NCBI RefSeq assembly: GCF_001021555.1
Contig: NZ_LDCP01000002.1
Span: 186,001-250,000 of the forward strand
Source of the DNA: Aurantiacibacter marinus
GTDB taxonomy: Bacteria; Pseudomonadota; Alphaproteobacteria; Sphingomonadales; Sphingomonadaceae
Reading direction: 5' to 3'
DNA: 64,000 nt
The translations under genes and the position numbers were made by a program. Shown in pieces: positions 1-64,000 of the stretch (its first letter is position 1; each line of letters opens with the position of its first letter). A model generated the notes under the pieces. That model did no database searches, was not told where the DNA came from, and saw only the letters and a list, made by a program, of their open reading frames with translations.

Positions 1-1
1 T

Positions 2-1402
2 ATCGCCGCTCCCATCGCTCCCGCCACCGCGCAGGATGACCCCGCCGCTCCCGTTTCGCAGGAGCGATTGCAGTCCAATGTCGAGACAATGATCTCCTTC
101 GGTACGCGCCACACGCTTTCCAGCTACGACGATCCGGAGCGCGGTATTGGTGCTGCTCTCAATTGGGGCAGGGCAGAATTTGACGAGGCCAGCGTTGCGT
201 GCGGCGATTGCCTTGAAACGCTATTCGTAGAGGATATGCGAAGCGGCAGGCGTATTCCGGAGCCTGTGCTGATCCGTAACGCTTTAGCGATCCAGTGGGG
301 CAGCGAACGGCCCAATGAAGTCGTCATTATCCAGGGCCACATCGACAGCCGCGGATCTGACGTCATGGACGCAGATGTTGAAGCCCCCGGCGCGAATGAC
401 AACGCCAGCGGCAGCGCGCTGGTACTGGAAGCTGCGCGAGCACTCAGCCAGCGACAATATCCCACCACCATTATCTACGCGCTTCTCTCTGGCGAGGAAC
501 AGGGCCTGTACGGCGGCAACGTGTTGGCCGATTATGTGACCTCGCAGGGCTGGACGGTGAAGGCCGTGCTCAACAATGATGTTGTCGGCGGATCATGCGG
601 GTCGGACGGTGTGTGCGATGCCGATCATGTACGCGTATTCTCAGAAGGCGTGCGCGCCGATGCTGACGACGCAACCCGCGCCGCAATGCGCAGCCGCGGC
701 GGGGCGAATGATTCGCCAAGCCGCAACCTTTCGCGTTTTCTGGATACACTGGCAGAGCGGACCGAAGGCGGGCTGGATGTTCGCCAGACATGGCGAAGCG
801 ACCGTATGGGGCGCGGTGGTGACCATTTGCCATTCCTGGATCGTGGCTATCCAGCCATCCGCCTGTCGGTCGCCATCGAGGATTACGACCACCAGCATCA
901 GGACCTGCGGGTCGAAGACGGCGTGACCTATGGCGACACTGCCGACGAGATGGATTTTCCATATCTCGCGCAGGTGACACGCCTGAACGTGCGCGCTGCA
1001 GATGTGCTGGCGCGTGCACCGATGCCACCGGTTGTGACAGCCGCAGGTGCGGTGCGGACATCGACCTTGTTGCAATGGGATAGCGCCCCTGATGTTGCAG
1101 CTTATCGCATATATCGACGCCGGACTGATGAAGCTTATTGGGGCAACGAACCGGTTCTTACCGTCGACACGGGAACAGAAGCCATGGATGAGTACCGGAC
1201 GTCAGGCAGCGCGTCGGTTGAATCCGATGCGACAGTGATCCTCACCAGTGATGAAGGTTTGTCGGTTGAACTGGTAGCGCAGCGAGGCGATGACTGGATA
1301 TTCGGCGTTAGCTCAGTAGCGTCGGATGGTTCCGAAAGCCCGGTGTCCAGCGCAGTCCCCGGCGGGGGTTTCTATCCGCTGCCCATCGACACAGAGGACT
1401 AA
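2..1402 (+). CDS. M28 family metallopeptidase, 5'-truncated by window edge
   Basis: The reading frame is open to the left edge, and the first visible residues (IAAPIAPATAQ) look like the end of a signal peptide, so the true start lies outside the window. The zinc-aminopeptidase core shows GHIDS (H-x-D), GANDNASG (bridging Asp), SGEEQGLYG (catalytic Glu pair), NNDVVGG and a late GGDHLPFLDRGYPA His, in the M28 order. About 120 residues follow, resembling a fibronectin III-like beta domain (VLQWDSAPDVAAYRIYRR type), a common C-terminal addition in secreted M28 enzymes. It probably cleaves N-terminal residues from peptides in the periplasm or outside the cell. It ends 18 bases before rnr on the same strand. 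The family call is firm; the substrate is unknown. Confidence 0.9.
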   Translation: MAAPIAPATAQDDPAAPVSQERLQSNVETMISFGTRHTLSSYDDPERGIGAALNWGRAEFDEASVACGDCLETLFVEDMRSGRRIPEPVLIRNALAIQWGSERPNEVVIIQGHIDSRGSDVMDADVEAPGANDNASGSALVLEAARALSQRQYPTTIIYALLSGEEQGLYGGNVLADYVTSQGWTVKAVLNNDVVGGSCGSDGVCDADHVRVFSEGVRADADDATRAAMRSRGGANDSPSRNLSRFLDTLAERTEGGLDVRQTWRSDRMGRGGDHLPFLDRGYPAIRLSVAIEDYDHQHQDLRVEDGVTYGDTADEMDFPYLAQVTRLNVRAADVLARAPMPPVVTAAGAVRTSTLLQWDSAPDVAAYRIYRRRTDEAYWGNEPVLTVDTGTEAMDEYRTSGSASVESDATVILTSDEGLSVELVAQRGDDWIFGVSSVASDGSESPVSSAVPGGGFYPLPIDTED

Positions 1403-1420
1403 GCCCCCATATAGCGGGCC

Positions 1421-3724
1421 ATGCAGAAACGTCCCAATACCCGCAAATTCCAAGGTCTTCCCAGCAAGGACCAGATTCTGGAGTTCATCAAGAACGCCGA
1501 TGGCCCTGCTGGCAAGCGCGAGATTTCCAAACATTTCCGCCTGAAAGGGCAGGAAAAGATCGCGCTCAAGGCGCGGCTTAAAGACATGGCCGAGGAAGGC
1601 CTGATCGATGGCCGCAAAACTGCGTTTCACCGGATGGGTGGCGTGCCCAAAGTCACCGTCCTGCGCATTGTCGAGATCGACGAGGGCGAACCCGTCGCCG
1701 TTCCCGAAAGTTGGCAGCCCGATGATGGCGCCGCGCCGCCGCGCTTGCGCGTGATCGAACGCAAGAAGCAGGCAGCTCTCCGAGTGGGCGATCGCATCCT
1801 TGCGCGCACTGAAGAGGCCGGGAAGGGCTTCATCGCGCACCCGATGAAGAAGCTGCCCAATGAAGAGGGCGCAATGCTGGGCGTGATCGAGATCGACAAG
1901 GGTGGCCAGGCATGGCTTGCGCCCGTCGACAAGAAGATCCGCACGTCCACCAAAGTCAGCGACAAAGGCGGGGCAGAGGCCGGCCAACTGGTGCTTGCCG
2001 AACCTGCCGGTCGCGGGCGCAATGCCAGCGCGAAAGTGATAGAGGTGCTGGGCGATCCGCTCGCGCCGAAAAGTTACAGCCTCATCGCCATCCACAAATT
2101 CGGCATCCCGCACACTTTCCCTCAGGACGTGCTGGACGAGGCTGAACTGGCCGCGAAACTGCCGCTGCACGAAGAGAAACGTGAAGATCTTCGCCATTTG
2201 CCCATCGTCGCTATCGACCCCGCCGATGCGCGCGACCATGATGACGCGATCTGGGCCGAGCCGGACGGGAAGGGCGGCTTCAAGGCTCTCGTCGCGATTG
2301 CCGATGTGTCTTACTATGTGCGTCCCGGAAGCAGGCTTGACCGGGAGGCCCGCAAGCGCGGCAACTCCGTTTACTTCCCCGACCGCGTCGTGCCGATGCT
2401 TCCTGAAGTGCTGTCCGCAGATGTCTGTTCCTTACGCGAAGGCGAAGACCGAGCGGCGATGGCCTGCCACTTCACTATCAATGAAAAGGGCCAGATCAGC
2501 AACTGGCGCTTCACCCGCGCTATCGTGCGGATTGCGGAAACGGTGGCCTATGAAGTCGCCCAGCAGCGTATTGACGAGGAAACCGCTGGCGATAATCTGA
2601 AAAACCTCTGGGCCGCATGGAAGCTGCTTGCCTCCGCCCGCGCCGACCGCGACCCGCTCGATCTTGATCTGCCCGAACGCCGCGTTGTGCTGAACGAAGC
2701 AGGGCAAATCGAGGAAATCGCGGTCCGCGAACGGCTGGATGCACACCGGGTGGTGGAAGACTTCATGATCTCCGCCAATGTCGCGGCGGCAAAGGCGCTG
2801 GAAAGCAAGGTCCAGCCCGTTGTGTACCGCATCCACGAACCGCCTTCCCGCGAAAAACTGATTGCCTTGCGAGAGTATTTCGATGCCATCGGAAAGAACC
2901 TCGCACTGGGGCAGGTCATCACCCCCGGCCTGTTCAACCGTATGCTGAAGGATATCGCCGATCCGTCTGAAAAGGCGTTGATAATGGAGGCTGTTCTGCG
3001 CAGCCAAACGCAGGCTTACTACGGGCCCCAGAATGCCGGCCATTTTGGCCTCGCACTCGGTTCGTACGCGCATTTCACATCGCCAATCCGCCGCTATGCC
3101 GATCTGCTTGTCCACCGCGCACTGGTGGATGGCTTCGGGCTGGAACTGCCCGCGCCCAAGGGAGCTATTCCCGATTCCAGCGGCCTTGCCGACCGTGACC
3201 GAGACGATTTGAGCAAGATCACAGATGTCATAAGCGTCACTGAACGGCGCGCAATGGAGGCAGAGCGCGACACAGTCGACCGCTATGTCGCCGCATGGCT
3301 TTCCGCTCGCGTCGGCGAAGTTTTCCCTACGCGTATCACCGGGGTGCAAAGCTTCGGTTTCTTCGCCACCATCGTAGGTCTGGGCGGAGATGGGCTTGTG
3401 CCAATCTCCACGCTTGGCCGGGAATATTTCCGCCATGACGACGCTGCCCGCGCACTGATCGGTAGCGATAGCGGCACGAAGTTTGCGGTTGGCGATACGC
3501 TGGACCTGCGGTTGGGGGAGGCCAATCCACTGACCGGAGCGCTGAAGTTTGAGCTGCCCGATGGCGATGGCGGCCAGAAGGTGCAGCCGCGCGGAGATCG
3601 CCCAGCGCCGCGAAAGGACCGTTCGTTCAAGAATGGCCCCCGGAAAGACAAACAAGGCAAGCATCAGGTCGGCCCGCGTGGACGCCCTGGCAACATACGA
3701 CATCAGGGTCGCAAGAAGAAATGA
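1421..3724 (+). CDS. rnr: Ribonuclease R
   Basis: A 767-residue 3'-5' exoribonuclease that degrades structured RNA processively. An N-terminal winged-helix and cold-shock-type region (residues about 1-230) precedes the RNB catalytic domain, which opens with IDPADARDHDDAIW (the metal-binding aspartates) and continues to about residue 590 with the HFTSPIRRYADLLVHR motif. An S1 RNA-binding domain follows (about 630-715, VGEVFPTRITGVQSFGFF). The tail is strongly basic (KDRSFKNGPRKDKQGKHQ, then RKKK), which in this family helps RNA binding. Length and order fit alphaproteobacterial RNase R. The ATG at 1421 is the first in frame after the upstream stop. Confidence 0.96.
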   Translation: MQKRPNTRKFQGLPSKDQILEFIKNADGPAGKREISKHFRLKGQEKIALKARLKDMAEEGLIDGRKTAFHRMGGVPKVTVLRIVEIDEGEPVAVPESWQPDDGAAPPRLRVIERKKQAALRVGDRILARTEEAGKGFIAHPMKKLPNEEGAMLGVIEIDKGGQAWLAPVDKKIRTSTKVSDKGGAEAGQLVLAEPAGRGRNASAKVIEVLGDPLAPKSYSLIAIHKFGIPHTFPQDVLDEAELAAKLPLHEEKREDLRHLPIVAIDPADARDHDDAIWAEPDGKGGFKALVAIADVSYYVRPGSRLDREARKRGNSVYFPDRVVPMLPEVLSADVCSLREGEDRAAMACHFTINEKGQISNWRFTRAIVRIAETVAYEVAQQRIDEETAGDNLKNLWAAWKLLASARADRDPLDLDLPERRVVLNEAGQIEEIAVRERLDAHRVVEDFMISANVAAAKALESKVQPVVYRIHEPPSREKLIALREYFDAIGKNLALGQVITPGLFNRMLKDIADPSEKALIMEAVLRSQTQAYYGPQNAGHFGLALGSYAHFTSPIRRYADLLVHRALVDGFGLELPAPKGAIPDSSGLADRDRDDLSKITDVISVTERRAMEAERDTVDRYVAAWLSARVGEVFPTRITGVQSFGFFATIVGLGGDGLVPISTLGREYFRHDDAARALIGSDSGTKFAVGDTLDLRLGEANPLTGALKFELPDGDGGQKVQPRGDRPAPRKDRSFKNGPRKDKQGKHQVGPRGRPGNIRHQGRKKK

Positions 3725-3772
3725 CGGAACGCCTTGCCCTGCCAATCCATTGGTTGGGAAAGGAGAATTTAC

Positions 3773-4288
3773 ATGTTAACCCCCGGCCAACCGGTTCCCG
3801 ATCTTGAGCTTCCGCTGACCATAGATGCCCGTTTTCACCTGTCCAGGCAGGAACCTGAAAACTACACCATGCTGGTGTTCTACCGCGGCAAACATTGCCC
3901 GGTTTGCAAACGCTATCTGGAAGAAATTGGCGGTCGGCTGGAGGATTTCACTTCCCGCGGTGTCAATGCATTCGCGATTTCGATGGATAGCGAAGACCGC
4001 GCGATGGTCGTCGATTCCGATTGGGAAACGCATGACTTGCCGCTGGTACATAGCTTGACCGAAGATCAGGCCCGGCAATGGGGCCTGTATATTTCCGGCA
4101 AACGCGAAGGCAGCGAAGAGCCGAAGATTTTTTCGGAGCCTGCGCTGTTTCTGGTGAAGCCAAACATGTCGCTGCATTTTTCGGTCGTGCAAAGCGCACC
4201 GTTCACACGCCCGCCGCTGGACGAGCTGCTGCAAGGCATCGATTACACGCTGGATAATGATTATCCGACGCGCGGAACGCTCACCTGA
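3773..4288 (+). CDS. Peroxiredoxin-like AhpC/TSA family protein
   Basis: A 171-residue thioredoxin-fold protein beginning MLTPGQPVPDLELP, typical of AhpC/TSA proteins. The active-site region is FYRGKHCPVCKRYLEEI: a CxxC arrangement where classical peroxiredoxins have one peroxidatic Cys in PxxxTxxC, so this is the redoxin-like branch rather than typical 2-Cys AhpC. It probably reduces peroxides or acts as a thiol oxidoreductase in the cytoplasm; no signal peptide is seen. The start was moved from an in-frame ATG at 3734 to the ATG at 3773, because AGGAGA at 3761-3766 is well placed and homology begins there. It is followed three bases later by the convergent stress protein gene. Confidence 0.85.
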   Translation: MLTPGQPVPDLELPLTIDARFHLSRQEPENYTMLVFYRGKHCPVCKRYLEEIGGRLEDFTSRGVNAFAISMDSEDRAMVVDSDWETHDLPLVHSLTEDQARQWGLYISGKREGSEEPKIFSEPALFLVKPNMSLHFSVVQSAPFTRPPLDELLQGIDYTLDNDYPTRGTLT

Positions 4289-4291
4289 CTG

Positions 4292-4744
4292 TCAACTCAG
4301 GCGATCGACTTCCTCGTTCGACAGACCGCCCGGAATGACAAACAACGGGCAGCTCAGGGCACCTGCATGCGCAGAAAAGTGCGATACCAGTGGTCCCGGT
4401 GCACCCTCCGGGGCCGCTCCCAGCACGAGAGCGGCAACTTCCGGGTGCTCTTTCAGATAATCGGAAATGACGTCCTTGCCGTCTCCGACGCGGACCGCGA
4501 TTTGCGGCATCTTTCCGCTTTCATAGGCTAGTTCGCCAGCGGCAGAATTGGCCAGTACTTCGGCACGGTCACGCGCCTCTTCCTCGATTGTCGCTTGAAT
4601 ACCACCAAAGGCGCTGAAGGCCTGCCGCGGCACAAGGGCGAGCAGATGCACCATGCCGCCGGTTTTCGCCGCACGGCGCGATGCGAAGCGCAGCGCCACA
4701 TGCGCCTCTTCGGTTTCGTCAACGATGACCAGATAAACGCGCAT
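4292..4744 (-). CDS. Universal stress protein (UspA family)
   Basis: 150 residues with the UspA alpha/beta fold: MRVYLVIVDETEEAHVALRFA at the N terminus, and a C-terminal EVAALVLGAAPEG..GPLVSHF..CPLFVIPGG. The last part is a degenerate form of the ATP-binding G-2x-G-9x-G(S/T) motif (here G..APEGAPG), so nucleotide binding is uncertain. The frame stays open 47 codons further upstream, but family similarity starts at the ATG at 4742-4744, preceded by GGGGA. Usp proteins are cytoplasmic and associated with stress survival. It is convergent with the peroxiredoxin-like gene and divergent from the E2 gene. Confidence 0.85.
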   Translation of the reverse strand: MRVYLVIVDETEEAHVALRFASRRAAKTGGMVHLLALVPRQAFSAFGGIQATIEEEARDRAEVLANSAAGELAYESGKMPQIAVRVGDGKDVISDYLKEHPEVAALVLGAAPEGAPGPLVSHFSAHAGALSCPLFVIPGGLSNEEVDRLS

Positions 4745-4887
4745 TCGTATTTCCCCGTCCCAAGCCTTGGGTATCCAGCCATTTGGCTTCATACGCAAGA
4801 TGCCTTGCCCCAGCGGCGCAAATTGGCCAAGAACGCCAGCAGAAATAATAGCAGACCAGCTAGCAGATAAGGGAGCCTGCTTCACCC

Positions 4888-6168
4888 ATGCCGATTGCCA
4901 TCAAGATGCCCGCACTTTCACCCACGATGGAGGAGGGCACCCTCGCCAAATGGCTTGTGAAGGTTGGGGACAGTGTTTCCGCCGGTGACATCATGGCCGA
5001 GATCGAGACCGACAAGGCTACGATGGAATTCGAAGCTGTGGATGAAGGCGTGATTGCGCACATCCAGGTCGATGAAGGCACCGAAGGGGTGGCTGTTGGC
5101 ACGGTAATCGCAACTCTGGCCGAAGAGGGCGAAGATGCTGGCAGCGTGGCTCCGGTTGGCGATGGCGCTTCCGCCGCGCCTGCTGCGGCTGCTGCTGAGG
5201 AAGCGCCATCTGCTGCGACCGCACCATCTGCGCCAACGCCTGCACCTACACCTGCGGCATCCCCGGGCAATCGCGTGATCGCATCCCCATTGGCAAAGCG
5301 CATTGCCGAACAGAAAGGTATCGACCTTGCCGGCGTGACAGGCTCCGGCCCCAATGGCCGCATTGTGAAGGCCGATGTGGACAGCGCGAAACCAGCTGCC
5401 GCTGCTTCCGCCAGCACCGCCGCTCCTGCCGCTGCTCCGGCCCCTGCTGCCGCACCGGTCGAAGCACAAGATTTCGGCATCCCGCACGAGGTCGAGAAGC
5501 TTTCCGGCATGCGCAAAACCATCGCGCGCCGCCTGACCGAATCCAAACAGACCGTTCCGCACATCTACCTCACGGTCGATATCCGCCTCGATGCACTGCT
5601 CAAACTGCGCGGCGAATTGAACGCTGCGCTGGAATCGCAGGGCGTAAAGCTCTCGGTCAATGATCTGATGATCAAGGCGCTGGGCAAATCACTGGAAGCC
5701 GTGCCTGCCTGCAATGTGCAGTTCGCTGGCGATTCCATGCTGAAGTTCAGCCGCGCCGATGTGTCGGTTGCTGTCAGCATTCCCAATGGCCTTATCACCC
5801 CCATCATCACCGATGCGGGCAGCAAGGCGATCAGCAAGATTTCGACCGAGATGAAAGACCTGGCCACGCGTGCCAAGGACGGCAAACTCGCGCCTGAGGA
5901 ATATCAAGGCGGCACCGCCAGCCTTTCCAACATGGGCATGTTCGGCATCAAGCAGTTCGAAGCGGTCATCAACCCGCCGCAGGGCATGATCATGGCCATC
6001 GGCGCGGGCGACAAGCGCCCTTATGTCGTCGATGACAGCTTGCAAATCGCATCCGTGATGAGCGCCACCGGCAGCTTCGACCACCGCGCCATCGACGGCG
6101 CAGACGGCGCGCAGCTAATGAAAGCCTTCAAGGAAATGATCGAGGCACCGCTGGGGCTGGTGGCATAG
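4888..6168 (+). CDS. pdhC: Dihydrolipoyllysine acetyltransferase, pyruvate dehydrogenase E2
   Basis: The E2 core of pyruvate dehydrogenase (426 residues) carries acetyl groups from E1 to CoA. The order is: one lipoyl domain (1-80) with the lipoylated lysine in ETDKATMEF; an Ala/Pro-rich linker; a peripheral-subunit-binding domain (about 128-165, [25 protein letters not shown]); a second Ala/Pro linker; then the catalytic domain with [15 protein letters not shown], which contains the active-site HRxxDG. E1 subunits are not in the window. The lipoyl group would be supplied by LipA (also here) and reoxidised by LpdA, two genes downstream. Confidence 0.96.
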
Positions 6169-6176
6169 GCACCGTT

Positions 6177-6542
6177 GTGTCGCGTGACCCCGCCATGCGC
6201 ACAGTCGCCATGCCCGCCGATGCCAATGCATATGGCGACATCTTCGGCGGCTGGCTGATGAGCCTGATGGACTCCGGCGCGGGTCTTGTCGCGGCCCGCA
6301 GGGCAAAGGGCAGGGCGGTTACCGTTGCAATGGACGGCGTCGAGTTTCACAAGCCAGTGAAGGTGGGGGACGAAGTCTCCGTCTATGCCGAGATCACCCA
6401 TGTCGGGCGCACCAGCATGGTGATCGCCACGGATGCATACCGGCGGGAACGTCATTCTGAAGAGGACGAAATCGTCACCTCGGCCAAATTCACATTCGTT
6501 GCGATCGATGACGCGGGCAAGCCGCGGGCGGTTGATATCTAG
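6177..6542 (+). CDS. Acyl-CoA thioesterase, hotdog fold (YciA-like)
   Basis: A 121-residue single hotdog-domain thioesterase hydrolysing acyl-CoA esters. ANAYGDIFGGWLMSLMDSGAG is the N-terminal active-site segment of the YciA/acyl-CoA hydrolase branch (N-x-x-G-x-x-F-G-G), followed by VEFHKPVKVGDEVSVYAEI. GTG at 6177 lies 8 bases after the E2 stop and is taken as the start; ATG at 6195 (MRTVAMP) is an alternative. It sits between E2 and lpdA and could adjust acetyl- or acyl-CoA levels, but that link is inferred only from position. Confidence 0.87.
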   Translation: MSRDPAMRTVAMPADANAYGDIFGGWLMSLMDSGAGLVAARRAKGRAVTVAMDGVEFHKPVKVGDEVSVYAEITHVGRTSMVIATDAYRRERHSEEDEIVTSAKFTFVAIDDAGKPRAVDI

Positions 6543-6563
6543 GATACACGTAATAAACCTGCG

Positions 6564-6591
6564 CACCCTTCAACAGGCTCAGGGTGAGCGG
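6564..6591. repeat. Sphingomonad-type intergenic repeat copy
   Basis: CACCCTT followed by CAACAGGCTC and AGGGTGAGCGG, in the gap before lpdA. CACCCT (6564-6569) and AGGGTG (6581-6586) form a perfect six-base inverted repeat around 11 bases. From memory this matches a dispersed element (CCTTCGACAGGCTCAGGGTGAGCGG type) frequent between genes in Sphingomonadales. It is the only copy I found in the window, so its repeat status rests on recall and needs a genome search. Confidence 0.55.
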
Positions 6592-6611
6592 AATACAGTT
6601 GGAGTACCAAA

Positions 6612-8027
6612 ATGGCAGACAGCAATTACGACGTCATCGTTCTCGGTTCCGGCCCCGGCGGCTATGTTGCGGCGATCCGCTGCGCGCAGCTTGGCCTGAA
6701 AACCGCCATTGTCGAACGTGAAAACCTCGGCGGGATCTGCCTCAACTGGGGCTGTATCCCGACAAAGGCGCTGCTGCGTTCTGCTGAAATCCTGCATTAC
6801 GCGCAGCACGCCGCAGATTACGGCCTGAAAATCGCAGGCACGATCGAGGCCGATCTGGAAGCTGTCGTGAAGCGCAGCCGCGGCGTTGCCAAGCAGCTTA
6901 GCTCTGGCATCGCGCACCTGATGAAGAAGAACAAGATAACGGTACACATGGGGGAGGGCACGCTGACCGGCCCGACCAGCCTTTCCGTGAAAGGCGACAA
7001 GGGTGAGGAAAAGCTCACCGCGAAACATGTGATCGTCGCCACCGGAGCGCGCGCCCGCGACCTGCCGTTCGCGAAAGCAGACGGCAAGCGCGTATGGACT
7101 TACCGCACCGCCATGACACCTCCGGAAATGCCGAAGAAACTTCTGGTCATCGGCAGCGGCGCAATCGGTATTGAATTTGCCAGCTTCTACAATGACATGG
7201 GCGTCGATGTTACCGTGGTCGAAATGCTCGACCGGGTGGTTCCGGTGGAAGACAAGGACGTGTCCGCCTTCCTTGAAAAAAGCCTGACCAAGCAGGGCAT
7301 CACAATCATGACCGGCGCTGGTGTTGATGACATCAAGGTGACCGACAAGGGCGTGACTGCCAAGATCAAGGCCAAGGATGGCAAGGTCGAAACCAGCGAA
7401 TTCTCCCACTGCATCACCGCCATCGGCATCATGCCCAACACCGAGAATATCGGCGCGGACAAGCTGGTGGAAATGGACCGCGGCTTCATCCAGATCGATC
7501 CCTATGGCCGCACGAAGTCCAAGGGCCTTTGGGCGATTGGCGATTGCACCCCCGGCCCTTGGCTGGCGCACAAGGCAAGCCATGAAGGCGTTACCTGTGC
7601 CGAAGCCATCGCGCAGGAAATGGGCAACAAGGATGTGCACCCCCACCCGCTCAACCGCGATGCGATCCCCGGCTGCACCTACTGCCACCCGCAAATCGCC
7701 AGCGTCGGCATGACCGAGGCCAAGGCGAAGGAAGCGGGCCATGAGGTAAAGGTCGGCATGTTCCCGTTCATTGGCAACGGCAAGGCCATCGCTCTTGGCG
7801 AGGCCGAGGGCTTCACCAAGACCGTGTTCGACGCCAAAACCGGCGAATTGCTGGGCGCGCATATGATCGGCGCAGAAGTGACCGAGATGATCCAGGGCTA
7901 CACCATCGGCAAAACGCTGGAGACGACCGAGGCGGAGCTGATGGGCACGGTATTCCCGCATCCGACCATCTCGGAATCGATGCACGAGAGCGTTCTGGCC
8001 GCATACGGCCGCGCCTTGCATATCTGA
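6612..8027 (+). CDS. lpdA: Dihydrolipoyl dehydrogenase
   Basis: The 471-residue FAD flavoprotein (E3) reoxidises dihydrolipoamide of 2-oxo acid dehydrogenases using NAD+. It has an N-terminal FAD site VIVLGSGPGGYVAAI, the redox-active disulfide GGICLNWGCIPTKAL (CX4C), an NAD-binding VIGSGAIGIEFASF, AIGDCTPGPWLAHKA at the second FAD contact, and the C-terminal dimer-interface HPTISESMHE, whose His-Glu pair is the acid-base catalyst. Length is typical. Its placement near the E2 gene indicates service to pyruvate dehydrogenase, though one Lpd usually serves several complexes. Confidence 0.97.
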   Translation: MADSNYDVIVLGSGPGGYVAAIRCAQLGLKTAIVERENLGGICLNWGCIPTKALLRSAEILHYAQHAADYGLKIAGTIEADLEAVVKRSRGVAKQLSSGIAHLMKKNKITVHMGEGTLTGPTSLSVKGDKGEEKLTAKHVIVATGARARDLPFAKADGKRVWTYRTAMTPPEMPKKLLVIGSGAIGIEFASFYNDMGVDVTVVEMLDRVVPVEDKDVSAFLEKSLTKQGITIMTGAGVDDIKVTDKGVTAKIKAKDGKVETSEFSHCITAIGIMPNTENIGADKLVEMDRGFIQIDPYGRTKSKGLWAIGDCTPGPWLAHKASHEGVTCAEAIAQEMGNKDVHPHPLNRDAIPGCTYCHPQIASVGMTEAKAKEAGHEVKVGMFPFIGNGKAIALGEAEGFTKTVFDAKTGELLGAHMIGAEVTEMIQGYTIGKTLETTEAELMGTVFPHPTISESMHESVLAAYGRALHI

Positions 8028-8043
8028 TCCCGTGGCCAAATAG

Positions 8044-8985
8044 ATGGAAGGCAAGGGCACCCACAGCTACATCCCTGATCCGCGCAATGCAGGCATAATG
8101 ATCGACGTAAACGGCACGCATTTCCCGCGTGACGAGGCGAAGGTCAGCGTGTTTGATAGCGGCTTCATGTTGGGCGACGGGGTATGGGAAGGCCTGCGAC
8201 TTCATCAGGGTCGGCTTGCATTTCTGGACCGGCACTTCGACCGGCTCTGGCGCGGGGCAAAGACCATTGCGATGGACCTTGGTGTTTCGCGTGAGGAGCT
8301 GGAGCGGCGGCTTTACGCCGTGCTCGATGCCAATGGCATGACGGAAGATGGCGCGCATGTGCGGCTGATGGTGACGCGCGGTGTGCGCTCCACGCCCTAT
8401 CAGGACCCGCGCGTGGTGATCTCTCCTGCTACCATCGTGATCATTCCCGAGTGGAAGGAACCTGCACCCGAAACTGCGACGCGGATGCTCGATCTGTTTA
8501 CCGTCCACGTACGGCGCGGATATCCCGATGTGCAGGATCCGATGCTTAACAGCCATTCCAAGCTCAATTGCATAACCGCTTGTATTCAGGCGACTCAGGC
8601 AGGCGCGGACGAGGCGCTGATGCTGGATCCGCACGGCTTTGTCGCTACCTGCAATTCCACCCATTTCTTCATCGCGAGAGATGGCGAAATCTGGACCTCC
8701 ACCGGTGATTATTGTCTTGATGGTATCACGCGAGGTGCCGTGATCGAGGCTGCACGCGGAGCCGGTATCACGGTCCGCGAACGCAATTTCTCGCTCACCC
8801 ACGTGTACGGAGCGGACGAAGCTTTTACCACCGGCACCTTTGCTGGCGTCGCGCCGGTCGGAACGGTTGATGGGCGGCTGCTCGGGACCGAGCGCGGCCC
8901 GATGGTGGAGCGATTGCAGCGCCTCTACCTCGAATTGCTCGCCAATGATGTGAAGGGCAGGGCACGGCCCCAAGAGAAGGCATGA
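8044..8985 (+). CDS. Class IV PLP-dependent aminotransferase
   Basis: A 313-residue fold-type IV PLP enzyme of the branched-chain/D-amino-acid aminotransferase/aminodeoxychorismate lyase superfamily. Visible features are VFDSGFMLGDGVWEGLR near the N terminus, the PLP lysine in LNSHSKLNCI, a glycine-rich phosphate-binding region CLDGITRGAVIE, and EAFTTGTFAGVAPV. The substrate cannot be fixed; the ilvE branch is most likely, but D-alanine aminotransferase or a specialised enzyme is possible. Its stop overlaps the next gene by ATGA (8982-8985), implying translational coupling with the sulfotransferase-like protein. Confidence 0.88.
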   Translation: MEGKGTHSYIPDPRNAGIMIDVNGTHFPRDEAKVSVFDSGFMLGDGVWEGLRLHQGRLAFLDRHFDRLWRGAKTIAMDLGVSREELERRLYAVLDANGMTEDGAHVRLMVTRGVRSTPYQDPRVVISPATIVIIPEWKEPAPETATRMLDLFTVHVRRGYPDVQDPMLNSHSKLNCITACIQATQAGADEALMLDPHGFVATCNSTHFFIARDGEIWTSTGDYCLDGITRGAVIEAARGAGITVRERNFSLTHVYGADEAFTTGTFAGVAPVGTVDGRLLGTERGPMVERLQRLYLELLANDVKGRARPQEKA

Positions 8986-9704
8986 CAATCCGGATCGCCA
9001 TGTGGTCCGGCCCGCGCAATATCTCCACCGCGATGATGCGCAGCTTCGGCGCGCGGCCCGATTGCGCAGTCTCTGATGAGCCGTTCTATGGCGCTTTCCT
9101 GAAGGCAAGCGGAGAAAATCATCCGCTCGGCGCAGAGACCATTGCGGATATGGATTGCGACTGGCGCTCTGTGTTGGCGGCCCAGTCCGGTGAGGCACCA
9201 GTCGGCGCTCAAATTTGGTATCAGAAGCACATGCCGCACCATATGGTCGGCCCGGTCTCAATTGCTGACATGCCAGACCATCGCCACGCTTTCCTGATCC
9301 GGGCGCCCGAGCGGGTTGTCGCGAGCTATCGGAAAAAGAACGAATTGCGCCGCGCCGAAATGCTCGGCTTCGCGCAGCTTCGTCGTTATTTTGATCAGGA
9401 GGCTGATCGCAACGGCAACCCTCCGCCCGTAGTCGACAGCGATGCAATCCTGCGGGATCCACCTGGCGTTTTGCGAAAGCTTTGCACCGCGCTTGGCATA
9501 GCTTGGGACCCTGCAATGCTCAGTTGGCAAAAAGGCCCGCATCCGGAAGACGGCGTCTGGGGCGCTCACTGGTATGACAAGGTCAATGCCTCAACGGGCT
9601 TTGGCACCGCTCCGCAAGACATCCCGAAGCTAGAAGGCGAATATGCCGCAGTCGCAGAGGAGTGCATGGCCGACTACGAGGCACTCGCCAGATTTGCGCT
9701 GTAA
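8982..9704 (+). CDS. Sulfotransferase-like P-loop protein
   Basis: 240 residues beginning MTIRIAMWSGPRNISTAMM; the SGPRNIST loop is in the position of the 5'-phosphosulfate-binding loop of sulfotransferases. HAFLIRAPERVVASYRKK resembles the 3'-phosphate-binding R..S segment (IRDP..V.aS). So a PAPS-type sulfotransferase fold is likely, with no known acceptor. Databases have often labelled such proteins as HAD hydrolases or aminotransferases because they accompany, or are fused to, class IV aminotransferases; here it overlaps one by four bases. Joint action on one substrate is inference. Confidence 0.72.
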   Translation: MTIRIAMWSGPRNISTAMMRSFGARPDCAVSDEPFYGAFLKASGENHPLGAETIADMDCDWRSVLAAQSGEAPVGAQIWYQKHMPHHMVGPVSIADMPDHRHAFLIRAPERVVASYRKKNELRRAEMLGFAQLRRYFDQEADRNGNPPPVVDSDAILRDPPGVLRKLCTALGIAWDPAMLSWQKGPHPEDGVWGAHWYDKVNASTGFGTAPQDIPKLEGEYAAVAEECMADYEALARFAL

Positions 9705-9712
9705 GGGGCTGT

Positions 9713-9802
9713 TGGCGGACAGGGTGGGATTCGAACCCACGGTAGGCTTGCACCCACGCTAGTTTTCAAGACTAGTGCATTCGACCACTCTGCCACCTGT
9801 CC
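9713..9802 (-). tRNA. tRNA-Ser(TGA)
   Basis: On the minus strand the acceptor arms GGACAGG and CCTGTCC pair, with discriminator G and an encoded CCA at 9713-9715. The anticodon stem-loop reads CTAGT-CTTGAAA-ACTAG, giving anticodon TGA. A long variable arm (GTGGGTGCAAGCCTAC) marks a class II tRNA, as expected for serine, and the T arm contains GGTTCGAATCC. It reads UCA and related serine codons. It stands alone between the sulfotransferase-like gene and mltB. Confidence 0.97.
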
Positions 9803-9966
9803 GACTGAGCGCGCGCCGATTAGCGCGAAATTTGGTCTCTGTCACCACCACTTGTTGTGTCGGGGCAACGCAATTCATCTTCTGTCCGTCGCAGATGCAT
9901 GCAATTTGGTCGTTTAGTGCAAATCAGGGGATTCCACCCGTCCGCGCAATCGCTTAGGGTACCATC

Positions 9967-11001
9967 ATGAAATTTCCTCGAATTCGCCATTTCGGCCTCG
10001 CCATCGCCGCCTGCCTTCTCAGTGCCAGCCCCGCCTCGGCTCAACAGGAAAGCTTCCAGCAATATATGCAGACGGTCGGGCAACATGCTCGGTCAGAGGG
10101 GGTCAGCCAGCAAACGATCGACCGTGTTCTGGGCAGCCTTACGCCCAACAACCGCGTGCTGGAGCTGGACCGCGACCAGTTATTGTCCAGCGGCAGCACC
10201 AGATCATCGACCGGTTTCCCGTCAATGGCTGCCTATATCGCGCGGCATAATACGCAGGCGCGCATCAATGGCGGTGTGCGCACATTGTCCCGTCTTCGCC
10301 CGCTCGCCTCGCAGGTGGAGCGGCAATATGGCGTTCCTGCTGAAATCATCATTGCCATATGGGGGCATGAAACCGCCTATGGCGCGGTCATGGGCAGTTT
10401 CGATCTGCCGCGCAGCCTTGCCACGCTGGCGTGGGACGGGCGCCGCCGTGACCTGTTCGAACGCGAATTGATTGACGTTCTGAAGATGGTTGATCAGGGC
10501 GTATCGCGCAATCAGCTGGTAGGCAGCTGGGCCGGAGCCTTCGGCAATGGGCAGTTCCTGCCGAGCGTCTATCTGCGGCTCGCGGTTGATGGTGACGGCG
10601 ATGGAGATCGCGACATCTGGAATTCCGATGCCGATACACTGGCTTCGATCGCAAATTATTTCCGTGATGCCGGTTGGCGACAAGGCGAACCCTGGGCGGT
10701 GCGGGCGTTTGTGCCAAATTCCGCCAATCGTTCGGGCATCGAGAACCACGTCAACTCACCGATTTGTCCGCGGGTCCATGAACGTCACAGCCGCTGGCTA
10801 ACCGTTCGGGAGTGGCGTGAAAGAGGAATAACACCGCAGGCGCCGATCGCTGAGGATACGCTGGCTGCGCTGTTCGAACCGGACGGCCCGGCAGCTCCCG
10901 GTTACCTCTTAACTCAGAATTATAGGGTTATCCTCGAATATAACTGCTCGAATTACTACGCCATGAGTGTGGGGTTGCTTGCAGATGAGATTACCAGATG
11001 A
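9967..11001 (+). CDS. mltB: Lytic murein transglycosylase, MltB family
   Basis: 344 residues with a Sec signal peptide (RHFGLAIAACLLSASPASA, then QQ), so soluble or periplasmic rather than a lipoprotein. It cleaves the MurNAc-GlcNAc bond with 1,6-anhydro product. The catalytic Glu lies in IIAIWGHETAYGAVMG, followed by LPRSLATLAWDGRRRDLFE and AGAFGNGQFLPSVY, the MltB signature blocks. A DGDGDGDRDIW stretch is an EF-hand-like Ca site as in E. coli Slt35. The C terminus overlaps the rlpA-like gene by 17 bases. Together with RlpA-like and DacA products it forms a peptidoglycan-remodelling set. Confidence 0.94.
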   Translation: MKFPRIRHFGLAIAACLLSASPASAQQESFQQYMQTVGQHARSEGVSQQTIDRVLGSLTPNNRVLELDRDQLLSSGSTRSSTGFPSMAAYIARHNTQARINGGVRTLSRLRPLASQVERQYGVPAEIIIAIWGHETAYGAVMGSFDLPRSLATLAWDGRRRDLFERELIDVLKMVDQGVSRNQLVGSWAGAFGNGQFLPSVYLRLAVDGDGDGDRDIWNSDADTLASIANYFRDAGWRQGEPWAVRAFVPNSANRSGIENHVNSPICPRVHERHSRWLTVREWRERGITPQAPIAEDTLAALFEPDGPAAPGYLLTQNYRVILEYNCSNYYAMSVGLLADEITR

Positions 11002-12103
11002 CGTCCGTTTCGCCGTGCTCAAGCGCGGGGTTTTAACCGTATTCCTTACTGCTGGCCTGTCGGCTTGCGGCACATTGGGAGGTGGAGGGTCCGATTCGGG
11101 ACTCGCCTCGGCGGGTGACCAATCAGCCACTGCAATGCGCGGATCAAACGGCCCGCGCGCTGATTATCCCGTCCTTGTAGGTGAACCTTATCGCGTTGCC
11201 GGGGTTGAATATATACCCAGCGATACGCTGAACTACGACCATGTCGGCTACGTTGCCGTGGATCTGGGGGCGGTCGGATATTCGGGCGCGCACCACACAT
11301 TGCCGTTTCCAAGCTATGTCGAAGTAACCTCGTTGGAAACCGGACGAACAGTGCTGGTGCGGCTTGAACGGCGCGGTCCGATGACAAGCAATCATCTTTT
11401 GGCTTTATCGCCCGCAGCACTGGCGCAGCTTGGCGCGACTGCCGAAACACCGGTGCGGGTCCGCCGTGTCAACCCGCCCGAGACAGAACGGTTTGTATTG
11501 CGTGGGGGTGAACCCGCTTCGCTGCGCATGGATACGCCGCAATCCTTGTTGACTGTGCTGCAACGCCGTTTGCCCGCTGACGGCGGGGCTTCGCTGCGTG
11601 CGGAAAACGCGGCCACGCCCGCCGCTTTGTCTGCCGTGCCGGAAAGCAGCATCGAAACGGTGGCACTTGCTGCGTCGGATGCAATGCCGACACCGCGAAT
11701 ACCGGATTCTGCCCCACCGGCACCTATTGAGACAGCCAGAGCAGAACTGCCGCCTGTACCGGGAACACCGCTGACGCTTCCGCCGCTCGATGCTTCTCCA
11801 GGCGATGCTAATCCAGGCGATTCTCTGGGCGAAATGGCGCAGGCTTCTATCGCACCAATCGTCGAACCAGCTACCGCACCAGCAATTGCAGCAGAAGGAA
11901 ATTTCGTGGTTCAGGCGGCTGCATTTTCGACAATTGAGCGCGCAGAACGTGTGGCCAATGTCCTTGGTGGACAGATCACCCAATCGGGCCGCTACTACCG
12001 CGTACGGACCGGCCCGTTCCTCACCCGTGGAGAAGCCGAGGCCTCGCTCGCCAACGTTCGCCGTGCAGGGTATAGCGACGCACGAATCCTAACCAGCGGC
12101 TGA
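10985..12103 (+). CDS. RlpA-like SPOR-domain lipoprotein, catalytic residues degenerate
   Basis: 372 residues, starting at ATG 10985 within the end of mltB (an in-frame GTG at 10967 is less likely). A lipobox LSACG predicts lipidation. A double-psi-beta-barrel RlpA-like part covers about 50-150 (YEVTSLETGRTVLVRL-type region), then a long Pro/Ala-rich low-complexity linker, then a C-terminal SPOR domain (GNFVVQAAAFSTIERAERVA..YYRVRTGPF) that binds denuded glycan at division septa. Active RlpA enzymes carry an Asp in an (I/V)xxDRGPF motif; here it reads VRLERRGPM, so lytic activity is doubtful. It may act as a septal glycan-binding or scaffolding protein. Confidence 0.82.
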   Translation: MRLPDDVRFAVLKRGVLTVFLTAGLSACGTLGGGGSDSGLASAGDQSATAMRGSNGPRADYPVLVGEPYRVAGVEYIPSDTLNYDHVGYVAVDLGAVGYSGAHHTLPFPSYVEVTSLETGRTVLVRLERRGPMTSNHLLALSPAALAQLGATAETPVRVRRVNPPETERFVLRGGEPASLRMDTPQSLLTVLQRRLPADGGASLRAENAATPAALSAVPESSIETVALAASDAMPTPRIPDSAPPAPIETARAELPPVPGTPLTLPPLDASPGDANPGDSLGEMAQASIAPIVEPATAPAIAAEGNFVVQAAAFSTIERAERVANVLGGQITQSGRYYRVRTGPFLTRGEAEASLANVRRAGYSDARILTSG

Positions 12104-12146
12104 CCGGCATTCCTGCCTGTTCGCTGCTCAAACTGGCGGAACGGGC

Positions 12147-13298
12147 GTGAAGCAAAAGGCAGCGATGATATTGGCGGCAATGCCGCTGGCATTGGCAAGT
12201 TCGCCTGCGATCCCGGCTGATGCTCCGGTACCGGACGAAATCCCCGTAGCCTTGCTGATTGACCTGTCCAACGGTCAGGTGTTGTTTGAGCGTGAAGCGC
12301 ATCGCCGCTTCGTGCCCGCCTCTGTCACGAAGGTGATGACGGCCTACACCGCTTTCAAACTGGTCGATGAAGGCGATCTGCGGCTCGACATGCCCTACCT
12401 CTACAGCGCGGCGCTTGAGGATGAGTGGTATGCCGAGGGGTCCAACATGTTCCTGCGCGCTGGCGACCGGCCAACTGTCGCTCAGTTGTTGCTTGGCATA
12501 ACCACCATCTCCGGCAATGATGCCAGCGTGGCAATGGCGATGGCGGCTACCGGTTCGCTTGATGAATGGCTGGACCTGATGAATGCCAATGCACGTGATC
12601 TTGGGATGAGCGACACGCATTTCGGCTCTCCCAATGGCTTCCCCGATGACGGGCAGACCTATACCACGGCAAGCGACCTTGCGATCCTCGCGGAGGCCAT
12701 CACGCAGCGCTATCCCGGACTGTATGGCCGCTTTTTCGGTCACCGTAGCCTCCGTTGGCGCGATATCGCCCAGGCAAACCATGATCCTGTCACAGGCCGC
12801 GTTGAAGGCGCTGACGGATTAAAAACCGGCTACACCAACGAAGCAGGCTACACTTTCCTCGGATCGGCGGAGCGCGCCGGCAGGCGACTGGTGATGGTGA
12901 TTGCAGGGTCACCTGACCAGACCTTGCGTGATGAGGCATCACGTGCACTGCTTGAATGGGGCTTTGACGGGTTTGACCGGCGCACTCTGCTGGCTCAAGG
13001 ATCCCGGATAGGAAGCGCAGAGGTGCAGGAAGGCGCACAGGCGCAGGTTAATCTGCAACTGCCCGCCGATTTTACGATTGCAATACCCGAGGGCGCAGAA
13101 ACTGGACGCTGGCAAATCGATATTGTCTATCGCGGGCCGATACAGGCACCCATTGCGGCAGGCGATACAATCGCACGGCTACGCCTGACAATTGATGGCG
13201 AGAGCGTGCTTGAAGCTCCTCTGGAAGCCGCTGAGGACGTCTCGAAAGCCAATGCTTTCCAGCGAATAGCAAACGCATTCTCGAGGTGGATTGCATGA
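12147..13298 (+). CDS. dacA: D-alanyl-D-alanine carboxypeptidase (PBP5/6 family)
   Basis: 383 residues with a signal peptide (AAMILAAMPLALASSPAIPA). It trims the terminal D-Ala from peptidoglycan stem peptides. The penicilloyl-serine motifs are in order: SVTK (residues 59-62), SGN (122-124) and KTG in ADGLKTGYTNEAGY. A C-terminal beta domain of about 90 residues ends in an amphipathic helix FQRIANAFSRWIA, the usual inner-membrane anchor of PBP5. GTG at 12147 is the start. The stop overlaps tmk by ATGA. Confidence 0.95.
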   Translation: MKQKAAMILAAMPLALASSPAIPADAPVPDEIPVALLIDLSNGQVLFEREAHRRFVPASVTKVMTAYTAFKLVDEGDLRLDMPYLYSAALEDEWYAEGSNMFLRAGDRPTVAQLLLGITTISGNDASVAMAMAATGSLDEWLDLMNANARDLGMSDTHFGSPNGFPDDGQTYTTASDLAILAEAITQRYPGLYGRFFGHRSLRWRDIAQANHDPVTGRVEGADGLKTGYTNEAGYTFLGSAERAGRRLVMVIAGSPDQTLRDEASRALLEWGFDGFDRRTLLAQGSRIGSAEVQEGAQAQVNLQLPADFTIAIPEGAETGRWQIDIVYRGPIQAPIAAGDTIARLRLTIDGESVLEAPLEAAEDVSKANAFQRIANAFSRWIA

Positions 13299-13930
13299 GC
13301 AGCGGACGTTTCATCACTTTTGAAGGCGGCGAAGGAGTTGGCAAATCCACGCAGGCCCGGATGCTAGCCGATATTCTTCGTGCGCGCGGGCTCGGCGTGC
13401 TGCTGACGCGCGAACCTGGCGGGACGCCGGGCGCAGAGGCGATCCGCACACTTCTGCTCGACAAGCAATATGACTGGGATGCAAGAGCAGAGGCGCTGCT
13501 GTTCGCCGCTGCAAGGTCCGACCATGTCAATCACGCCATCAGACCAGCGCTCGACCGCGGTGACTGGGTGGTGTGCGATCGATTTATCGATTCTTCCCGC
13601 GCCTATCAGGCCGGGGGAAGCGATTTGTCCGACGACGCCATCCTTTCAATGCATACCATCGGATCTCATGCGCTAATGCCCGATGTGACCTTCCTGCTTT
13701 ACGCCGAGACTGATGACGTTGCGGCCCGACTGGCTGCACGTGATGGTGACGAGACAGACCGGATCGGCGGACGTTCTGCGCCGTATCACGCCCGTGTCGC
13801 GGCCCGTTTCCGTGATCTGGCGGCGATGGACCCGGAACGTTTTGTGCTGATCGACGCATCCGGCACAATGGACATCGTTCATGAACGGGTATGGCGCGCC
13901 ATTGCCCCACTGCTGGGGGAGGGAGGTTGA
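13295..13930 (+). CDS. tmk: Thymidylate kinase
   Basis: 211 residues phosphorylating dTMP to dTDP. P-loop FEGGEGVGKSTQARM at the N terminus, LLTREPGGTPGAEAIR (dTMP-binding), VVCDRFIDSSRAYQ (the DR(F/Y) motif), and a LID region around ARDGDETDRIGG. ATG at 13295 overlaps the dacA stop (ATGA) and is preferred to the in-frame GTG three codons upstream. The downstream holB start overlaps its stop by TTGA, the usual tmk-holB pairing. Confidence 0.96.
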   Translation: MSSGRFITFEGGEGVGKSTQARMLADILRARGLGVLLTREPGGTPGAEAIRTLLLDKQYDWDARAEALLFAAARSDHVNHAIRPALDRGDWVVCDRFIDSSRAYQAGGSDLSDDAILSMHTIGSHALMPDVTFLLYAETDDVAARLAARDGDETDRIGGRSAPYHARVAARFRDLAAMDPERFVLIDASGTMDIVHERVWRAIAPLLGEGG

Positions 13931-14898
13931 GCCTTCTGCCCGCCGACTATATCGGCCATGAAGATGCCTGGGGTGAATGGCGCCGCGCTCTTGGCGGAGA
14001 GCGCATGCATCACGGCTGGATTCTGTCAGGTCGCAAGGGCGTCGGAAAATCCGCATTTGCACGGGCCGCAGCGCGTGAACTGGTCGCTGAAATCGGGCTT
14101 GCGCAACCTGCTGGCGATCATCCAGATATTCTTTATCTCTCACATCCTCCCAGGAACGATGCAGAGTCCAAGAAGGCCAGTGACGGTAAACCCTATGAAC
14201 TCGCGCGCAACATCAAGATCGACCAGATCCGCAAACTGCAGCAGCGGCTCAACACACGGCCCACCATGGGTTCGCGCCGGGCGGTGATTATTGACCCGGC
14301 AGATGATATGGAAGGCGGAGCCGCCAACGCGCTGCTCAAAAGCCTGGAGGAACCACCGCAGGGCACATTCTTCATCCTGATCGCGCACCGTATCGGGCGC
14401 TTGCTTCCCACCATCCGATCCCGCTGCCGCGTGTTGAGTTTTCCGCGCATTTCGGATGCGGATATGGACGCTGTTCTTGCCCGGGAATCTCCACAGGCAA
14501 GCGGAGAAATGCGCGCCGCCGCCATCGCGGCTGCCAGTGGGTCCCCCGGCGCTGCGATTGATTTTGTCGAACTTGATCTGGGTAAAATCCACATGCTGAT
14601 GCAGCAGATCGCGAAGGACGGTGATCCCGATTTCAGTCTGCGTGGCAGGATGGCCGGCGCGATGGGCATGCGTCCGTCACGCGAGAAACAATTGGCCGCT
14701 ATTGAACTCGCCCGCGCGGTTGTATCTGCACGCCTGGCGGGCGTTTCGCACACTGAAATCCCCGCCATCACGGAGGCGCACGGCGCGCTTGTGCGGCTGT
14801 CTGCTCAGGCACCGACGGCCAATTTCGATGCGGGATTGCTCATAATGGAAGTAGGGACGCTGCTCGCCAGCCTTGCGGCATCCCGGAGCGCGTCCTAG
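13927..14898 (+). CDS. holB: DNA polymerase III subunit delta'
   Basis: About 323 residues, a clamp-loader subunit. Walker A is GRKGVGKSAFARAAA; a sensor-like GGAANALLKSLEEPPQGTFFIL and the IRSRCRVLSFPR block (SRC motif) match HolB/DnaX-type AAA+ proteins. No ATG gives a full-length product without a long overlap into tmk; TTG at 13927 overlaps the tmk stop (TTGA) and is preceded by a purine-rich GGGGGAGGGAGG, so it is the best start. Confidence in identity is high, in the exact start moderate. Confidence 0.9.
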   Translation: MSLLPADYIGHEDAWGEWRRALGGERMHHGWILSGRKGVGKSAFARAAARELVAEIGLAQPAGDHPDILYLSHPPRNDAESKKASDGKPYELARNIKIDQIRKLQQRLNTRPTMGSRRAVIIDPADDMEGGAANALLKSLEEPPQGTFFILIAHRIGRLLPTIRSRCRVLSFPRISDADMDAVLARESPQASGEMRAAAIAAASGSPGAAIDFVELDLGKIHMLMQQIAKDGDPDFSLRGRMAGAMGMRPSREKQLAAIELARAVVSARLAGVSHTEIPAITEAHGALVRLSAQAPTANFDAGLLIMEVGTLLASLAASRSAS

Positions 14899-14911
14899 GG
14901 AAGCGGCCATA

Positions 14912-16474
14912 ATGGCAGACCCTTTTTATCTCACCACCGCGATTCACTATCCCAATGGCAAGCCGCATATCGGCCACGCCTATGAGACGATCGCAGCTGA
15001 CGTCCTTGCACGTTTCCACCGCCAAATGGGCCGTGAGGTCCGCTTCCAGACGGGAACGGACGAACACGGCCTTAAAATGGCGCAAAAGGCGCGCGATCTG
15101 GGCACCACACCGCGCGCATTGGCAGACGAAATGTCCGGTTATTTCCGCGACTTGTTTGACGCGCTGAACATTTCGTATGATCGCTTCATTCGCACGAGCG
15201 AGGATGAGCACCACCGCGCAAGCCAGGCGCTTTGGCAGGCTATGGAAGCCAAAGGTGATCTGTATCTCGACCGGTACGAAGGCTGGTACTCTATCCGCGA
15301 TGAAGCCTATTACGACGAGAGTGAACTGGTCGATGGTGAGGGCGGCGATAAGCTTTCACCCCAAGGCACGCCGGTAGAATGGACCGTCGAGGAAAGCTGG
15401 TTCTTCCGCCTGTCTGCCTATCAGGACAAACTGCTAGCGTTATTCAACGAACAGCCCGATTTCGTCCGTCCGGAAAGCCGCCGCAACGAAGTGATGCGCT
15501 TTGTCGAGGGCGGCCTGCGTGATCTTTCGATCAGCCGCACCAGCTTTGACTGGGGCGTAAAAGTTCCAGGAGCGGAAGACCACGTGATGTATGTGTGGGT
15601 CGATGCGCTCACCAACTACCTCACCGGCCTTGGCTATCCTGATCCTACCGAAGATATGGCAAAGTTCTGGCCGGCAGACCTTCATCTGATCGGGAAAGAC
15701 ATCACCCGTTTCCACGCAGTCTATTGGCCAGCCTTCCTGATGAGCGCCGATATCGCTTTGCCCAAGCAAGTGTTCGCGCACGGCTTCCTCCTGAACAAGG
15801 GTCAGAAGGAAAGCAAATCGCTTGGCAATGTCACCGATCCGGGCGAGCTTGCTGATTTGTACGGCGTCGACACGCTGCGGTATTTCCTGCTGCGCGAATT
15901 CAGCTTTGGGCAAGATGGCAGCTATTCACCGCAAGCCATTGTAAATCGGTCTAATTCGGAATTGGCGAACAGCTTCGGCAATCTTGCACAGCGCACGCTT
16001 TCGCTTGTTTTCAAGAACTGCGATGCGGCGCTTCCACCCATCAACGGCCATACAAAAGCAGACAATGCCTTGTTCGAACATGTCGGACGAGTGGTGCGTG
16101 ATGAAATGCCGAAAGCTTTCGCCGACTTGGCCTTCGCTCAAGCGCTTGAATCGTGGATGAGCGCCGTTTTCGCCTGCAACGCCTATGTCGATTCAGAAGC
16201 GCCCTGGGCACTCAAGAAAACCGATCCGCAGCGCATGGAAACAGTCCTTGCAACGCTGTACATCTGCATCGCGCAATTGGCCGTCGCGGTCATTCCGGTG
16301 ATGCCGGAATCAATGACGAAGCTGCTTGACGCCATGGGCGTCGGCGCGGATCTGCGCACGCCGGAAGCAATCGGCTCGCAGTGGTATTCGTCCCTAGCGG
16401 AAAGCGGTTTCACTCTGGAAAAGCCGCAGGGCCTTTTCCCGCGCCTCGATATGCCTGAAGGCGAGGGCGGCTGA
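14912..16474 (+). CDS. metG: Methionyl-tRNA synthetase
   Basis: 520 residues. Class I signatures: HIGH as PHIGHAYE near residue 20 and KMSKS as KESKSLGNV around 305. The anticodon-binding helical domain follows. There is no C-terminal EMAP/Trbp111 dimerisation domain, so this is the shorter form usual in alphaproteobacteria. ATG at 14912 (MADPFYLTTAIHYPNG) is chosen over an ATG 13 codons upstream inside holB because homology begins here. Its TGA overlaps the tatD ATG (TGATG at 16472-16476). Confidence 0.97.
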   Translation: MADPFYLTTAIHYPNGKPHIGHAYETIAADVLARFHRQMGREVRFQTGTDEHGLKMAQKARDLGTTPRALADEMSGYFRDLFDALNISYDRFIRTSEDEHHRASQALWQAMEAKGDLYLDRYEGWYSIRDEAYYDESELVDGEGGDKLSPQGTPVEWTVEESWFFRLSAYQDKLLALFNEQPDFVRPESRRNEVMRFVEGGLRDLSISRTSFDWGVKVPGAEDHVMYVWVDALTNYLTGLGYPDPTEDMAKFWPADLHLIGKDITRFHAVYWPAFLMSADIALPKQVFAHGFLLNKGQKESKSLGNVTDPGELADLYGVDTLRYFLLREFSFGQDGSYSPQAIVNRSNSELANSFGNLAQRTLSLVFKNCDAALPPINGHTKADNALFEHVGRVVRDEMPKAFADLAFAQALESWMSAVFACNAYVDSEAPWALKKTDPQRMETVLATLYICIAQLAVAVIPVMPESMTKLLDAMGVGADLRTPEAIGSQWYSSLAESGFTLEKPQGLFPRLDMPEGEGG

Positions 16475-17250
16475 TGCTGATCGATAGCCACTGCCACCTG
16501 AATTACGAAGGCCTTGCTGAACGTCAGGGCGAGGCACTTGCCAATGCGCGCGCTGCCGGAGTGAGCGGCTTCCTCAATATATCTACGCGTGAACGTGAAT
16601 GGGGCGATGTTGTCGCTACGGCAGAGCGGGAGAGCGATGTCTGGGCGACCGTTGGCATTCATCCACATGAGGCCGATCAGCACGCCGATCTGGGCCGCGA
16701 AGTCTTGCTGGAAGCAAGCCGGCACGCCCGCGTCGTCGGCCTGGGCGAAAGCGGATTGGATTACTATTATGACAAATCCGATCGCGCGGTGCAGCAGGAC
16801 CTGTTCCGCATGCACATCGGCGTGGCTCGCGAAACCGGACTGCCTCTGGTGATCCACACTCGCGATGCCGATCAGGACACTGGCGATATTCTGGAAGATG
16901 AAATGGGCAATGGGGCATTTCCCGCACTCATCCATTGTTTCACCGCTTCTCCGGAATTCGGGCGGCGCGTGCTGGATATGGGTCTCACCATATCGCTTTC
17001 AGGCATAGTTACTTTCAAGAATGCCAGAGAACTACAGGAATTTGCTAAGGAAATCCCTGCTGACCGGCTTCTGGTTGAAACCGACAGCCCGTTCCTTGCA
17101 CCTGTCCCGCACCGGGGAAAGCCGGGAGAGCCAGCATTTGTGGCCGACACGGCTGCTTTCGTCGCAGACTTGCGTGCCACCAGTATCGAAGCCCTCGGCG
17201 ATACAACGACGGCCAATTTCTTCAATTTGTTTACGAAAGCCAAGGCGTGA
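16474..17250 (+). CDS. TatD family metal-dependent hydrolase (YcfH-like)
   Basis: 258 residues of the amidohydrolase superfamily. MLIDSHCHL gives the first metal-binding HxH, GLGESGLDYYYD the bridging Glu, LPLVIHTRDAD and LIHCFTAS two further His, and LLVETDSPFLAPVPHRGKPGEPA the final Asp and the TatD signature. Members are 3'-5' exonucleases or quality-control deoxyribonucleases. It is translationally coupled to metG upstream and overlaps the MBL hydrolase by GTGA. Confidence 0.93.
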   Translation: MLIDSHCHLNYEGLAERQGEALANARAAGVSGFLNISTREREWGDVVATAERESDVWATVGIHPHEADQHADLGREVLLEASRHARVVGLGESGLDYYYDKSDRAVQQDLFRMHIGVARETGLPLVIHTRDADQDTGDILEDEMGNGAFPALIHCFTASPEFGRRVLDMGLTISLSGIVTFKNARELQEFAKEIPADRLLVETDSPFLAPVPHRGKPGEPAFVADTAAFVADLRATSIEALGDTTTANFFNLFTKAKA

Positions 17251-18014
17251 AGCTGATTGTTCTTGGTTGCGGAACGTCGACCGGAGTTCCCCGCATTGGC
17301 AACGACTGGGGGGCCTGCGATCCCGACAATCCGAAAAACCGCCGTACACGTGTGTCGATTTTGGTGGAGAGCGATGCAGGAATGCGCTTGCTCGTCGATA
17401 CCTCGACCGATCTACGGCAGCAATTGCTCGCCAACACGGTGGACAGGATCGATGGCGTATTCTGGACACATGACCACGCCGATCATTGCCATGGGATCGA
17501 TGACCTTCGGCCATTGCGGTTTGGGCGGACCGCTGCAATACCCGGCTTTGCTTCCAAGGTAACCGCGCAGCGGCTGCGGCGGCGGTTCGATTATGTGTTT
17601 GCAGGCCAGTATGGCTATCCCACGATCGTAGAGCTTGAAGAACTCGGCAACAAACACATGCACGCCGGGTTTGGGTTAGAGTGGATGGAAATGCCGCACG
17701 GGCCGATTACGACAACTGCATTTCGATTCGATGCTGACGGAAAATCAATCGGTTACGCAACGGACTTCAGCGAATTGACTGACGAAATGGTCGAGTTCTT
17801 CGCCGACATCGACATTCTGGTCACCGATTGTCTGCGCCGACAACCACACCCGACACACGCACATCTTGGCATGGCGCTGGAGATGGCTGAGCGAACCAAT
17901 GCCGGAATGACTGTGCTATCCCATCTGGATAAGAGCATGGATTATGATGCAGTCAGCGCGGAGATTCCATCAAATGTCCTGGTCGGTTTCGATGGCATGC
18001 AATTGATCGCGTAA
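17247..18014 (+). CDS. MBL-fold metallohydrolase (PhnP-like)
   Basis: 255 residues. The metallo-beta-lactamase motif appears as FWTHDHADHCHGIDDLRPL; the N terminus MKLIVLGCGTSTGVPRIG and the ILVTDCLRRQPHPTHAHLGMALEMA region are characteristic of the PhnP/cyclic phosphate phosphodiesterase-like branch. Enzymes of this group hydrolyse phosphodiesters such as cyclic ribose phosphates; without phn genes nearby, the substrate here is open. GTG start overlaps the tatD stop (GTGA). Confidence 0.85.
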   Translation: MKLIVLGCGTSTGVPRIGNDWGACDPDNPKNRRTRVSILVESDAGMRLLVDTSTDLRQQLLANTVDRIDGVFWTHDHADHCHGIDDLRPLRFGRTAAIPGFASKVTAQRLRRRFDYVFAGQYGYPTIVELEELGNKHMHAGFGLEWMEMPHGPITTTAFRFDADGKSIGYATDFSELTDEMVEFFADIDILVTDCLRRQPHPTHAHLGMALEMAERTNAGMTVLSHLDKSMDYDAVSAEIPSNVLVGFDGMQLIA

Positions 18015-18026
18015 GGAAGACCTGAC

Positions 18027-18203
18027 ATGAGCAATTTTAGCGAAGCACATTGGGTTTCCATCATTGCGATGCTTGGCTGGCTGGTCCTGATGGCCGGCGC
18101 GTATCGTTCGCACCAGATTGACACCAGCAAGACGATCCGCATGGCGTTGATCTGGGCATCAATCTTCGCAGCAGTCGTGTTTGTGTTCAGCCTGATCGAT
18201 TAG
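18027..18203 (+). CDS. Small two-helix membrane protein
   Basis: A 58-residue ORF: ATG at 18027 with AAGGAAGA at 18013-18019, stop TAG at 18201. The translation starts MSNFSEAHWVSIIAMLGWLV and continues with a basic loop (GAYRSHQIDTSKTIRMA) and a second hydrophobic segment ALIWASIFAAVVFVFSLID. Two transmembrane helices with a positively charged connection are predicted by eye. It follows the MBL gene by 12 bases in the same orientation, so it is probably the last gene of that operon. No function is recognised. The good ribosome-binding site and clean membrane pattern are the support. Confidence 0.7.
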   Translation: MSNFSEAHWVSIIAMLGWLVLMAGAYRSHQIDTSKTIRMALIWASIFAAVVFVFSLID

Positions 18204-18221
18204 ACTGGCCCCGAAACCACG

Positions 18222-18259
18222 TTGATTCATGGCCTATAATTTAACATAATATATATTAT
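18222..18259 (+). promoter_or_regulatory. AT-rich promoter with palindrome before mazG
   Basis: TTGATT (18222-18227), 17 bases, then CATAAT (18245-18250) resembles a sigma-70 promoter. A perfect 14-bp palindrome ATAATATATATTAT (18246-18259) overlaps the -10 and expected start point, and a further TATAAT sits at 18235-18240. The island is strikingly AT-rich against its surroundings. It would drive mazG about 75 bases downstream. An operator role for the palindrome is inference. Confidence 0.5.
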
Positions 18260-18330
18260 CAATCTGAAATCACGCTAGATTGAACGGCAATCCTTCGCCC
18301 CGCTCGATTTACAAACCATCGGTAAAACAA

Positions 18331-19083
18331 ATGTCCGACCAACTTAACCGTCTACTCTCCATCATGGCGCGTCTCCGTGATCCGGAGCGCGGATGCGAAT
18401 GGGATGTCGCTCAGACTTTCGCAACGATCGTTCCATACACCATCGAGGAAGCCTATGAAGTCGCCGACGCCATAGAGCGCGCCGATATGGATGACCTCCG
18501 CGGTGAGCTTGGTGATCTGCTTCTACAAGTGGTGTTTCATGCGCGCATGGCCGAGGAAGCCGGGCATTTCGCGTTTGCCGATGTCGCTCGCGCAATATCT
18601 GACAAGATGGAGGCCCGCCACCCACACATCTTTGGTGACGAAGGCGGTCAGATGGACGGTGATCGATGGGAAGATATCAAAGCTGCGGAACGGGCCTCGA
18701 CAGGGTCCGAGAGCGCCATGGACGGCGTGGCAAACGCCTTGCCCGCACTCTTAAGGGCGCAGAAGCTCCAGAAACGCGCCACGCGCGATGGTTTTGACTG
18801 GCCCGATACGCAAGGCCCTGCAGACAAGCTTGCGGAAGAATCCGAGGAACTTCGGGAAGCTTCGCCAGAACATAAGTTCGAAGAGGCAGGCGATCTGCTG
18901 TTCGCAGCTGTCAACCTTGTCCGCGCCCATGGCATTGCACCGGAAGACGCCTTACGCGCAGCAAATGCTAAATTCGAACGTCGTTATCGCGCAATGGAAG
19001 AATTGGCTGGGGGTGATTTCGCAAAACTGGATATCGGCGCACAGGAAGCTTTGTGGCAACAGGTAAAAAGGTCAGAGGTTTAA
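18331..19083 (+). CDS. mazG: Nucleoside triphosphate pyrophosphohydrolase MazG
   Basis: 250 residues with the two tandem MazG domains of the long form. Domain 1 has CEWDVAQTFATIVPYTIEEAYE and LRGELGDLLLQVVFHA (the EExxE..ExxD Mg-binding pattern); domain 2 has KLAEESEELREA and FEEAGDLLFAAVNLVR. It hydrolyses non-canonical or excess NTPs to NMP and pyrophosphate. ATG at 18331 is used; an in-frame ATG at 18280 would begin inside the AT-rich leader. Its TAA and the hflX TAA share TTAA (19080-19083), ending tail to tail with four bases of overlap. Confidence 0.93.
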   Translation: MSDQLNRLLSIMARLRDPERGCEWDVAQTFATIVPYTIEEAYEVADAIERADMDDLRGELGDLLLQVVFHARMAEEAGHFAFADVARAISDKMEARHPHIFGDEGGQMDGDRWEDIKAAERASTGSESAMDGVANALPALLRAQKLQKRATRDGFDWPDTQGPADKLAEESEELREASPEHKFEEAGDLLFAAVNLVRAHGIAPEDALRAANAKFERRYRAMEELAGGDFAKLDIGAQEALWQQVKRSEV

Positions 19084-20357
19084 CCCGCAAGTCCTTCAAA
19101 TCGGCCATATTCCTTGTCGGTCAAGCGAACTTCAATTCTGCGAACAAGGTCCCCTTCGATCTCACCCTCACCTGCCTCAACCTCGCTTAGAACTTCACCG
19201 TGGGCATGAAGCCAAGCGATACGTGCCCCGTCGCTAGCGGACAAAAGGAAGGAATAGGTTCGCGCACCCTCTGTCAAAACGGCACCTAGCCGAGAGGCCA
19301 GCGCTTCGATACCCTCGCCAGTTATCGCCGATATGGGTAGGACACTATCGTCATTCGTGGCAATCGCTGCCAAATCCTCGCGGTCCTCTTCAGAAAGCAA
19401 GTCCAGCTTGTTCCAGACTTCGATGACAGGCGCGTCTACGCCGTCACCATTCTCATCGACCACGCCCAAATCCTCAAGCACAGCAAGCACCTGGCGTTTT
19501 TGCTGGGCAGTATCCGGATTGGCGATATCGCGGACATGCAGCACAATGTCTGCCGCAGTCACCTCTTCCAATGTGGCACGGAATGCAGCAACAAGCTGTG
19601 TAGGCAGGTCAGAGATAAAGCCCACCGTATCGGACAGAATGGCTTTCTCCACACCGGGCAGGCTAATGGCGCGCATCGTGGGGTCCAGCGTTGCGAACAG
19701 CAGATCTTCCGCCATCACATCGGCGCCGGTCATTCGGTTGAAAAGGGTCGATTTCCCGGCGTTGGTGTAACCGACCAGCGCGATAACGGGCCAAGGCGCC
19801 CTGCCCCTGCGTTTGCGGTGCAATTCCCGGGTCTTCCGGACCTGCTCCAACTCGCGGCGCAGTTTACCCATGCGCTCACGGATCATCCGGCGGTCAGCTT
19901 CGATCTGGGTTTCACCCGGACCGCCAAGGAAGCCGAAGCCGCCGCGTTGGCGTTCAAGGTGGGTCCAGCTGCGTACAAGGCGGCTTTGCTGGTAATCGAG
20001 ATGGGCCAATTCAACCTGCAGGCGACCTTCAGCCGTCGCTGCGCGTTCGCCAAATATCTCGAGGATCAGTCCGGTGCGATCGATGACCTTGCGACCGATC
20101 TTTTCCTCCAGATTGCGCTGCTGGATAGCGGACAGAGCTCCGTCGACAATGACAAGCTCTGCCTCGTGCAGTTCACAATCAGTTGCGATGCGCTGCACCT
20201 GCCCTTCCCCGAAAAGGGTATTCGGGCGTACATCGCGCACTTTGAGGACATAGCTTTCGGCGACGACAATGCCGATTGCGAGTGCCAGACCGCGCGCCTC
20301 TTCCAGGCGCGCATCCGGATCTTCCCCGCTGCGCTGCCCGCGAATTTCTGGAGACAC
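19080..20357 (-). CDS. hflX: GTPase HflX
   Basis: Ribosome-associated GTPase that splits stalled ribosomes. From GTG 20357 it is 425 residues: an N-terminal HflX domain (LFGEGQVQRI; VIVDGALSAIQQRNLE; DRTGLILEIFGERAAT), a basic coiled coil, then the G domain with VGYTNAGKSTLFNRM (G1), DTVGFISDLP (G3) and NKLD (G4). Coding resemblance continues upstream of the GTG (RGARALVV precedes it), yet no ATG, GTG or TTG occurs between the in-frame TGA at 20441-20439 and 20357. The true start may be non-canonical (CTG at 20414, with AAGG nine bases ahead). It follows hfq, as in many proteobacteria. Confidence 0.93.
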   Translation of the reverse strand: MSPEIRGQRSGEDPDARLEEARGLALAIGIVVAESYVLKVRDVRPNTLFGEGQVQRIATDCELHEAELVIVDGALSAIQQRNLEEKIGRKVIDRTGLILEIFGERAATAEGRLQVELAHLDYQQSRLVRSWTHLERQRGGFGFLGGPGETQIEADRRMIRERMGKLRRELEQVRKTRELHRKRRGRAPWPVIALVGYTNAGKSTLFNRMTGADVMAEDLLFATLDPTMRAISLPGVEKAILSDTVGFISDLPTQLVAAFRATLEEVTAADIVLHVRDIANPDTAQQKRQVLAVLEDLGVVDENGDGVDAPVIEVWNKLDLLSEEDREDLAAIATNDDSVLPISAITGEGIEALASRLGAVLTEGARTYSFLLSASDGARIAWLHAHGEVLSEVEAGEGEIEGDLVRRIEVRLTDKEYGRFEGLAG

Positions 20358-20425
20358 GACAAGAGCCCGCGCACCGCGCGTTACCTCGCCTTCGATATCA
20401 TCATCTACAATCAGCCGATTTCGCC

Positions 20426-21004
20426 TTAGGTTTCGTCTTCATTATCATCCAGGCCATCGGTCAGATCGACCGGTGTGGCAGGCTGGATCGTGGAGACCGC
20501 GTGCTTGTAGGCCAGCTGTACATAACCATCGCGTTCCAGCAGCATACAAAACAAGTCATAGGCAGCGATGCGTCCCTGGAGCATGACCCCATTGACGAGA
20601 AACATGGTCACCTGAACACCTGCGTCACGTACGCGGCTGAGAAATATGTCCTGCAGCAGACGCTGCTTGCGGTTGCCATCGAAGCCGGTGTCGAAGCTGT
20701 CGGCATCCACTGGGTCACCGGGCATGATCGTGGAGATTGCGTGCTTGTAAACCAGTTGCGATTGGCCATCACGGCGCAGCAGGATGGAAAAATTGTCGAA
20801 CCATGTGACGATGCCTTGCAGCTTGACGCCCTTTACGAGGAACATGGTCACAGGAATTTTTTCGCGGCGCAGGTGATTCAGGAAAATATCCTGCAAATTG
20901 CCCTGTTTCGCGCCTACGGCGACGGACGTTGCCGCGACGGGTGCGTCGTCAGCTGGGATTTCCGGTTTGACGACTGGTTTTGCCGTTAAAGTGCCCTTGG
21001 CCAT
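20426..21004 (-). CDS. hfq: Tandem-domain Hfq RNA chaperone
   Basis: 192 residues containing two Sm/Hfq domains in one chain, at about 35-96 and 115-176, with an exact 80-residue period. I count 35 of 59 aligned positions identical (LQDIF..VTMFLV..GV..LQG..LL..DG..YKHA.ST). Both keep the proximal-face residues (LQD, the Phe in FDNF/YDLF, and YKHA). The rim differs: domain 1 has RREK where E. coli has RRER, domain 2 has RDAG. Three such chains could make a pseudo-hexamer. The N-terminal 34 residues and acidic tail (GLDDNEDET) look disordered. ATG at 21004 is preferred for its GGAG at an 8-base spacing; ATGs at 21034 and 21049 lack one. Confidence 0.95.
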
Positions 21005-21090
21005 TGTTTTGACTCCGTTCTTTTTGGCCGCCATTTCTGATGGCAGCATTCTGGGCGGTTGAAAACAAAAGCATTTTCAGAAGCGCCCGT

Positions 21091-21113
21091 GCATATTGTG
21101 CGTTGCAATATGC
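21091..21113. promoter_or_regulatory. Inverted repeat in hfq leader region
   Basis: GCATATTG (21091-21098) and CAATATGC (21106-21113) are perfect complements around a seven-base spacer. The element lies about 90 bases ahead of the preferred hfq start, inside a 172-base AT-rich gap separating hfq from ntrX, a gap long enough for a separate hfq promoter. It may be an operator or an RNA hairpin. It is not followed by a T-run on the minus strand, so it is not a convincing terminator. Confidence 0.4.
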
Positions 21114-21176
21114 CACAGATATAAGAACTATTTAAGTCTGGAAAAGGTTTCTTTGGAAATGAAAGTTTTGTCAGAA

Positions 21177-22562
21177 CTATTCTTTTTCGCCTTCGCCGTT
21201 GCGATCGTTCATGCCCAGAAGCTTCAGCTTACGATGCAGTGCCGAACGCTCCATACCGATAAATCCGGCAGTCTTGGAAATGTTACCGGAGAACCTGCGG
21301 ATCTGGATACGAAGGTATTCCCGTTCAAAGCTCTCGCGCGCCTCCCGTAATGGGACGCCCATCAGATTGGACATGCCGGATCCGGTTTCAGAAGAGCTGC
21401 CGGTAATTTCTTCGGGTAGCATGTCCGGCGTAATCGTCTTGAAATCTTCATGCGGTGCAAGGATCACCGTTCTTTCGATCACATTGCGGAACTGACGGAC
21501 ATTGCCCGGCCAATCATAGGCCTGCAAGGCAGCCATGGCTTCTGGTTTGACGCCCGGAGGAACAAGGCCCTGTTCACGTGCGTATCGGGTGAAGAAATGC
21601 TCGGCCAAAGCCGGAATGTCATCACGCCGGTCAGCGAGAGGAGGAATTTCGATCGGCACTACGTTAAGGCGATAGAACAAGTCTTCGCGGAAGCGCTTTT
21701 CCTCGATTGCGGAGAGCAGATCTCGCGCCGATGAGGAGACAACGCGCACATCAACACCAACCTGGCGATTGCCGCCAACGCGCACGAAGCTCTGATCGGT
21801 CAGCACTCGCAGGATACGGGCCTGTGTGCTTTCCGGCATATCCGCCACTTCATCGAGATAGAGCGTGCCCCCATCAGCGAGCTCCAGCAAACCCGGGCGC
21901 ACCAGCTTGCCATCGGCCTCCTCGCCAAACAATTCGTGTTCAAAACGGTCAGGCGTGATGCGCGCAGAGTTGACGGTGACAAAGGCCTTGCTGGCCCTCG
22001 GGCTCCAGGCATGAAGCAGTCGCGCGGCAACTTCCTTGCCAGCCCCTGCCGGGCCGCTGACAAGTACGCGGCTGCCGGTATTGGCAACCCGCTTCAGAGT
22101 TGCGCGCACCTGATTGATGACAGACGAGTTGCCGGTGAATTCATCCGGCGACCCCATCCCTTCACGCAAGCGCTCGTTTTCCCGGCGAAGTCGCTCTGTT
22201 TCGGTCGCGCGTTCTACCAAATGGAGCAGTTTTCCAGCTTCAAACGGTTTTTCGATAAAATCCATCGCGCCCCGGCTGACGGCGGAAACTGCGGTATCGA
22301 TGTTGCCATGTCCGGAAAAAATAATGACCGGCAGGCCAGGTTCACGCGCCTTGATGGCATCGAGCACTTCCAGACCGTCACGCGGAGAACCGTGCAGCCA
22401 TACATCAAGCAGCACCAGGCTCGGGCGGCGCTCGTCGACCATTGCGATCGCGCTTTCGCTGTCGCCCGAAGTGCGGCATTCATAGCCTTCGTCGCTCAGC
22501 ACCCCGGCAACCAGATCGCGGATGTCCCGCTCGTCATCGACGATAAGAATATCGAGTGCCAT
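21177..22562 (-). CDS. ntrX: Sigma-54-family response regulator NtrX
   Basis: 461 residues: receiver domain (1-120; acidic pocket VDDERD, phosphoacceptor D53 in VLLDVW), AAA+ domain (about 140-370; Walker A GPAGAGKEVA, Walker B GGTLYLDEVADMP), and a Fis-type HTH (ISKTAGFIGMERSALHRKL). The loop that carries GAFTGA in true sigma-54 activators is replaced by EEADGKLVRPGLLE, as in other alphaproteobacterial NtrX, so it likely acts without contacting sigma-54. It forms a pair with NtrY, 20 bases upstream, a system linked to nitrogen, envelope and redox control. Confidence 0.94.
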   Translation of the reverse strand: MALDILIVDDERDIRDLVAGVLSDEGYECRTSGDSESAIAMVDERRPSLVLLDVWLHGSPRDGLEVLDAIKAREPGLPVIIFSGHGNIDTAVSAVSRGAMDFIEKPFEAGKLLHLVERATETERLRRENERLREGMGSPDEFTGNSSVINQVRATLKRVANTGSRVLVSGPAGAGKEVAARLLHAWSPRASKAFVTVNSARITPDRFEHELFGEEADGKLVRPGLLELADGGTLYLDEVADMPESTQARILRVLTDQSFVRVGGNRQVGVDVRVVSSSARDLLSAIEEKRFREDLFYRLNVVPIEIPPLADRRDDIPALAEHFFTRYAREQGLVPPGVKPEAMAALQAYDWPGNVRQFRNVIERTVILAPHEDFKTITPDMLPEEITGSSSETGSGMSNLMGVPLREARESFEREYLRIQIRRFSGNISKTAGFIGMERSALHRKLKLLGMNDRNGEGEKE

Positions 22563-22582
22563 TCAGTAATTCCTTCCAGAAT

Positions 22583-24811
22583 TCATTCTTGCCCGTCCCC
22601 GCCATCGGTTATTTCGGTCGGGTGCATCGCAAATCGCAAGCTTGCCCGGGTCCCTCCATCATCCAGATGCGTGAAGGCAATGTCGCCGCCATGTTCCTCG
22701 ACGATCTTCTTCACGATGGCGAGGCCAAGGCCGGTGCCTTTTTCGCGCGTGGTAACATAGGGTTCCATCACGTTGACCCCGCCTTGCGGCAAGCCCACGC
22801 CATTGTCTGTCACATCGACCTGGATGAAATCCTTGCCGGTTTTTACCGCCACGCCAATCCGCCCACGCCAATCCAGCGGTGCGTCACGCCTTTTGACTTC
22901 AACGGCTTCGGCTGCATTTTTCAGGACATTGGTCATTGCCTGACCAAACTGGTGGCGATCACATTCGATTGGCGGGACATCGTCTTGTGTCGTAAAACTG
23001 TATGTATATTCCGGGTGTGCAACTTCCTGCAGGAACAAGGCCTGCCGGACCAGATCGACTGCGTCTTCCTGCCGGAAATTGGGCTTGGGCAGGCGCGCAA
23101 AGCTGGAAAATTCATCGACCATTTTGCGCAAGTCACCGACCTGGCGGATAATCGTGCCGGTCAGTTCATCAAACAGCTCCGCATCTTTTTCGATCAGCTT
23201 GCCATACCGCCGTTGAAGACGTTCGGTTGCAAGCTGGATAGGGGTGAGCGGGTTCTTGATCTCGTGCGCGATACGCCGTGCCACATCAGACCAGGCTGCC
23301 TGTCGCTGATCGACCAGCTGCCGGGTGATGTCTTCAAAGGTGATCACCATTCCTTCGGTCGCGGGGGAGATTTGCACTGCCAGCGTCAGCAAGTCACCGC
23401 CGCGGTTGAACTGGATGATTTCACTGGCTGAACCCTCTTGAATCAATCGCCCAAATTCCGGGACAATTGCCTCGAGTTCCCGCCCTATTACGGCGTCGTC
23501 AGGCGTTGTAAGCAGCAGGTTCTGTGCCGAACTGTTCATCAGCAGGATGCGCCCTTCACCATCCAGTGAAACGATCCCGGCGGTAACCGATTCAAGCACC
23601 GCCTCCATGAATGCGCGGCGCTCCGCGAGTTGGTGATTGGCACCGAGCAAGGCATCGGTCTGCCGTTCAATCTGTGACGTCATGCGGTTGAAGGCCCGGT
23701 TCAGCAGACCGATTTCATCCTGACCAGTTCTTCCCGCGACTCTCATCGCGTAATTACCGCTGCCGATTTCGCCGGCCGCGTCGGCCAGTTCCGCAAGCGG
23801 TTTCACCTGCCTGTCAGCGAACCGCAGTGCGGCATAAACAGCCAGTCCGACAAGCGCGAGAGACACGAGAAATAGCGCAACGTTGAATTGCAGCTGCAGC
23901 AAGCGGGCACGCTGCGTCAGGTCTGCATAGGATGCGACCACCGATTGGGCTTGCTGGTACAGCAGCACCGCTTCTGGCTGCGCATCGCGCGAAACATACA
24001 AATATGCGTCCGCCTCCCGGTCGATCATCGCTACCGCCTCAACCCGTTCGGGGGAAGTTCGCACGACGAAAGCATCACCACCTTGCAAACGGTCAACATC
24101 TGCCGGAATGATACGGACGCGTTCATAGTCCTCTTCTGGATCGACAATGGCCGGAGTCCGGAATGACCCGTCCTGCGCGCGTACGAGAATGGCGCTATCG
24201 CTTAGCTCTCGTGAATAGACTTGCAGAAAATACTGTTCCTGAAATTCCGGACTCGTGATCGGCATTCCCTGGAGGAAGAAACGAACGTCGCCAGCCATGG
24301 CGACGACTTCCATACCAACGGCACGCTGGTTTTCGTCGTAATAACCCTCTGCGAGATTGTTGGCATTCTCCATTATCCCGCGCGAATTGTCGGAAAACCA
24401 GAACTCCACACCGGACTGAAAAAGGATGGAGGCGAATACCGCGACGAACAGCGTGGGGATCGCAGCAATAAGCGAAAAGAAGAACACCAGATTCACGTGA
24501 AGGCGCGAGGTGATGCTGGCTGTACGCCGCTTGGCCAACCGCCGGCCCCACAGGACGACAATGCCCAAAGCGGGGATCAGCGTGCCGAGAAGAAGCGCAG
24601 CGGCCTGCTCTGACGGCATCAGATCATTGCTGTTCGCCCGCGCGGCAATGGTCAGATACGCAGTAACCAGCATCACAATAAGTGTGATGGCGCACAATAT
24701 CTCGAGCCAGAGAAATAGATTGAGGCGCCGCGCCGCCACTTGTGTGCGCCGCCACCATCGCGATCTTTTCGCTGCGGTTATGTCCGCTCCAGAAGCTGGT
24801 GAGGATGCCAC
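22583..24811 (-). CDS. ntrY: Membrane sensor histidine kinase NtrY
   Basis: 742 residues. N-terminal transmembrane helices (LEILCAITLIVMLVTAYL, AAALLLGTLIPALGIVVL, VFFFSLIAAIPTLFVAVFASI), an extracytoplasmic sensor region of about 190 residues, a further helix (VALFLVSLALVGLAVYAAL), a HAMP domain, a PAS domain (MEAVLESVTAGIVSLDGEG), then the kinase core: H-box [19 protein letters not shown]-box VLKNAAEAVE, and G-boxes DNGVGLPQGG and KGTGLGLAIVKKI. Topology and length are standard for NtrY. It starts 58 bases after ntrC. Confidence 0.95.
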   Translation of the reverse strand: MASSPASGADITAAKRSRWWRRTQVAARRLNLFLWLEILCAITLIVMLVTAYLTIAARANSNDLMPSEQAAALLLGTLIPALGIVVLWGRRLAKRRTASITSRLHVNLVFFFSLIAAIPTLFVAVFASILFQSGVEFWFSDNSRGIMENANNLAEGYYDENQRAVGMEVVAMAGDVRFFLQGMPITSPEFQEQYFLQVYSRELSDSAILVRAQDGSFRTPAIVDPEEDYERVRIIPADVDRLQGGDAFVVRTSPERVEAVAMIDREADAYLYVSRDAQPEAVLLYQQAQSVVASYADLTQRARLLQLQFNVALFLVSLALVGLAVYAALRFADRQVKPLAELADAAGEIGSGNYAMRVAGRTGQDEIGLLNRAFNRMTSQIERQTDALLGANHQLAERRAFMEAVLESVTAGIVSLDGEGRILLMNSSAQNLLLTTPDDAVIGRELEAIVPEFGRLIQEGSASEIIQFNRGGDLLTLAVQISPATEGMVITFEDITRQLVDQRQAAWSDVARRIAHEIKNPLTPIQLATERLQRRYGKLIEKDAELFDELTGTIIRQVGDLRKMVDEFSSFARLPKPNFRQEDAVDLVRQALFLQEVAHPEYTYSFTTQDDVPPIECDRHQFGQAMTNVLKNAAEAVEVKRRDAPLDWRGRIGVAVKTGKDFIQVDVTDNGVGLPQGGVNVMEPYVTTREKGTGLGLAIVKKIVEEHGGDIAFTHLDDGGTRASLRFAMHPTEITDGGDGQE

Positions 24812-24869
24812 GTTGCAGACTTACAACAGTGCTGTTGCCCATTTGCAAGTGCTTTCTGGCGGGGTGACA

Positions 24870-26276
24870 TCAGCCGGGGCTGAAAGCTTCTGGGTCTATG
24901 CCCAGATCACCCAGCCGTTTGCGCAATGTATTCCTGTTGATCCCAAGCATTTGGGCGGCCTTCAGCTGGTTTCCGCCAGTGCGTTTCAACGCGTGCTCGA
25001 ATACCGGCCGTTCAAGTTCAGCCATCGATAAATGATACAGCTGCCCATCGCTAAACCGGCTGCGCAGCAGCCAATTCGAAACAGCCTCGCCTATGCTGTG
25101 ATTATCACCTGTTGTAGCTTGCGGTCGGTCGTCCAGAACATCGGCAATCGTCGCTGCATCAATGGTGTCATCCCGCGCCAGCAAAGCCGCACGGTAGACC
25201 AAATTCTGTAGCTCGCGCACATTTCCGCGCCAGCTTTGCTGATCAAGCAATTTCGCCGCATCGGTGGACAAATTGCGCCGCGGCAAGCCTTCCTGTGCTG
25301 CGCGAGCAAGGAAATGACGTGCAAGCGGTTCCACGTCGCCCGCGCGGTCTCTCAACGGCGGCAATTTGATCGGCACCACGTTGAGCCGGTAGTATAAATC
25401 TTCGCGAAAGCTGCCGGCATCTATCAGCGGCGCAAGGTCGCGATTGGTCGCCGCGATGATGCGCACATCGACTGCGATTTCCTCGCTACCGCCCACGCGC
25501 CTGATGCGGCCAGACTGAAGTGCCCGCAACAGCCTGGTCTGAGCCTCTGCGGGCATATCACCAATTTCATCCAGAAACAGGGTTCCGCCATCGGCCTCTT
25601 CAAACTTGCCGATATTACGCGCCGTCGCGCCTGTAAAAGCGCCTTTCTCGTGGCCGAATAATTCGCTTTCGATCAATTCTCGCGGAATGGCTGCGGTGTT
25701 CACCGCCACGAAAGGGCCGGTTTTGCGACTGCCGAGTTCATGGATAGCTTCTGCCACCAATTCCTTGCCCGTGCCGCTCTCGCCCAGCACCAATACGGAC
25801 AGATCATTGTGAAGCACACGGGTGATCAGGCGGTAAACATCCTGCATCGCCCGGCTGCGACCTATCAGCGGCAGGCCGTCACCATTCTCGCCCGGGTGAG
25901 CCATTTCCTGCGTGCCCGCTTCAGCCGCCTGCCGTGCCGCGTGAACCACGTCATCAAGATCGAACGGTTTGGGAAAATATTCAAACGCGCCGCGATCAAT
26001 TGCACGCACAGCCGTATCAAGGGTATTTTGCGCTGAAAGTATGATGACCGGCAAGTCCGGGAAGGCACTGCGAACCTTGCCCAGAGTTTCGATCCCGTCA
26101 CCATCGGTCAGCATTACATCTGTTAGCATAACGTCGTAGCTAGCTTCTGCCAGCGCGCGATCACGACCCGCCACGCTATCTTGCACGTCTACCGTAAAGC
26201 CTTCTTCCTCCAACCCGGCTGTCAGGACAGTGGCGATGGCGGTATCATCTTCTACCAGCAGTACGCGGCGGCTCAT
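24870..26276 (-). CDS. ntrC: Nitrogen regulation response regulator NtrC
   Basis: 468 residues: receiver (LLVEDD acidic pocket, phosphoacceptor D53 in VMLTDVML), sigma-54 AAA+ domain with Walker [13 protein letters not shown], an intact GAFTGA loop ([13 protein letters not shown]), Walker [14 protein letters not shown], the arginine-finger region [15 protein letters not shown], and a Fis-type HTH ([19 protein letters not shown]). It activates sigma-54 promoters of nitrogen-assimilation genes when phosphorylated by NtrB. The contrast with NtrX, which lacks GAFTGA, is clear within this operon. Confidence 0.96.
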
Positions 26277-26300
26277 TATTCGTAATCCTTAATCATTGGC

Positions 26301-27371
26301 TTATCGCACCATCGGCAAATGGATGCGGAAATGCGTCCATCCACCAGCTTCATCGCGTTCATGGCTTATGCGCCCATCCATATCGCGCATCAGCTTCTGA
26401 GCCAGGGCAAGCCCGAGACCCTGTCCATTGGCTTTGCTGGTGACGAAGGGTTCAAAAATGTGATCGCGCAAAGCCGGCTCTATGCCCTTGCCATTGTCGC
26501 TCACCTGCACTTCGATTGGCAGCTTTACCGGGCGACCCAAACGAATAACGTTCATCACAATTCCGCTGACAAAGCGTGTGCGGATCATGATTTGCGGAGC
26601 GACATTCGCCTGCGCAGCGTCCCGCGAATTGGCAAGCAGGTTTACCAGCACCTGCACCAACGCACCGTCATTGGCGAGCACCATTGGCAACGATGGATCA
26701 AATTCCTCGCGCCACGCCAAGGCTTCAGTGCTTGTGAGCTGCACAGTTTCGACCGCGCGCCGAATGGATTGATGCAGATTGATCGGAGAGAGAGGTTCTG
26801 AATTTTCCCGTCCAAGCCGCTGCATCCGGTCGATAAGTTGAGCGATCCGGTCCACTTCATCGGTGATCAGTCCGGTTAGTTTGCGTTCACCGGGTTCCAG
26901 CTTCCTGCCAAGCAACTGCGCCGCGCCGCGGATGGCAGCAAGAGGATTCTTGATTTCATGCGCCAGCACAGCCGGGCCGCGCAAGGCAGGGCGGCGAGCC
27001 TGTTCCTCGAAACGCTCACCCTGACTGGCATCGGATAGGGTGACGATGCGCCAACCGGGATGATTCCCCAAGGTGGAAATCGTCAGATTGATGCGCAGGT
27101 TGCGTTCGCCAACGACCATATCCAGGCCGCGGGCAATCATCTGGCTGTCCAGCTCCAGCAACCCGTCCTTGATCCGTTGCTGTTCAATCTGGAGGACATC
27201 GATCAGCGCCCTGCCCTTCAATCGTGAAGCGCTTGCGCCCAGCAGCACTTCGGCGCTTGGGTTGGCCTCTGAAATTGTACCATCGGGCGCGATCAGCAGC
27301 ATGGCGAACGAAAGGCCGGCGATCTGCTCGCTGGCTTCCGGCCCTCCACCCTGCGCCTGCGGATCGTTCAC
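26301..27371 (-). CDS. ntrB: Nitrogen sensor histidine kinase NtrB
   Basis: 356 residues, soluble. An N-terminal PAS domain ([24 protein letters not shown]) precedes the H-box [21 protein letters not shown]-box [13 protein letters not shown] and G-boxes [10 protein letters not shown] and [12 protein letters not shown]. NtrB is controlled by PII proteins and phosphorylates or dephosphorylates NtrC according to nitrogen status. Its ATG overlaps the dusB stop (27368-27371), the classic nifR3-ntrB coupling of alphaproteobacteria. A run RRPALRG just before the H-box is slightly unusual. Confidence 0.94.
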
Positions 27372-28390
27372 GCAGCGCGGCGCCTCAAGAAAGGATCGTA
27401 GAACCGCTCCAGTTCGCCAAGAACCTGTTGCGCATCGTCGATGAAGTTCACCTTATTGCGGAAATCGGCGCTGCCGTGCAGACCCTTTGTGTACCATCCC
27501 AGATGCTTGCGTGCGATTTTGACGCCTACATCCTCGCCGTAATGCTCCAGCATACCGTGATAATGTTCGATAAGCGTTTCATACTGCTCGTCGAAGCTGG
27601 GGCTTTCCAACGTCTCCCCGGTCTTCCACCAATGCATGACCTGACCCAGCAACCACGGCTTGCCGTAAGCACCGCGGCCAATCATCAGCCCATCAGCGCC
27701 TGATTGCTCAAGCGCGTTTGCGGCATTTTCAATCGTACAGATATCGCCATTGACGATGACGGGGATTGAAACCGCATCCTTGACCGTACGGACGAAAGAC
27801 CAATCAGCCTCGCCCTTGTACATCTGGTTTCGGGTGCGGCCGTGAACGGTCACCAGTTTTACGCCCAGATCCTCCGCGATATGCGCAAGTTCGGGGGCAT
27901 TCAGGCTGGCATGATCCCAGCCCATGCGCATCTTGACTGTAACGGGCACGTCCACCGCTTTCACGGTCGCTTCCATCAGTTTACGCGCGAGGGGCACTTC
28001 ACGCATCAGTGCGCTGCCGGCAAGCTGGCCCGTTACCTTGCGCACCGGGCAACCGAAATTGATGTCGATAATCGCCGCACCCTGCTCTTCACTCAGCTTC
28101 GCCGCTTCGGACATGCTATGCGGATCGCAGCCGACCAATTGCATCGAAACCGGATCTTCGCTTTCGTGCCAGCGTGCTTTCTGGATCGATTGGCGTGTTT
28201 CCCGCAAGGCGGCTTCACTGGCGATCATCTCTGTCACATTGAGGCCGGAGCCATAGCGCCGCACCAGCTGACGGAACGGCATATCCGTCACCCCCGTCAT
28301 CGGCGCGAGCACGACCGGGCACTCGATCCGCACGGGACCAATATCGATAGGCGTAATCGCCGGTGGTATAGAATTGACGGTTTCTGTCAT
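27368..28390 (-). CDS. dusB: tRNA-dihydrouridine synthase DusB
   Basis: 340 residues, an FMN enzyme reducing specific tRNA uridines. The TIM-barrel starts [27 protein letters not shown] holds the catalytic Cys; VKMRMGWD and [15 protein letters not shown] bind FMN and substrate; VNGDI and [16 protein letters not shown] bind the FMN phosphate. The C-terminal helical tRNA-binding domain follows. This is the gene called nifR3 in Rhodobacter, first of the ntr operon. It is divergent from ispDF. Confidence 0.95.
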
Positions 28391-28397
28391 AACTCGT

Positions 28398-28412
28398 GCC
28401 TAATTTATAGGC
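28398..28412. promoter_or_regulatory. Short inverted repeat between dusB and ispDF
   Basis: GCCTA-ATTTA-TAGGC, a perfect five-base dyad with a five-base AT spacer, in the 75-base divergent promoter region. Position suggests an operator for either gene, but short dyads arise by chance. Confidence 0.3.
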
Positions 28413-28465
28413 AGGCGCATAGTGGATTGCGAGCGGAGGCTCAAGCAGGTAGCGCGCAAAGCTGC

Positions 28466-29641
28466 ATGACCAGTCCGATTCCGACCCCTTCGTCCTTTGC
28501 CGCGATCATCGTTGCCGCAGGCAAGGGGCTGCGTGCAGGACAGCCGCTTCCCAAGCAATTCGCAATTTGGCATGGTAAGCCTGTCTTGCGTCATTCGGCA
28601 GAGGCACTGGCCCAGGCTGGCGCTGTGAAAGTCATCATAGTCATTCCGGAAAATGCAGATGACGTTGCGGCCAGTGCGCTAACAGGAATTGACGGCATTG
28701 TTCTGGTTACCGGAGGAGCAACCCGTCAAGCCAGCGTCCGGCTGGGGCTGGAGGCCTTGGAAGACAGCGCGCCCGATCATGTTCTGATCCACGACGCAGC
28801 TCGGCCGGACTTGCCCAAGGCCGTTGCCGTACGATTGCTTGACGCCTTGAGCCGGCATCCTGGCGCCATACCGGTGCTCCCGATCGTCGATAGCCTTGTG
28901 ACAGCTGACCGGGATCTTATGACCGGCAGTGCCCCGCGTGAACAATTGCGCCGCGTACAGACTCCGCAAGCCTTTCACTTTGCCAAGATTTTGGAAGCAC
29001 ATCGCGCATGGAATGGCACGGCCGACGCGGGTGATGATGCGCAGGTGCTGCGCGCCGCCGGGCATGATATCGCATTGGTGGCCGGGGACGAGAGGCTGCA
29101 TAAACTGACATACGCAGAGGATTTCATGGATACTTCCGCCCCGCCCCAACCTGCAATACGCGTCGGCACCGGCTTTGATGTCCATCGCCTTGTTTCAGGC
29201 GAGGACCTATGGCTTTGCGGCGTAAAAATCGATCACGACAAAGGCCTTGCCGGGCATAGCGATGCCGATGTCGGGCTGCACGCCGTAGTTGACGCTATCC
29301 TTGGCGCATGCGCGCAGGGTGACATTGGTGATCATTTTCCGCCCAGCGACCCGCAATGGAAAGGCGCACCGTCATCGCGCTTTGTCGAATATGCAGTGGG
29401 GCTGGCAAACGATGCCGGATGGAATGTTGGCAATATTGACGTCACCCTAATGTGCGAAGCCCCCAAGATCGGGCCACATCGTGAAACCATGCGTATCCGC
29501 CTTGCAGAGCTGTTGGACGTTCCGGTGCAAATGGTGAGCGTAAAGGCAACTACGACAGAAAAGCTCGGCTTTACCGGACGCGGCGAAGGTATTGCGGCGC
29601 AGGCGGTTGCCACCCTCAGCGCAAAGGCAGTCCCTTCATGA
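28466..29641 (+). CDS. ispDF: Bifunctional IspD/IspF isoprenoid enzyme
   Basis: 391 residues fusing 2-C-methyl-D-erythritol 4-phosphate cytidylyltransferase and the 2,4-cyclodiphosphate synthase of the MEP pathway. IspD (about 1-220): IIVAAGKGLRAG..PKQF, LIHDAARPDLP, RVQTPQAF. IspF (about 228-390): GTGFDVHRL and LAGHSDADVGLHAVVDAILGA (metal-binding D-x-H and H), GDIGDHFPPSD, and KATTTEKLGFTGRGEGI. The fusion is common in alphaproteobacteria. The frame is open 208 codons further upstream, antisense to dusB; ATG 28466 is where IspD similarity begins. The stop overlaps pncC by ATGA. Confidence 0.96.
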   Translation: MTSPIPTPSSFAAIIVAAGKGLRAGQPLPKQFAIWHGKPVLRHSAEALAQAGAVKVIIVIPENADDVAASALTGIDGIVLVTGGATRQASVRLGLEALEDSAPDHVLIHDAARPDLPKAVAVRLLDALSRHPGAIPVLPIVDSLVTADRDLMTGSAPREQLRRVQTPQAFHFAKILEAHRAWNGTADAGDDAQVLRAAGHDIALVAGDERLHKLTYAEDFMDTSAPPQPAIRVGTGFDVHRLVSGEDLWLCGVKIDHDKGLAGHSDADVGLHAVVDAILGACAQGDIGDHFPPSDPQWKGAPSSRFVEYAVGLANDAGWNVGNIDVTLMCEAPKIGPHRETMRIRLAELLDVPVQMVSVKATTTEKLGFTGRGEGIAAQAVATLSAKAVPS

Positions 29642-30135
29642 GCGATTCCATTCTCCCTAAAGATATTGTCGATCTCGCGCGGCGAGTGGTTGAGGAAAAC
29701 GCCGCGGCGGCGCGCAAAGTGGTCTTGGCTGAAAGTTGCACCGGCGGTTTGGTCGCTGCTGCCCTGACTGAAATCGCCGGCAGTTCCGTTGTCCTGGATC
29801 GCGGCTTCGTAACTTACTCCAATGCATCCAAGCAGGCAGAGCTTGGAGTGCCGCTCGACATCATCGACGCATTCGGGGCAGTTTCGATCGCCTGCGCATT
29901 CGCGATGGCGCAGGGAGCACTTGACCGTAGCGACGCCGATGTCGCTGTGGCGATCAGCGGTATTGCCGGACCTGACGGCGGAACAGACCTGAAGCCGGTC
30001 GGCACCGTGGTATTCGCCAAGGCTGTGCGCGGGCAGGAAGAACCGATTGCCGATGAACGGCTGTTCGAAGGCGAAGACCGCGCCGGGGTGCGCCGTCAGG
30101 CGACGCTTTGCGCGCTGGAACTGCTGCTGCCGTAA
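29638..30135 (+). CDS. pncC: Nicotinamide-nucleotide amidase (CinA C-terminal family)
   Basis: 165 residues equal to the C-terminal domain of CinA: VVLAESCTGGLVAAALTEIAGSS, FVTYSNASKQAELGV, DVAVAISGIAGPDGGTDLKPVGTV. The enzyme deamidates NMN to nicotinic acid mononucleotide, recycling pyridine nucleotide. There is no N-terminal CinA/MoaB-like domain. It is coupled to ispDF and its last 40 bases overlap the end of the opposite-strand coenzyme Q-binding protein gene. Confidence 0.92.
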   Translation: MSDSILPKDIVDLARRVVEENAAAARKVVLAESCTGGLVAAALTEIAGSSVVLDRGFVTYSNASKQAELGVPLDIIDAFGAVSIACAFAMAQGALDRSDADVAVAISGIAGPDGGTDLKPVGTVVFAKAVRGQEEPIADERLFEGEDRAGVRRQATLCALELLLP

Positions 30136-30557
30136 AGCTCGCCCGCCCGGGTTTCAAACGCGGCGACCATCTTACGGAATGCTCGGTCAATATACTGGCC
30201 CGCAAGTGTTTCGAACATCAGGTTCTTGAAGGCAAAATCGACGCAGAAATCGATCTCGCATCCGCCATCCTCGACGTCGCGGAAAGTCCAGTTGTTGTCC
30301 AAATCACGCAATGGTCCGTCGATGTAATGGACATTGATCGAGCTGGGGCGCTGTTTCACAACTTTCGATGTGAATTTTTCCCGCAGCGCCTTGAAGCCAA
30401 CCAGCATATCAGCTGTCATTTCCGTTTCGCTGTCGTCGCGCACGCGGGTGGCAACGACCCACGGCAGGAATTCAGGATACCTGTCGACGTCGGCAACTAG
30501 GTCGAACATCTGCTCCGCACTATAGGGAAGCCGCCGGGTTTCGCGTATTGACGGCAT
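30096..30557 (-). CDS. Coenzyme Q-binding START-domain protein (COQ10/RatA family)
   Basis: 153 residues: [34 protein letters not shown] is the typical start of the polyketide cyclase/COQ10/RatA family, with a helix-grip fold that binds ubiquinone. E. coli RatA has been described as a toxin blocking 70S assembly, but in alphaproteobacteria a COQ10-like role is more likely. It is TGATG-coupled to lipA upstream. The final residues (GSSSSSAQSVA) are coded in the 40 bases that overlap pncC. Confidence 0.88.
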   Translation of the reverse strand: MPSIRETRRLPYSAEQMFDLVADVDRYPEFLPWVVATRVRDDSETEMTADMLVGFKALREKFTSKVVKQRPSSINVHYIDGPLRDLDNNWTFRDVEDGGCEIDFCVDFAFKNLMFETLAGQYIDRAFRKMVAAFETRAGELYGSSSSSAQSVA

Positions 30558-31507
30558 CAGGCCCCTTTCAAAGCAGCCTTGGCCAGCTTCGCCTCGCGCG
30601 CGGCGCGCATTTGCGCAAAATCATCGCCTGCGTGATAGCTTGAGCGGGTTAGCGGAGTGGAAGCGACCTGCAAAAAGCCTTTGGCGCGCGCGATGGCGCC
30701 GTAGGCATCGAATGCCTTGGGCGTCACGAATTCTTCGACGATCGCGTGCTTTGGCGTGGGCTGCAGATATTGACCCATGGTCATGAAATCGACATCCGCG
30801 CAGCGCATGTCGTCCATCACCTGATGAACTTCGAGCCGCTGCTCGCCCAGCCCCAGCATGATACCGGACTTGGTGAAGATCATTGGATCGTGGCTCTTCA
30901 CCTCCTCCAACAACCGCAGCGAGGCGTAATAGCGCGCGCCCGGCCGGATCGTTGGATACAGGCGTGGCACTGTTTCGAGGTTGTGATTGTAAACGTCTGG
31001 CCCGGCCTCACAAATTGCCTCGACCGCAGCGCGCATCTTGCCCCGGAAGTCTGGGGTGAGAATTTCAATCGTCGTGTTCGGTGTTTCCCGGCGCAGCGCC
31101 TTGATCACCTTCACGAACTGGCTCGCGCCGCCGTCGGGCAGATCATCCCGGTCGACGCTGGTAATGACGATATGCTCCAGACCCATCTTGCCCGCGGCAA
31201 CAGCGGTATTTTCCGGCTCCATCGAATCGACGATGCGCGGCATGCCTGTCTTGACGTTGCAAAAGGCACAGGCGCGCGTGCACACGTCGCCCAGAATCAT
31301 CACGGTCGCGTGCTTCTTGGTCCAGCATTCACCGATGTTCGGGCAGGCCGCTTCCTCACACACTGTGTTGAGGTTGAGCTCCCGCATCAGTTTGCGCGTT
31401 TCATGATAGCCCTTGGAAACCGGGGCTTTCACCCTGATCCAGTCAGGCTTTCGCTGGCGCTGCGGACGGCCCTCTTCGGGCTGCGGCGGATTGGATAGGT
31501 CTGTCAT
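30557..31507 (-). CDS. lipA: Lipoyl synthase
   Basis: 316 residues. A radical-SAM enzyme inserting two sulfurs into octanoyl-lysine. The auxiliary [4Fe-4S] cluster motif [12 protein letters not shown] and the radical-SAM [10 protein letters not shown] (CX3CX2C) are intact, as is the C-terminal RSSYHAGD serine ligand motif. ATG at 31507 (MTDLSNPP) is preferred; GTG at 31519 would add four residues. Product needed by the E2 protein in this window. Divergent from sbtA. Confidence 0.97.
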
Positions 31508-31592
31508 TGCAAAGCCCACTTAGTGAAGCACTGGTGGACACGCAATGGGGGACCCTTGCCCGTACTGAAAGCTGTGTCTATGCGGCTCGATC

Positions 31593-32576
31593 ATGGACAG
31601 CGTCGGCCTTCAGGCACTCACTTCACCCGTCGTTCTTTTCTTCGTGCTTGGTCTGTTGGCCGCACTTGCGAAATCCGATCTCGAAATCCCAGAAGCCTTC
31701 GCCAAGGCGATGTCACTATATCTGATGGCTGCGATTGGCCTGAAAGGTGGCATCGAGGTTGCCGAATCGGGACTGGATGCGACAGTTCTTGCGGCACTTG
31801 CCGCCGGGATTACTGCCGGCTTCATTATGCCGCTTTATGCCTTCTGGTTGCTGAAGGGCTTCGGGAAGCTTGACCGCATCAATGCAGGTGCCGTGGCCGC
31901 GCATTACGGCTCGATCAGCGTCGTGACTTTTGTCACGGCGGTCGAGATTTTTGAAATTCAGGGCAATCCCCCGCAAGGGTATATGGTGGCCGTGATGGCC
32001 ACGATGGAAAGTCCCGCAATCCTTGCCGGCCTGTTGCTTGCTCGCGGCGGCGGCTCTGGTGGCGGACAAAGCACCAAGGAACTTCTGCACGAGGTATTGT
32101 TCAACGCCTCCGTCGTGCTGTTGCTTGGCGCGTTCGCAATCGGCTGGATCGCCGGACCTTCCGGTTTTGCCGATGTAGAGCCGTTCTTCGGCGCGATGTT
32201 CAAGGGCGTGCTGTGCCTGTTCCTGCTCGATATGGGTTTGATTGCTGCACGGCGGATGATGGATTCCCGTTCGCTCACCTGGCGCCTTGTGGCTATCGCC
32301 ATCGGCCTGCCATTGGTAAACGGCGCTATCGGTACTGCATTGGGCGTGGTGATCGGCCTCGATACCGGTTCAGCCGCAGTGCTTGGTGTCTTGTGCGCGA
32401 GTGCAAGCTACATCGCAGTGCCTGCTGCCATGCGGCTTGCCCTGCCAGAGGCTGATCCGGGCATATATCTGACAATGTCGCTCAGTATCACTTTCCCATT
32501 CAACGTCCTGATCAACATCGGCCTTATCGGAGCTTTTGCGGCGATGCTGACCGGTGGAGGAGCTGCGGTACCATGA
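31593..32576 (+). CDS. sbtA: Sodium-dependent bicarbonate transporter, SbtA family
   Basis: 327 residues, about ten transmembrane helices in two inverted halves. Family segments: SPVVLFFVLGLLAALAKSDLEIPEAFAK, AIGLKGGIEVA, AHYGSISVVTFVTA, ATMESPAI, and in the second half FKGVLCLFLLDMGLIAARR, ASASYIAVPAAMRLALPEADPG. In cyanobacteria SbtA imports HCO3- with Na+. It overlaps sbtB by ATGA and is followed by a beta-carbonic anhydrase, so a three-gene bicarbonate-uptake operon is evident. Confidence 0.93.
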   Translation: MDSVGLQALTSPVVLFFVLGLLAALAKSDLEIPEAFAKAMSLYLMAAIGLKGGIEVAESGLDATVLAALAAGITAGFIMPLYAFWLLKGFGKLDRINAGAVAAHYGSISVVTFVTAVEIFEIQGNPPQGYMVAVMATMESPAILAGLLLARGGGSGGGQSTKELLHEVLFNASVVLLLGAFAIGWIAGPSGFADVEPFFGAMFKGVLCLFLLDMGLIAARRMMDSRSLTWRLVAIAIGLPLVNGAIGTALGVVIGLDTGSAAVLGVLCASASYIAVPAAMRLALPEADPGIYLTMSLSITFPFNVLINIGLIGAFAAMLTGGGAAVP

Positions 32577-32881
32577 TCGAAACTGTCATCCGCAAACGGA
32601 TCGAAGTGCTTGTAGACCAAGCCCAGACAAAGCGCGTCACTGCCGCCATCGACGAGGTCGGAATTACCGGCTGGACAGTGCTGCCGGTATCCTCCGGCAA
32701 GGGCCGCGACGGGCGCTGGCGCGAAGAACGTGTGATGGGCACGGACAAGAACCTTGTCGTGACCATTGCCTCGCAGGAAAATGCGCAGCAGCTCGCTGAA
32801 AGCCTCGCCCCGATCCTCACCAGCCACGGTCTGTTGCTGACGATGTGGGACGTGGAGGTTATCAGGGGAGAACGCTTCTGA
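32573..32881 (+). CDS. sbtB: PII-like regulator of SbtA
   Basis: 102 residues with a PII fold: MIETVIRKRIEVLVDQAQTKRVTAAIDEVGITGWTVLP, a T-loop region SSGKGRDGRWREERVMG, then ENAQQLAESLAPIL. The C-terminal redox loop with two cysteines found in several cyanobacterial SbtB proteins is absent; the chain ends VIRGERF. SbtB binds adenine nucleotides and blocks SbtA. Overlap on both sides (ATGA with sbtA, TGATG with the carbonic anhydrase) supports joint synthesis. Confidence 0.85.
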   Translation: MIETVIRKRIEVLVDQAQTKRVTAAIDEVGITGWTVLPVSSGKGRDGRWREERVMGTDKNLVVTIASQENAQQLAESLAPILTSHGLLLTMWDVEVIRGERF

Positions 32882-33522
32882 TGCCAGAATTCCACGAAAT
32901 GCTGCGCGGCTATCGCCGGTTCCGTGAAGAAGGATATCCTCTTCAGAGAGAGCGCTATGACAGGCTGGTTGCCGAAGGGCAGAGCCCCAAGCTGATGGTC
33001 ATCGGCTGTTCCGACAGCCGCGTGGACCCGGCCCAGATTTTCGATGTCGATCCGGGTGAAATCTTTGTTGTTCGCAATGTGGCAGCGCTGGTTCCACCGT
33101 TTGAGAAAACTCCGGGACAGCACGGCGTTTCCGCTGCGGTGGAGTTTGCCGTCCAGGTGCTCGGCGTGCGCCAGATAGTCGTGATGGGCCACGGGCATTG
33201 CGGAGGCTGCAAAGCGGCGCTGACAAGAGAATTACAGGAAAGCGCGCCCGGCGAAGGCGGTTTTGTAGCTGGCTGGGTCTCCCTCCTTGATAGCGCAAGG
33301 GAACGGGTCGTCCCGATTTATGGCACCGAGGGCCGAGAGGCTCAGCGCGCGATGGAAATGGCCGCCGTTGGCACCAGCATCGACAATTTACGCACTTTCC
33401 CATTCGTCAGGGAAAAGGTGGAATCTGGCGCCCTAAAGCTGCGCGGCACTTTCTTCGCCATTTCCGAAGGCGTGCTGTATGTTCGTAATGACGAGAGCGG
33501 CGAGTTCGAACCCACTACCTAG
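32881..33522 (+). CDS. Beta-class carbonic anhydrase
   Basis: 213 residues interconverting CO2 and HCO3-. Zinc ligands are in VIGCSDSRVDP (Cys, and the Asp-Arg dyad) and MGHGHCGGCKAAL (His, Cys). PGEIFVVRNVAALVPPFE is the conserved block between. ATG at 32881 follows the sbtB stop by TGATG; an upstream in-frame start lies inside sbtB and is rejected. No signal peptide, so cytoplasmic, where it would equilibrate imported bicarbonate. Confidence 0.95.
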   Translation: MPEFHEMLRGYRRFREEGYPLQRERYDRLVAEGQSPKLMVIGCSDSRVDPAQIFDVDPGEIFVVRNVAALVPPFEKTPGQHGVSAAVEFAVQVLGVRQIVVMGHGHCGGCKAALTRELQESAPGEGGFVAGWVSLLDSARERVVPIYGTEGREAQRAMEMAAVGTSIDNLRTFPFVREKVESGALKLRGTFFAISEGVLYVRNDESGEFEPTT

Positions 33523-33572
33523 GCGCTGGCGCAGGGTTGCGCTCCCCCACGAGCTCCGGCATCTAATCTGCC

Positions 33573-34286
33573 ATGCCAGAAGCACACCTCAAGAACATCG
33601 CCCTGCTGATAGACGCAGACAACGCCAGCCATGCCGGGATCGATCCTGTCCTGACGGTCCTCGCAGAGCTGGGCCAGGTCAATATCCGCCGCGCCTATGG
33701 CAATTGGGCCAAGCCTGCGCTGTCCAACTGGAACACAATCACGCACCGCTTCGGCCTGCAACCAATGCAGCAATTCGACCTCACCAAGGGCAAGAATGCG
33801 ACCGATATCGCCATGGCGATCGATGCGATCGATCTGCTGAATGCCGGCAAAGTCGATGGTTTTGGCATCATGAGCAGTGACAGCGATTTCACTCCGCTCG
33901 TTACACGGCTGCGGCAGGATGGGATGATCGTGTACGGCTTCGGCCAAGATAAGGCACCCGAAGCGTTCAAGTCCGCCTGCACACGCTACATCGATGTCGA
34001 TCAGCTGATCCGCACCAATTCTGCCGATGACAAAACCGGTAGCGAAACGACGCCGCTCGACAAGGATCTGATCAATCTGCTTGGCGAAGCGTGGAAAGCT
34101 GCCAGTCGCGACGATGATGGCTTCGCCAGGCTACAGGAAGTCGGCCAGATCGCTGGCAACCGCTCCAGCTTCGATGTCCGCAATCACGGTTTCAAACGCC
34201 TTTCGGACCTGATGCGCGAAGCGCGCGACAATTTCAAAATGGAGCGGCGCGAGGACAAGCAGCTTTATGTGAAGCGCCTACGATAA
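33573..34286 (+). CDS. NYN-LOTUS protein, predicted RNase
   Basis: 237 residues. The N-terminal NYN (LabA/DUF88, PIN-like) domain, about 1-150, has KNIALLIDADNAS, KGKNATDIAMAIDAIDLL and GFGIMSSDSDFTPLVTRLR, giving the acidic metal-binding residues of PIN-type nucleases. A C-terminal OST-HTH/LOTUS domain, about 160-237 (DLINLLGEAWKAA..DGFARLQEVGQIAGNRSSFDVRNHGFKRLSDLM), is linked to RNA binding in eukaryotic germ-line proteins. Likely a cytoplasmic endoribonuclease; target unknown. Confidence 0.88.
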   Translation: MPEAHLKNIALLIDADNASHAGIDPVLTVLAELGQVNIRRAYGNWAKPALSNWNTITHRFGLQPMQQFDLTKGKNATDIAMAIDAIDLLNAGKVDGFGIMSSDSDFTPLVTRLRQDGMIVYGFGQDKAPEAFKSACTRYIDVDQLIRTNSADDKTGSETTPLDKDLINLLGEAWKAASRDDDGFARLQEVGQIAGNRSSFDVRNHGFKRLSDLMREARDNFKMERREDKQLYVKRLR

Positions 34287-34344
34287 TTCGGGCACAATTT
34301 CGCACCTGGCCAGTTGGTTGCTCAAATCTGAACAGGGAAATCCA

Positions 34345-35160
34345 ATGGTCGACAAGTCCGAAAAATTTAATTGGTTGGTCCGCGTTGGCTATTTCAGCCG
34401 TGCGATATTGTACACTGTCCTCGGGCTTATCGCGCTTACCAGCGCAGACAAAATCGCAAAGGGCACCAACGGCATATTTGAAGCCATCCAGAGCTATCCC
34501 GCTGGTACTGCGATCCTCTGGATCATGGTAATCGGTCTCGCAGCTTACGCCCTGTTCCGTTTCTGCTCGCCCATATTCGATATCGAAAACACCGGCTCCG
34601 ACGCAAAAGGCTGGGCCAAGCGTGTTGGCCATGCAGGCAGCGGCATCGGCCACTTGGCCCTGGCCTATTCGGCCTACCAGTTTGCAAGCAGCTCAGGCGG
34701 GCCAAGCAGCTCCGGCGAAAGTGGCGGCGGCGCGCAGGAAGCCGCATCCGGCGTGTTGTCGATGGATTTCGGCGGCACAGTGATAGGCATCCTTGGTCTC
34801 ATCTTTTTCGTGGTTGCCATATTCCAGGCCAAGAAGGGTCTCTCGGGCGAATTCATGCACCGCATCAGCGGGCAAGCACCCAGTGCCACACGGTGGCTTG
34901 GCGGGGCGGGATATGCCGCACGCGGGGTCGTTTATGCGGTTATCGGATGGTCATTGTTCCAAGCGGGTTTCATGTCGGCGGGCGCTGATCAGATCAAGAC
35001 GCTTGGAGACGCTGTGGCCAGCTTGGCCGGTGAAGGCGCTGTTTTCACAATCACAGCAATTGGCCTGCTTCTGTTTGGTATCTTCAGCCTTATCCTTGCG
35101 CGTTACAGGATCATCCCCGACCTTGATAGCAATGCTGGCGCGCCCACCTTCCGTACGTGA
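34345..35160 (+). CDS. DUF1206 membrane protein
   Basis: 271 residues with three internal repeats, each of two transmembrane helices. Repeat starts are WLVRVGYFSRAILYTVLGLIAL, AKRVGHAGSGIGHLALAYSAY and TRWLGGAGYAARGVVYAVIGW, which share a G(Y/H)..R/G.(I/V)(L/V)Y pattern typical of DUF1206. Six helices in total; a Gly/Ser-rich loop (SSSGGPSSSGESGGGAQ) lies in the second repeat. Function unknown. ATG at 34345 follows AGGGA; an upstream TTG/ATG at 34318 is less likely. Confidence 0.88.
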   Translation: MVDKSEKFNWLVRVGYFSRAILYTVLGLIALTSADKIAKGTNGIFEAIQSYPAGTAILWIMVIGLAAYALFRFCSPIFDIENTGSDAKGWAKRVGHAGSGIGHLALAYSAYQFASSSGGPSSSGESGGGAQEAASGVLSMDFGGTVIGILGLIFFVVAIFQAKKGLSGEFMHRISGQAPSATRWLGGAGYAARGVVYAVIGWSLFQAGFMSAGADQIKTLGDAVASLAGEGAVFTITAIGLLLFGIFSLILARYRIIPDLDSNAGAPTFRT

Positions 35161-35196
35161 AGTATCAAATACCCGCAGGGGTATCGGAGGTTGGAC

Positions 35197-35940
35197 ATGA
35201 CGAAGACCGCGCAGTTGTACCGGATGGTAATGGACAGCCATGTCTGCCCATATGGGATCAAGTCGAAGTACCTGCTTGAACGCAATGGATTTGCCGTGGA
35301 GGATCATCACCTTGCCACGCGCGAGGAAATCGACGCGTTCAAGGCAGAGCATGACGTCAAGACGACCCCGCAGGTCATTATCGAAGGCAAGCGCATCGGG
35401 GGATACGATGATCTTCGCGCGCATTTCGGCAAACCGCTGCCGGATCAAAACGCGACAAGTTATCGCCCGGTCATCGCGTTATTTGCCGTCGGCCTCGGAT
35501 TGGCACTTTCATTGAGTTGGTGGGCGTTTCAAACGCCTTTCACTATCCGGGCGGCCGAATGGTTCGTTGCCTTTTCCATGGCCATGCTGGCGATGCTGAA
35601 ATTGCAGGATGTCGAGAAATTTTCTTCAATGTTTGTCGGCTACGATCTGCTGGCAAAACGTTTCGTTCCCTATGCCTACGCCTATCCGTATCTGGAAGCG
35701 CTGGCGGCGATACTCATGGCTGGACGCGTGTTGCCTTGGCTATCGATCCCGCTTGCTTTTATTATTGGAACCATCGGCGCTGCGAGCGTAATCCATGCGG
35801 TCTACATCCAGAAGCGCGATATCAAATGCGCTTGTGTTGGCGGCAGTGCGAATGTGCCATTGGGCTTCGTGTCCCTGACGGAAAATCTGGCAATGATGGC
35901 GATGGCCATGTGGATGCTAACCCGCCATTATTTAAGCTGA
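35197..35940 (+). CDS. Glutaredoxin-MauE membrane fusion protein
   Basis: 247 residues. A glutaredoxin domain (1-80) with SHVCPYGIKSKYLLERNGF (CPYG active site with a single Cys) and VKTTPQVIIEGKRIGGYDDL (cis-Pro and GSH-binding) is joined to a four-helix MauE/DoxX-like membrane domain (AEWFVAFSMAMLAMLKL, YPYLEALAAILMAGRVLP, IPLAFIIGTIGAASVIHA, FVSLTENLAMMAMAMWML). KRDIKCACVGG in the last loop has two cysteines that could exchange with the glutaredoxin. A role in membrane-linked disulfide or metal handling is inferred. GGAGG at 35186-35190 supports ATG 35197. Confidence 0.85.
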   Translation: MTKTAQLYRMVMDSHVCPYGIKSKYLLERNGFAVEDHHLATREEIDAFKAEHDVKTTPQVIIEGKRIGGYDDLRAHFGKPLPDQNATSYRPVIALFAVGLGLALSLSWWAFQTPFTIRAAEWFVAFSMAMLAMLKLQDVEKFSSMFVGYDLLAKRFVPYAYAYPYLEALAAILMAGRVLPWLSIPLAFIIGTIGAASVIHAVYIQKRDIKCACVGGSANVPLGFVSLTENLAMMAMAMWMLTRHYLS

Positions 35941-35941
35941 A

Positions 35942-36442
35942 TTAGGCGCCGCAATTGGTAGTTCCGCTGCCGGTATAAATCACGCGGTCCCAGCGATCAT
36001 AAAGCCACATGGTCCCTTCGTAGGTCGTGGCTTCGATCTCGCCCTCAGCAACAGTTCCGCCGACATCCAGCCGCAGACTGTATTTCTGGCCATTATAGGA
36101 CGTGCGTGATTTGGCGGGCAATTCGCGTGATCCAGGGTCAGCGGCAAAACGCACCAATTCGCCGTCGATCTTCATCCAGGCATCCGTCTCCCGTGCGATC
36201 ACGCGGACGCCCATGCTTGTCCCTGGTGCGTAAGCACAGGCCAGACCGAGCAGATCGTTTGCTTCCATGTCGGGATAGCCGATAGTCTCAGGCACCACCT
36301 GCTCTATTGGAGGCCCCGCATCATTGGCTTCCCGAACGCGTTCTGCAAGCGCCGCATTCTCGCTTTCCTGCTCGGCTTCTAGCGGCGCCTCTGTGCATGC
36401 CGTGGTGATCAGCAAAATAGCCGGAATTGCGATACGGACCAT
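35942..36442 (-). CDS. Predicted lipoprotein, unknown function
   Basis: 166 residues with a lipoprotein signal (IAIPAILLITTAC), then an acidic low-complexity stretch (EAPLEAEQESENAALAERVREA) and a beta-rich domain (VRVIARETDAWMKIDGELVRFA, KYSLRLDVGGTVAEGEIEATTYEGTMWLYDRWDRVIYTG). Two cysteines (GLACAYAP, TTNCGA) may form a disulfide. No family recognised. It is TGATG-coupled to mutL upstream, and its stop is two bases from that of the convergent glutaredoxin-MauE gene. Confidence 0.75.
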   Translation of the reverse strand: MVRIAIPAILLITTACTEAPLEAEQESENAALAERVREANDAGPPIEQVVPETIGYPDMEANDLLGLACAYAPGTSMGVRVIARETDAWMKIDGELVRFAADPGSRELPAKSRTSYNGQKYSLRLDVGGTVAEGEIEATTYEGTMWLYDRWDRVIYTGSGTTNCGA

Positions 36443-38268
36443 CAATGCCTCCCAAAAAGTTTCTCAACGTCGTCCATCGACAACTTCACCCATGTCGGGC
36501 GGCCGTGATTGCACTGTCCCGATCGCGGCGTCGTTTCCATTTCGCGAAGCAGCGCGTTCATTTCCGCGACATTCAGCGTCCGGCCTGCCCTGACCGATCC
36601 ATGGCAAGCCATAGTGGCCAGAACATGCTCGATCTTCTCGTTCAAAAGAAGCGATGCGCCATGGTTGGCAATATCATCAGCCAGATCCCGCAGCAGCGCA
36701 TTGGGATCGGCCTTTTTCAGCACGCCGGGCATAGCGCGAACCAGCATCGCATCGGGGCCGAAACGTTCAATCACCAGACCCAATACGGCGAAGTGCTCAG
36801 CCTGTTCCTCCAGCCGATCACAGCTTGGTTCATCCAGTTCAACAACATCAGGCATGAGTAGAGCCTGACTTGCCGCAACCTTGTCGCCTGCACCCGCTGC
36901 GCGGAGCCGCTCAAGCACGATCCGCTCATGCGCGGCGTGCTGGTCCACAAGCACCAATCCATCTGCCGCCTCTGCCACGATGTAAGTGTTGGCGACTTGC
37001 CCACGCGCGATGCCGAGCGGGTAATCGCTGGCATCTTCAGGGAGCGCTTCTGCTGTTTCCGCCCTTCCCTGCGGCATGGCCCCATCATGCGGGAGGGTTG
37101 CGGTACCGCTGTCCCATCCGGCCGGAGCCTCAGCCACACGCCCACCGGACGGGGCTGACCAGTCCCGCTCTGCAAAAATACTTCGCAGCGCCGGTGACGG
37201 GTCATCACGAAGAGGTTCTGCCTGCCAGCGCCCCATAGCGCCGCTGTCCGGAGCCTGAGCGCTCCGCCTGTCGCCAGTCGAAAGCGCTTGCCTCAGGCCA
37301 CTGACAATGAAGCCGCGCACTGCTGCTGCATCGCGGAAGCGGACTTCGGTTTTGGCCGGATGCACATTCACATCTACATCGGCGAAAGGAATTTCAAGGA
37401 ACAGCGCCAGCACGGCATGCCGATCTCGCGCAAGCATGTCAGCATAGGCGCCGCGCACCGCGCCCGTCAGCAGCCGGTCTTTCACCGGGCGGCCATTGAC
37501 GAACAGATATTGATGATCGGCCACGCCACGATTGTAAGTTGGCAGACCTGCAATGCCCCTGAGCCGCATCACTCCCTCTGCACTTGGCCGTTCAAGATCG
37601 ATTTCGACGGCATTATCAGCCAGCTCTCGCGCTACGATCTGCGCAACCCGCTCACCGGCTTCCTGCCCTTCCTGAACCGCAAAGATACGCCGCTCGCCAT
37701 GTATGAAGGTGAAGGCCACTTCGGGCCGTGCCATTGCCAATCGGCGCACGATATCGTGGCAGGCGGCGTATTCGCTGCGAGCGGTGCGCAGGAATTTGCG
37801 CCGTGCCGGGATTTTGGCAAACAGGTTTTCGACCCGGACACGCGTTCCGGGAGGAAGCGCCGCCGGTCCTTCTGCCGCCGGCGCGCCATGATCGACGACT
37901 CGCCGCCAACCCTGATCGCTGCCGCGCGGGCGGCTTTCGATCGTCAATTTGGAGACACTGCCTATCGACGGGAGCGCTTCCCCGCGAAAGCCCAAAGTCG
38001 AAACCTGTTCGATCGCTTCGTCAGGCAATTTGGACGTCGCATGCCGCTCCAGCGCAAGCGCCATCTCTTCCGGCGTCATCCCGCACCCATCATCGGTGAC
38101 TTCAATCGCGTCGAGCCCACCTTCGACTATTGAAACGGTAATCCGCCGGGCGCCGGAATCGAGCGCATTTTCAACCAATTCCTTCAGCGCAGATGCCGGA
38201 CGCTCGACAACTTCGCCCGCAGCGATGCGGTTCACGAGCGTTTCTGGAAGGCGACGAATATTCGGCAT
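36442..38268 (-). CDS. mutL: DNA mismatch repair protein MutL
   Basis: 608 residues. The GHKL ATPase domain (1-330) has RIAAGEVVERPASALKELVENALDSGA, EVTDDGCGM, ERHATSKL and TLGFRGEALPSI, the diagnostic MutL motifs; then GTRVRVENLFAKIPARRKFL. A Pro/Ala-rich linker precedes the C-terminal dimerisation domain. I do not see the DQHA(X)2E(X)4E endonuclease motif in full form: LVDQHAAHERIVLERLR is present with DQHAAHERI, so endonuclease capacity is possible and MutH is usually absent in this order. mutL is divergent from mreB. Confidence 0.95.
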   Translation of the reverse strand: MPNIRRLPETLVNRIAAGEVVERPASALKELVENALDSGARRITVSIVEGGLDAIEVTDDGCGMTPEEMALALERHATSKLPDEAIEQVSTLGFRGEALPSIGSVSKLTIESRPRGSDQGWRRVVDHGAPAAEGPAALPPGTRVRVENLFAKIPARRKFLRTARSEYAACHDIVRRLAMARPEVAFTFIHGERRIFAVQEGQEAGERVAQIVARELADNAVEIDLERPSAEGVMRLRGIAGLPTYNRGVADHQYLFVNGRPVKDRLLTGAVRGAYADMLARDRHAVLALFLEIPFADVDVNVHPAKTEVRFRDAAAVRGFIVSGLRQALSTGDRRSAQAPDSGAMGRWQAEPLRDDPSPALRSIFAERDWSAPSGGRVAEAPAGWDSGTATLPHDGAMPQGRAETAEALPEDASDYPLGIARGQVANTYIVAEAADGLVLVDQHAAHERIVLERLRAAGAGDKVAASQALLMPDVVELDEPSCDRLEEQAEHFAVLGLVIERFGPDAMLVRAMPGVLKKADPNALLRDLADDIANHGASLLLNEKIEHVLATMACHGSVRAGRTLNVAEMNALLREMETTPRSGQCNHGRPTWVKLSMDDVEKLFGRH

Positions 38269-38308
38269 TAGCAGGCCTTATAGACCAACTGGCCCTTTTT
38301 CGAGGTGA

Positions 38309-39499
<1,191 letters not shown>

Positions 39500-39534
39500 G
39501 GCCACAACACCAATTAAAGGGGGAGCGGGCCGCA

Positions 39535-40461
39535 ATGGCACCGCCTTCGGCGCAAATCTCGGGGTCCAACAAGAAGGCACAGCTTGGCCGCTTTGCCGGC
39601 TATGTCTTTGCGAGTGTTGGAGCGGTAATCGGCGCCTTGTTGCTGATCATTTCGCTGTGGCGGCCCGACGCTTTTTACGGTCTGCGCAGCATGGCTACCG
39701 ATGCGGCGTCTCCGGTTGGCGAGGCCGGGGCCGTAACCCGCACAGGATCACGCAGTTTCTTTGAAGCCATTGCGGGTTATTACGACGCTGGCAACAAGAA
39801 CGCCGAGCTTGAGCGGGAGAATGAAATCGCCCGGGTCCGGCTGGCAGAAATGCGCGCCCTGGAACAGGAAAATGCCCGGCTGAAGGCTGTGCTCAATCTG
39901 CGTGACAGCGAACAGCCGCCCGTTGCAATCGGTCGTCTGATCGGATCCAGTTCGGCCAGCACACGGCGTTTTGGTTATCTGTCTGCTGGCCGCAATGATG
40001 GCGTTGCTGTCGGCATGCCGGTGACGTCACCAATGGGTCTGGTCGGGCGGATACTGGAAACAGGGCGCACAACTTCGCGCGTGCTTCTTCTGACCGATCC
40101 GGAAAGCATCGTTCCGGTACGCCGGGCGGTCGACGATGTGGTCGCCTTTGCAGAGGGACGCGCTGATGGATCGCTGCGCATCAGACTGATCAACCTTGGT
40201 ATCAATCCGCTTGAAGAAGGCGATATTTTCGTCACATCGGGCGCTGGAGGACTGTTTCGTCCAGGAGTTGCCGTGGCGATGGTCACACAAATCACCAATG
40301 ACGGCGCAATCGGCCAATTGCTGAGCAATCCGGCAGCAACCGATTTCGTCGTGGTTGAACCGATTTTTGAACCAGAGGCTATCGAAGCTGCTGATACTCC
40401 CCTGCAAATAGAGCAACCTGTCGATGGCGGCACACCTACCGCAGACAGCGAATCGGACTGA
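39535..40461 (+). CDS. mreC: Rod shape-determining protein MreC
   Basis: 308 residues: a short cytoplasmic part, one transmembrane helix (YVFASVGAVIGALLLIISLW), a coiled coil (NAELERENEIARVRLAEMRALEQENARLKAVL), then the periplasmic double beta-barrel (GRLIGSSSASTRRFGYLSAGRNDGVAVGMPV, GLVGRILETG). It bridges MreB and PBP2. The C-terminal tail is acidic and Pro-rich. Its TGA overlaps the mreD ATG (40459-40463). Confidence 0.95.
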   Translation: MAPPSAQISGSNKKAQLGRFAGYVFASVGAVIGALLLIISLWRPDAFYGLRSMATDAASPVGEAGAVTRTGSRSFFEAIAGYYDAGNKNAELERENEIARVRLAEMRALEQENARLKAVLNLRDSEQPPVAIGRLIGSSSASTRRFGYLSAGRNDGVAVGMPVTSPMGLVGRILETGRTTSRVLLLTDPESIVPVRRAVDDVVAFAEGRADGSLRIRLINLGINPLEEGDIFVTSGAGGLFRPGVAVAMVTQITNDGAIGQLLSNPAATDFVVVEPIFEPEAIEAADTPLQIEQPVDGGTPTADSESD

Positions 40462-41015
40462 TGGAGCAGTTCAATCCCAGCGCGCGGCGCGATCAATTCG
40501 GCAGCAAGATCAATCGCGACCATTCTCCCGTGCTGGCATATGGCATACCGTGGGTGATGATCTTGCTCGCGTCGCTATCGCCGCTGCTGCCGATCATCGC
40601 ACCGCTGCCGATCCTTCCACCACTGGGCTACCTTTTCCTGCTGGCTTGGCGTGTCCTGCGGCCGGGGCTTCTTCCGATGTGGGCAGGTCTGCCGCTCGGA
40701 TTTTTTGATGATTTGTTTTCCGGCCAGCCACTCGGTTCCGGCATTCTGCTTTTCTCGCTGACCATGATTGCGCTGGATCTGATTGAAGTGCGCTTTCCCT
40801 GGCGAGGCTTTTGGCAGGATTGGGGAATTGCAGCCATTTTTGTGACGCTGTATCTTTTTCTTGCAACGCTATTTTCCGGATCAGGTCTGCCATTGGTTCA
40901 GTATCCGATCATTTTGCCCCAGCTAGCCTTGGCTGTCCTGCTTTTCCCTGTTGTCGCGCAGCTTGTCGCGCTGCTCGACCGCATGCGGCTGACGCGGGTC
41001 CGAAAGATCGGCTAG
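40461..41015 (+). CDS. mreD: Rod shape-determining protein MreD
   Basis: 184 residues, five or six hydrophobic helices (PWVMILLASLSPLLPIIAPL, LPPLGYLFLLAWRVLRPGLLP, LGFFDDLFSGQPLGSGILLF). The GFFDDLFSGQPLGSG block is characteristic of MreD. It is an inner-membrane part of the elongasome, coupled to mreC and four bases from mrdA. Confidence 0.92.
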   Translation: MEQFNPSARRDQFGSKINRDHSPVLAYGIPWVMILLASLSPLLPIIAPLPILPPLGYLFLLAWRVLRPGLLPMWAGLPLGFFDDLFSGQPLGSGILLFSLTMIALDLIEVRFPWRGFWQDWGIAAIFVTLYLFLATLFSGSGLPLVQYPIILPQLALAVLLFPVVAQLVALLDRMRLTRVRKIG

Positions 41016-41019
41016 GTAA

Positions 41020-43047
41020 ATGGAACGCAAGTTATCTTCCAACTCGCTCAGGCAAACCTTTGAACGGCGCAGCTTTGTCGTGGGCGCTATTCAAGGCGGC
41101 ATCGGCTGTCTGCTTGCTGCGCGAATGGGCTATATCGCAGTCGCCGAGAACGAAAAATACGAGATGGAAGCGGAAAGTAACCGCGTAAATCTTACCTTGA
41201 TCCCGCCCCGCCGCGGCTGGATACTCGACCGGGACGGATCTCCGCTGGCATCAAACCGTGCGGATTTTCGCGTCGATATCATTCCAGAGCGATTGCATGA
41301 TGCCGAAGCGACGGTGAACCTGCTGGGCGAATTGCTTGGGTTTACCGAAGTCGAAAAGATCGACCTTCTGGAACGGGTGGAAGACTCGCGCGGTTTTGCC
41401 GCGGTGCCCGTCGCAAACGGGCTGCAATACGAAAAATTTGCTGCTGTAAGCGTGAGACTACCGGAATTGCCCGGCGTTGTTCCGCAGCGCGGTTTTTCCC
41501 GCTTTTATCCAACCGGCGCCTCTGTTGGCCATCTGATAGGTTATGTCGGTGCACCCAGCCGGGAGGAGTATGAGATGGAACCGCAGCCTTTGCTGCTCAC
41601 CCCCGGCTTCAAGATGGGCAAGGACGGACTGGAACAGCAGTTCGAACAGACTTTGCGCGGAGAGCCCGGCGCGCGCCGCGTTGAAGTGACTGCATCGGGC
41701 CGCATCGTGCGCGATCTTGAAACACGCGATGATGTGCAGGGGCAGGCTGTGCGGCTGACGATCGACGGCCCGCTCCAGGACTATGCTGCGCGGCGTATTG
41801 GCCTTGAATCAGGTTCGGTCGTGGTCATGGATTGCATGACCGGCGACCTTTTGTGCATGGCCTCCATGCCCAGTTTCGATCCTAACAGCTTTTCCGATGG
41901 CATCGGCCGGCTGGAATATTCGATGCTGAGCGAGAACGACCGGGTCCCACTACGTAACAAGGTGCTGCAAGGCCTGTACCCGCCCGGCTCAACCGTGAAG
42001 CCTACAGTGGGTATGGCCCTGCTTGGTGAAGGTGTTGACCCGGATCAGACGGTGAATTGCAGTGGCGGGCTTCGTGTCGGCAATCGCGTTTTTCGCTGCT
42101 GGAAGCGCGGTGGGCACGGTAGCGTAGATCTGGCCAAGGCCATCTACCAAAGCTGCGACGTGTATTTTTATGCGATGGCTCAGCGCACAGGCATGTGGCC
42201 CATTGCAGAAGCTTGCAAGAAGTACGGAATGCAACAGCAGTTCGATTTGCCTGTTGTCAGCCAGTTTTATGGAACGGTGCCCGATCCTGACTGGAAAATG
42301 GAGAAGTACGGGCGCGAATGGGCCGCGTTCGACACAGTGAACGCGACGATCGGACAAGGTTACATGCTGGCCAGTCCCCTGCAACTCGCAGTTATGGCCT
42401 CTCGTCTCGCCACATCGGAAATGGTGACGCCGCGCCTTGTGCTGAACAACACCAGGCCGCAGTTTGCCGGTATGGGTGTCAGCAGCGAATACAAGGCATA
42501 CATTCGCCAAGCGATGAGCGATGTCGTCAACGGCCCTGGCACCGCTGGCCGCGCGCGCTTGCCCGTCGAAGACGTGCTGATGGCTGGCAAGACCGGAACA
42601 GCGCAGGTCGTTGGCCTGAACCTGTCGGATGGACGCACAGGACCGTGGCGTTACCGCGACCATGGGCTCTTCATTTTCTTCGCGCCATTCGACAATCCGC
42701 GCTACGCCGGTGCAGTGGTGATCGAACATGGCGGTGGTTCAGGCTCTGCCTACCCCGTAGCGCGTGACGTCATGACGTTTCTGTTTGATCCGCAAAAGGG
42801 TCTTGATGCGCTGCACAGCCTTGAAGCCCAGTGGGGCGGGACGGCGCAGGAACGGCTCGACCGGCAGTATAATGCATATGCCACCGCAGCAGGTGTCGAT
42901 CTTCCCCCTGCTCCTCCGCCAATCACTCTGGCACGGCAGGTCGATGCAGAGGCACGCGCCGCAGTTGCCGAACCGCAAGTTGCAGACACCGACGCCTTTA
43001 CTCCGCGCGAAGATGCAACGCCGCGGTCTGATGAAAACGTAACATGA
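41020..43047 (+). CDS. mrdA: Penicillin-binding protein 2 (elongation transpeptidase)
   Basis: 675 residues. One N-terminal transmembrane helix (VVGAIQGGIGCLLAARMGYIAV), the dimerisation/pedestal domain starting PPRRGWILDRDGSPLASN, then the transpeptidase domain with SxxK in YPPGSTVKPTVG (about residue 323), SxN-position SCD in IYQSCDVYFYAMAQ, and KTG in MAGKTGTAQVVG (about 522). It cross-links peptidoglycan with RodA. An extra C-terminal tail of about 60 residues is Pro/Ala/Glu-rich. Overlaps rodA by ATGA (43044-43047). Confidence 0.96.
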   Translation: MERKLSSNSLRQTFERRSFVVGAIQGGIGCLLAARMGYIAVAENEKYEMEAESNRVNLTLIPPRRGWILDRDGSPLASNRADFRVDIIPERLHDAEATVNLLGELLGFTEVEKIDLLERVEDSRGFAAVPVANGLQYEKFAAVSVRLPELPGVVPQRGFSRFYPTGASVGHLIGYVGAPSREEYEMEPQPLLLTPGFKMGKDGLEQQFEQTLRGEPGARRVEVTASGRIVRDLETRDDVQGQAVRLTIDGPLQDYAARRIGLESGSVVVMDCMTGDLLCMASMPSFDPNSFSDGIGRLEYSMLSENDRVPLRNKVLQGLYPPGSTVKPTVGMALLGEGVDPDQTVNCSGGLRVGNRVFRCWKRGGHGSVDLAKAIYQSCDVYFYAMAQRTGMWPIAEACKKYGMQQQFDLPVVSQFYGTVPDPDWKMEKYGREWAAFDTVNATIGQGYMLASPLQLAVMASRLATSEMVTPRLVLNNTRPQFAGMGVSSEYKAYIRQAMSDVVNGPGTAGRARLPVEDVLMAGKTGTAQVVGLNLSDGRTGPWRYRDHGLFIFFAPFDNPRYAGAVVIEHGGGSGSAYPVARDVMTFLFDPQKGLDALHSLEAQWGGTAQERLDRQYNAYATAAGVDLPPAPPPITLARQVDAEARAAVAEPQVADTDAFTPREDATPRSDENVT

Positions 43048-44162
43048 GAGGTGCTGTCGCCCTTCCCCCCGTGGTAGCGGAGTTCCCTTGGCGCGTCGTA
43101 ATTCCATTGACGCTCTTGGTAGCGTTCGGGGCTGCGGTTCTGCACTCTGCGGCAGGCGGCTCGATGAGCCCTTATGCCTCGTCGCACCTCATACGATACG
43201 GCGTGTTTCTGGTCGTGGCGCTGGTCATCTCGTACTTTCCACAGGAATGGGCGCGATTTGCGGCCATACCGGGATATCTTGCGGTCCTGCTTCTGCTGTT
43301 GGCGGTGGAGATAGCCGGTCAGATCGGCGGCGGTAGTCAGCGCTGGCTGGAACTGGGCTTCATACGCTTGCAGCCTTCCGAAGTGATGAAGCCGGGAATT
43401 ATCCTTATTCTCGCCGCGTTCTTCCACGGATTGCCTGTGGGCATGATCGGTTCATGGCGCGCTCTGCTCATTCCGCTTGGATTGATTGCCCTGCCCATGG
43501 GTCTTGTGCTGCTGCAACCTGATCTTGGCACTTCGCTGGCGATTGCCTTCGGGGGGGTAGTTGTAATGTTTTTGGCGGGCATCCCGCAGAAGTGGTTCAT
43601 TGGAGGCGGTATTGCAGGGATTATTGCCGTGCCGCTGCTCTATCAATTTGCCCTGCAGCCCTATCAGCAACAGCGCGTCCTGACCTTCCTTGATCCGGCA
43701 AGCGATCCACAAGGCAATGGCTATCACATCATCCAGTCGCAGATCGCCATCGGATCCGGCGGAATGACCGGAAAGGGCTTTGGCGAAGGGTCGCAGAGCC
43801 AGCTTCAATATCTGCCGGAACCGCATACCGATTTCGTATTCGCTACCATGGCTGAGGAATGGGGACTGCTGGGCGGCCTGCTGGTCCTGCTGATTTTCGG
43901 CATTGTGCTGCGTTGGGGCCTGATCGTCGCTCGCGATGCTCAAGACCGGTTTTCGCGCCTGCTTGCCGGCGGACTGACGGCAACGATTTTCTTTTACGTC
44001 GCCGTCAATCTGATGATGGTGATGGGCCTGGCACCGGTGGTCGGTATCCCACTGCCTTTCATGAGCCACGGGGGATCTTCGATGATGACGAACATGCTGT
44101 GTGTGGGCGGCCTCATGATGGTAGAACGGTGGAACCGCCAGAGTGGCGAGCGCAAATTGTGA
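43044..44162 (+). CDS. rodA: Peptidoglycan glycosyltransferase RodA
   Basis: 372 residues, SEDS family, about ten helices. The signature QRWLELGFIRLQPSEVMKP, LLQPDLGTSLAIAFG, HIIQSQIAIGSGGMTGKGFGEGSQSQLQYLPEPHTDFVFA (catalytic Asp region EPHTDFVF) and VGIPLPFMSHGGSSM are all present. It polymerises lipid II for side-wall growth, paired with PBP2. Last gene of the operon. Confidence 0.96.
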   Translation: MRGAVALPPVVAEFPWRVVIPLTLLVAFGAAVLHSAAGGSMSPYASSHLIRYGVFLVVALVISYFPQEWARFAAIPGYLAVLLLLLAVEIAGQIGGGSQRWLELGFIRLQPSEVMKPGIILILAAFFHGLPVGMIGSWRALLIPLGLIALPMGLVLLQPDLGTSLAIAFGGVVVMFLAGIPQKWFIGGGIAGIIAVPLLYQFALQPYQQQRVLTFLDPASDPQGNGYHIIQSQIAIGSGGMTGKGFGEGSQSQLQYLPEPHTDFVFATMAEEWGLLGGLLVLLIFGIVLRWGLIVARDAQDRFSRLLAGGLTATIFFYVAVNLMMVMGLAPVVGIPLPFMSHGGSSMMTNMLCVGGLMMVERWNRQSGERKL

Positions 44163-44270
44163 GGCCTTGGTGCAAACTTGCCCTTTTCACGGCGCGAACA
44201 GCCGCTATATGAGCGCCTCCCCGCGATTCGCCTTTGGCAGCTTGCAGGGCACCAGCCTCACCGTTGGTAT

Positions 44271-44346
<76 letters not shown>

Positions 44347-44401
44347 TTCCCCCTATCGGTAAAGTCTTGATAGCAACGCAAACCTGCGTAATATCCTTCC
44401 G

Positions 44402-45403
44402 GTGAAGTCCTTCCGCACATTCGCGCTTTCGGCGCTGCTTGGCGGCGCACTTGTGGCCGCTCCAGCCCATGCGCGTCAGGATGCCGCGCAAGACAATCAG
44501 GCGCAATGGGCCGCGCTGGCGCGTGAAGATGTGCGATTGGCAGGCATTGCTGACACGCTCCTGCGCGCCAATGCAGAGCTGTGTCGTTCTACGATGCCGG
44601 TAACGGGCATGATCCTGCACAGCGCAGATCAATATCGCGCCGGACTAGCAGAGGCGCGATTTGCCAATGGCCCGCTGGCCGTTTCCTCCCTTGTCCCCAT
44701 ATCGCCAGCGGCTCGATCAGGCTTGCTGCCAAACGATGCCATTCTTGCGATCGGTGGACGCAGCATTGCTACGATTGCCCCTCCCGAGGATGGCAATCTA
44801 CGTGAAGCGGCGTTCGACTTACTTGCATCCCAGCCTGCCGATCGCCCGATCAATATTCTGATCGCGAGAGGCGGCGCGCAAATGGAACTGGCGGTTTCAG
44901 CTCCAGCGGGCTGCCGCACATTGGTGGAAATTCTTGTCGGGGATGGTCCTCGGGCGCGTTCGGATGGCCGTGTGATACAGGTGCAATATGGCTTCGCTGG
45001 CGAGCTGACCGATCAGCAAATGGCCGTCGTCATCGCGCACGAACTTGCCCACACTGTTCTTGAACACCGAAGACGCAAGGAAGAGGCCGGTATCGACAAC
45101 GGACTTTTCGCAGAATTGGGCCGAAACCAGCGAGTGAACAGGGCGGCAGAGGTCGAAGCAGACCGGCTATCCATCCATCTGCTTGCCAATGCCGGTTATG
45201 ATCCGACGACGGTGCCAGAGTTCTGGCGTTCGGAAATCGGGCGCGGCCTTGGGGGCATTTTGACAAGCTTCGTATACCCTAGTCAGGAAGCGCGTGCGCA
45301 GATCGTGGAGGAGGAAATGGTTCGCTATCTTCCACAGCGTCGCGGACCAAGCTGGCCGGGCCACTTGCTTGGCCTGCGGGATCGAAATTTTCGCGCGGAT
45401 TAG
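44402..45403 (+). CDS. M48 family metalloprotease with PDZ domain
   Basis: 333 residues with a signal peptide (FALSALLGGALVAAPAHA). A PDZ-like segment (about 90-165: VPISPAARSGLLPNDAILAIGG) precedes the M48 zinc site: VIAHELAHTVLEH (HExxH), with the third ligand in AAEVEADRLSIHLLANAGYD. Periplasmic; possibly quality control of outer-membrane or periplasmic proteins. GTG start at 44402. Its TAG shares TTAG with the convergent flavin reductase stop. Confidence 0.9.
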   Translation: MKSFRTFALSALLGGALVAAPAHARQDAAQDNQAQWAALAREDVRLAGIADTLLRANAELCRSTMPVTGMILHSADQYRAGLAEARFANGPLAVSSLVPISPAARSGLLPNDAILAIGGRSIATIAPPEDGNLREAAFDLLASQPADRPINILIARGGAQMELAVSAPAGCRTLVEILVGDGPRARSDGRVIQVQYGFAGELTDQQMAVVIAHELAHTVLEHRRRKEEAGIDNGLFAELGRNQRVNRAAEVEADRLSIHLLANAGYDPTTVPEFWRSEIGRGLGGILTSFVYPSQEARAQIVEEEMVRYLPQRRGPSWPGHLLGLRDRNFRAD

Positions 45404-45918
45404 GTCTGGCGCACACGCTCCGGCGCAGCGCTGATGTCGATGTAATTCCGGTCAAAATAGGTCAATGGTGTTGCGTCATGACGATGATTGGCCTCGATCA
45501 GCTCACCGATGAAGATCGTGTGCGTGCCGAATTGATGGCGGTCCGCTACTGTGCAGATGAGACTGGATTGTGCATTGGTGAGCACAGGCACACCGTGGTG
45601 ATCCTCCCATTCACCCACTGCAAAACGTTCTTCGGTGGGGATCATGAAATGCTCTGCCACGTCCAGGTTGCTGAGGCCAAGAATGTTGACGCAGAATCGT
45701 TCCGCCTTCGCTAGCGGTTCGTGCAAAGACGCATCCCGATTGATGCATGCGAGCAAGGATGGAGGTGCGAAACTGAGTGAGCTGACTGCAGTGGCAAGAA
45801 TGCCGTAATCGCGCCCTTCATATGTTGTTGTGACCGCATAAACGGTTGCCGCAACGTGGCGCATTGCTTCGCGAAACGATTGCCCGAGTGCGATTTCGCT
45901 CTTTCCTACAGGGTCCAT
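45400..45918 (-). CDS. Flavin reductase family protein
   Basis: 172 residues of the FMN-binding split-barrel flavin reductase family (HpaC/FRP): REAMRHVAATVYAVTT, YGILATAVSSLSFAPPSLLACINRDASLHEPL, FCVNILGLSNLDVAEHF, GTHTIFIGELIEA. Such enzymes reduce FMN or FAD with NAD(P)H, often for a monooxygenase partner that is not seen here. It is divergent from the riboflavin gene ribB and shares its 104-base promoter region. Confidence 0.9.
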   Translation of the reverse strand: MDPVGKSEIALGQSFREAMRHVAATVYAVTTTYEGRDYGILATAVSSLSFAPPSLLACINRDASLHEPLAKAERFCVNILGLSNLDVAEHFMIPTEERFAVGEWEDHHGVPVLTNAQSSLICTVADRHQFGTHTIFIGELIEANHRHDATPLTYFDRNYIDISAAPERVRQT

Positions 45919-45971
45919 ACGCGTTCATTGGCGGCGTCTGCCCTCCGGCGCAAGATGGAATTATGATGGGC

Positions 45972-46012
45972 AATGTGATATTCAGCCATTGCGCTCACAT
46001 TATAATGTGATA
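45972..46012. promoter_or_regulatory. Palindromic operator over divergent ribB/flavin reductase promoter
   Basis: TCACATTATAATGTGA (45995-46010) is a perfect 16-bp palindrome. Being symmetric, it contains TATAAT on both strands, so it may serve as -10 for ribB (start 46023) and for the flavin reductase (start 45918). AATGTGATA occurs at 45972-45980 and again at 46004-46012, spaced 32 bases, about three helical turns. No clear -35 is visible. The position is what a repressor site would need. The candidate regulator is the HTH domain of the adjacent RibB protein; that link is inference. Confidence 0.6.
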
Positions 46013-46022
46013 CTGGCGCCGC

Positions 46023-47273
46023 ATGACCGATACAACAATCGAAAAAGTCCGCAAGATCGTGTCCGGGGGCCTGATGACCCGGGCAGGCCTTGCCCGCGCA
46101 GCCGGCCTCCATGCTAACACCTTGCGTGATTGCGCCGACGAGGGCTGGAACCCCACCACTGACACGCTAAACAAGCTCGACCAGTTCCTGACCGAGAATG
46201 ACGAGACTCCCGTCCTTGTCGGTATTGAGGAGATTATCGACGAAGCCCGCAATGGCCGGATGTACATTCTGGTGGACGACGAAGACCGGGAGAATGAAGG
46301 CGATCTGATCATCCCTGCGCAGATGGCAACACCTGCCGCGATAAATTTCATGGCCATGCACGGCCGCGGCCTTATTTGCCTTTCGCTTGACAGTGCGCGC
46401 GTTGACCAGCTTGGCCTTGAGCCGATGAGCCGGAACAACCGTGAAAGCATGCAAACTGCCTTCACCATCTCCATCGAAGCGAAGGATGGCGTCACCACTG
46501 GCATCTCTGCAGCCGACCGTGCACGTACCGTCTCGGTCGCGATCGACAGCAGCAAGGGCCCGGACGACATCGTCACCCCCGGCCATGTCTTTCCTCTCAC
46601 CGCGCGTGATGGCGGCGTGCTGGTACGCGCAGGGCACACAGAGGCAGCCGTCGATATCTCCCGCCTTGCCGGCCTCAATCCTTCAGGCGTGATTTGTGAA
46701 ATCATGAACGAAGACGGCACCATGGCACGCATGGACGATTTGATGGCTTTTGCTCGCAAGCATGACCTGAAAATCGGCACAATCCGCGATCTGATTGCCT
46801 ATCGCATGCGGAACGATCATCTGGTCGAGCGCGGCGATGAACGCGCGTTTGAATCCGATTATGGCGGGCAGTGGCGGATGATCACCTATCGCAATACGGT
46901 TTCCAACAATGAGGCCTATGTCCTTCAAAAAGGGCATATTGTTCCTGGCGAACCCACCCTCGCCCGGGTTCATCCCATTTCCGTTTTTGATGACGTATTG
47001 GGCCAACCCGGAGCACGCAAGCGCACGCTTCAGCGCGCCATGCAAGCGGTTGGCGATCATGGGTCCGGCCTGATCGTGATCCTGACCGGACGTGTCGGTA
47101 CCGGCGATACGTGGACTGCGGATGAAGAATTGCGCAATATCGGTATCGGGTCACAGATCCTTGCCGACATGGGCGTGCACGATATGATCCTGCTGACCAA
47201 TTCCCAGCCCAATCTTGTCGCAATCGAAGGCTATGGCCTGAACATTGTCGGCCACCACCCCATTCCGGAGTAA
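46023..47273 (+). CDS. ribB: HTH-RibB fusion with inactive RibA-like domain
   Basis: 416 residues in three parts. Residues 5-57 are an XRE-like helix-turn-helix (LARAAGLHANTLRDCADEGW, then NPTTDTLNKLDQFL). Residues about 66-265 are 3,4-dihydroxy-2-butanone 4-phosphate synthase with DDEDRENEGDLI, GITAADR-type GISAADRARTV, GHVFPL and RAGHTEAAVDIS, all active-site blocks intact. The rest resembles GTP cyclohydrolase II but lacks the zinc Cys cluster: HPISVFDDVLG replaces HSECLTGD, with no CxC. So it makes the four-carbon riboflavin precursor but not the GTP-derived one. It is followed three bases later by ribH. No ribosome-binding site is seen; the leader would be very short. Confidence 0.92.
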   Translation: MTDTTIEKVRKIVSGGLMTRAGLARAAGLHANTLRDCADEGWNPTTDTLNKLDQFLTENDETPVLVGIEEIIDEARNGRMYILVDDEDRENEGDLIIPAQMATPAAINFMAMHGRGLICLSLDSARVDQLGLEPMSRNNRESMQTAFTISIEAKDGVTTGISAADRARTVSVAIDSSKGPDDIVTPGHVFPLTARDGGVLVRAGHTEAAVDISRLAGLNPSGVICEIMNEDGTMARMDDLMAFARKHDLKIGTIRDLIAYRMRNDHLVERGDERAFESDYGGQWRMITYRNTVSNNEAYVLQKGHIVPGEPTLARVHPISVFDDVLGQPGARKRTLQRAMQAVGDHGSGLIVILTGRVGTGDTWTADEELRNIGIGSQILADMGVHDMILLTNSQPNLVAIEGYGLNIVGHHPIPE

Positions 47274-47276
47274 ACC

Positions 47277-47696
47277 ATGGCCAATTTTCTGATCGTCGAA
47301 GCGCGTTTCTATTCCCACCTCAACGACATGCTGATCGCCGGAGCGAAAGCCGCGCTGGAATCCGGCGGCCATAGCAGCGAGGTTGTTACCGTGCCTGGCG
47401 CACTGGAAATTCCGGGCGCAATTGCAATGGCAGCCGAGTCCGGACGCTACGATGGCTTCGTGGCTATCGGAGTGGTTATCCGCGGGGAAACCTATCATTT
47501 CGAAATTGTCGCAGGTGAAAGCGCCCGCGCGATCATGGCACTGACTATGGACGGCATCCCCATCGGCAATGGTATTCTAACGACCGAGAACGAAGCGCAG
47601 GCGCTTGTTCGCGCAGACCCTACTCAGAAGAACAAGGGCGGCGAGGCGGCACAGGCAGCCATGCGTATGCTGGAATTGCAGAACCAGTTTGCCTGA
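47277..47696 (+). CDS. ribH: 6,7-dimethyl-8-ribityllumazine synthase
   Basis: 139 residues. It condenses the RibB product with the pyrimidine intermediate. Blocks seen: [47 protein letters not shown] (including the catalytic His), and [15 protein letters not shown]. Length is close to the shorter alphaproteobacterial type. In operon with ribB, so the putative operator would control both steps. Confidence 0.95.
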
Positions 47697-47720
47697 CGAA
47701 ACCACCGCACCATCTCATCG

Positions 47721-47746
47721 CAACACAGTGCAATGTGATGGTGTTG
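47721..47746. promoter_or_regulatory. Hairpin containing an AATGTGA half-site after ribH
   Basis: CAACAC (47721-47726) and GTGTTG (47741-47746) are complementary around 14 bases. The loop contains AATGTGA (47732-47738), the same half-site found three times before ribB. No T-run follows, so a Rho-independent terminator is not supported. It lies between the convergent ribH and eno genes. Confidence 0.3.
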
Positions 47747-47799
47747 GGTTCTACCTCAAATCAAAGCTGGCTTTAACGGCACCAAAGCGGGCCTGAAAC

Positions 47800-49151
<1,352 letters not shown>

Positions 49152-49169
49152 AGTATCTTGAAGCCCGGT

Positions 49170-49187
49170 GTGTTATACTCATAACAC
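49170..49187. promoter_or_regulatory. Inverted repeat GTGTTAT-N4-ATAACAC
   Basis: Perfect seven-base arms (49170-49176 and 49181-49187) around ACTC, just downstream of the EcfG-type promoter and 60 bases before the stress-cluster start. It may be an operator, or an mRNA hairpin in the leader. TATACT inside it resembles a -10, but no matching -35 is seen. Confidence 0.45.
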
Positions 49188-49246
49188 AATCACGGGACAT
49201 CAGATTGAGGGGTGCTCGCCCCCAGACTCAAGGAAGGGAAACAGCC

Positions 49247-49786
49247 ATGGCTGCCAAGAAGAAACAACCCACGACTGCAACGGTTGCTGCAACCGAAAAT
49301 GCGACTGAAACCGTACAGATGGTTGAAACCACCACAACGGGCAACACGTCCGAAGCCAAATCGCGCTTCAATGCTGCGCTTGATGAAGCCAAGGCTGGCG
49401 CATCGGCGCTGGGTGACGAAGCCAAGGAGCGTGCCGAAAAGGCCCGTATCGAGGCAAAGGCCCGCGGTGAAGAATGGTCGGTCGAAGCCAAGACCAAAGC
49501 CAGCGAGCTTGCCCAGGAAGGCAAGCACAAGGCCAGCGAAGCGCTGACCGGCCTGTCGCGCGTGATCAATGAGAACGCACCGGCTATCGACGAGAAACTT
49601 GGCGCGAAATACGGCGATTTTGCCCGTAACGCATCCACCAGCCTGCAGGACAATGCCCGCAAGCTTGACGAAAAGAGTTTCGAAGAGCTGGCTGAAGATT
49701 CGCGCACGGCGATCCGCAAAAGCCCGGCAGCCGCCGTTGGCCTTGCGGCTGTCGTCGGGTTCTTCTTCGCTCGCCTGTTCCGCTAA
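49247..49786 (+). CDS. ElaB/YqjD-like membrane-anchored stress protein
   Basis: 179 residues, Ala/Lys/Glu-rich. A disordered Thr-rich start is followed by a long amphipathic helix or coiled coil (EAKERAEKARIEAKARGEEWSVEAKTKASEL region) and a C-terminal AAAVGLAAVVGFFFARLFR membrane anchor, which resembles the tail of ElaB/YqjD/DUF883 proteins. AAGGAAGGGA precedes ATG 49247. First gene of a cluster with a YqjE-like holin-fold protein; in E. coli the comparable set is yqjD-yqjE-yqjK and is stress-induced. No enzymatic role expected. Confidence 0.75.
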   Translation: MAAKKKQPTTATVAATENATETVQMVETTTTGNTSEAKSRFNAALDEAKAGASALGDEAKERAEKARIEAKARGEEWSVEAKTKASELAQEGKHKASEALTGLSRVINENAPAIDEKLGAKYGDFARNASTSLQDNARKLDEKSFEELAEDSRTAIRKSPAAAVGLAAVVGFFFARLFR

Positions 49787-49792
49787 ACAGCG

Positions 49793-50266
49793 GTGCCTGC
49801 GAGCGCGGACGACGCTCTCGTCCACACATCGGACAATGTGGATGCCGATCTTTCGGACCATCCCTTTATAGATGCGCCTGCCGTGGACCTGGATGAGAAA
49901 TCCGGGTCCACTGCACAGCGTTCATTGTACGACGATGTAGAAGCGCTCTTCACAGATGCGCGGACATATTTCGACGCAGAGCTAACTTACCAGAAAAGCC
50001 GGGCGGGTTTCGTCGCGAACCGGCTCAAGGTCACTATCGCATGCGGCATTGCCGCCGCGTTTCTGGCCGTTCTCGCCTTGATCGGACTGACGATGGGAAT
50101 GATCATTGCCTTAACCCCTCTCATTACAGCATGGGGAGCAACGGCGGTTGTCGTCTTCGGGATTCTGCTGATCGCGTACTTGTTTGTCCGCCGCGCGGGT
50201 AAGGCATGGCGGGATCTGACAGGGGTCATGAGCTCTTCCCAGGAGGATGCAGGCCAAAATGACTGA
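49793..50266 (+). CDS. YqjE-like membrane protein (phage holin superfamily III fold)
   Basis: 157 residues. SLYDDVEALFTDARTYFDAELTYQKSRAGFVANRLK is the amphipathic N-terminal segment, followed by two transmembrane helices (IACGIAAAFLAVLALIGLTMGMIIAL, GATAVVVFGILLIAYLFV) and a charged tail. This pattern is that of the YqjE/holin-like family, which despite the name is chromosomal and not evidence of a prophage. GTG start at 49793, six bases after the previous stop. Confidence 0.78.
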   Translation: MPASADDALVHTSDNVDADLSDHPFIDAPAVDLDEKSGSTAQRSLYDDVEALFTDARTYFDAELTYQKSRAGFVANRLKVTIACGIAAAFLAVLALIGLTMGMIIALTPLITAWGATAVVVFGILLIAYLFVRRAGKAWRDLTGVMSSSQEDAGQND

Positions 50267-50594
50267 CATGAAGGCACGATTGAAAGAAGATCGCGCGATG
50301 CGTGATGTCGCAAAGTCGCTTGTCACAAACGACCTCCACCATTTGCGCGGAGATGTGCAGGCCCAAAGCATCGCATCGCGCTTCGCTGGCCGGATGCGCG
50401 AAGGTGCCGAAGGTCTGGCTGAAGACACGACAGATTTTGCGCGCGAAAATCCGGGCCGATTGGGCAGCGCAGCCGGGCTTGGCTTAAGCTTGCTGTTTGC
50501 GTGGCTGTTCCGGGACCAGATTTCCGAATTGGTCGAGAAGCACTGGCATCATGTCGAAGAATTCGCCGATCAGGTTACAAGTCGCGACGACTGA
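50259..50594 (+). CDS. YqjK/DUF3618-like membrane-anchored protein
   Basis: 111 residues from ATG 50259, overlapping the upstream gene by eight bases. The N-terminal part is charged and helical (MKARLKEDRAMRDVAKSLVTNDLHHLRGDV), then NPGRLGSAAGLGLSLLFAWLFRDQ as a membrane segment with the same R(L/F)FR-type end as its neighbour. AGGAGG (50241-50246) is 12 bases before this ATG and abuts another ATG at 50247, so the exact start is uncertain. Function unknown. Confidence 0.68.
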   Translation: MTDMKARLKEDRAMRDVAKSLVTNDLHHLRGDVQAQSIASRFAGRMREGAEGLAEDTTDFARENPGRLGSAAGLGLSLLFAWLFRDQISELVEKHWHHVEEFADQVTSRDD

Positions 50595-50605
50595 CAGCTT
50601 CTTTT

Positions 50606-50631
50606 GGAACCGAGCGCCAATCTGGCCCGTT
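50606..50631 (+). promoter_or_regulatory. EcfG-type general stress promoter (2)
   Basis: GGAAC (50606-50610), 17 bases, CGTT (50628-50631), the EcfG consensus with the other allowed spacing. A start near 50638 gives a leader of about 30 bases before the ATG at 50668. Confidence 0.7.
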
Positions 50632-50667
50632 CCCTAATCAATATCACAATTTACCGGAGACTTCCCG

Positions 50668-51177
50668 ATGACAGAGACAACCAACGCAGCCGACGAGAAA
50701 CGCGCCGAGATCAAGGCCCGCATTGCCGAAGCCGAAGCCCGTGAAGAAGCGCGCGGCGGCCAGAGCCTGACGACGCGAGCGAGCGAAACTGCATCCGACG
50801 CGGCGACCACGATTACGGAATTCGTGAAAGAGCACCCGATTGCCTCCGCAGCGGGCGGCCTCGCACTGGGCGTCCTGATTGCAGGCCTGTTCAAGGGCCC
50901 GCGGCAGGCCGCTGTTCGCGGCGGAACCAAGGCAGCAGGACTGGCGGCAATCGGTGCGGAAATCGCTACCGGCTTCGCTACCCAGCTTATGGACGATGCA
51001 GCTGACCTTGGCCGCGAAAGTGCGCGCCGGGTGGAGGACGTGTCTGACAAAACTGCGGACAAGGCCCGCAAGGTTGGCCGCAGCGCCGGTCACAAGGTCG
51101 GCGACGCCGCCGACGCTGCACGTATTGCCCGCCGCGAAACCGGCAAGGCCATTGCACGCGCACTTGGCCGACGCTGA
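50668..51177 (+). CDS. DUF883-like stress protein
   Basis: 169 residues. A charged coiled-coil start (AADEKRAEIKARIAEAEAREEARGG), TTITEFVKEHPIASAAGGLALGVLIAGLFKG as a glycine-rich membrane hairpin, and a long basic Ala-rich helix (KTADKARKVGRSAGHKVGDAADAARIARRETG). The EHP(I)A(S/A)AAGG segment resembles DUF883 proteins. CCGGAGA precedes ATG 50668. It has its own EcfG-type promoter and shares the theme of its neighbours: small, abundant-looking, membrane-attached stress proteins. Confidence 0.72.
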   Translation: MTETTNAADEKRAEIKARIAEAEAREEARGGQSLTTRASETASDAATTITEFVKEHPIASAAGGLALGVLIAGLFKGPRQAAVRGGTKAAGLAAIGAEIATGFATQLMDDAADLGRESARRVEDVSDKTADKARKVGRSAGHKVGDAADAARIARRETGKAIARALGRR

Positions 51178-51271
51178 CACCGGCGGCGTTTTCGCGCCAT
51201 ATTAGCACTTGCGCGCCCTGCTGGATTTTCTAACAGGGCGCGCAATCGCATTTGTACCAGGGGAAATTACA

Positions 51272-51505
51272 ATGTCCGAAGAACAACAGCTCCTTCACCT
51301 CGTGATCGGTGGCCGCGTTTCTGACCCGCGCGGCGTCGAATTTCAGGATCTGAAGGACATCCACACTGTCGGTTATTTCCCTAATTACGAAGAAGCAGAA
51401 AATGCCTGGCGCGCATGGGCGCAGCGAACCGTGGATGATGCAGAGATGAAATATGTGATCGTCCATCTCCACCGCTTGCTGGAACCAAACCTGCCAGCGG
51501 GCTGA
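51272..51505 (+). CDS. DUF4170 domain protein
   Basis: 77 residues: HLVIGGRVSDPRGVEFQDLKDIHTVGYFPNYEEAENAWRAWAQRTVDDAEMKYVIVHLHRLLEP covers the whole protein and is the DUF4170 pattern, common in Sphingomonadales and Rhizobiales. Function unknown. AGGGGA precedes ATG 51272, so the longer in-frame start at 51209 is rejected. A bidirectional terminator follows. Confidence 0.85.
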   Translation: MSEEQQLLHLVIGGRVSDPRGVEFQDLKDIHTVGYFPNYEEAENAWRAWAQRTVDDAEMKYVIVHLHRLLEPNLPAG

Positions 51506-51530
51506 TCCAGTCCTGACAGACAAACAAAAG

Positions 51531-51552
51531 GCCCCGCGGAAGCGGGGCTTTT
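51531..51552. terminator. Bidirectional Rho-independent terminator
   Basis: GCCCCGC-GGAA-GCGGGGC followed by TTTT on the plus strand and, on the minus strand, by CTTTTGTTTGT. The perfect seven-base GC stem with a GNRA-like tetraloop serves the DUF4170 gene from the left and greA from the right. Confidence 0.9.
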
Positions 51553-51573
51553 CGTATGCAATGAACGATCAGA

Positions 51574-52041
51574 TCAAATAAATTCGATCTTCTTGATCAG
51601 ATAAAACTTCTCGCCGGAAGGCACAGTCACTTCGACCTCGTCGCCAACGCTTTTACCGATAAGGGCGCGTGCCAGCGGGCTTTCGTAAGATACGCGGCCG
51701 ACCTTGGCATCGCTCTCCGCCTGACCCACAATCTGGTACTTGAACGGCTTATCGTCTTCGTCCAGAATTGTCACAGTCGCGCCAAATACCACCCGGTCAC
51801 CGGACAACGATGCAGGATCAATGATCTGTGCGCGACTGGTCTTGTCTTCCAAATCGGAGATATAGGCTTCAACCTGCCCCTGACGTTCCTTCGCGGCATG
51901 ATATTCGGCGTTTTCCGAAAGATCACCGTGAGCACGCGCTTCCTCAATCGCTTCCACGATCTTCGGGCGTTCATCACGCAATGCCTTAAGGTCTGCGGTC
52001 AGCTTCTCATAGCCTTCCGCCAGCATCGGCACTTTCTGCAT
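51574..52041 (-). CDS. greA: Transcription elongation factor GreA
   Basis: 155 residues. N-terminal coiled coil that enters the RNA polymerase channel ([42 protein letters not shown], with the acidic tip GDLSENAEY), and a C-terminal FKBP-like domain ending [25 protein letters not shown]. It rescues backtracked polymerase. Last gene of the minus-strand carA-orf-carB-greA run, 102 bases after carB. Confidence 0.97.
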
Positions 52042-52143
52042 CGCATTCCCTGTCTTCGTCTGAATTCGCCCGTCAAAACGACCCTGCCCCGCCTGAACGG
52101 CGGATGGCGCGGACCAAAATGGGGGGAAAAGTGTGTCTAAGTC

Positions 52144-55100
52144 CTAGTTATAATAGTCCTGCAAGCTGCGAACTGCAAGATCAGCAACAGAAACGGTGAC
52201 AATTGCCTGCGCCGCAGCAGCCGACGCCGCAGCCGTAGTGTAATAAGGGACCTTCATTTCCAGCGCCGATGCGCGGATCGATTGGCTGTCCTTGTGGCTT
52301 TGCCAACCTTCCGTCGTATTGAACACCAAAGACACTTCACCATCGCTGATCTTGTCGACGATATGCGGTCGGCCCTCTGCCACCTTGTTGACCCGTTCGA
52401 CCGGCAGGCCCTGCTCGAACAGATATTGCTGCGTACCGCCGGTGGCGATGATATTGAAACCATGATCTATCAACGCGCGAACAGCCTCCACAATGTGGGC
52501 CTTGTCGCCATCCTTCACGGATACAAACACCGTCCCGCTGGTGGGCAGATTGGATCCTTCGCCCATTTGCGCCTTGAAGAAAGCGGTGGGGAAATCGACG
52601 TCGATACCCATCACTTCGCCGGTGGATTTCATTTCCGGCGTCAGCACCGGATCTGATCCGGGGAAGCGGGCGAAGGGGAACACGGCTTCTTTCACCGCGA
52701 CATAATCCATCTCGCGCCGGACCTTCGGCAGATCGGCCAGCATTTCGCCCGCCATTACGCGCGCGGCGATCTTGGCGATTTGCGATCCGGTCGCCTTGGC
52801 GACGAACGGCACGGTGCGGCTGGCGCGCGGATTCACCTCGATCAGGTACACTTCGCCGTCTTTCACTGCGAATTGCACATTCATCAGGCCGCGCACGGAA
52901 AGCGCACGGGCGAGAGCATCGCCTTGTCGTTCCAGTTCCTCAACGATTTCATCGGGCAAGCTGTAGGGCGGCAAAGAGCATGCGCTATCGCCCGAATGGA
53001 CGCCGGCTTCCTCGATATGCTGCATCACGCCTGCAATCACAACGTCCACACCGTCGCACAGAACATCGACATCGCACTCGATCGCGTCGCGCAGATATTG
53101 GTCGACCAATACGGGGCTGTCGCCAGACACATTCACGGCAGTGGCGATGTAATTGTCGAGCTGCGCATCGCTGTCGACGATCTCCATCGCACGGCCGCCA
53201 AGCACGTATGACGGGCGCAGCAGCACCGGATATCCGATGCGGTGCGCGACAGCCATTGCCTCGTCCCGGCTGTAGGCAATGCCATTATCGGGCTGTTTCA
53301 GCTTCAGCTTGTTGACCAGCTTGGCAAAGCGTTCACGGTCTTCGGCAAGATCAATGGCGTCGGGGCTGGTGCCCAGGATCGGAATGCCAGCTTCTTCCAG
53401 TGCGCTGGCCAGTTTCAGCGGGGTTTGCCCGCCAAACTGCACGATCACGCCTTTCAGTGTGCCCCTGGAATGCTCCACCCGCAGGATTTCCAGCACGTCT
53501 TCAGCCGTCAGCGGTTCGAAATACAGGCGGTCGGAGGTGTCGTAATCGGTCGAAACCGTCTCAGGATTGCAGTTGACCATGATCGTTTCATAGCCCGCGG
53601 CGCTCAATGCAAAGCAGGCGTGGACGCAGCAATAATCGAACTCGATACCCTGCCCGATGCGGTTCGGCCCACCGCCGAGGATGACGATCTTCTCGCGGTC
53701 GCTCGGCCATGCCTCGTTCTCCGGCTCGCCGAAGCTGGGGGCTTCGTAGGTGGAGTACATGTACGGCGTGATCGCCTCGAATTCGGCGGCACAGCTGTCG
53801 ATCCGCTTGTACACGGGCAGTACGCCAAGTTTCTGGCGCAGTTCACGCACTTCCTGCTCGCTTGTCGCACCGGCCATGGCGCGAAGGGCATCGTGCAGCA
53901 GGCCAGACCGTTTCGCCTGCGTCTCGCCCAAGCCGCCAGCCACACCAACTGAACGGACTGCCAGAATGGCGAGGCGTTTGTCGGAAAAGCCCATCGCCTT
54001 CAGGCGGCGCAGGCGCGCGGCATCATTGGGCAAACCATCGGCGGCAATCATCTTCTCTTCGTAAATGATTTCCTCAATGTGCCGCAGGAACCACGGGTCG
54101 TAATGGGTGATCGCCTGCACTTCTTCCACGGTGAAGCCTTCGCGGAAGGCCTGCCCGATATTCAGGATACGCTCCGGCGTGGCGCGGCTGAGTGCAGCGG
54201 TGATGGCATCGCGGCTTGCGCCTTCCAGCTCCGTCATACGGTTGAAGCCGTCGAGATCGGTTTCGAGGCCGCGCAGGGCCTTCTGCATCGATTCCTTGAA
54301 ATTGCGGCCGATTGCCATGACTTCGCCGACCGACTTCATCGCCGTGGAAAGCAAATTGTCCGCGCCTTTGAACTTCTCGAACGCGAAGCGCGGGATCTTG
54401 GTGACGACGTAATCGATGCTCGGTTCGAAACTGGCAGGCGTTGCGCCGGTGATTTCGTTGGTAATCTCGTCCAGCGTGTATCCGACGGCCAGCTTTGCCG
54501 CGACGCGCGCGATGGGGAAGCCGGTGGCCTTGGATGCCAGCGCAGAGGAGCGCGAAACACGCGGGTTCATCTCGATCACGATCAGCCGGCCATCCTTGGG
54601 ATTGACTGCGAACTGAACGTTCGACCCCCCAGTTTCCACACCGATTTCGCGCAAACACGCGATGCTGGCGTTGCGCATGATCTGGTATTCCTTGTCGGTC
54701 AGCGTCAGCGCCGGTGCGACAGTGATGGAATCGCCTGTGTGGACACCCATCGGATCGACATTTTCGATGGAGCAGACGATGATGCAATTGTCCGCCTTGT
54801 CGCGCACGACCTCCATTTCGAACTCTTTCCAGCCGAGCAGCGATTCCTCGATCAGAACCTCTGTCGTGGGGCTGGCGTCGAGGCCGGTCTTCACAATGCG
54901 CTCAAATTCCGCCTTGTTGTAGGCGATGCCGCCGCCGGTGCCGCCCATGGTAAAGCTGGGGCGGATGATGGACGGCAGGCCGGTGCGCTCCAGCACTTCC
55001 AGCGCCTCTGCCAGATTGTGCGCGGTGCCGCTGCGCGCGCTTTCGAGGCCGATCTTGTCCATCGCATCGCGGAAACGCATGCGGTTTTCGGCCTTGTCGA

Positions 55101-55467
55101 TCACGTCTGCCTTGGCCCCGATCATCTCGACGCCGTATTTCTCCAACGTGCCATCGGCATCCAGCGCCAGCGCGCAATTGAGTGCAGTCTGCCCGCCCAT
55201 TGTGGGCAGCAGCGCATCGGGCCGTTCCTTGGCGATGATCTTGGCGACGATACCGGGCGTGATCGGCTCGATATATGTCGCATCCGCCATGTCCGGATCG
55301 GTCATGATGGTGGCGGGATTGCTGTTCACCAGAATGACGCGGTAGCCATCCTCGCGCAGCGCCTTGATCGCCTGCGTGCCGGAGTAATCGAACTCGCAAG
55401 CCTGTCCGATAATGATCGGGCCAGCGCCAATGACGAGGATGGAGGAGATGTCAGTGCGTTTGGGCAT
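52144..55467 (-). CDS. carB: Carbamoyl-phosphate synthase large subunit
   Basis: 1107 residues, normal for the family (about 1070-1110). Two homologous ATP-grasp halves: the first with [24 protein letters not shown], the second with [25 protein letters not shown]; a C-terminal MGS-like allosteric domain ([14 protein letters not shown] type: [16 protein letters not shown]). It makes carbamoyl phosphate for arginine and pyrimidines using ammonia tunnelled from CarA. The start ATG is directly adjacent to the TAG of the unknown gene at 55468, which separates it from carA. Confidence 0.98.
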
Positions 55468-56114
55468 CTATATCAACTTCAAAAGGGCTTCGATGAGTTC
55501 TCCAGCCAATTTTCCAATTGCTCCGGAGGAAAACTTATCAGCCAGTTTTCTCAAAAGGGGAAGTATCAGACCTATGAGCTTGCTTAGTCGGAACGACTCA
55601 CCTGCCACCAATGCTTCGCCAGCATCAATCTCAGCAAGAACAGCGCCTTTCGGTTCATCAAGAGTTTCTTCAACTGAGTTGCTTTTCTTAATTTCAGACT
55701 CAAGGTCTTTAAGTCGGCTTTCAATCTCTTTGATCGCTGGTAAATTATCGGATCTCGTTACGATGCGGTCTGACGCAGGAATTACATTTAGCGTCGAGAG
55801 TGACAGAGTTTCTTCCTTGTCACGAGCATACTTGGCAAAGAAATCGCTTGGTTCAGACAAGCCCTTCTCCACCTGCATGTAGCCTCGTCGCAAAATCGAG
55901 TAGCCGTTCAACTCGTACTCGCTGGTCTCGTAATGGACCAATGACTGATTTTGCAGTTCTATCATTGCCATATCGGTACGCGTCTTTGAAACGGCTACTG
56001 GCAATCGCTGACGGAGGCCTTCCGCTTCAATTGGCTCGTCTCTATCCTGTGAGTGGTCAAAAAGCTCGAATAGCAGCGCATCCTCAAGGGCCTTTTGCGA
56101 AATGAAGTTGCGCA

Positions 56115-56115
<1 letters not shown>
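55468..56115 (-). CDS. Unknown protein inserted between carA and carB
   Basis: 215 residues, not recognised. ATG 56115 overlaps the carA stop (TGATG) and its TAG touches the carB ATG, so it is read in the same operon. Residues 1-85 look like a winged helix (LEDALLFELFDHSQDRDEP; LRQRLPVAVSKTRTDMAMIELQNQSLVHYE). About 115-215 is helical: IPASDRIVTRSDN, a Glu/Lys-rich coiled coil, AEIDAGEALV, and an amphipathic LIGLILPLLRKLADKF..AIGKLAGELIEALLKLI end. I recall such C-terminal patterns from other uncharacterised bacterial proteins. I counted 45% GC over 55561-55800, well below the flanking car genes. Recent acquisition is likely. The frame is open upstream to 56457 but that part is antisense-like carA shadow. 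Confidence 0.8.
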
Positions 56116-57293
<1,178 letters not shown>

Positions 57294-57439
57294 TTTGGCT
57301 CCCGTGGAATCAGTTAAACCGGCGATGTGTGCTAAGTCCTATCGGCTAGATACCGCACCCCCTGCCGTCAAGCAGAAGACTTGGCTTTATTTCGCTTGGC
57401 CCTAAGTAGAGCGCAATCATCCACAGGAAAGAGCGCCAC

Positions 57440-57892
57440 ATGCTTCGCGATACGATCAAGACTGAAACCGTCACTGCCATGAAGGCCGGCGACAAGCCGC
57501 GCGTGGCCGCGCTCCGCCTGATTTCCGCCAAAGTGAAGGACCGCGATATCGAACAGCGCGGCAAGGCCGAGGTTGCAGACGATGATGCCATGGTGATCGA
57601 CGTGCTGCAGAAAATGGCCAAGCAGCGCCGCGAATCGATCACGATGTACGAAGACGGCGGCCGCACCGAACTTGCCGAGCAGGAAAAGACAGAGCTGGCG
57701 GTGATCGAGGAATTCATGCCGCAGCAGATGGGCGAAGCCGACACGAAAGCCGCGATCGAATCGATCAAGTCCGAACTTGGCGCAGACAGCATGAAGGATA
57801 TGGGCCGCGTCATGGGCGAGCTGAAGAAACGCTACGCGACGCAGCTCGACATGGGCCGCGCCAGTGGCTGGGTAAAGGAATCGCTTTCGTGA
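57440..57892 (+). CDS. yqeY: GatB/YqeY domain protein
   Basis: 150 residues: TIKTETVTAMKAGDKPRVAALRLISAKVKDRDIE is the YqeY start, related to the tRNA-binding tail of GatB. A possible role in tRNA amidotransferase function is inferred from that relation. AGGAAAGAG precedes ATG 57440. In proteobacteria it is often next to dnaG-rpoD, as here. It overlaps the lipoprotein gene by GTGA (57889-57892). Confidence 0.92.
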   Translation: MLRDTIKTETVTAMKAGDKPRVAALRLISAKVKDRDIEQRGKAEVADDDAMVIDVLQKMAKQRRESITMYEDGGRTELAEQEKTELAVIEEFMPQQMGEADTKAAIESIKSELGADSMKDMGRVMGELKKRYATQLDMGRASGWVKESLS

Positions 57893-58566
57893 AAAAGGCA
57901 GCGTTTGCCCTTCCCGCGCTGTTGGCGCTGGCCGCTTGCAGCGCAGAGCCGCAGCCCGAGGCAGAACCAACGCCCGAAGCATCGCCAACCGTTTCCGGCG
58001 TGCGTGCCTTGGTCGCGTCGGGCTTTGAAGAGCTGAAGCTTGGACCGAAGATAGCAGGGCCGCAGGGCTCTGAAGTGGCCGGCACGATCATGTTCGAAGG
58101 TCGGCTGATCGCGGAAATCACCTCCTTTGTGGCGTGCCCCGAACTTGAATCCAATACAGAGCTGGTAACGCAGTGCGATCCGGCAGCACAGGCAGAAGGC
58201 GCGGTTTATACATACGCTCACCGCATAACCCCTGGCGAAGGTGCCAAAGGGCCCATCCTGTCATTCCGTACTGCGCGGCGCGCAAACGGATTTGCCAATG
58301 TCATCGGGTTCGACCGTCAGCAGGCCGAGGCGGCGCTGGGCGAAGGCTACAACATCGGTGTCTCTGTCGACAACGGAGCGCTGGTATGGCGCATCGAAGC
58401 GGGCGATGGCTGGGACGCTGGCGAGGAAATCACCCTGTTCTGGCAAGGCGAACTGCCGCCTGAAGGGCCGGAAGAGGTTTACGAGGTGGAAACAGCGGAA
58501 GGCCGCGCGGCCGCAACCGGACCTTTCCCTCCGGCAGAGGCGCCCGAATCACCCGAAACGGAATAG
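57889..58566 (+). CDS. Predicted lipoprotein A (paralogue of next)
   Basis: 225 residues, GTG start coupled to yqeY. Lipobox ALAAC (ALPALLALAACSAEP), a Pro/Glu-rich linker, then a domain with VRALVASGFEELKLGPKIAGPQGSEV, ITSFVACPE, GAVYTYAHRITPGE, FRTARRANGFANVIGF and WDAGEEITLFWQGELPPEGPEEVYEV. The same blocks recur in the gene at 58694, showing a tandem duplication. Function unknown. Confidence 0.8.
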   Translation: MKKAAFALPALLALAACSAEPQPEAEPTPEASPTVSGVRALVASGFEELKLGPKIAGPQGSEVAGTIMFEGRLIAEITSFVACPELESNTELVTQCDPAAQAEGAVYTYAHRITPGEGAKGPILSFRTARRANGFANVIGFDRQQAEAALGEGYNIGVSVDNGALVWRIEAGDGWDAGEEITLFWQGELPPEGPEEVYEVETAEGRAAATGPFPPAEAPESPETE

Positions 58567-58617
58567 ACGCTGCCCCGAAAGTAAAGCTGGCATTAACCGT
58601 CAAAATGATCGGACGCC

Positions 58618-58643
58618 GGAACCGCGCAATGATGTGGGTGGTT
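58618..58643 (+). promoter_or_regulatory. EcfG-type general stress promoter (3)
   Basis: GGAAC (58618-58622), 17 bases, GGTT (58640-58643). The -10 has GGTT rather than CGTT, a variant seen in EcfG regulons, so slightly weaker than the other two sites. A start near 58650 precedes the lipoprotein at 58694 by about 45 bases. Confidence 0.55.
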
Positions 58644-58693
58644 TTCCGGGCAATACTTCCTGCGCCAGTACCGGCGCCTACCGGAGAATTGCC

Positions 58694-59422
58694 ATGAAGA
58701 CTGCGTTTGCTGCTTTGCCAGCCCTTGCCCTTGCACTCGCTGCCTGTTCGGCCGAACCGGAAGAGCAGATCGACGATACCGATCTGGCTGCGGAAGACGA
58801 GGAGCTTGAAGTCGCTATGCAGCGCCGTGAAGCGGTGGATTTCATGGACCTTCAACTGGGCGCAAAGATTGTCGGGCCTCAGGGTGAAGAGGTCAACGGC
58901 CGCATGACCAACGCCGAAGGTGCCTTCGCCGATATCACATCCTTTGTCGCCTGCCCCGCTGGCATGGATCCGTGCGATCCGGCCACCGCCCCCGAAGGGA
59001 CGGTCTATACCTACGTCCACGTCATCTATCCGGGCGAAGACAACGATGCGAGCACAGGCAGCGGCTCTGGTAATGATTCGTCCAATGTCGAAACCACAGA
59101 GGCGTTCCGCATGACCATGCCAAGCCATGGATTTACCGGCGTTGCCGGCTATTCGATGGCAGAGGCGGCAGGCGCGCTTGGCAATATCGGCGAGATCTAC
59201 ATCACCTGCCACGAACAGGGAATTTCCTGGACCGTGGAGGAGGGCGACGGCGGCGATCAATGGTCGCAGGCTGAACCGATCACTTTCTTCTGGCAGAGCA
59301 CCCTTCCCCCTGCCGGACCATCGAATGCGTATGAAGTATTCGCCAATTACACCGCAGCCAGCGGCCCCGGCCCCTATCCCGCCGCGGACGAAACCGTGAC
59401 AAACGCCTGCGCAGCGGGTTGA
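58694..59422 (+). CDS. Predicted lipoprotein B (paralogue of previous)
   Basis: 242 residues. Lipobox ALAAC, an acidic linker (DDTDLAAEDEELEVA), then DFMDLQLGAKIVGPQGEEVNGRM, ADITSFVACPAG, GTVYTYVHVIYPGED, FRMTMPSHGFTGVAGYS and ITFFWQSTLPPAGPSNAYEVF, matching lipoprotein A block by block. It has a Ser/Gly-rich insert (ASTGSGSGNDSS) and extra cysteines. GGAGAA precedes ATG 58694. An EcfG-type promoter lies ahead, so the two copies may differ in control. Confidence 0.8.
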   Translation: MKTAFAALPALALALAACSAEPEEQIDDTDLAAEDEELEVAMQRREAVDFMDLQLGAKIVGPQGEEVNGRMTNAEGAFADITSFVACPAGMDPCDPATAPEGTVYTYVHVIYPGEDNDASTGSGSGNDSSNVETTEAFRMTMPSHGFTGVAGYSMAEAAGALGNIGEIYITCHEQGISWTVEEGDGGDQWSQAEPITFFWQSTLPPAGPSNAYEVFANYTAASGPGPYPAADETVTNACAAG

Positions 59423-59429
59423 AGAAACG

Positions 59430-59460
59430 GCGCCATGCGCGCATTGGTTGCGCATGGCGC
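59430..59460 (+). promoter_or_regulatory. Perfect hairpin over the dnaG start codon
   Basis: GCGCCATGCGC (59430-59440) and GCGCATGGCGC (59450-59460) are perfect complements around a nine-base loop. The dnaG ATG (59454-59456) lies inside the right arm. A 15-codon ORF begins at the ATG in the left arm (59435) and runs out of frame into dnaG. Such a stem would hide the start and limit primase synthesis. There is no T-run. Confidence 0.65.
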
Positions 59461-61343
59461 TGTCACCTCAATGGCTGGATGAACTCAGGTCGCGGATTAC
59501 GCTGTCCACGCTGATTCAGCGAACGACCAAATTGCAGCGCGCCGGGCGCGAATGGAAGGCGTGCTGCCCGTTCCACAGCGAAAACACGCCCAGCTTCTAC
59601 GTGAATGACCAGAAGGGTTTTTATCACTGCTTCGGCTGTCAAGCGCATGGCGGCGCGATCGACTGGATGATGGGCCAGCGCGGTCTGGAATTCATGGATG
59701 CGGTGAAGGAACTTGCAGCAGAGGCCGGGATGGAAGTCCCCGCCCCCGATCCACGCGCAGCTGCCCAGGCCGAAATACGCTCCAGCCTGCATGACGTCAT
59801 GGCAGCAGCGCAGGAATGGTTCGTTTCCCGGCTCAATTCGGACGAGGGCATCAGCGTCCGGCAATATCTGGAACGGCGCGGTCTGTCGCAGCGGGTGATC
59901 GAACAATTCGGATTTGGCTACGCGCCCGACGACAAGATCGCGCTGAAAAAGGCGCTCAGCCAGTTTGACGAAGCGATGCTGGTCGAGGCCGGCCTGCTGA
60001 TCAGCGTCGAGGACAAGCTGCCCTATTCGCGCTTTCGCGGACGGGTGATGCTGCCGATCCAGGACGCCCGCCAACGGGTAATCGCTTTTGGCGGACGCAT
60101 TCTGGAAGACCGCGACGGTGTCGCGAAGTATCTCAACAGTCCGGACACGCCCTTGTTCGACAAAGGACGCACGCTTTACAACATCCACCGCGCCAGCGCG
60201 GCGAGCCGCAAGGTGGACCGTGTAATAGCAGTCGAAGGTTACATGGACGTGATTGCCCTTGCGCAGGCGGGTTTCGAGGACGCTGTTGCGCCGATGGGTA
60301 CTGCGTTGACCGAACAGCAGATCGAACTGCTGTGGCGCATGGCGGACAAACCCGTGCTGTGCTTTGATGGGGACGCTGCGGGCACCCGCGCTGCAATGCG
60401 CGCGGCGGAACGCACCCTGCCCCTGCTGCGCCCCGGTTGCAGCTTGCAAATCCTTCAGCTGCCAGCTGGAATGGACCCTGACGATCTGGTGAAGCGTGAC
60501 GGTCCGCAGGCGATGGAAAAGCTGCTTGCCCGGCCCAAGTCGCTGCTCGACCTCATTTGGGAACATGAACAGGCCGCGCAGCCTCTCAGCTCGCCGGAGG
60601 ACAAGGCAGGCCTGAAAGCGCGGCTGATGGATCATGTCGATACTATCGAACATCCCGACATCAAATCGCTCTACCGGCGCGAATTGCTTGAACGCTACGG
60701 CGATTTTGCATTTCCGAAGCGGGAGTTCCAACCGCGCAGCGGACGCGGCAATGCGCCCTTTGGCAAGCAGCAGCCGCAGCGCGCGCCGCCGCACGTGGCA
60801 GACCGACTGCGACGCGCAGTTGCCGGTGCCTTTCGTGATAATCTTACAGAAGCCGTGCTTGCCGGATTGCTGCGCCACCCCGGCGAAATCCATCGTCATG
60901 CCGATAGCCTGTTGCTGCTTTCTGACAGTGACCGGAACGCTGCACAGGCAGTAGATTATCTGCTCGATTATGCACAAACGCTTGAAGCGGGAGGAAAGCC
61001 GCCCATATCGCCAGCAGGCATTCTGCCGCCGCCGCCGGATAACACCCGTTTCTCCTTCCTTGTTGAAGGATCTGATCCGGACGACGCGAGGGAGGACTTA
61101 GCCGAAGCCGTGGCGATGCTGGTCGAAAGGCCAGGACTCGACGCGGCAATTGCCGCCGCGACCCGGCGCTTCGCATCCGACCCGCAAGGGGCTTTCGAGG
61201 AGCAGCAGCGGCTGCGCAAACGAAAGCTGGAAATAAGCGAGCGTCTGGGGCAGATGGCAAGAAAGCGTGCTGCTTCGGCAGCTGAAGAGAATTATTCCTC
61301 CGGCATGGAAGACTCCATCGCCGGCGGAAAGGAAACGGACTGA
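59454..61343 (+). CDS. dnaG: DNA primase
   Basis: 629 residues. CHC2 zinc finger ([24 protein letters not shown], residues about 38-63), RNA polymerase core with [22 protein letters not shown]-type block and [15 protein letters not shown] with [15 protein letters not shown] and [13 protein letters not shown], and a C-terminal DnaB-interaction domain. ATG 59454 ([15 protein letters not shown]) is the family start; the in-frame TTG at 59448 would add two residues. Start codon is buried in a hairpin. Eleven bases before rpoD, the macromolecular-synthesis operon order. Confidence 0.97.
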
Positions 61344-61353
61344 TAACCTGAAC

Positions 61354-63375
61354 ATGGCTTCCAAAGTAAAAACTTCCAAGCCCGCAGAAGACGCGCCCCT
61401 GATCGACCTCAACGAGGCATCGATCAAGAAGATGATCGCGAAGGCAAAGCGCAAAGGTTACGTCACCTATGACGAGCTGAACGCGGCCCTGCCCTCCGAC
61501 CAGATGAGCGCGGACCAGATTGAAGATATCCAGACCGCGATCAGCGACATGGGTGTGCAGATCGTGGAAAGCGACGAAGAAGCGCAGGAAGATGATGACG
61601 GTCCGGAAGAAATCGCTCCAACCGGTTCCGAGTCGCAGGCGCAGGATAAGCAGAACGTTCCCGAAAAGAAGAAATCCGTCGCCGGCGAAGGCCGCACGGA
61701 TGATCCGGTGCGCATGTACTTGCGCGAAATGGGCGCTGTGGAGCTGCTCAGTCGCGAAGGCGAAATCGCAATTGCCAAGCGTATCGAGGCCGGCCGCGAT
61801 ACTATGATCATCGGCTTGTGCGAAAGCCCGATCACGTTCCACGCAATCATCATGTGGTCCGAAGCACTCAACAACGAAGAAATGCAGCTGCGCGAGATCC
61901 TTGATCTCGACGCCATGCTTTCCAAGGAACCTCCCGTCGACAAGATGGAAGAGGAAAATGAAGACGACGATGGCGAGATCTCCGAAGAGACCGCCGGCCC
62001 CACGATCCGCGACGATGACGAGGATGATGACGACGATTCCGAAAACGGCGACGACGAGGACGGCGAAGGCTCCAGCAAAAAAGACGACGATGAAGAGGAA
62101 GAGGACAACACCATGTCCCTTGCTCAGATGGAAGCTGCGCTAAAGCCGGACGCTCTCGAACGGTTTGCGCGCATCACCGACCTGTTCAAGAAGTTCGAAA
62201 AGCTTCAGGCGGAACGCGTTGATGTGCTGGCCTCCGGTGAAACTTTCACCAAGGCGAAAGAAAACCGCTACGAATCGCTGCGTGAGGAACTGACAGCGGA
62301 AGTCGAATCCGTGCAATTCCACGCGAACAAGATCGAATATCTGGTCGACAATCTGTACGCCTTCAACCGCCGCCTCACCGCGCTGGGTGGCCAGATGCTT
62401 CGCCTCGCAGAGCGTCACAAGGTCAAGCGGATCGATTTCCTGCAGTCTTATGTTGGCAACGAGCTTGATGAAAGCTGGCTCGCAGACAAGGCCAAGAAGG
62501 ACAAGAAATGGGCCGCCTTCGCTGACAAGGAAGCCGATGCGGTTGAGCGTATTCGCGCCGAAATCGCTGACATCGCCAGCCAGACAGGCATGAGCCTGAC
62601 CGAATTCCGCCGCATCGTGAACATGGTGCAAAAGGGCGAACGTGAAGCGCGTATCGCCAAGAAGGAAATGGTCGAGGCAAACCTGCGCCTGGTGATTTCC
62701 ATCGCCAAGAAATATACCAACCGTGGCCTGCAATTTCTTGATCTTATTCAGGAAGGCAACATCGGCCTGATGAAGGCGGTCGACAAGTTCGAATATCGCC
62801 GTGGGTACAAGTTCAGCACATACGCCACATGGTGGATCAGGCAGGCGATCACCCGCTCGATCGCCGATCAGGCCCGCACGATCCGCATTCCGGTCCACAT
62901 GATCGAAACGATCAACAAGCTGGTGCGCACCAGCCGGCAGTTCCTGCATGAGCAGGGCCGTGAACCTACTCCTGAGGAAATGGCAGAGCGTCTGTCCATG
63001 CCGCTGGAAAAGGTCCGCAAGGTGATGAAAATCGCCAAGGAGCCGATCAGCCTTGAAACGCCCATCGGCGACGAGGAAGACTCGCATCTGGGTGATTTCA
63101 TCGAGGACAAGAACGCAATCATCCCCGTGGATGCGGCGATCCAGGCGAACCTCAAGGAAACCGTCACCCGCGTCCTTGCCAGCCTCACCCCACGTGAAGA
63201 GCGCGTGCTGCGCATGCGCTTCGGTATCGGCATGAACACCGATCACACGCTGGAAGAAGTCGGCCAGCAGTTTAGCGTGACGCGCGAACGCATCCGCCAG
63301 ATCGAAGCGAAGGCGCTGCGCAAGCTGAAGCACCCGAGCCGTTCGCGGAAGATGCGCAGCTTCCTGGATCAGTGA
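61354..63375 (+). CDS. rpoD: RNA polymerase primary sigma factor RpoD
   Basis: 673 residues. Region 1.1 at the N terminus ([27 protein letters not shown]), region 1.2 [24 protein letters not shown], a non-conserved region with a long acidic tract (about 195-255, runs of Asp/Glu), then region 2 ([59 protein letters not shown]), region 3, and region 4.2 HTH ([32 protein letters not shown]). Housekeeping sigma-70. ATG 61354 ([10 protein letters not shown]) is preferred over an earlier one inside dnaG. Confidence 0.98.
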
Positions 63376-64000
63376 GAGTTGCGCTGGGGGCTGACATTAT
63401 AAACAGAATGCTCTCCCATCTGGGAAATCGGGGACTAATAGTAGGTCCTGGCACGTTTCGCATCATACTGGCGCTGATGGTGTTCGTATCCCATACGACA
63501 CGTCTAAATATCGGCGTGTTGGGCGTAATGCTGTTTTTCATGCTGAGTGGGTACTGGGTCACCAGCATTTGGCGTGAGAGGTTCTCGGGCCACAATGTCC
63601 TCTGGTTTTATGCCAGCAGGTATTTTCGCATTATACCAGTATACCTGCTTGTCGCCATTCCAGCCGCGATCGCTCTGGATCGTCCGCTGTTGCCGAATAT
63701 TCTTCTCTTCGGGATCGCAACAAACAATGAAGCAGATGCCCTGACGATTTCGTGGTCGCTGGATATCGAACTGCAATTTTACCTGATTTTGCCCCTCCTC
63801 CTTACGGCGTTCAGCAGAGTATCGAAGGTGATGGTGGCTGCATCGATCGGGGCTGCCGCATGTGCATGGGCACTTCGTTCAGAGATCGAACTGGTAACGG
63901 TTTTCCAATATCTGCCCGCCTTTCTGATCGGCGCCTACTTTTACGATAATCGCGTCCATGTCTCGAAGCGGGCGGCGCATATTTCAGCGGCATTGTTCGT
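63372..64000 (+). CDS. Acyltransferase family 3 protein, 3'-truncated by window edge
   Basis: 209 visible residues continue past the right edge. GTG 63372 overlaps the rpoD stop (GTGA); ATG 63408 is an alternative. [21 protein letters not shown] carries the early His of the acyltransferase-3 family, [16 protein letters not shown] the (F/L)FxxSG(Y/F) motif, and [17 protein letters not shown] the W.L..E..FY block. It is a multi-helix inner-membrane O-acyltransferase, often modifying exopolysaccharide or O-antigen. One 60-base block I counted (63421-63480) is 53% GC, lower than rpoD, hinting at a variable region starting here. Confidence 0.85.

Follow-up and report, generated by a model that had tools for sequence, protein, structure and literature searches.

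A predicted autorepressor enzyme: RibBX joined to a phage Cro-like domain, with a putative operator in its own promoter

Why does an enzyme of riboflavin synthesis begin with a domain that resembles phage repressors, and what is the palindrome that stands just before its start codon? The question is raised by the ribB gene of Aurantiacibacter marinus, found in a window of 64,000 nt, which is the whole stretch of DNA that was analysed. A preliminary description of this locus had proposed that RibB represses its own gene. Our comparison of related genomes leads to the view that the protein, HTH-RibBX, is probably both the 3,4-dihydroxy-2-butanone-4-phosphate (DHBP) synthase of the cell and a repressor of the unit in which ribBX and ribH would be transcribed together.

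The ribB locus of Aurantiacibacter marinus

The features of the locus are the following, in positions of the window.

45400..45918, minus strand: divergent flavin reductase (Pfam), an inconstant neighbour
45972..45980, plus strand: AATGTGATA as a half-site upstream of the palindrome, whose matching half lies 32 nt away
45989..45994, plus strand: -35-like hexamer TTGCGC adjoining the operator on its 5' side, a putative promoter element (TTG conservation)
45995..46010, no strand: predicted 16-bp palindromic operator TCACATTATAATGTGA, the proximal site, found only with the fusion
46011..46016, plus strand: -10-like hexamer TACTGG with the conserved TA, adjoining the operator on its 3' side, a putative promoter element (TA conservation)
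46023..47273, plus strand: ribB open reading frame of the RibBX type, 416 aa (HTH, RibB and RibX)
46023..46208, plus strand: Cro/CI-like HTH of RibB, residues 1-62, recognition helix GLHANTLRD (helix conservation and fold comparison)
46227..46802, plus strand: RibB (DHBP synthase) domain, residues 69-260 (Pfam and the motifs DDEDRENEGD, RAGHTEA and CEIM)
46839..47270, plus strand: RibX (GTP cyclohydrolase II-like) domain (Pfam), residues 263-416 being cysteine-free
47277..47696, plus strand: ribH, lumazine synthase (Pfam), presumably in the same operon

The RibB domain is complete: it matches the Pfam model DHBP_synthase with 282.5 bits over positions 1-191 of 191, and its three motifs start at residues 85, 202 and 225, with most positions invariant in 44 aligned sequences. 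The C-terminal part gives only a partial match with GTP_cyclohydro2, best in residues 273-361. GTP cyclohydrolase II binds zinc through cysteines; residues 263-416 have none. The protein is thus of the RibBX type, with RibB followed by a cysteine-free RibA-like domain. Elsewhere in its genome A. marinus has a distinct ribA gene (G000:C1:619280-619816), which scores above the curated cut-off.

The first 60 residues or so match no Pfam or NCBIfam model above cut-off. Five relatives were scanned with Pfam and three of them gave weak scores for HTH_3, HTH_31 or HTH_35, all under the cut-off. The AF2 model of residues 1-67 is helical (pLDDT 85.7). Its Foldseek list is headed by HipB, restriction C proteins, P22 c2, 434 Cro and P2 C, with E values of at least 0.19 and probabilities of 0.41 to 0.99 in the top 50. 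Most of this list is of the Cro/CI type, in line with the helix-turn-helix noted at the start of the protein in the preliminary description, which stays below the Pfam cut-offs. The full-length AF2 model is poor across RibB (mean pLDDT 57.3) and was set aside. In the recognition helix the residues G, L, H, N, L and R are identical in 89 of 89 rows, which comprise 88 fusions and one stand-alone protein (L127) discussed below. A search of the A. marinus genome with a profile of this domain has RibB as its sole match.

The palindrome ends 12 nt before the ATG of ribB at 46023, in a gap of 104 nt between the divergent starts of the flavin reductase (45918) and of ribB. The half-site AATGTGATA is present twice, in positions 45972-45980 and 46004-46012, with a spacing of 32. 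We could confirm these coordinates throughout as they had been described. If up to 3 mismatches are allowed, the window contains one match to the palindrome where 0.08 would be expected, and the 2.84-Mb genome has a single exact copy of TCACATTATAATGTGA. There is one other place with 2 mismatches (G000:C3:17901), inside an open reading frame which by eye is cupin/JmjC-like; we have taken it as chance.

Fusion, operator and promoter across the family

Our sample of the family has 119 genomes, in 115 of which a ribB homologue was detected. We have compared 88 loci with the HTH fusion and 39 without it: 27 primary genes and 12 second copies. Within 250 nt upstream the best match to the palindrome TCACATTNNAATGTGA reaches at least 11 of 14 positions in 84 of the 88 fusions, with 26 perfect cases, whereas it stays at 7 to 9 in all 39 non-fusion loci. 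Shuffled sequences score 11 of 14 in less than 1%. One fusion (L070) has a score of 9 which results from a misplaced start; in its genome (G115) the site at ribB is perfect.

The tree of RibB contains 123 of the 127 rows; a filter of length and coverage dropped L118 and three RibB-only copies (L130, L131 and L132). In this set a palindrome of at least 10 of 14 is found in 87 of 87 fusions and in 0 of 36 non-fusions, which is the outcome that the preliminary description had named as support for its proposal. The best topology has 10 gains or losses of the fusion, 6 of which are forced by well-supported branches, and all six independent pairs on such branches agree (p=0.031). The tree was rooted at its midpoint, and a gain of the fusion cannot be distinguished on it from a loss. 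Throughout this sample the HTH domain and its predicted operator come and go together. L118 itself, from a genome (G007) with 86% estimated completeness and 7% contamination, is a copy of the ribB fusion that contains an in-frame TGA and has a 14/14 operator upstream.

The site is also rare elsewhere. With at most one mismatch the palindrome pattern occurs in 71 places of 68 genomes among the 119, and 64 of these sites, spread over 63 genomes, sit at a fused ribB; the reversed pattern has one match in each of 2 genomes. The system looks like a one-target autoregulator of ribBX, to judge from these 64 sites and from RibB being the sole match of the HTH profile in A. marinus. Out of the seven sites away from ribB, two lie in prophage-like stretches (G017, and G101 before a terminase-like open reading frame) and three overlap open reading frames; the site of G079 is inside an aldo/keto reductase-like one. 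A wider regulon was considered and rejected: these seven sites are in prophage-like stretches, within open reading frames or single cases, and in the A. marinus genome the ribE stretch has a best score of 11/14 at its extreme edge, the others reaching at most 9/14.

Two of the stretches deserve a separate description. In G103 a 14/14 operator-like palindrome (L241:1930-1945) is found between open reading frames, downstream of ribBX-ribH and of an aldo/keto reductase-like frame. In G101 palindromes precede the terminase-like frame (L240:2186-2316); the first of them, TCACATCACAATGTGA, is the opposite-strand reading of the ribB operator of the same genome.

It is very unlikely that the palindrome serves another regulator, either CRP/FNR-like or a separate XRE protein, and accompanies the fusion by accident. 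The half-sites TGTGA/TCACA do resemble CRP sites, but their order is everted with respect to CRP; a global regulator would have many sites, not 71 in 119 genomes with 64 at fused ribB. The site is absent from the 36 tree rows that lack the HTH, no other protein of A. marinus matches the HTH profile, and phage genes with a related helix carry the same operator, as described below. A CRP-like site was rejected on the order of its halves and on its rarity in the genomes.

For the promoter we have joined the 88 family fusions with 80 named loci from species genomes, which are the best 80 of at least 581 relatives found in the species-genome scan. These 80 come from Aurantiacibacter, Erythrobacter, Qipengyuania, Croceibacterium, Novosphingobium and other genera. 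The 168 promoters, 161 of them unique, had their start codons re-chosen by script. A proximal palindrome of at least 10 of 14 is present in 150 of the 161 and missing in 11. The exact core TCACA-N6-TGTGA is found within 110 nt in 127; among the other 34, all except one (L065) have ACA-N6-TGT within 75 nt. The gap between operator and start codon is usually 12-14 nt.

The preliminary description had drawn attention to TATAAT inside the palindrome. This motif is not conserved: the central two bases differ between loci, and conservation is found instead in the flanks, TTG and TA. Counted from the palindrome, 114 of the 150 promoters have TTG within -8 to -2 and 101 have TA at +16/+17; base counts over 157 of the 168 loci place the enrichment of TTG at -7 to -4 and that of TA at +16/+17. 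Neither TTG nor the A of TA is mirrored on the other side of the palindrome, so they look like parts of a promoter rather than of the operator. TTG would be the -35 element and TA the -10 element, and the spacer of 16-17 bp between the two would be taken up by the palindrome. From this spacing the start of ribB transcription is predicted at or near the ATG. A standard consensus scan finds no sigma-70 promoter in the window. Alphaproteobacterial promoters without T at -7 of the -10 element, a trait that is extreme in Novosphingobium aromaticivorans, are described in passages of PMC8407463; for the same species a genome-wide set of transcription starts is published (PMC7471390). The missing -7 T may explain why such a scan does not find the ribB promoter.

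A second half-site is often placed upstream. The right half AATGTGA is found with at least 6 of 7 matches at upstream shifts of 26-35 nt in 113 of the 150 promoters, with a preference for 30-32 nt, against 6 of 150 at control shifts of 41-50.

A protein bound at the palindrome would block RNA polymerase. The conservation of promoter and operator could fit activation as well as repression, and the half-site about 30 nt upstream could seat an activator dimer; we consider it unlikely that the HTH binds the operator and activates, or that the fusion mainly serves an interaction independent of DNA. The best conserved site occupies the promoter spacer, where repressors usually bind, and the Cro-like relatives are by analogy repressors. 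A hairpin in the ribB leader, with control of translation, is the least probable of the readings that we have weighed. The palindrome is able to form a stem, 12 nt upstream of the ATG, but this fold is not clearly better than that of shuffled sequences (z -1.0, with 35 of 200 as good). The position of TTG and TA would leave the palindrome untranscribed, and the same layout before phage genes varies with the recognition helix. Three observations speak strongly for autoregulation by way of the palindrome: it is found with the fusion and not without it, its sites are almost exclusive to ribB, and they sit in the putative promoter spacer.

The neighbour genes are less constant. A ribH gene follows on the same strand in 66 of the 88 family fusion loci and in 79 of the 80 species-genome loci. 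A divergent homologue of the flavin reductase accompanies only 17 of the 88 and 28 of the 80, and ribE is upstream on the same strand in 30 of the 88, all 30 of which keep an operator of at least 10/14. The coordination of riboflavin synthesis with flavin reduction, suggested for the A. marinus locus, is therefore rejected as a general rule.

Phage relatives of the domain and origin of the module

The link with phages was absent from the preliminary description: the domain and the layout of the operator match those of phage Cro-like genes. Small stand-alone HTH genes are present in three of the 119 family genomes (G017, G036 and G021), each facing an open reading frame similar to an HTH-S24 repressor, which Pfam confirms for G017 only. 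Further ones are found on viral contigs and in the isolate record Pseudanabaena phage Pan3. The HTH of the window has 54% identity over 56 aa with viral contig L214 (tblastn, E 3e-16 when calculated over the candidate stretches alone), and that of L127 has 48% with Pan3 (E 3e-9). The profile found 35 stand-alone loci, which reduce to 22 distinct genes after leaving out 12 repeats and L217, which has no assigned start. Their proteins have 60-91 aa.

A palindrome with at least 5 of 6 outer pairs starts 24-34 nt before the ATG in 19 of these 22 genes, while shuffled sequences lead us to expect 1.0. In 11 of the 19 it starts at -29; in ribB it is mostly at 28-30. In 20 of the 22 genes a TTG precedes the best site by no more than 9 nt. 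A smaller set of genes obtained with a regular expression, which missed some of them, has the palindrome in 12 of 15 against 0.6 expected.

The palindromes are of several types, each associated with its own helices, as listed here.

Helices HPNTLR, HPNTLQ, HRNALR: CACA-N6-TGTG (L127, L292, L294, L281, L283)
Helices HRNTLY, HHNTLL, HRNTLN, HPNTLL: GCATAT-N4-ATATGC (L128, L129, L221, L289, L290, L291)
Helices DTTLR, DTVLR: forms of GCAT-N4-ATGC (L226, L239, L220, L279), in L220 in one half only

Four more stand-alone genes carry other palindromes. In these genes the sequence of the palindrome changes along with the predicted recognition helix. There are misfits: L215 (HANTLR) and L219 (HPNTLR) have only 4 of 6 pairs with a helix of the type HxNTLR as in RibB, and in L218 the palindromes are located farther upstream. 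L217 had no proximal palindrome in an earlier comparison of the stand-alone loci. An additional site 28-33 nt upstream is found in L127, L218, L226 and L239. The prophage of G017 has two operator pairs, each 31 nt apart (L243:1873-1919 and 4652-4698), the second of which precedes the stand-alone HTH gene. A divergent repressor-like open reading frame was found in 7 of the 11 stand-alone loci searched; five of these seven were scanned, with Peptidase_S24 in four and only an HTH in the fifth (L218).

Outside the family the fusion with RibB disappears from our samples. In 289 genomes of the class the HTH profile matches 13, of which 3 belong to the family; the 11 HTH loci of the ten other genomes have no ribB near the HTH. 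In 147 genomes of the order there are 60 matches, 57 of them from the same family. The remaining three are a stand-alone phage-type gene (G414) and two genomes (G432 and G476) in which the HTH stands before CoaBC. In these two the gene codes for the HTH followed by the Flavoprotein and DFP domains (L237:991-2463 and L238:809-2290, both on the minus strand). This fusion is found in 2 of the 29 genomes of its family (28 with a match), and the upstream regions of the two loci have no clear palindrome or operator, which leaves it as a weak side case.

It seems, from these comparisons, that ribBX captured a phage Cro-like domain together with its promoter and operator. The direction from phage to host is likely, because the stand-alone forms are diverse and occur in viruses as well as beyond the family, whereas a fusion with RibB is seen in our samples within a single family only. 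The capture probably took place in an ancestral sphingomonad, and some lineages have probably lost domain and operator together at a later stage; we infer losses of the fusion rather than repeated gains. A broader proposal, to which we lean slightly, is that a complete phage early-gene module (cro-type promoter, tandem operators and HTH) was captured as one piece before an essential vitamin gene and became a Cro-like autorepressor, with an output which is maybe gated by substrate or flavins. The same HTH family would have joined CoaBC independently, so that domains taken from phage switches may repeatedly have supplied cofactor enzymes with built-in feedback.

Proposed mechanism and comparison with known systems

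RibB is a homodimer in known structures. Such a dimer would pair two HTH domains on the palindrome, which sits between the two hexamers taken as -35 and -10 of the ribB promoter. The half-site farther upstream, by about 30-32 nt, is weaker and may become occupied once more protein is present. Bound HTH-RibBX would exclude RNA polymerase, and the concentration of RibB would be set by negative feedback. The layout appears to be that of the cro-like early genes of temperate phages: a small HTH protein, a palindrome about 29 nt before the ATG with TTG directly 5', often a further site upstream and often an S24-type repressor gene opposite. Binding by HTH-RibBX, repression, the geometry of the dimer and the order in which the sites are occupied are what we infer from the sequences.

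It is possible, though we think it less likely than not, that HTH-RibBX binds the operator and acts mainly as a trigger enzyme gated by a metabolite, its DNA binding being altered when substrate or flavin binds to RibB or RibX; this reading overlaps with autorepression. PutA, BirA and RbkR show the classic arrangement of a pathway enzyme that carries a DNA-binding domain, and the RibX domain, which in the window protein lacks the zinc cysteines, is kept in 44 aligned fusion proteins. However RibX is also present in RibB proteins without the fusion, where the matches mostly reach residues 409-416, so it did not arise for gating. The sequence indicates no effector, and feedback by concentration suffices, as in phage Cro.

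Gating would also be in line with the lack of a riboswitch in the family sample. In the usual description of bacterial riboflavin genes it is the FMN riboswitch that controls them. In agreement with the preliminary description, the window has no FMN riboswitch (RF00050) at the gathering score. It was found in 0 of the 119 family genomes, fused or not, with stricter filters which lose weak matches; the same search was positive in 7 of 14 control genomes. As the search found no riboswitch in the genomes without the fusion either, the HTH fusion need not be a replacement of it.

For autorepression by HTH-RibBX, most sampled genomes of the family appear to use RibB itself as a DNA-bound governor taken from a part of a phage switch, which links phage control modules to core metabolism. 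It would offer a compact self-limiting expression module, and a clear and cheap system for testing how an enzyme may be coupled to a repressor. It is also an example of how a regulator domain below the Pfam cut-offs can hide inside a gene annotated as a plain enzyme. We have found no description of a bacterial HTH-RibB in the open-access PMC literature, a scope outside which most subscription papers lie, nor in the same literature one of a vitamin enzyme that captured a phage promoter, operator and domain.

Several known systems are related to this one. RibBX was reportedly described by Brutinel et al. in 2013 as RibB followed by a RibA-like domain without GTP cyclohydrolase activity. The order RibB-RibX, the cysteine-free RibX and the separate ribA are common to the A. 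marinus protein, which differs by its N-terminal Cro-like HTH and by the putative operator in its own promoter. Enzymes that repress themselves are already known: PutA, BirA, NadR and RbkR. The first three are trigger enzymes with a DNA-binding domain that repress genes of their own pathway; they differ from HTH-RibBX in their domains, and their effectors are known. The archaeal RbkR joins an HTH to riboflavin kinase and regulates riboflavin genes. It is likewise a flavin-pathway enzyme with a DNA-binding domain, but it is archaeal, contains another enzyme and presumably has a separate origin; the parallel drawn in the preliminary description holds as an analogy and goes no further. Parts of a study of Wolbachia wBm (PMC3518464) deal with XRE-type regulators of the T4SS and ribA: these proteins are also tied to a riboflavin gene, but they stand alone and are not fused to an enzyme. 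The closest relatives are the phage Cro-like genes beside S24-type repressors (L127, L221, L239 and L292), which have in common with ribB the HTH family, the position of the operator and the adjacent TTG, and for the helices HPNTLR, HPNTLQ and HRNALR also the operator sequence. The phage version is a stand-alone protein, often with an S24-type repressor opposite, whereas that of ribB is fused to the enzyme and has no opposing repressor.
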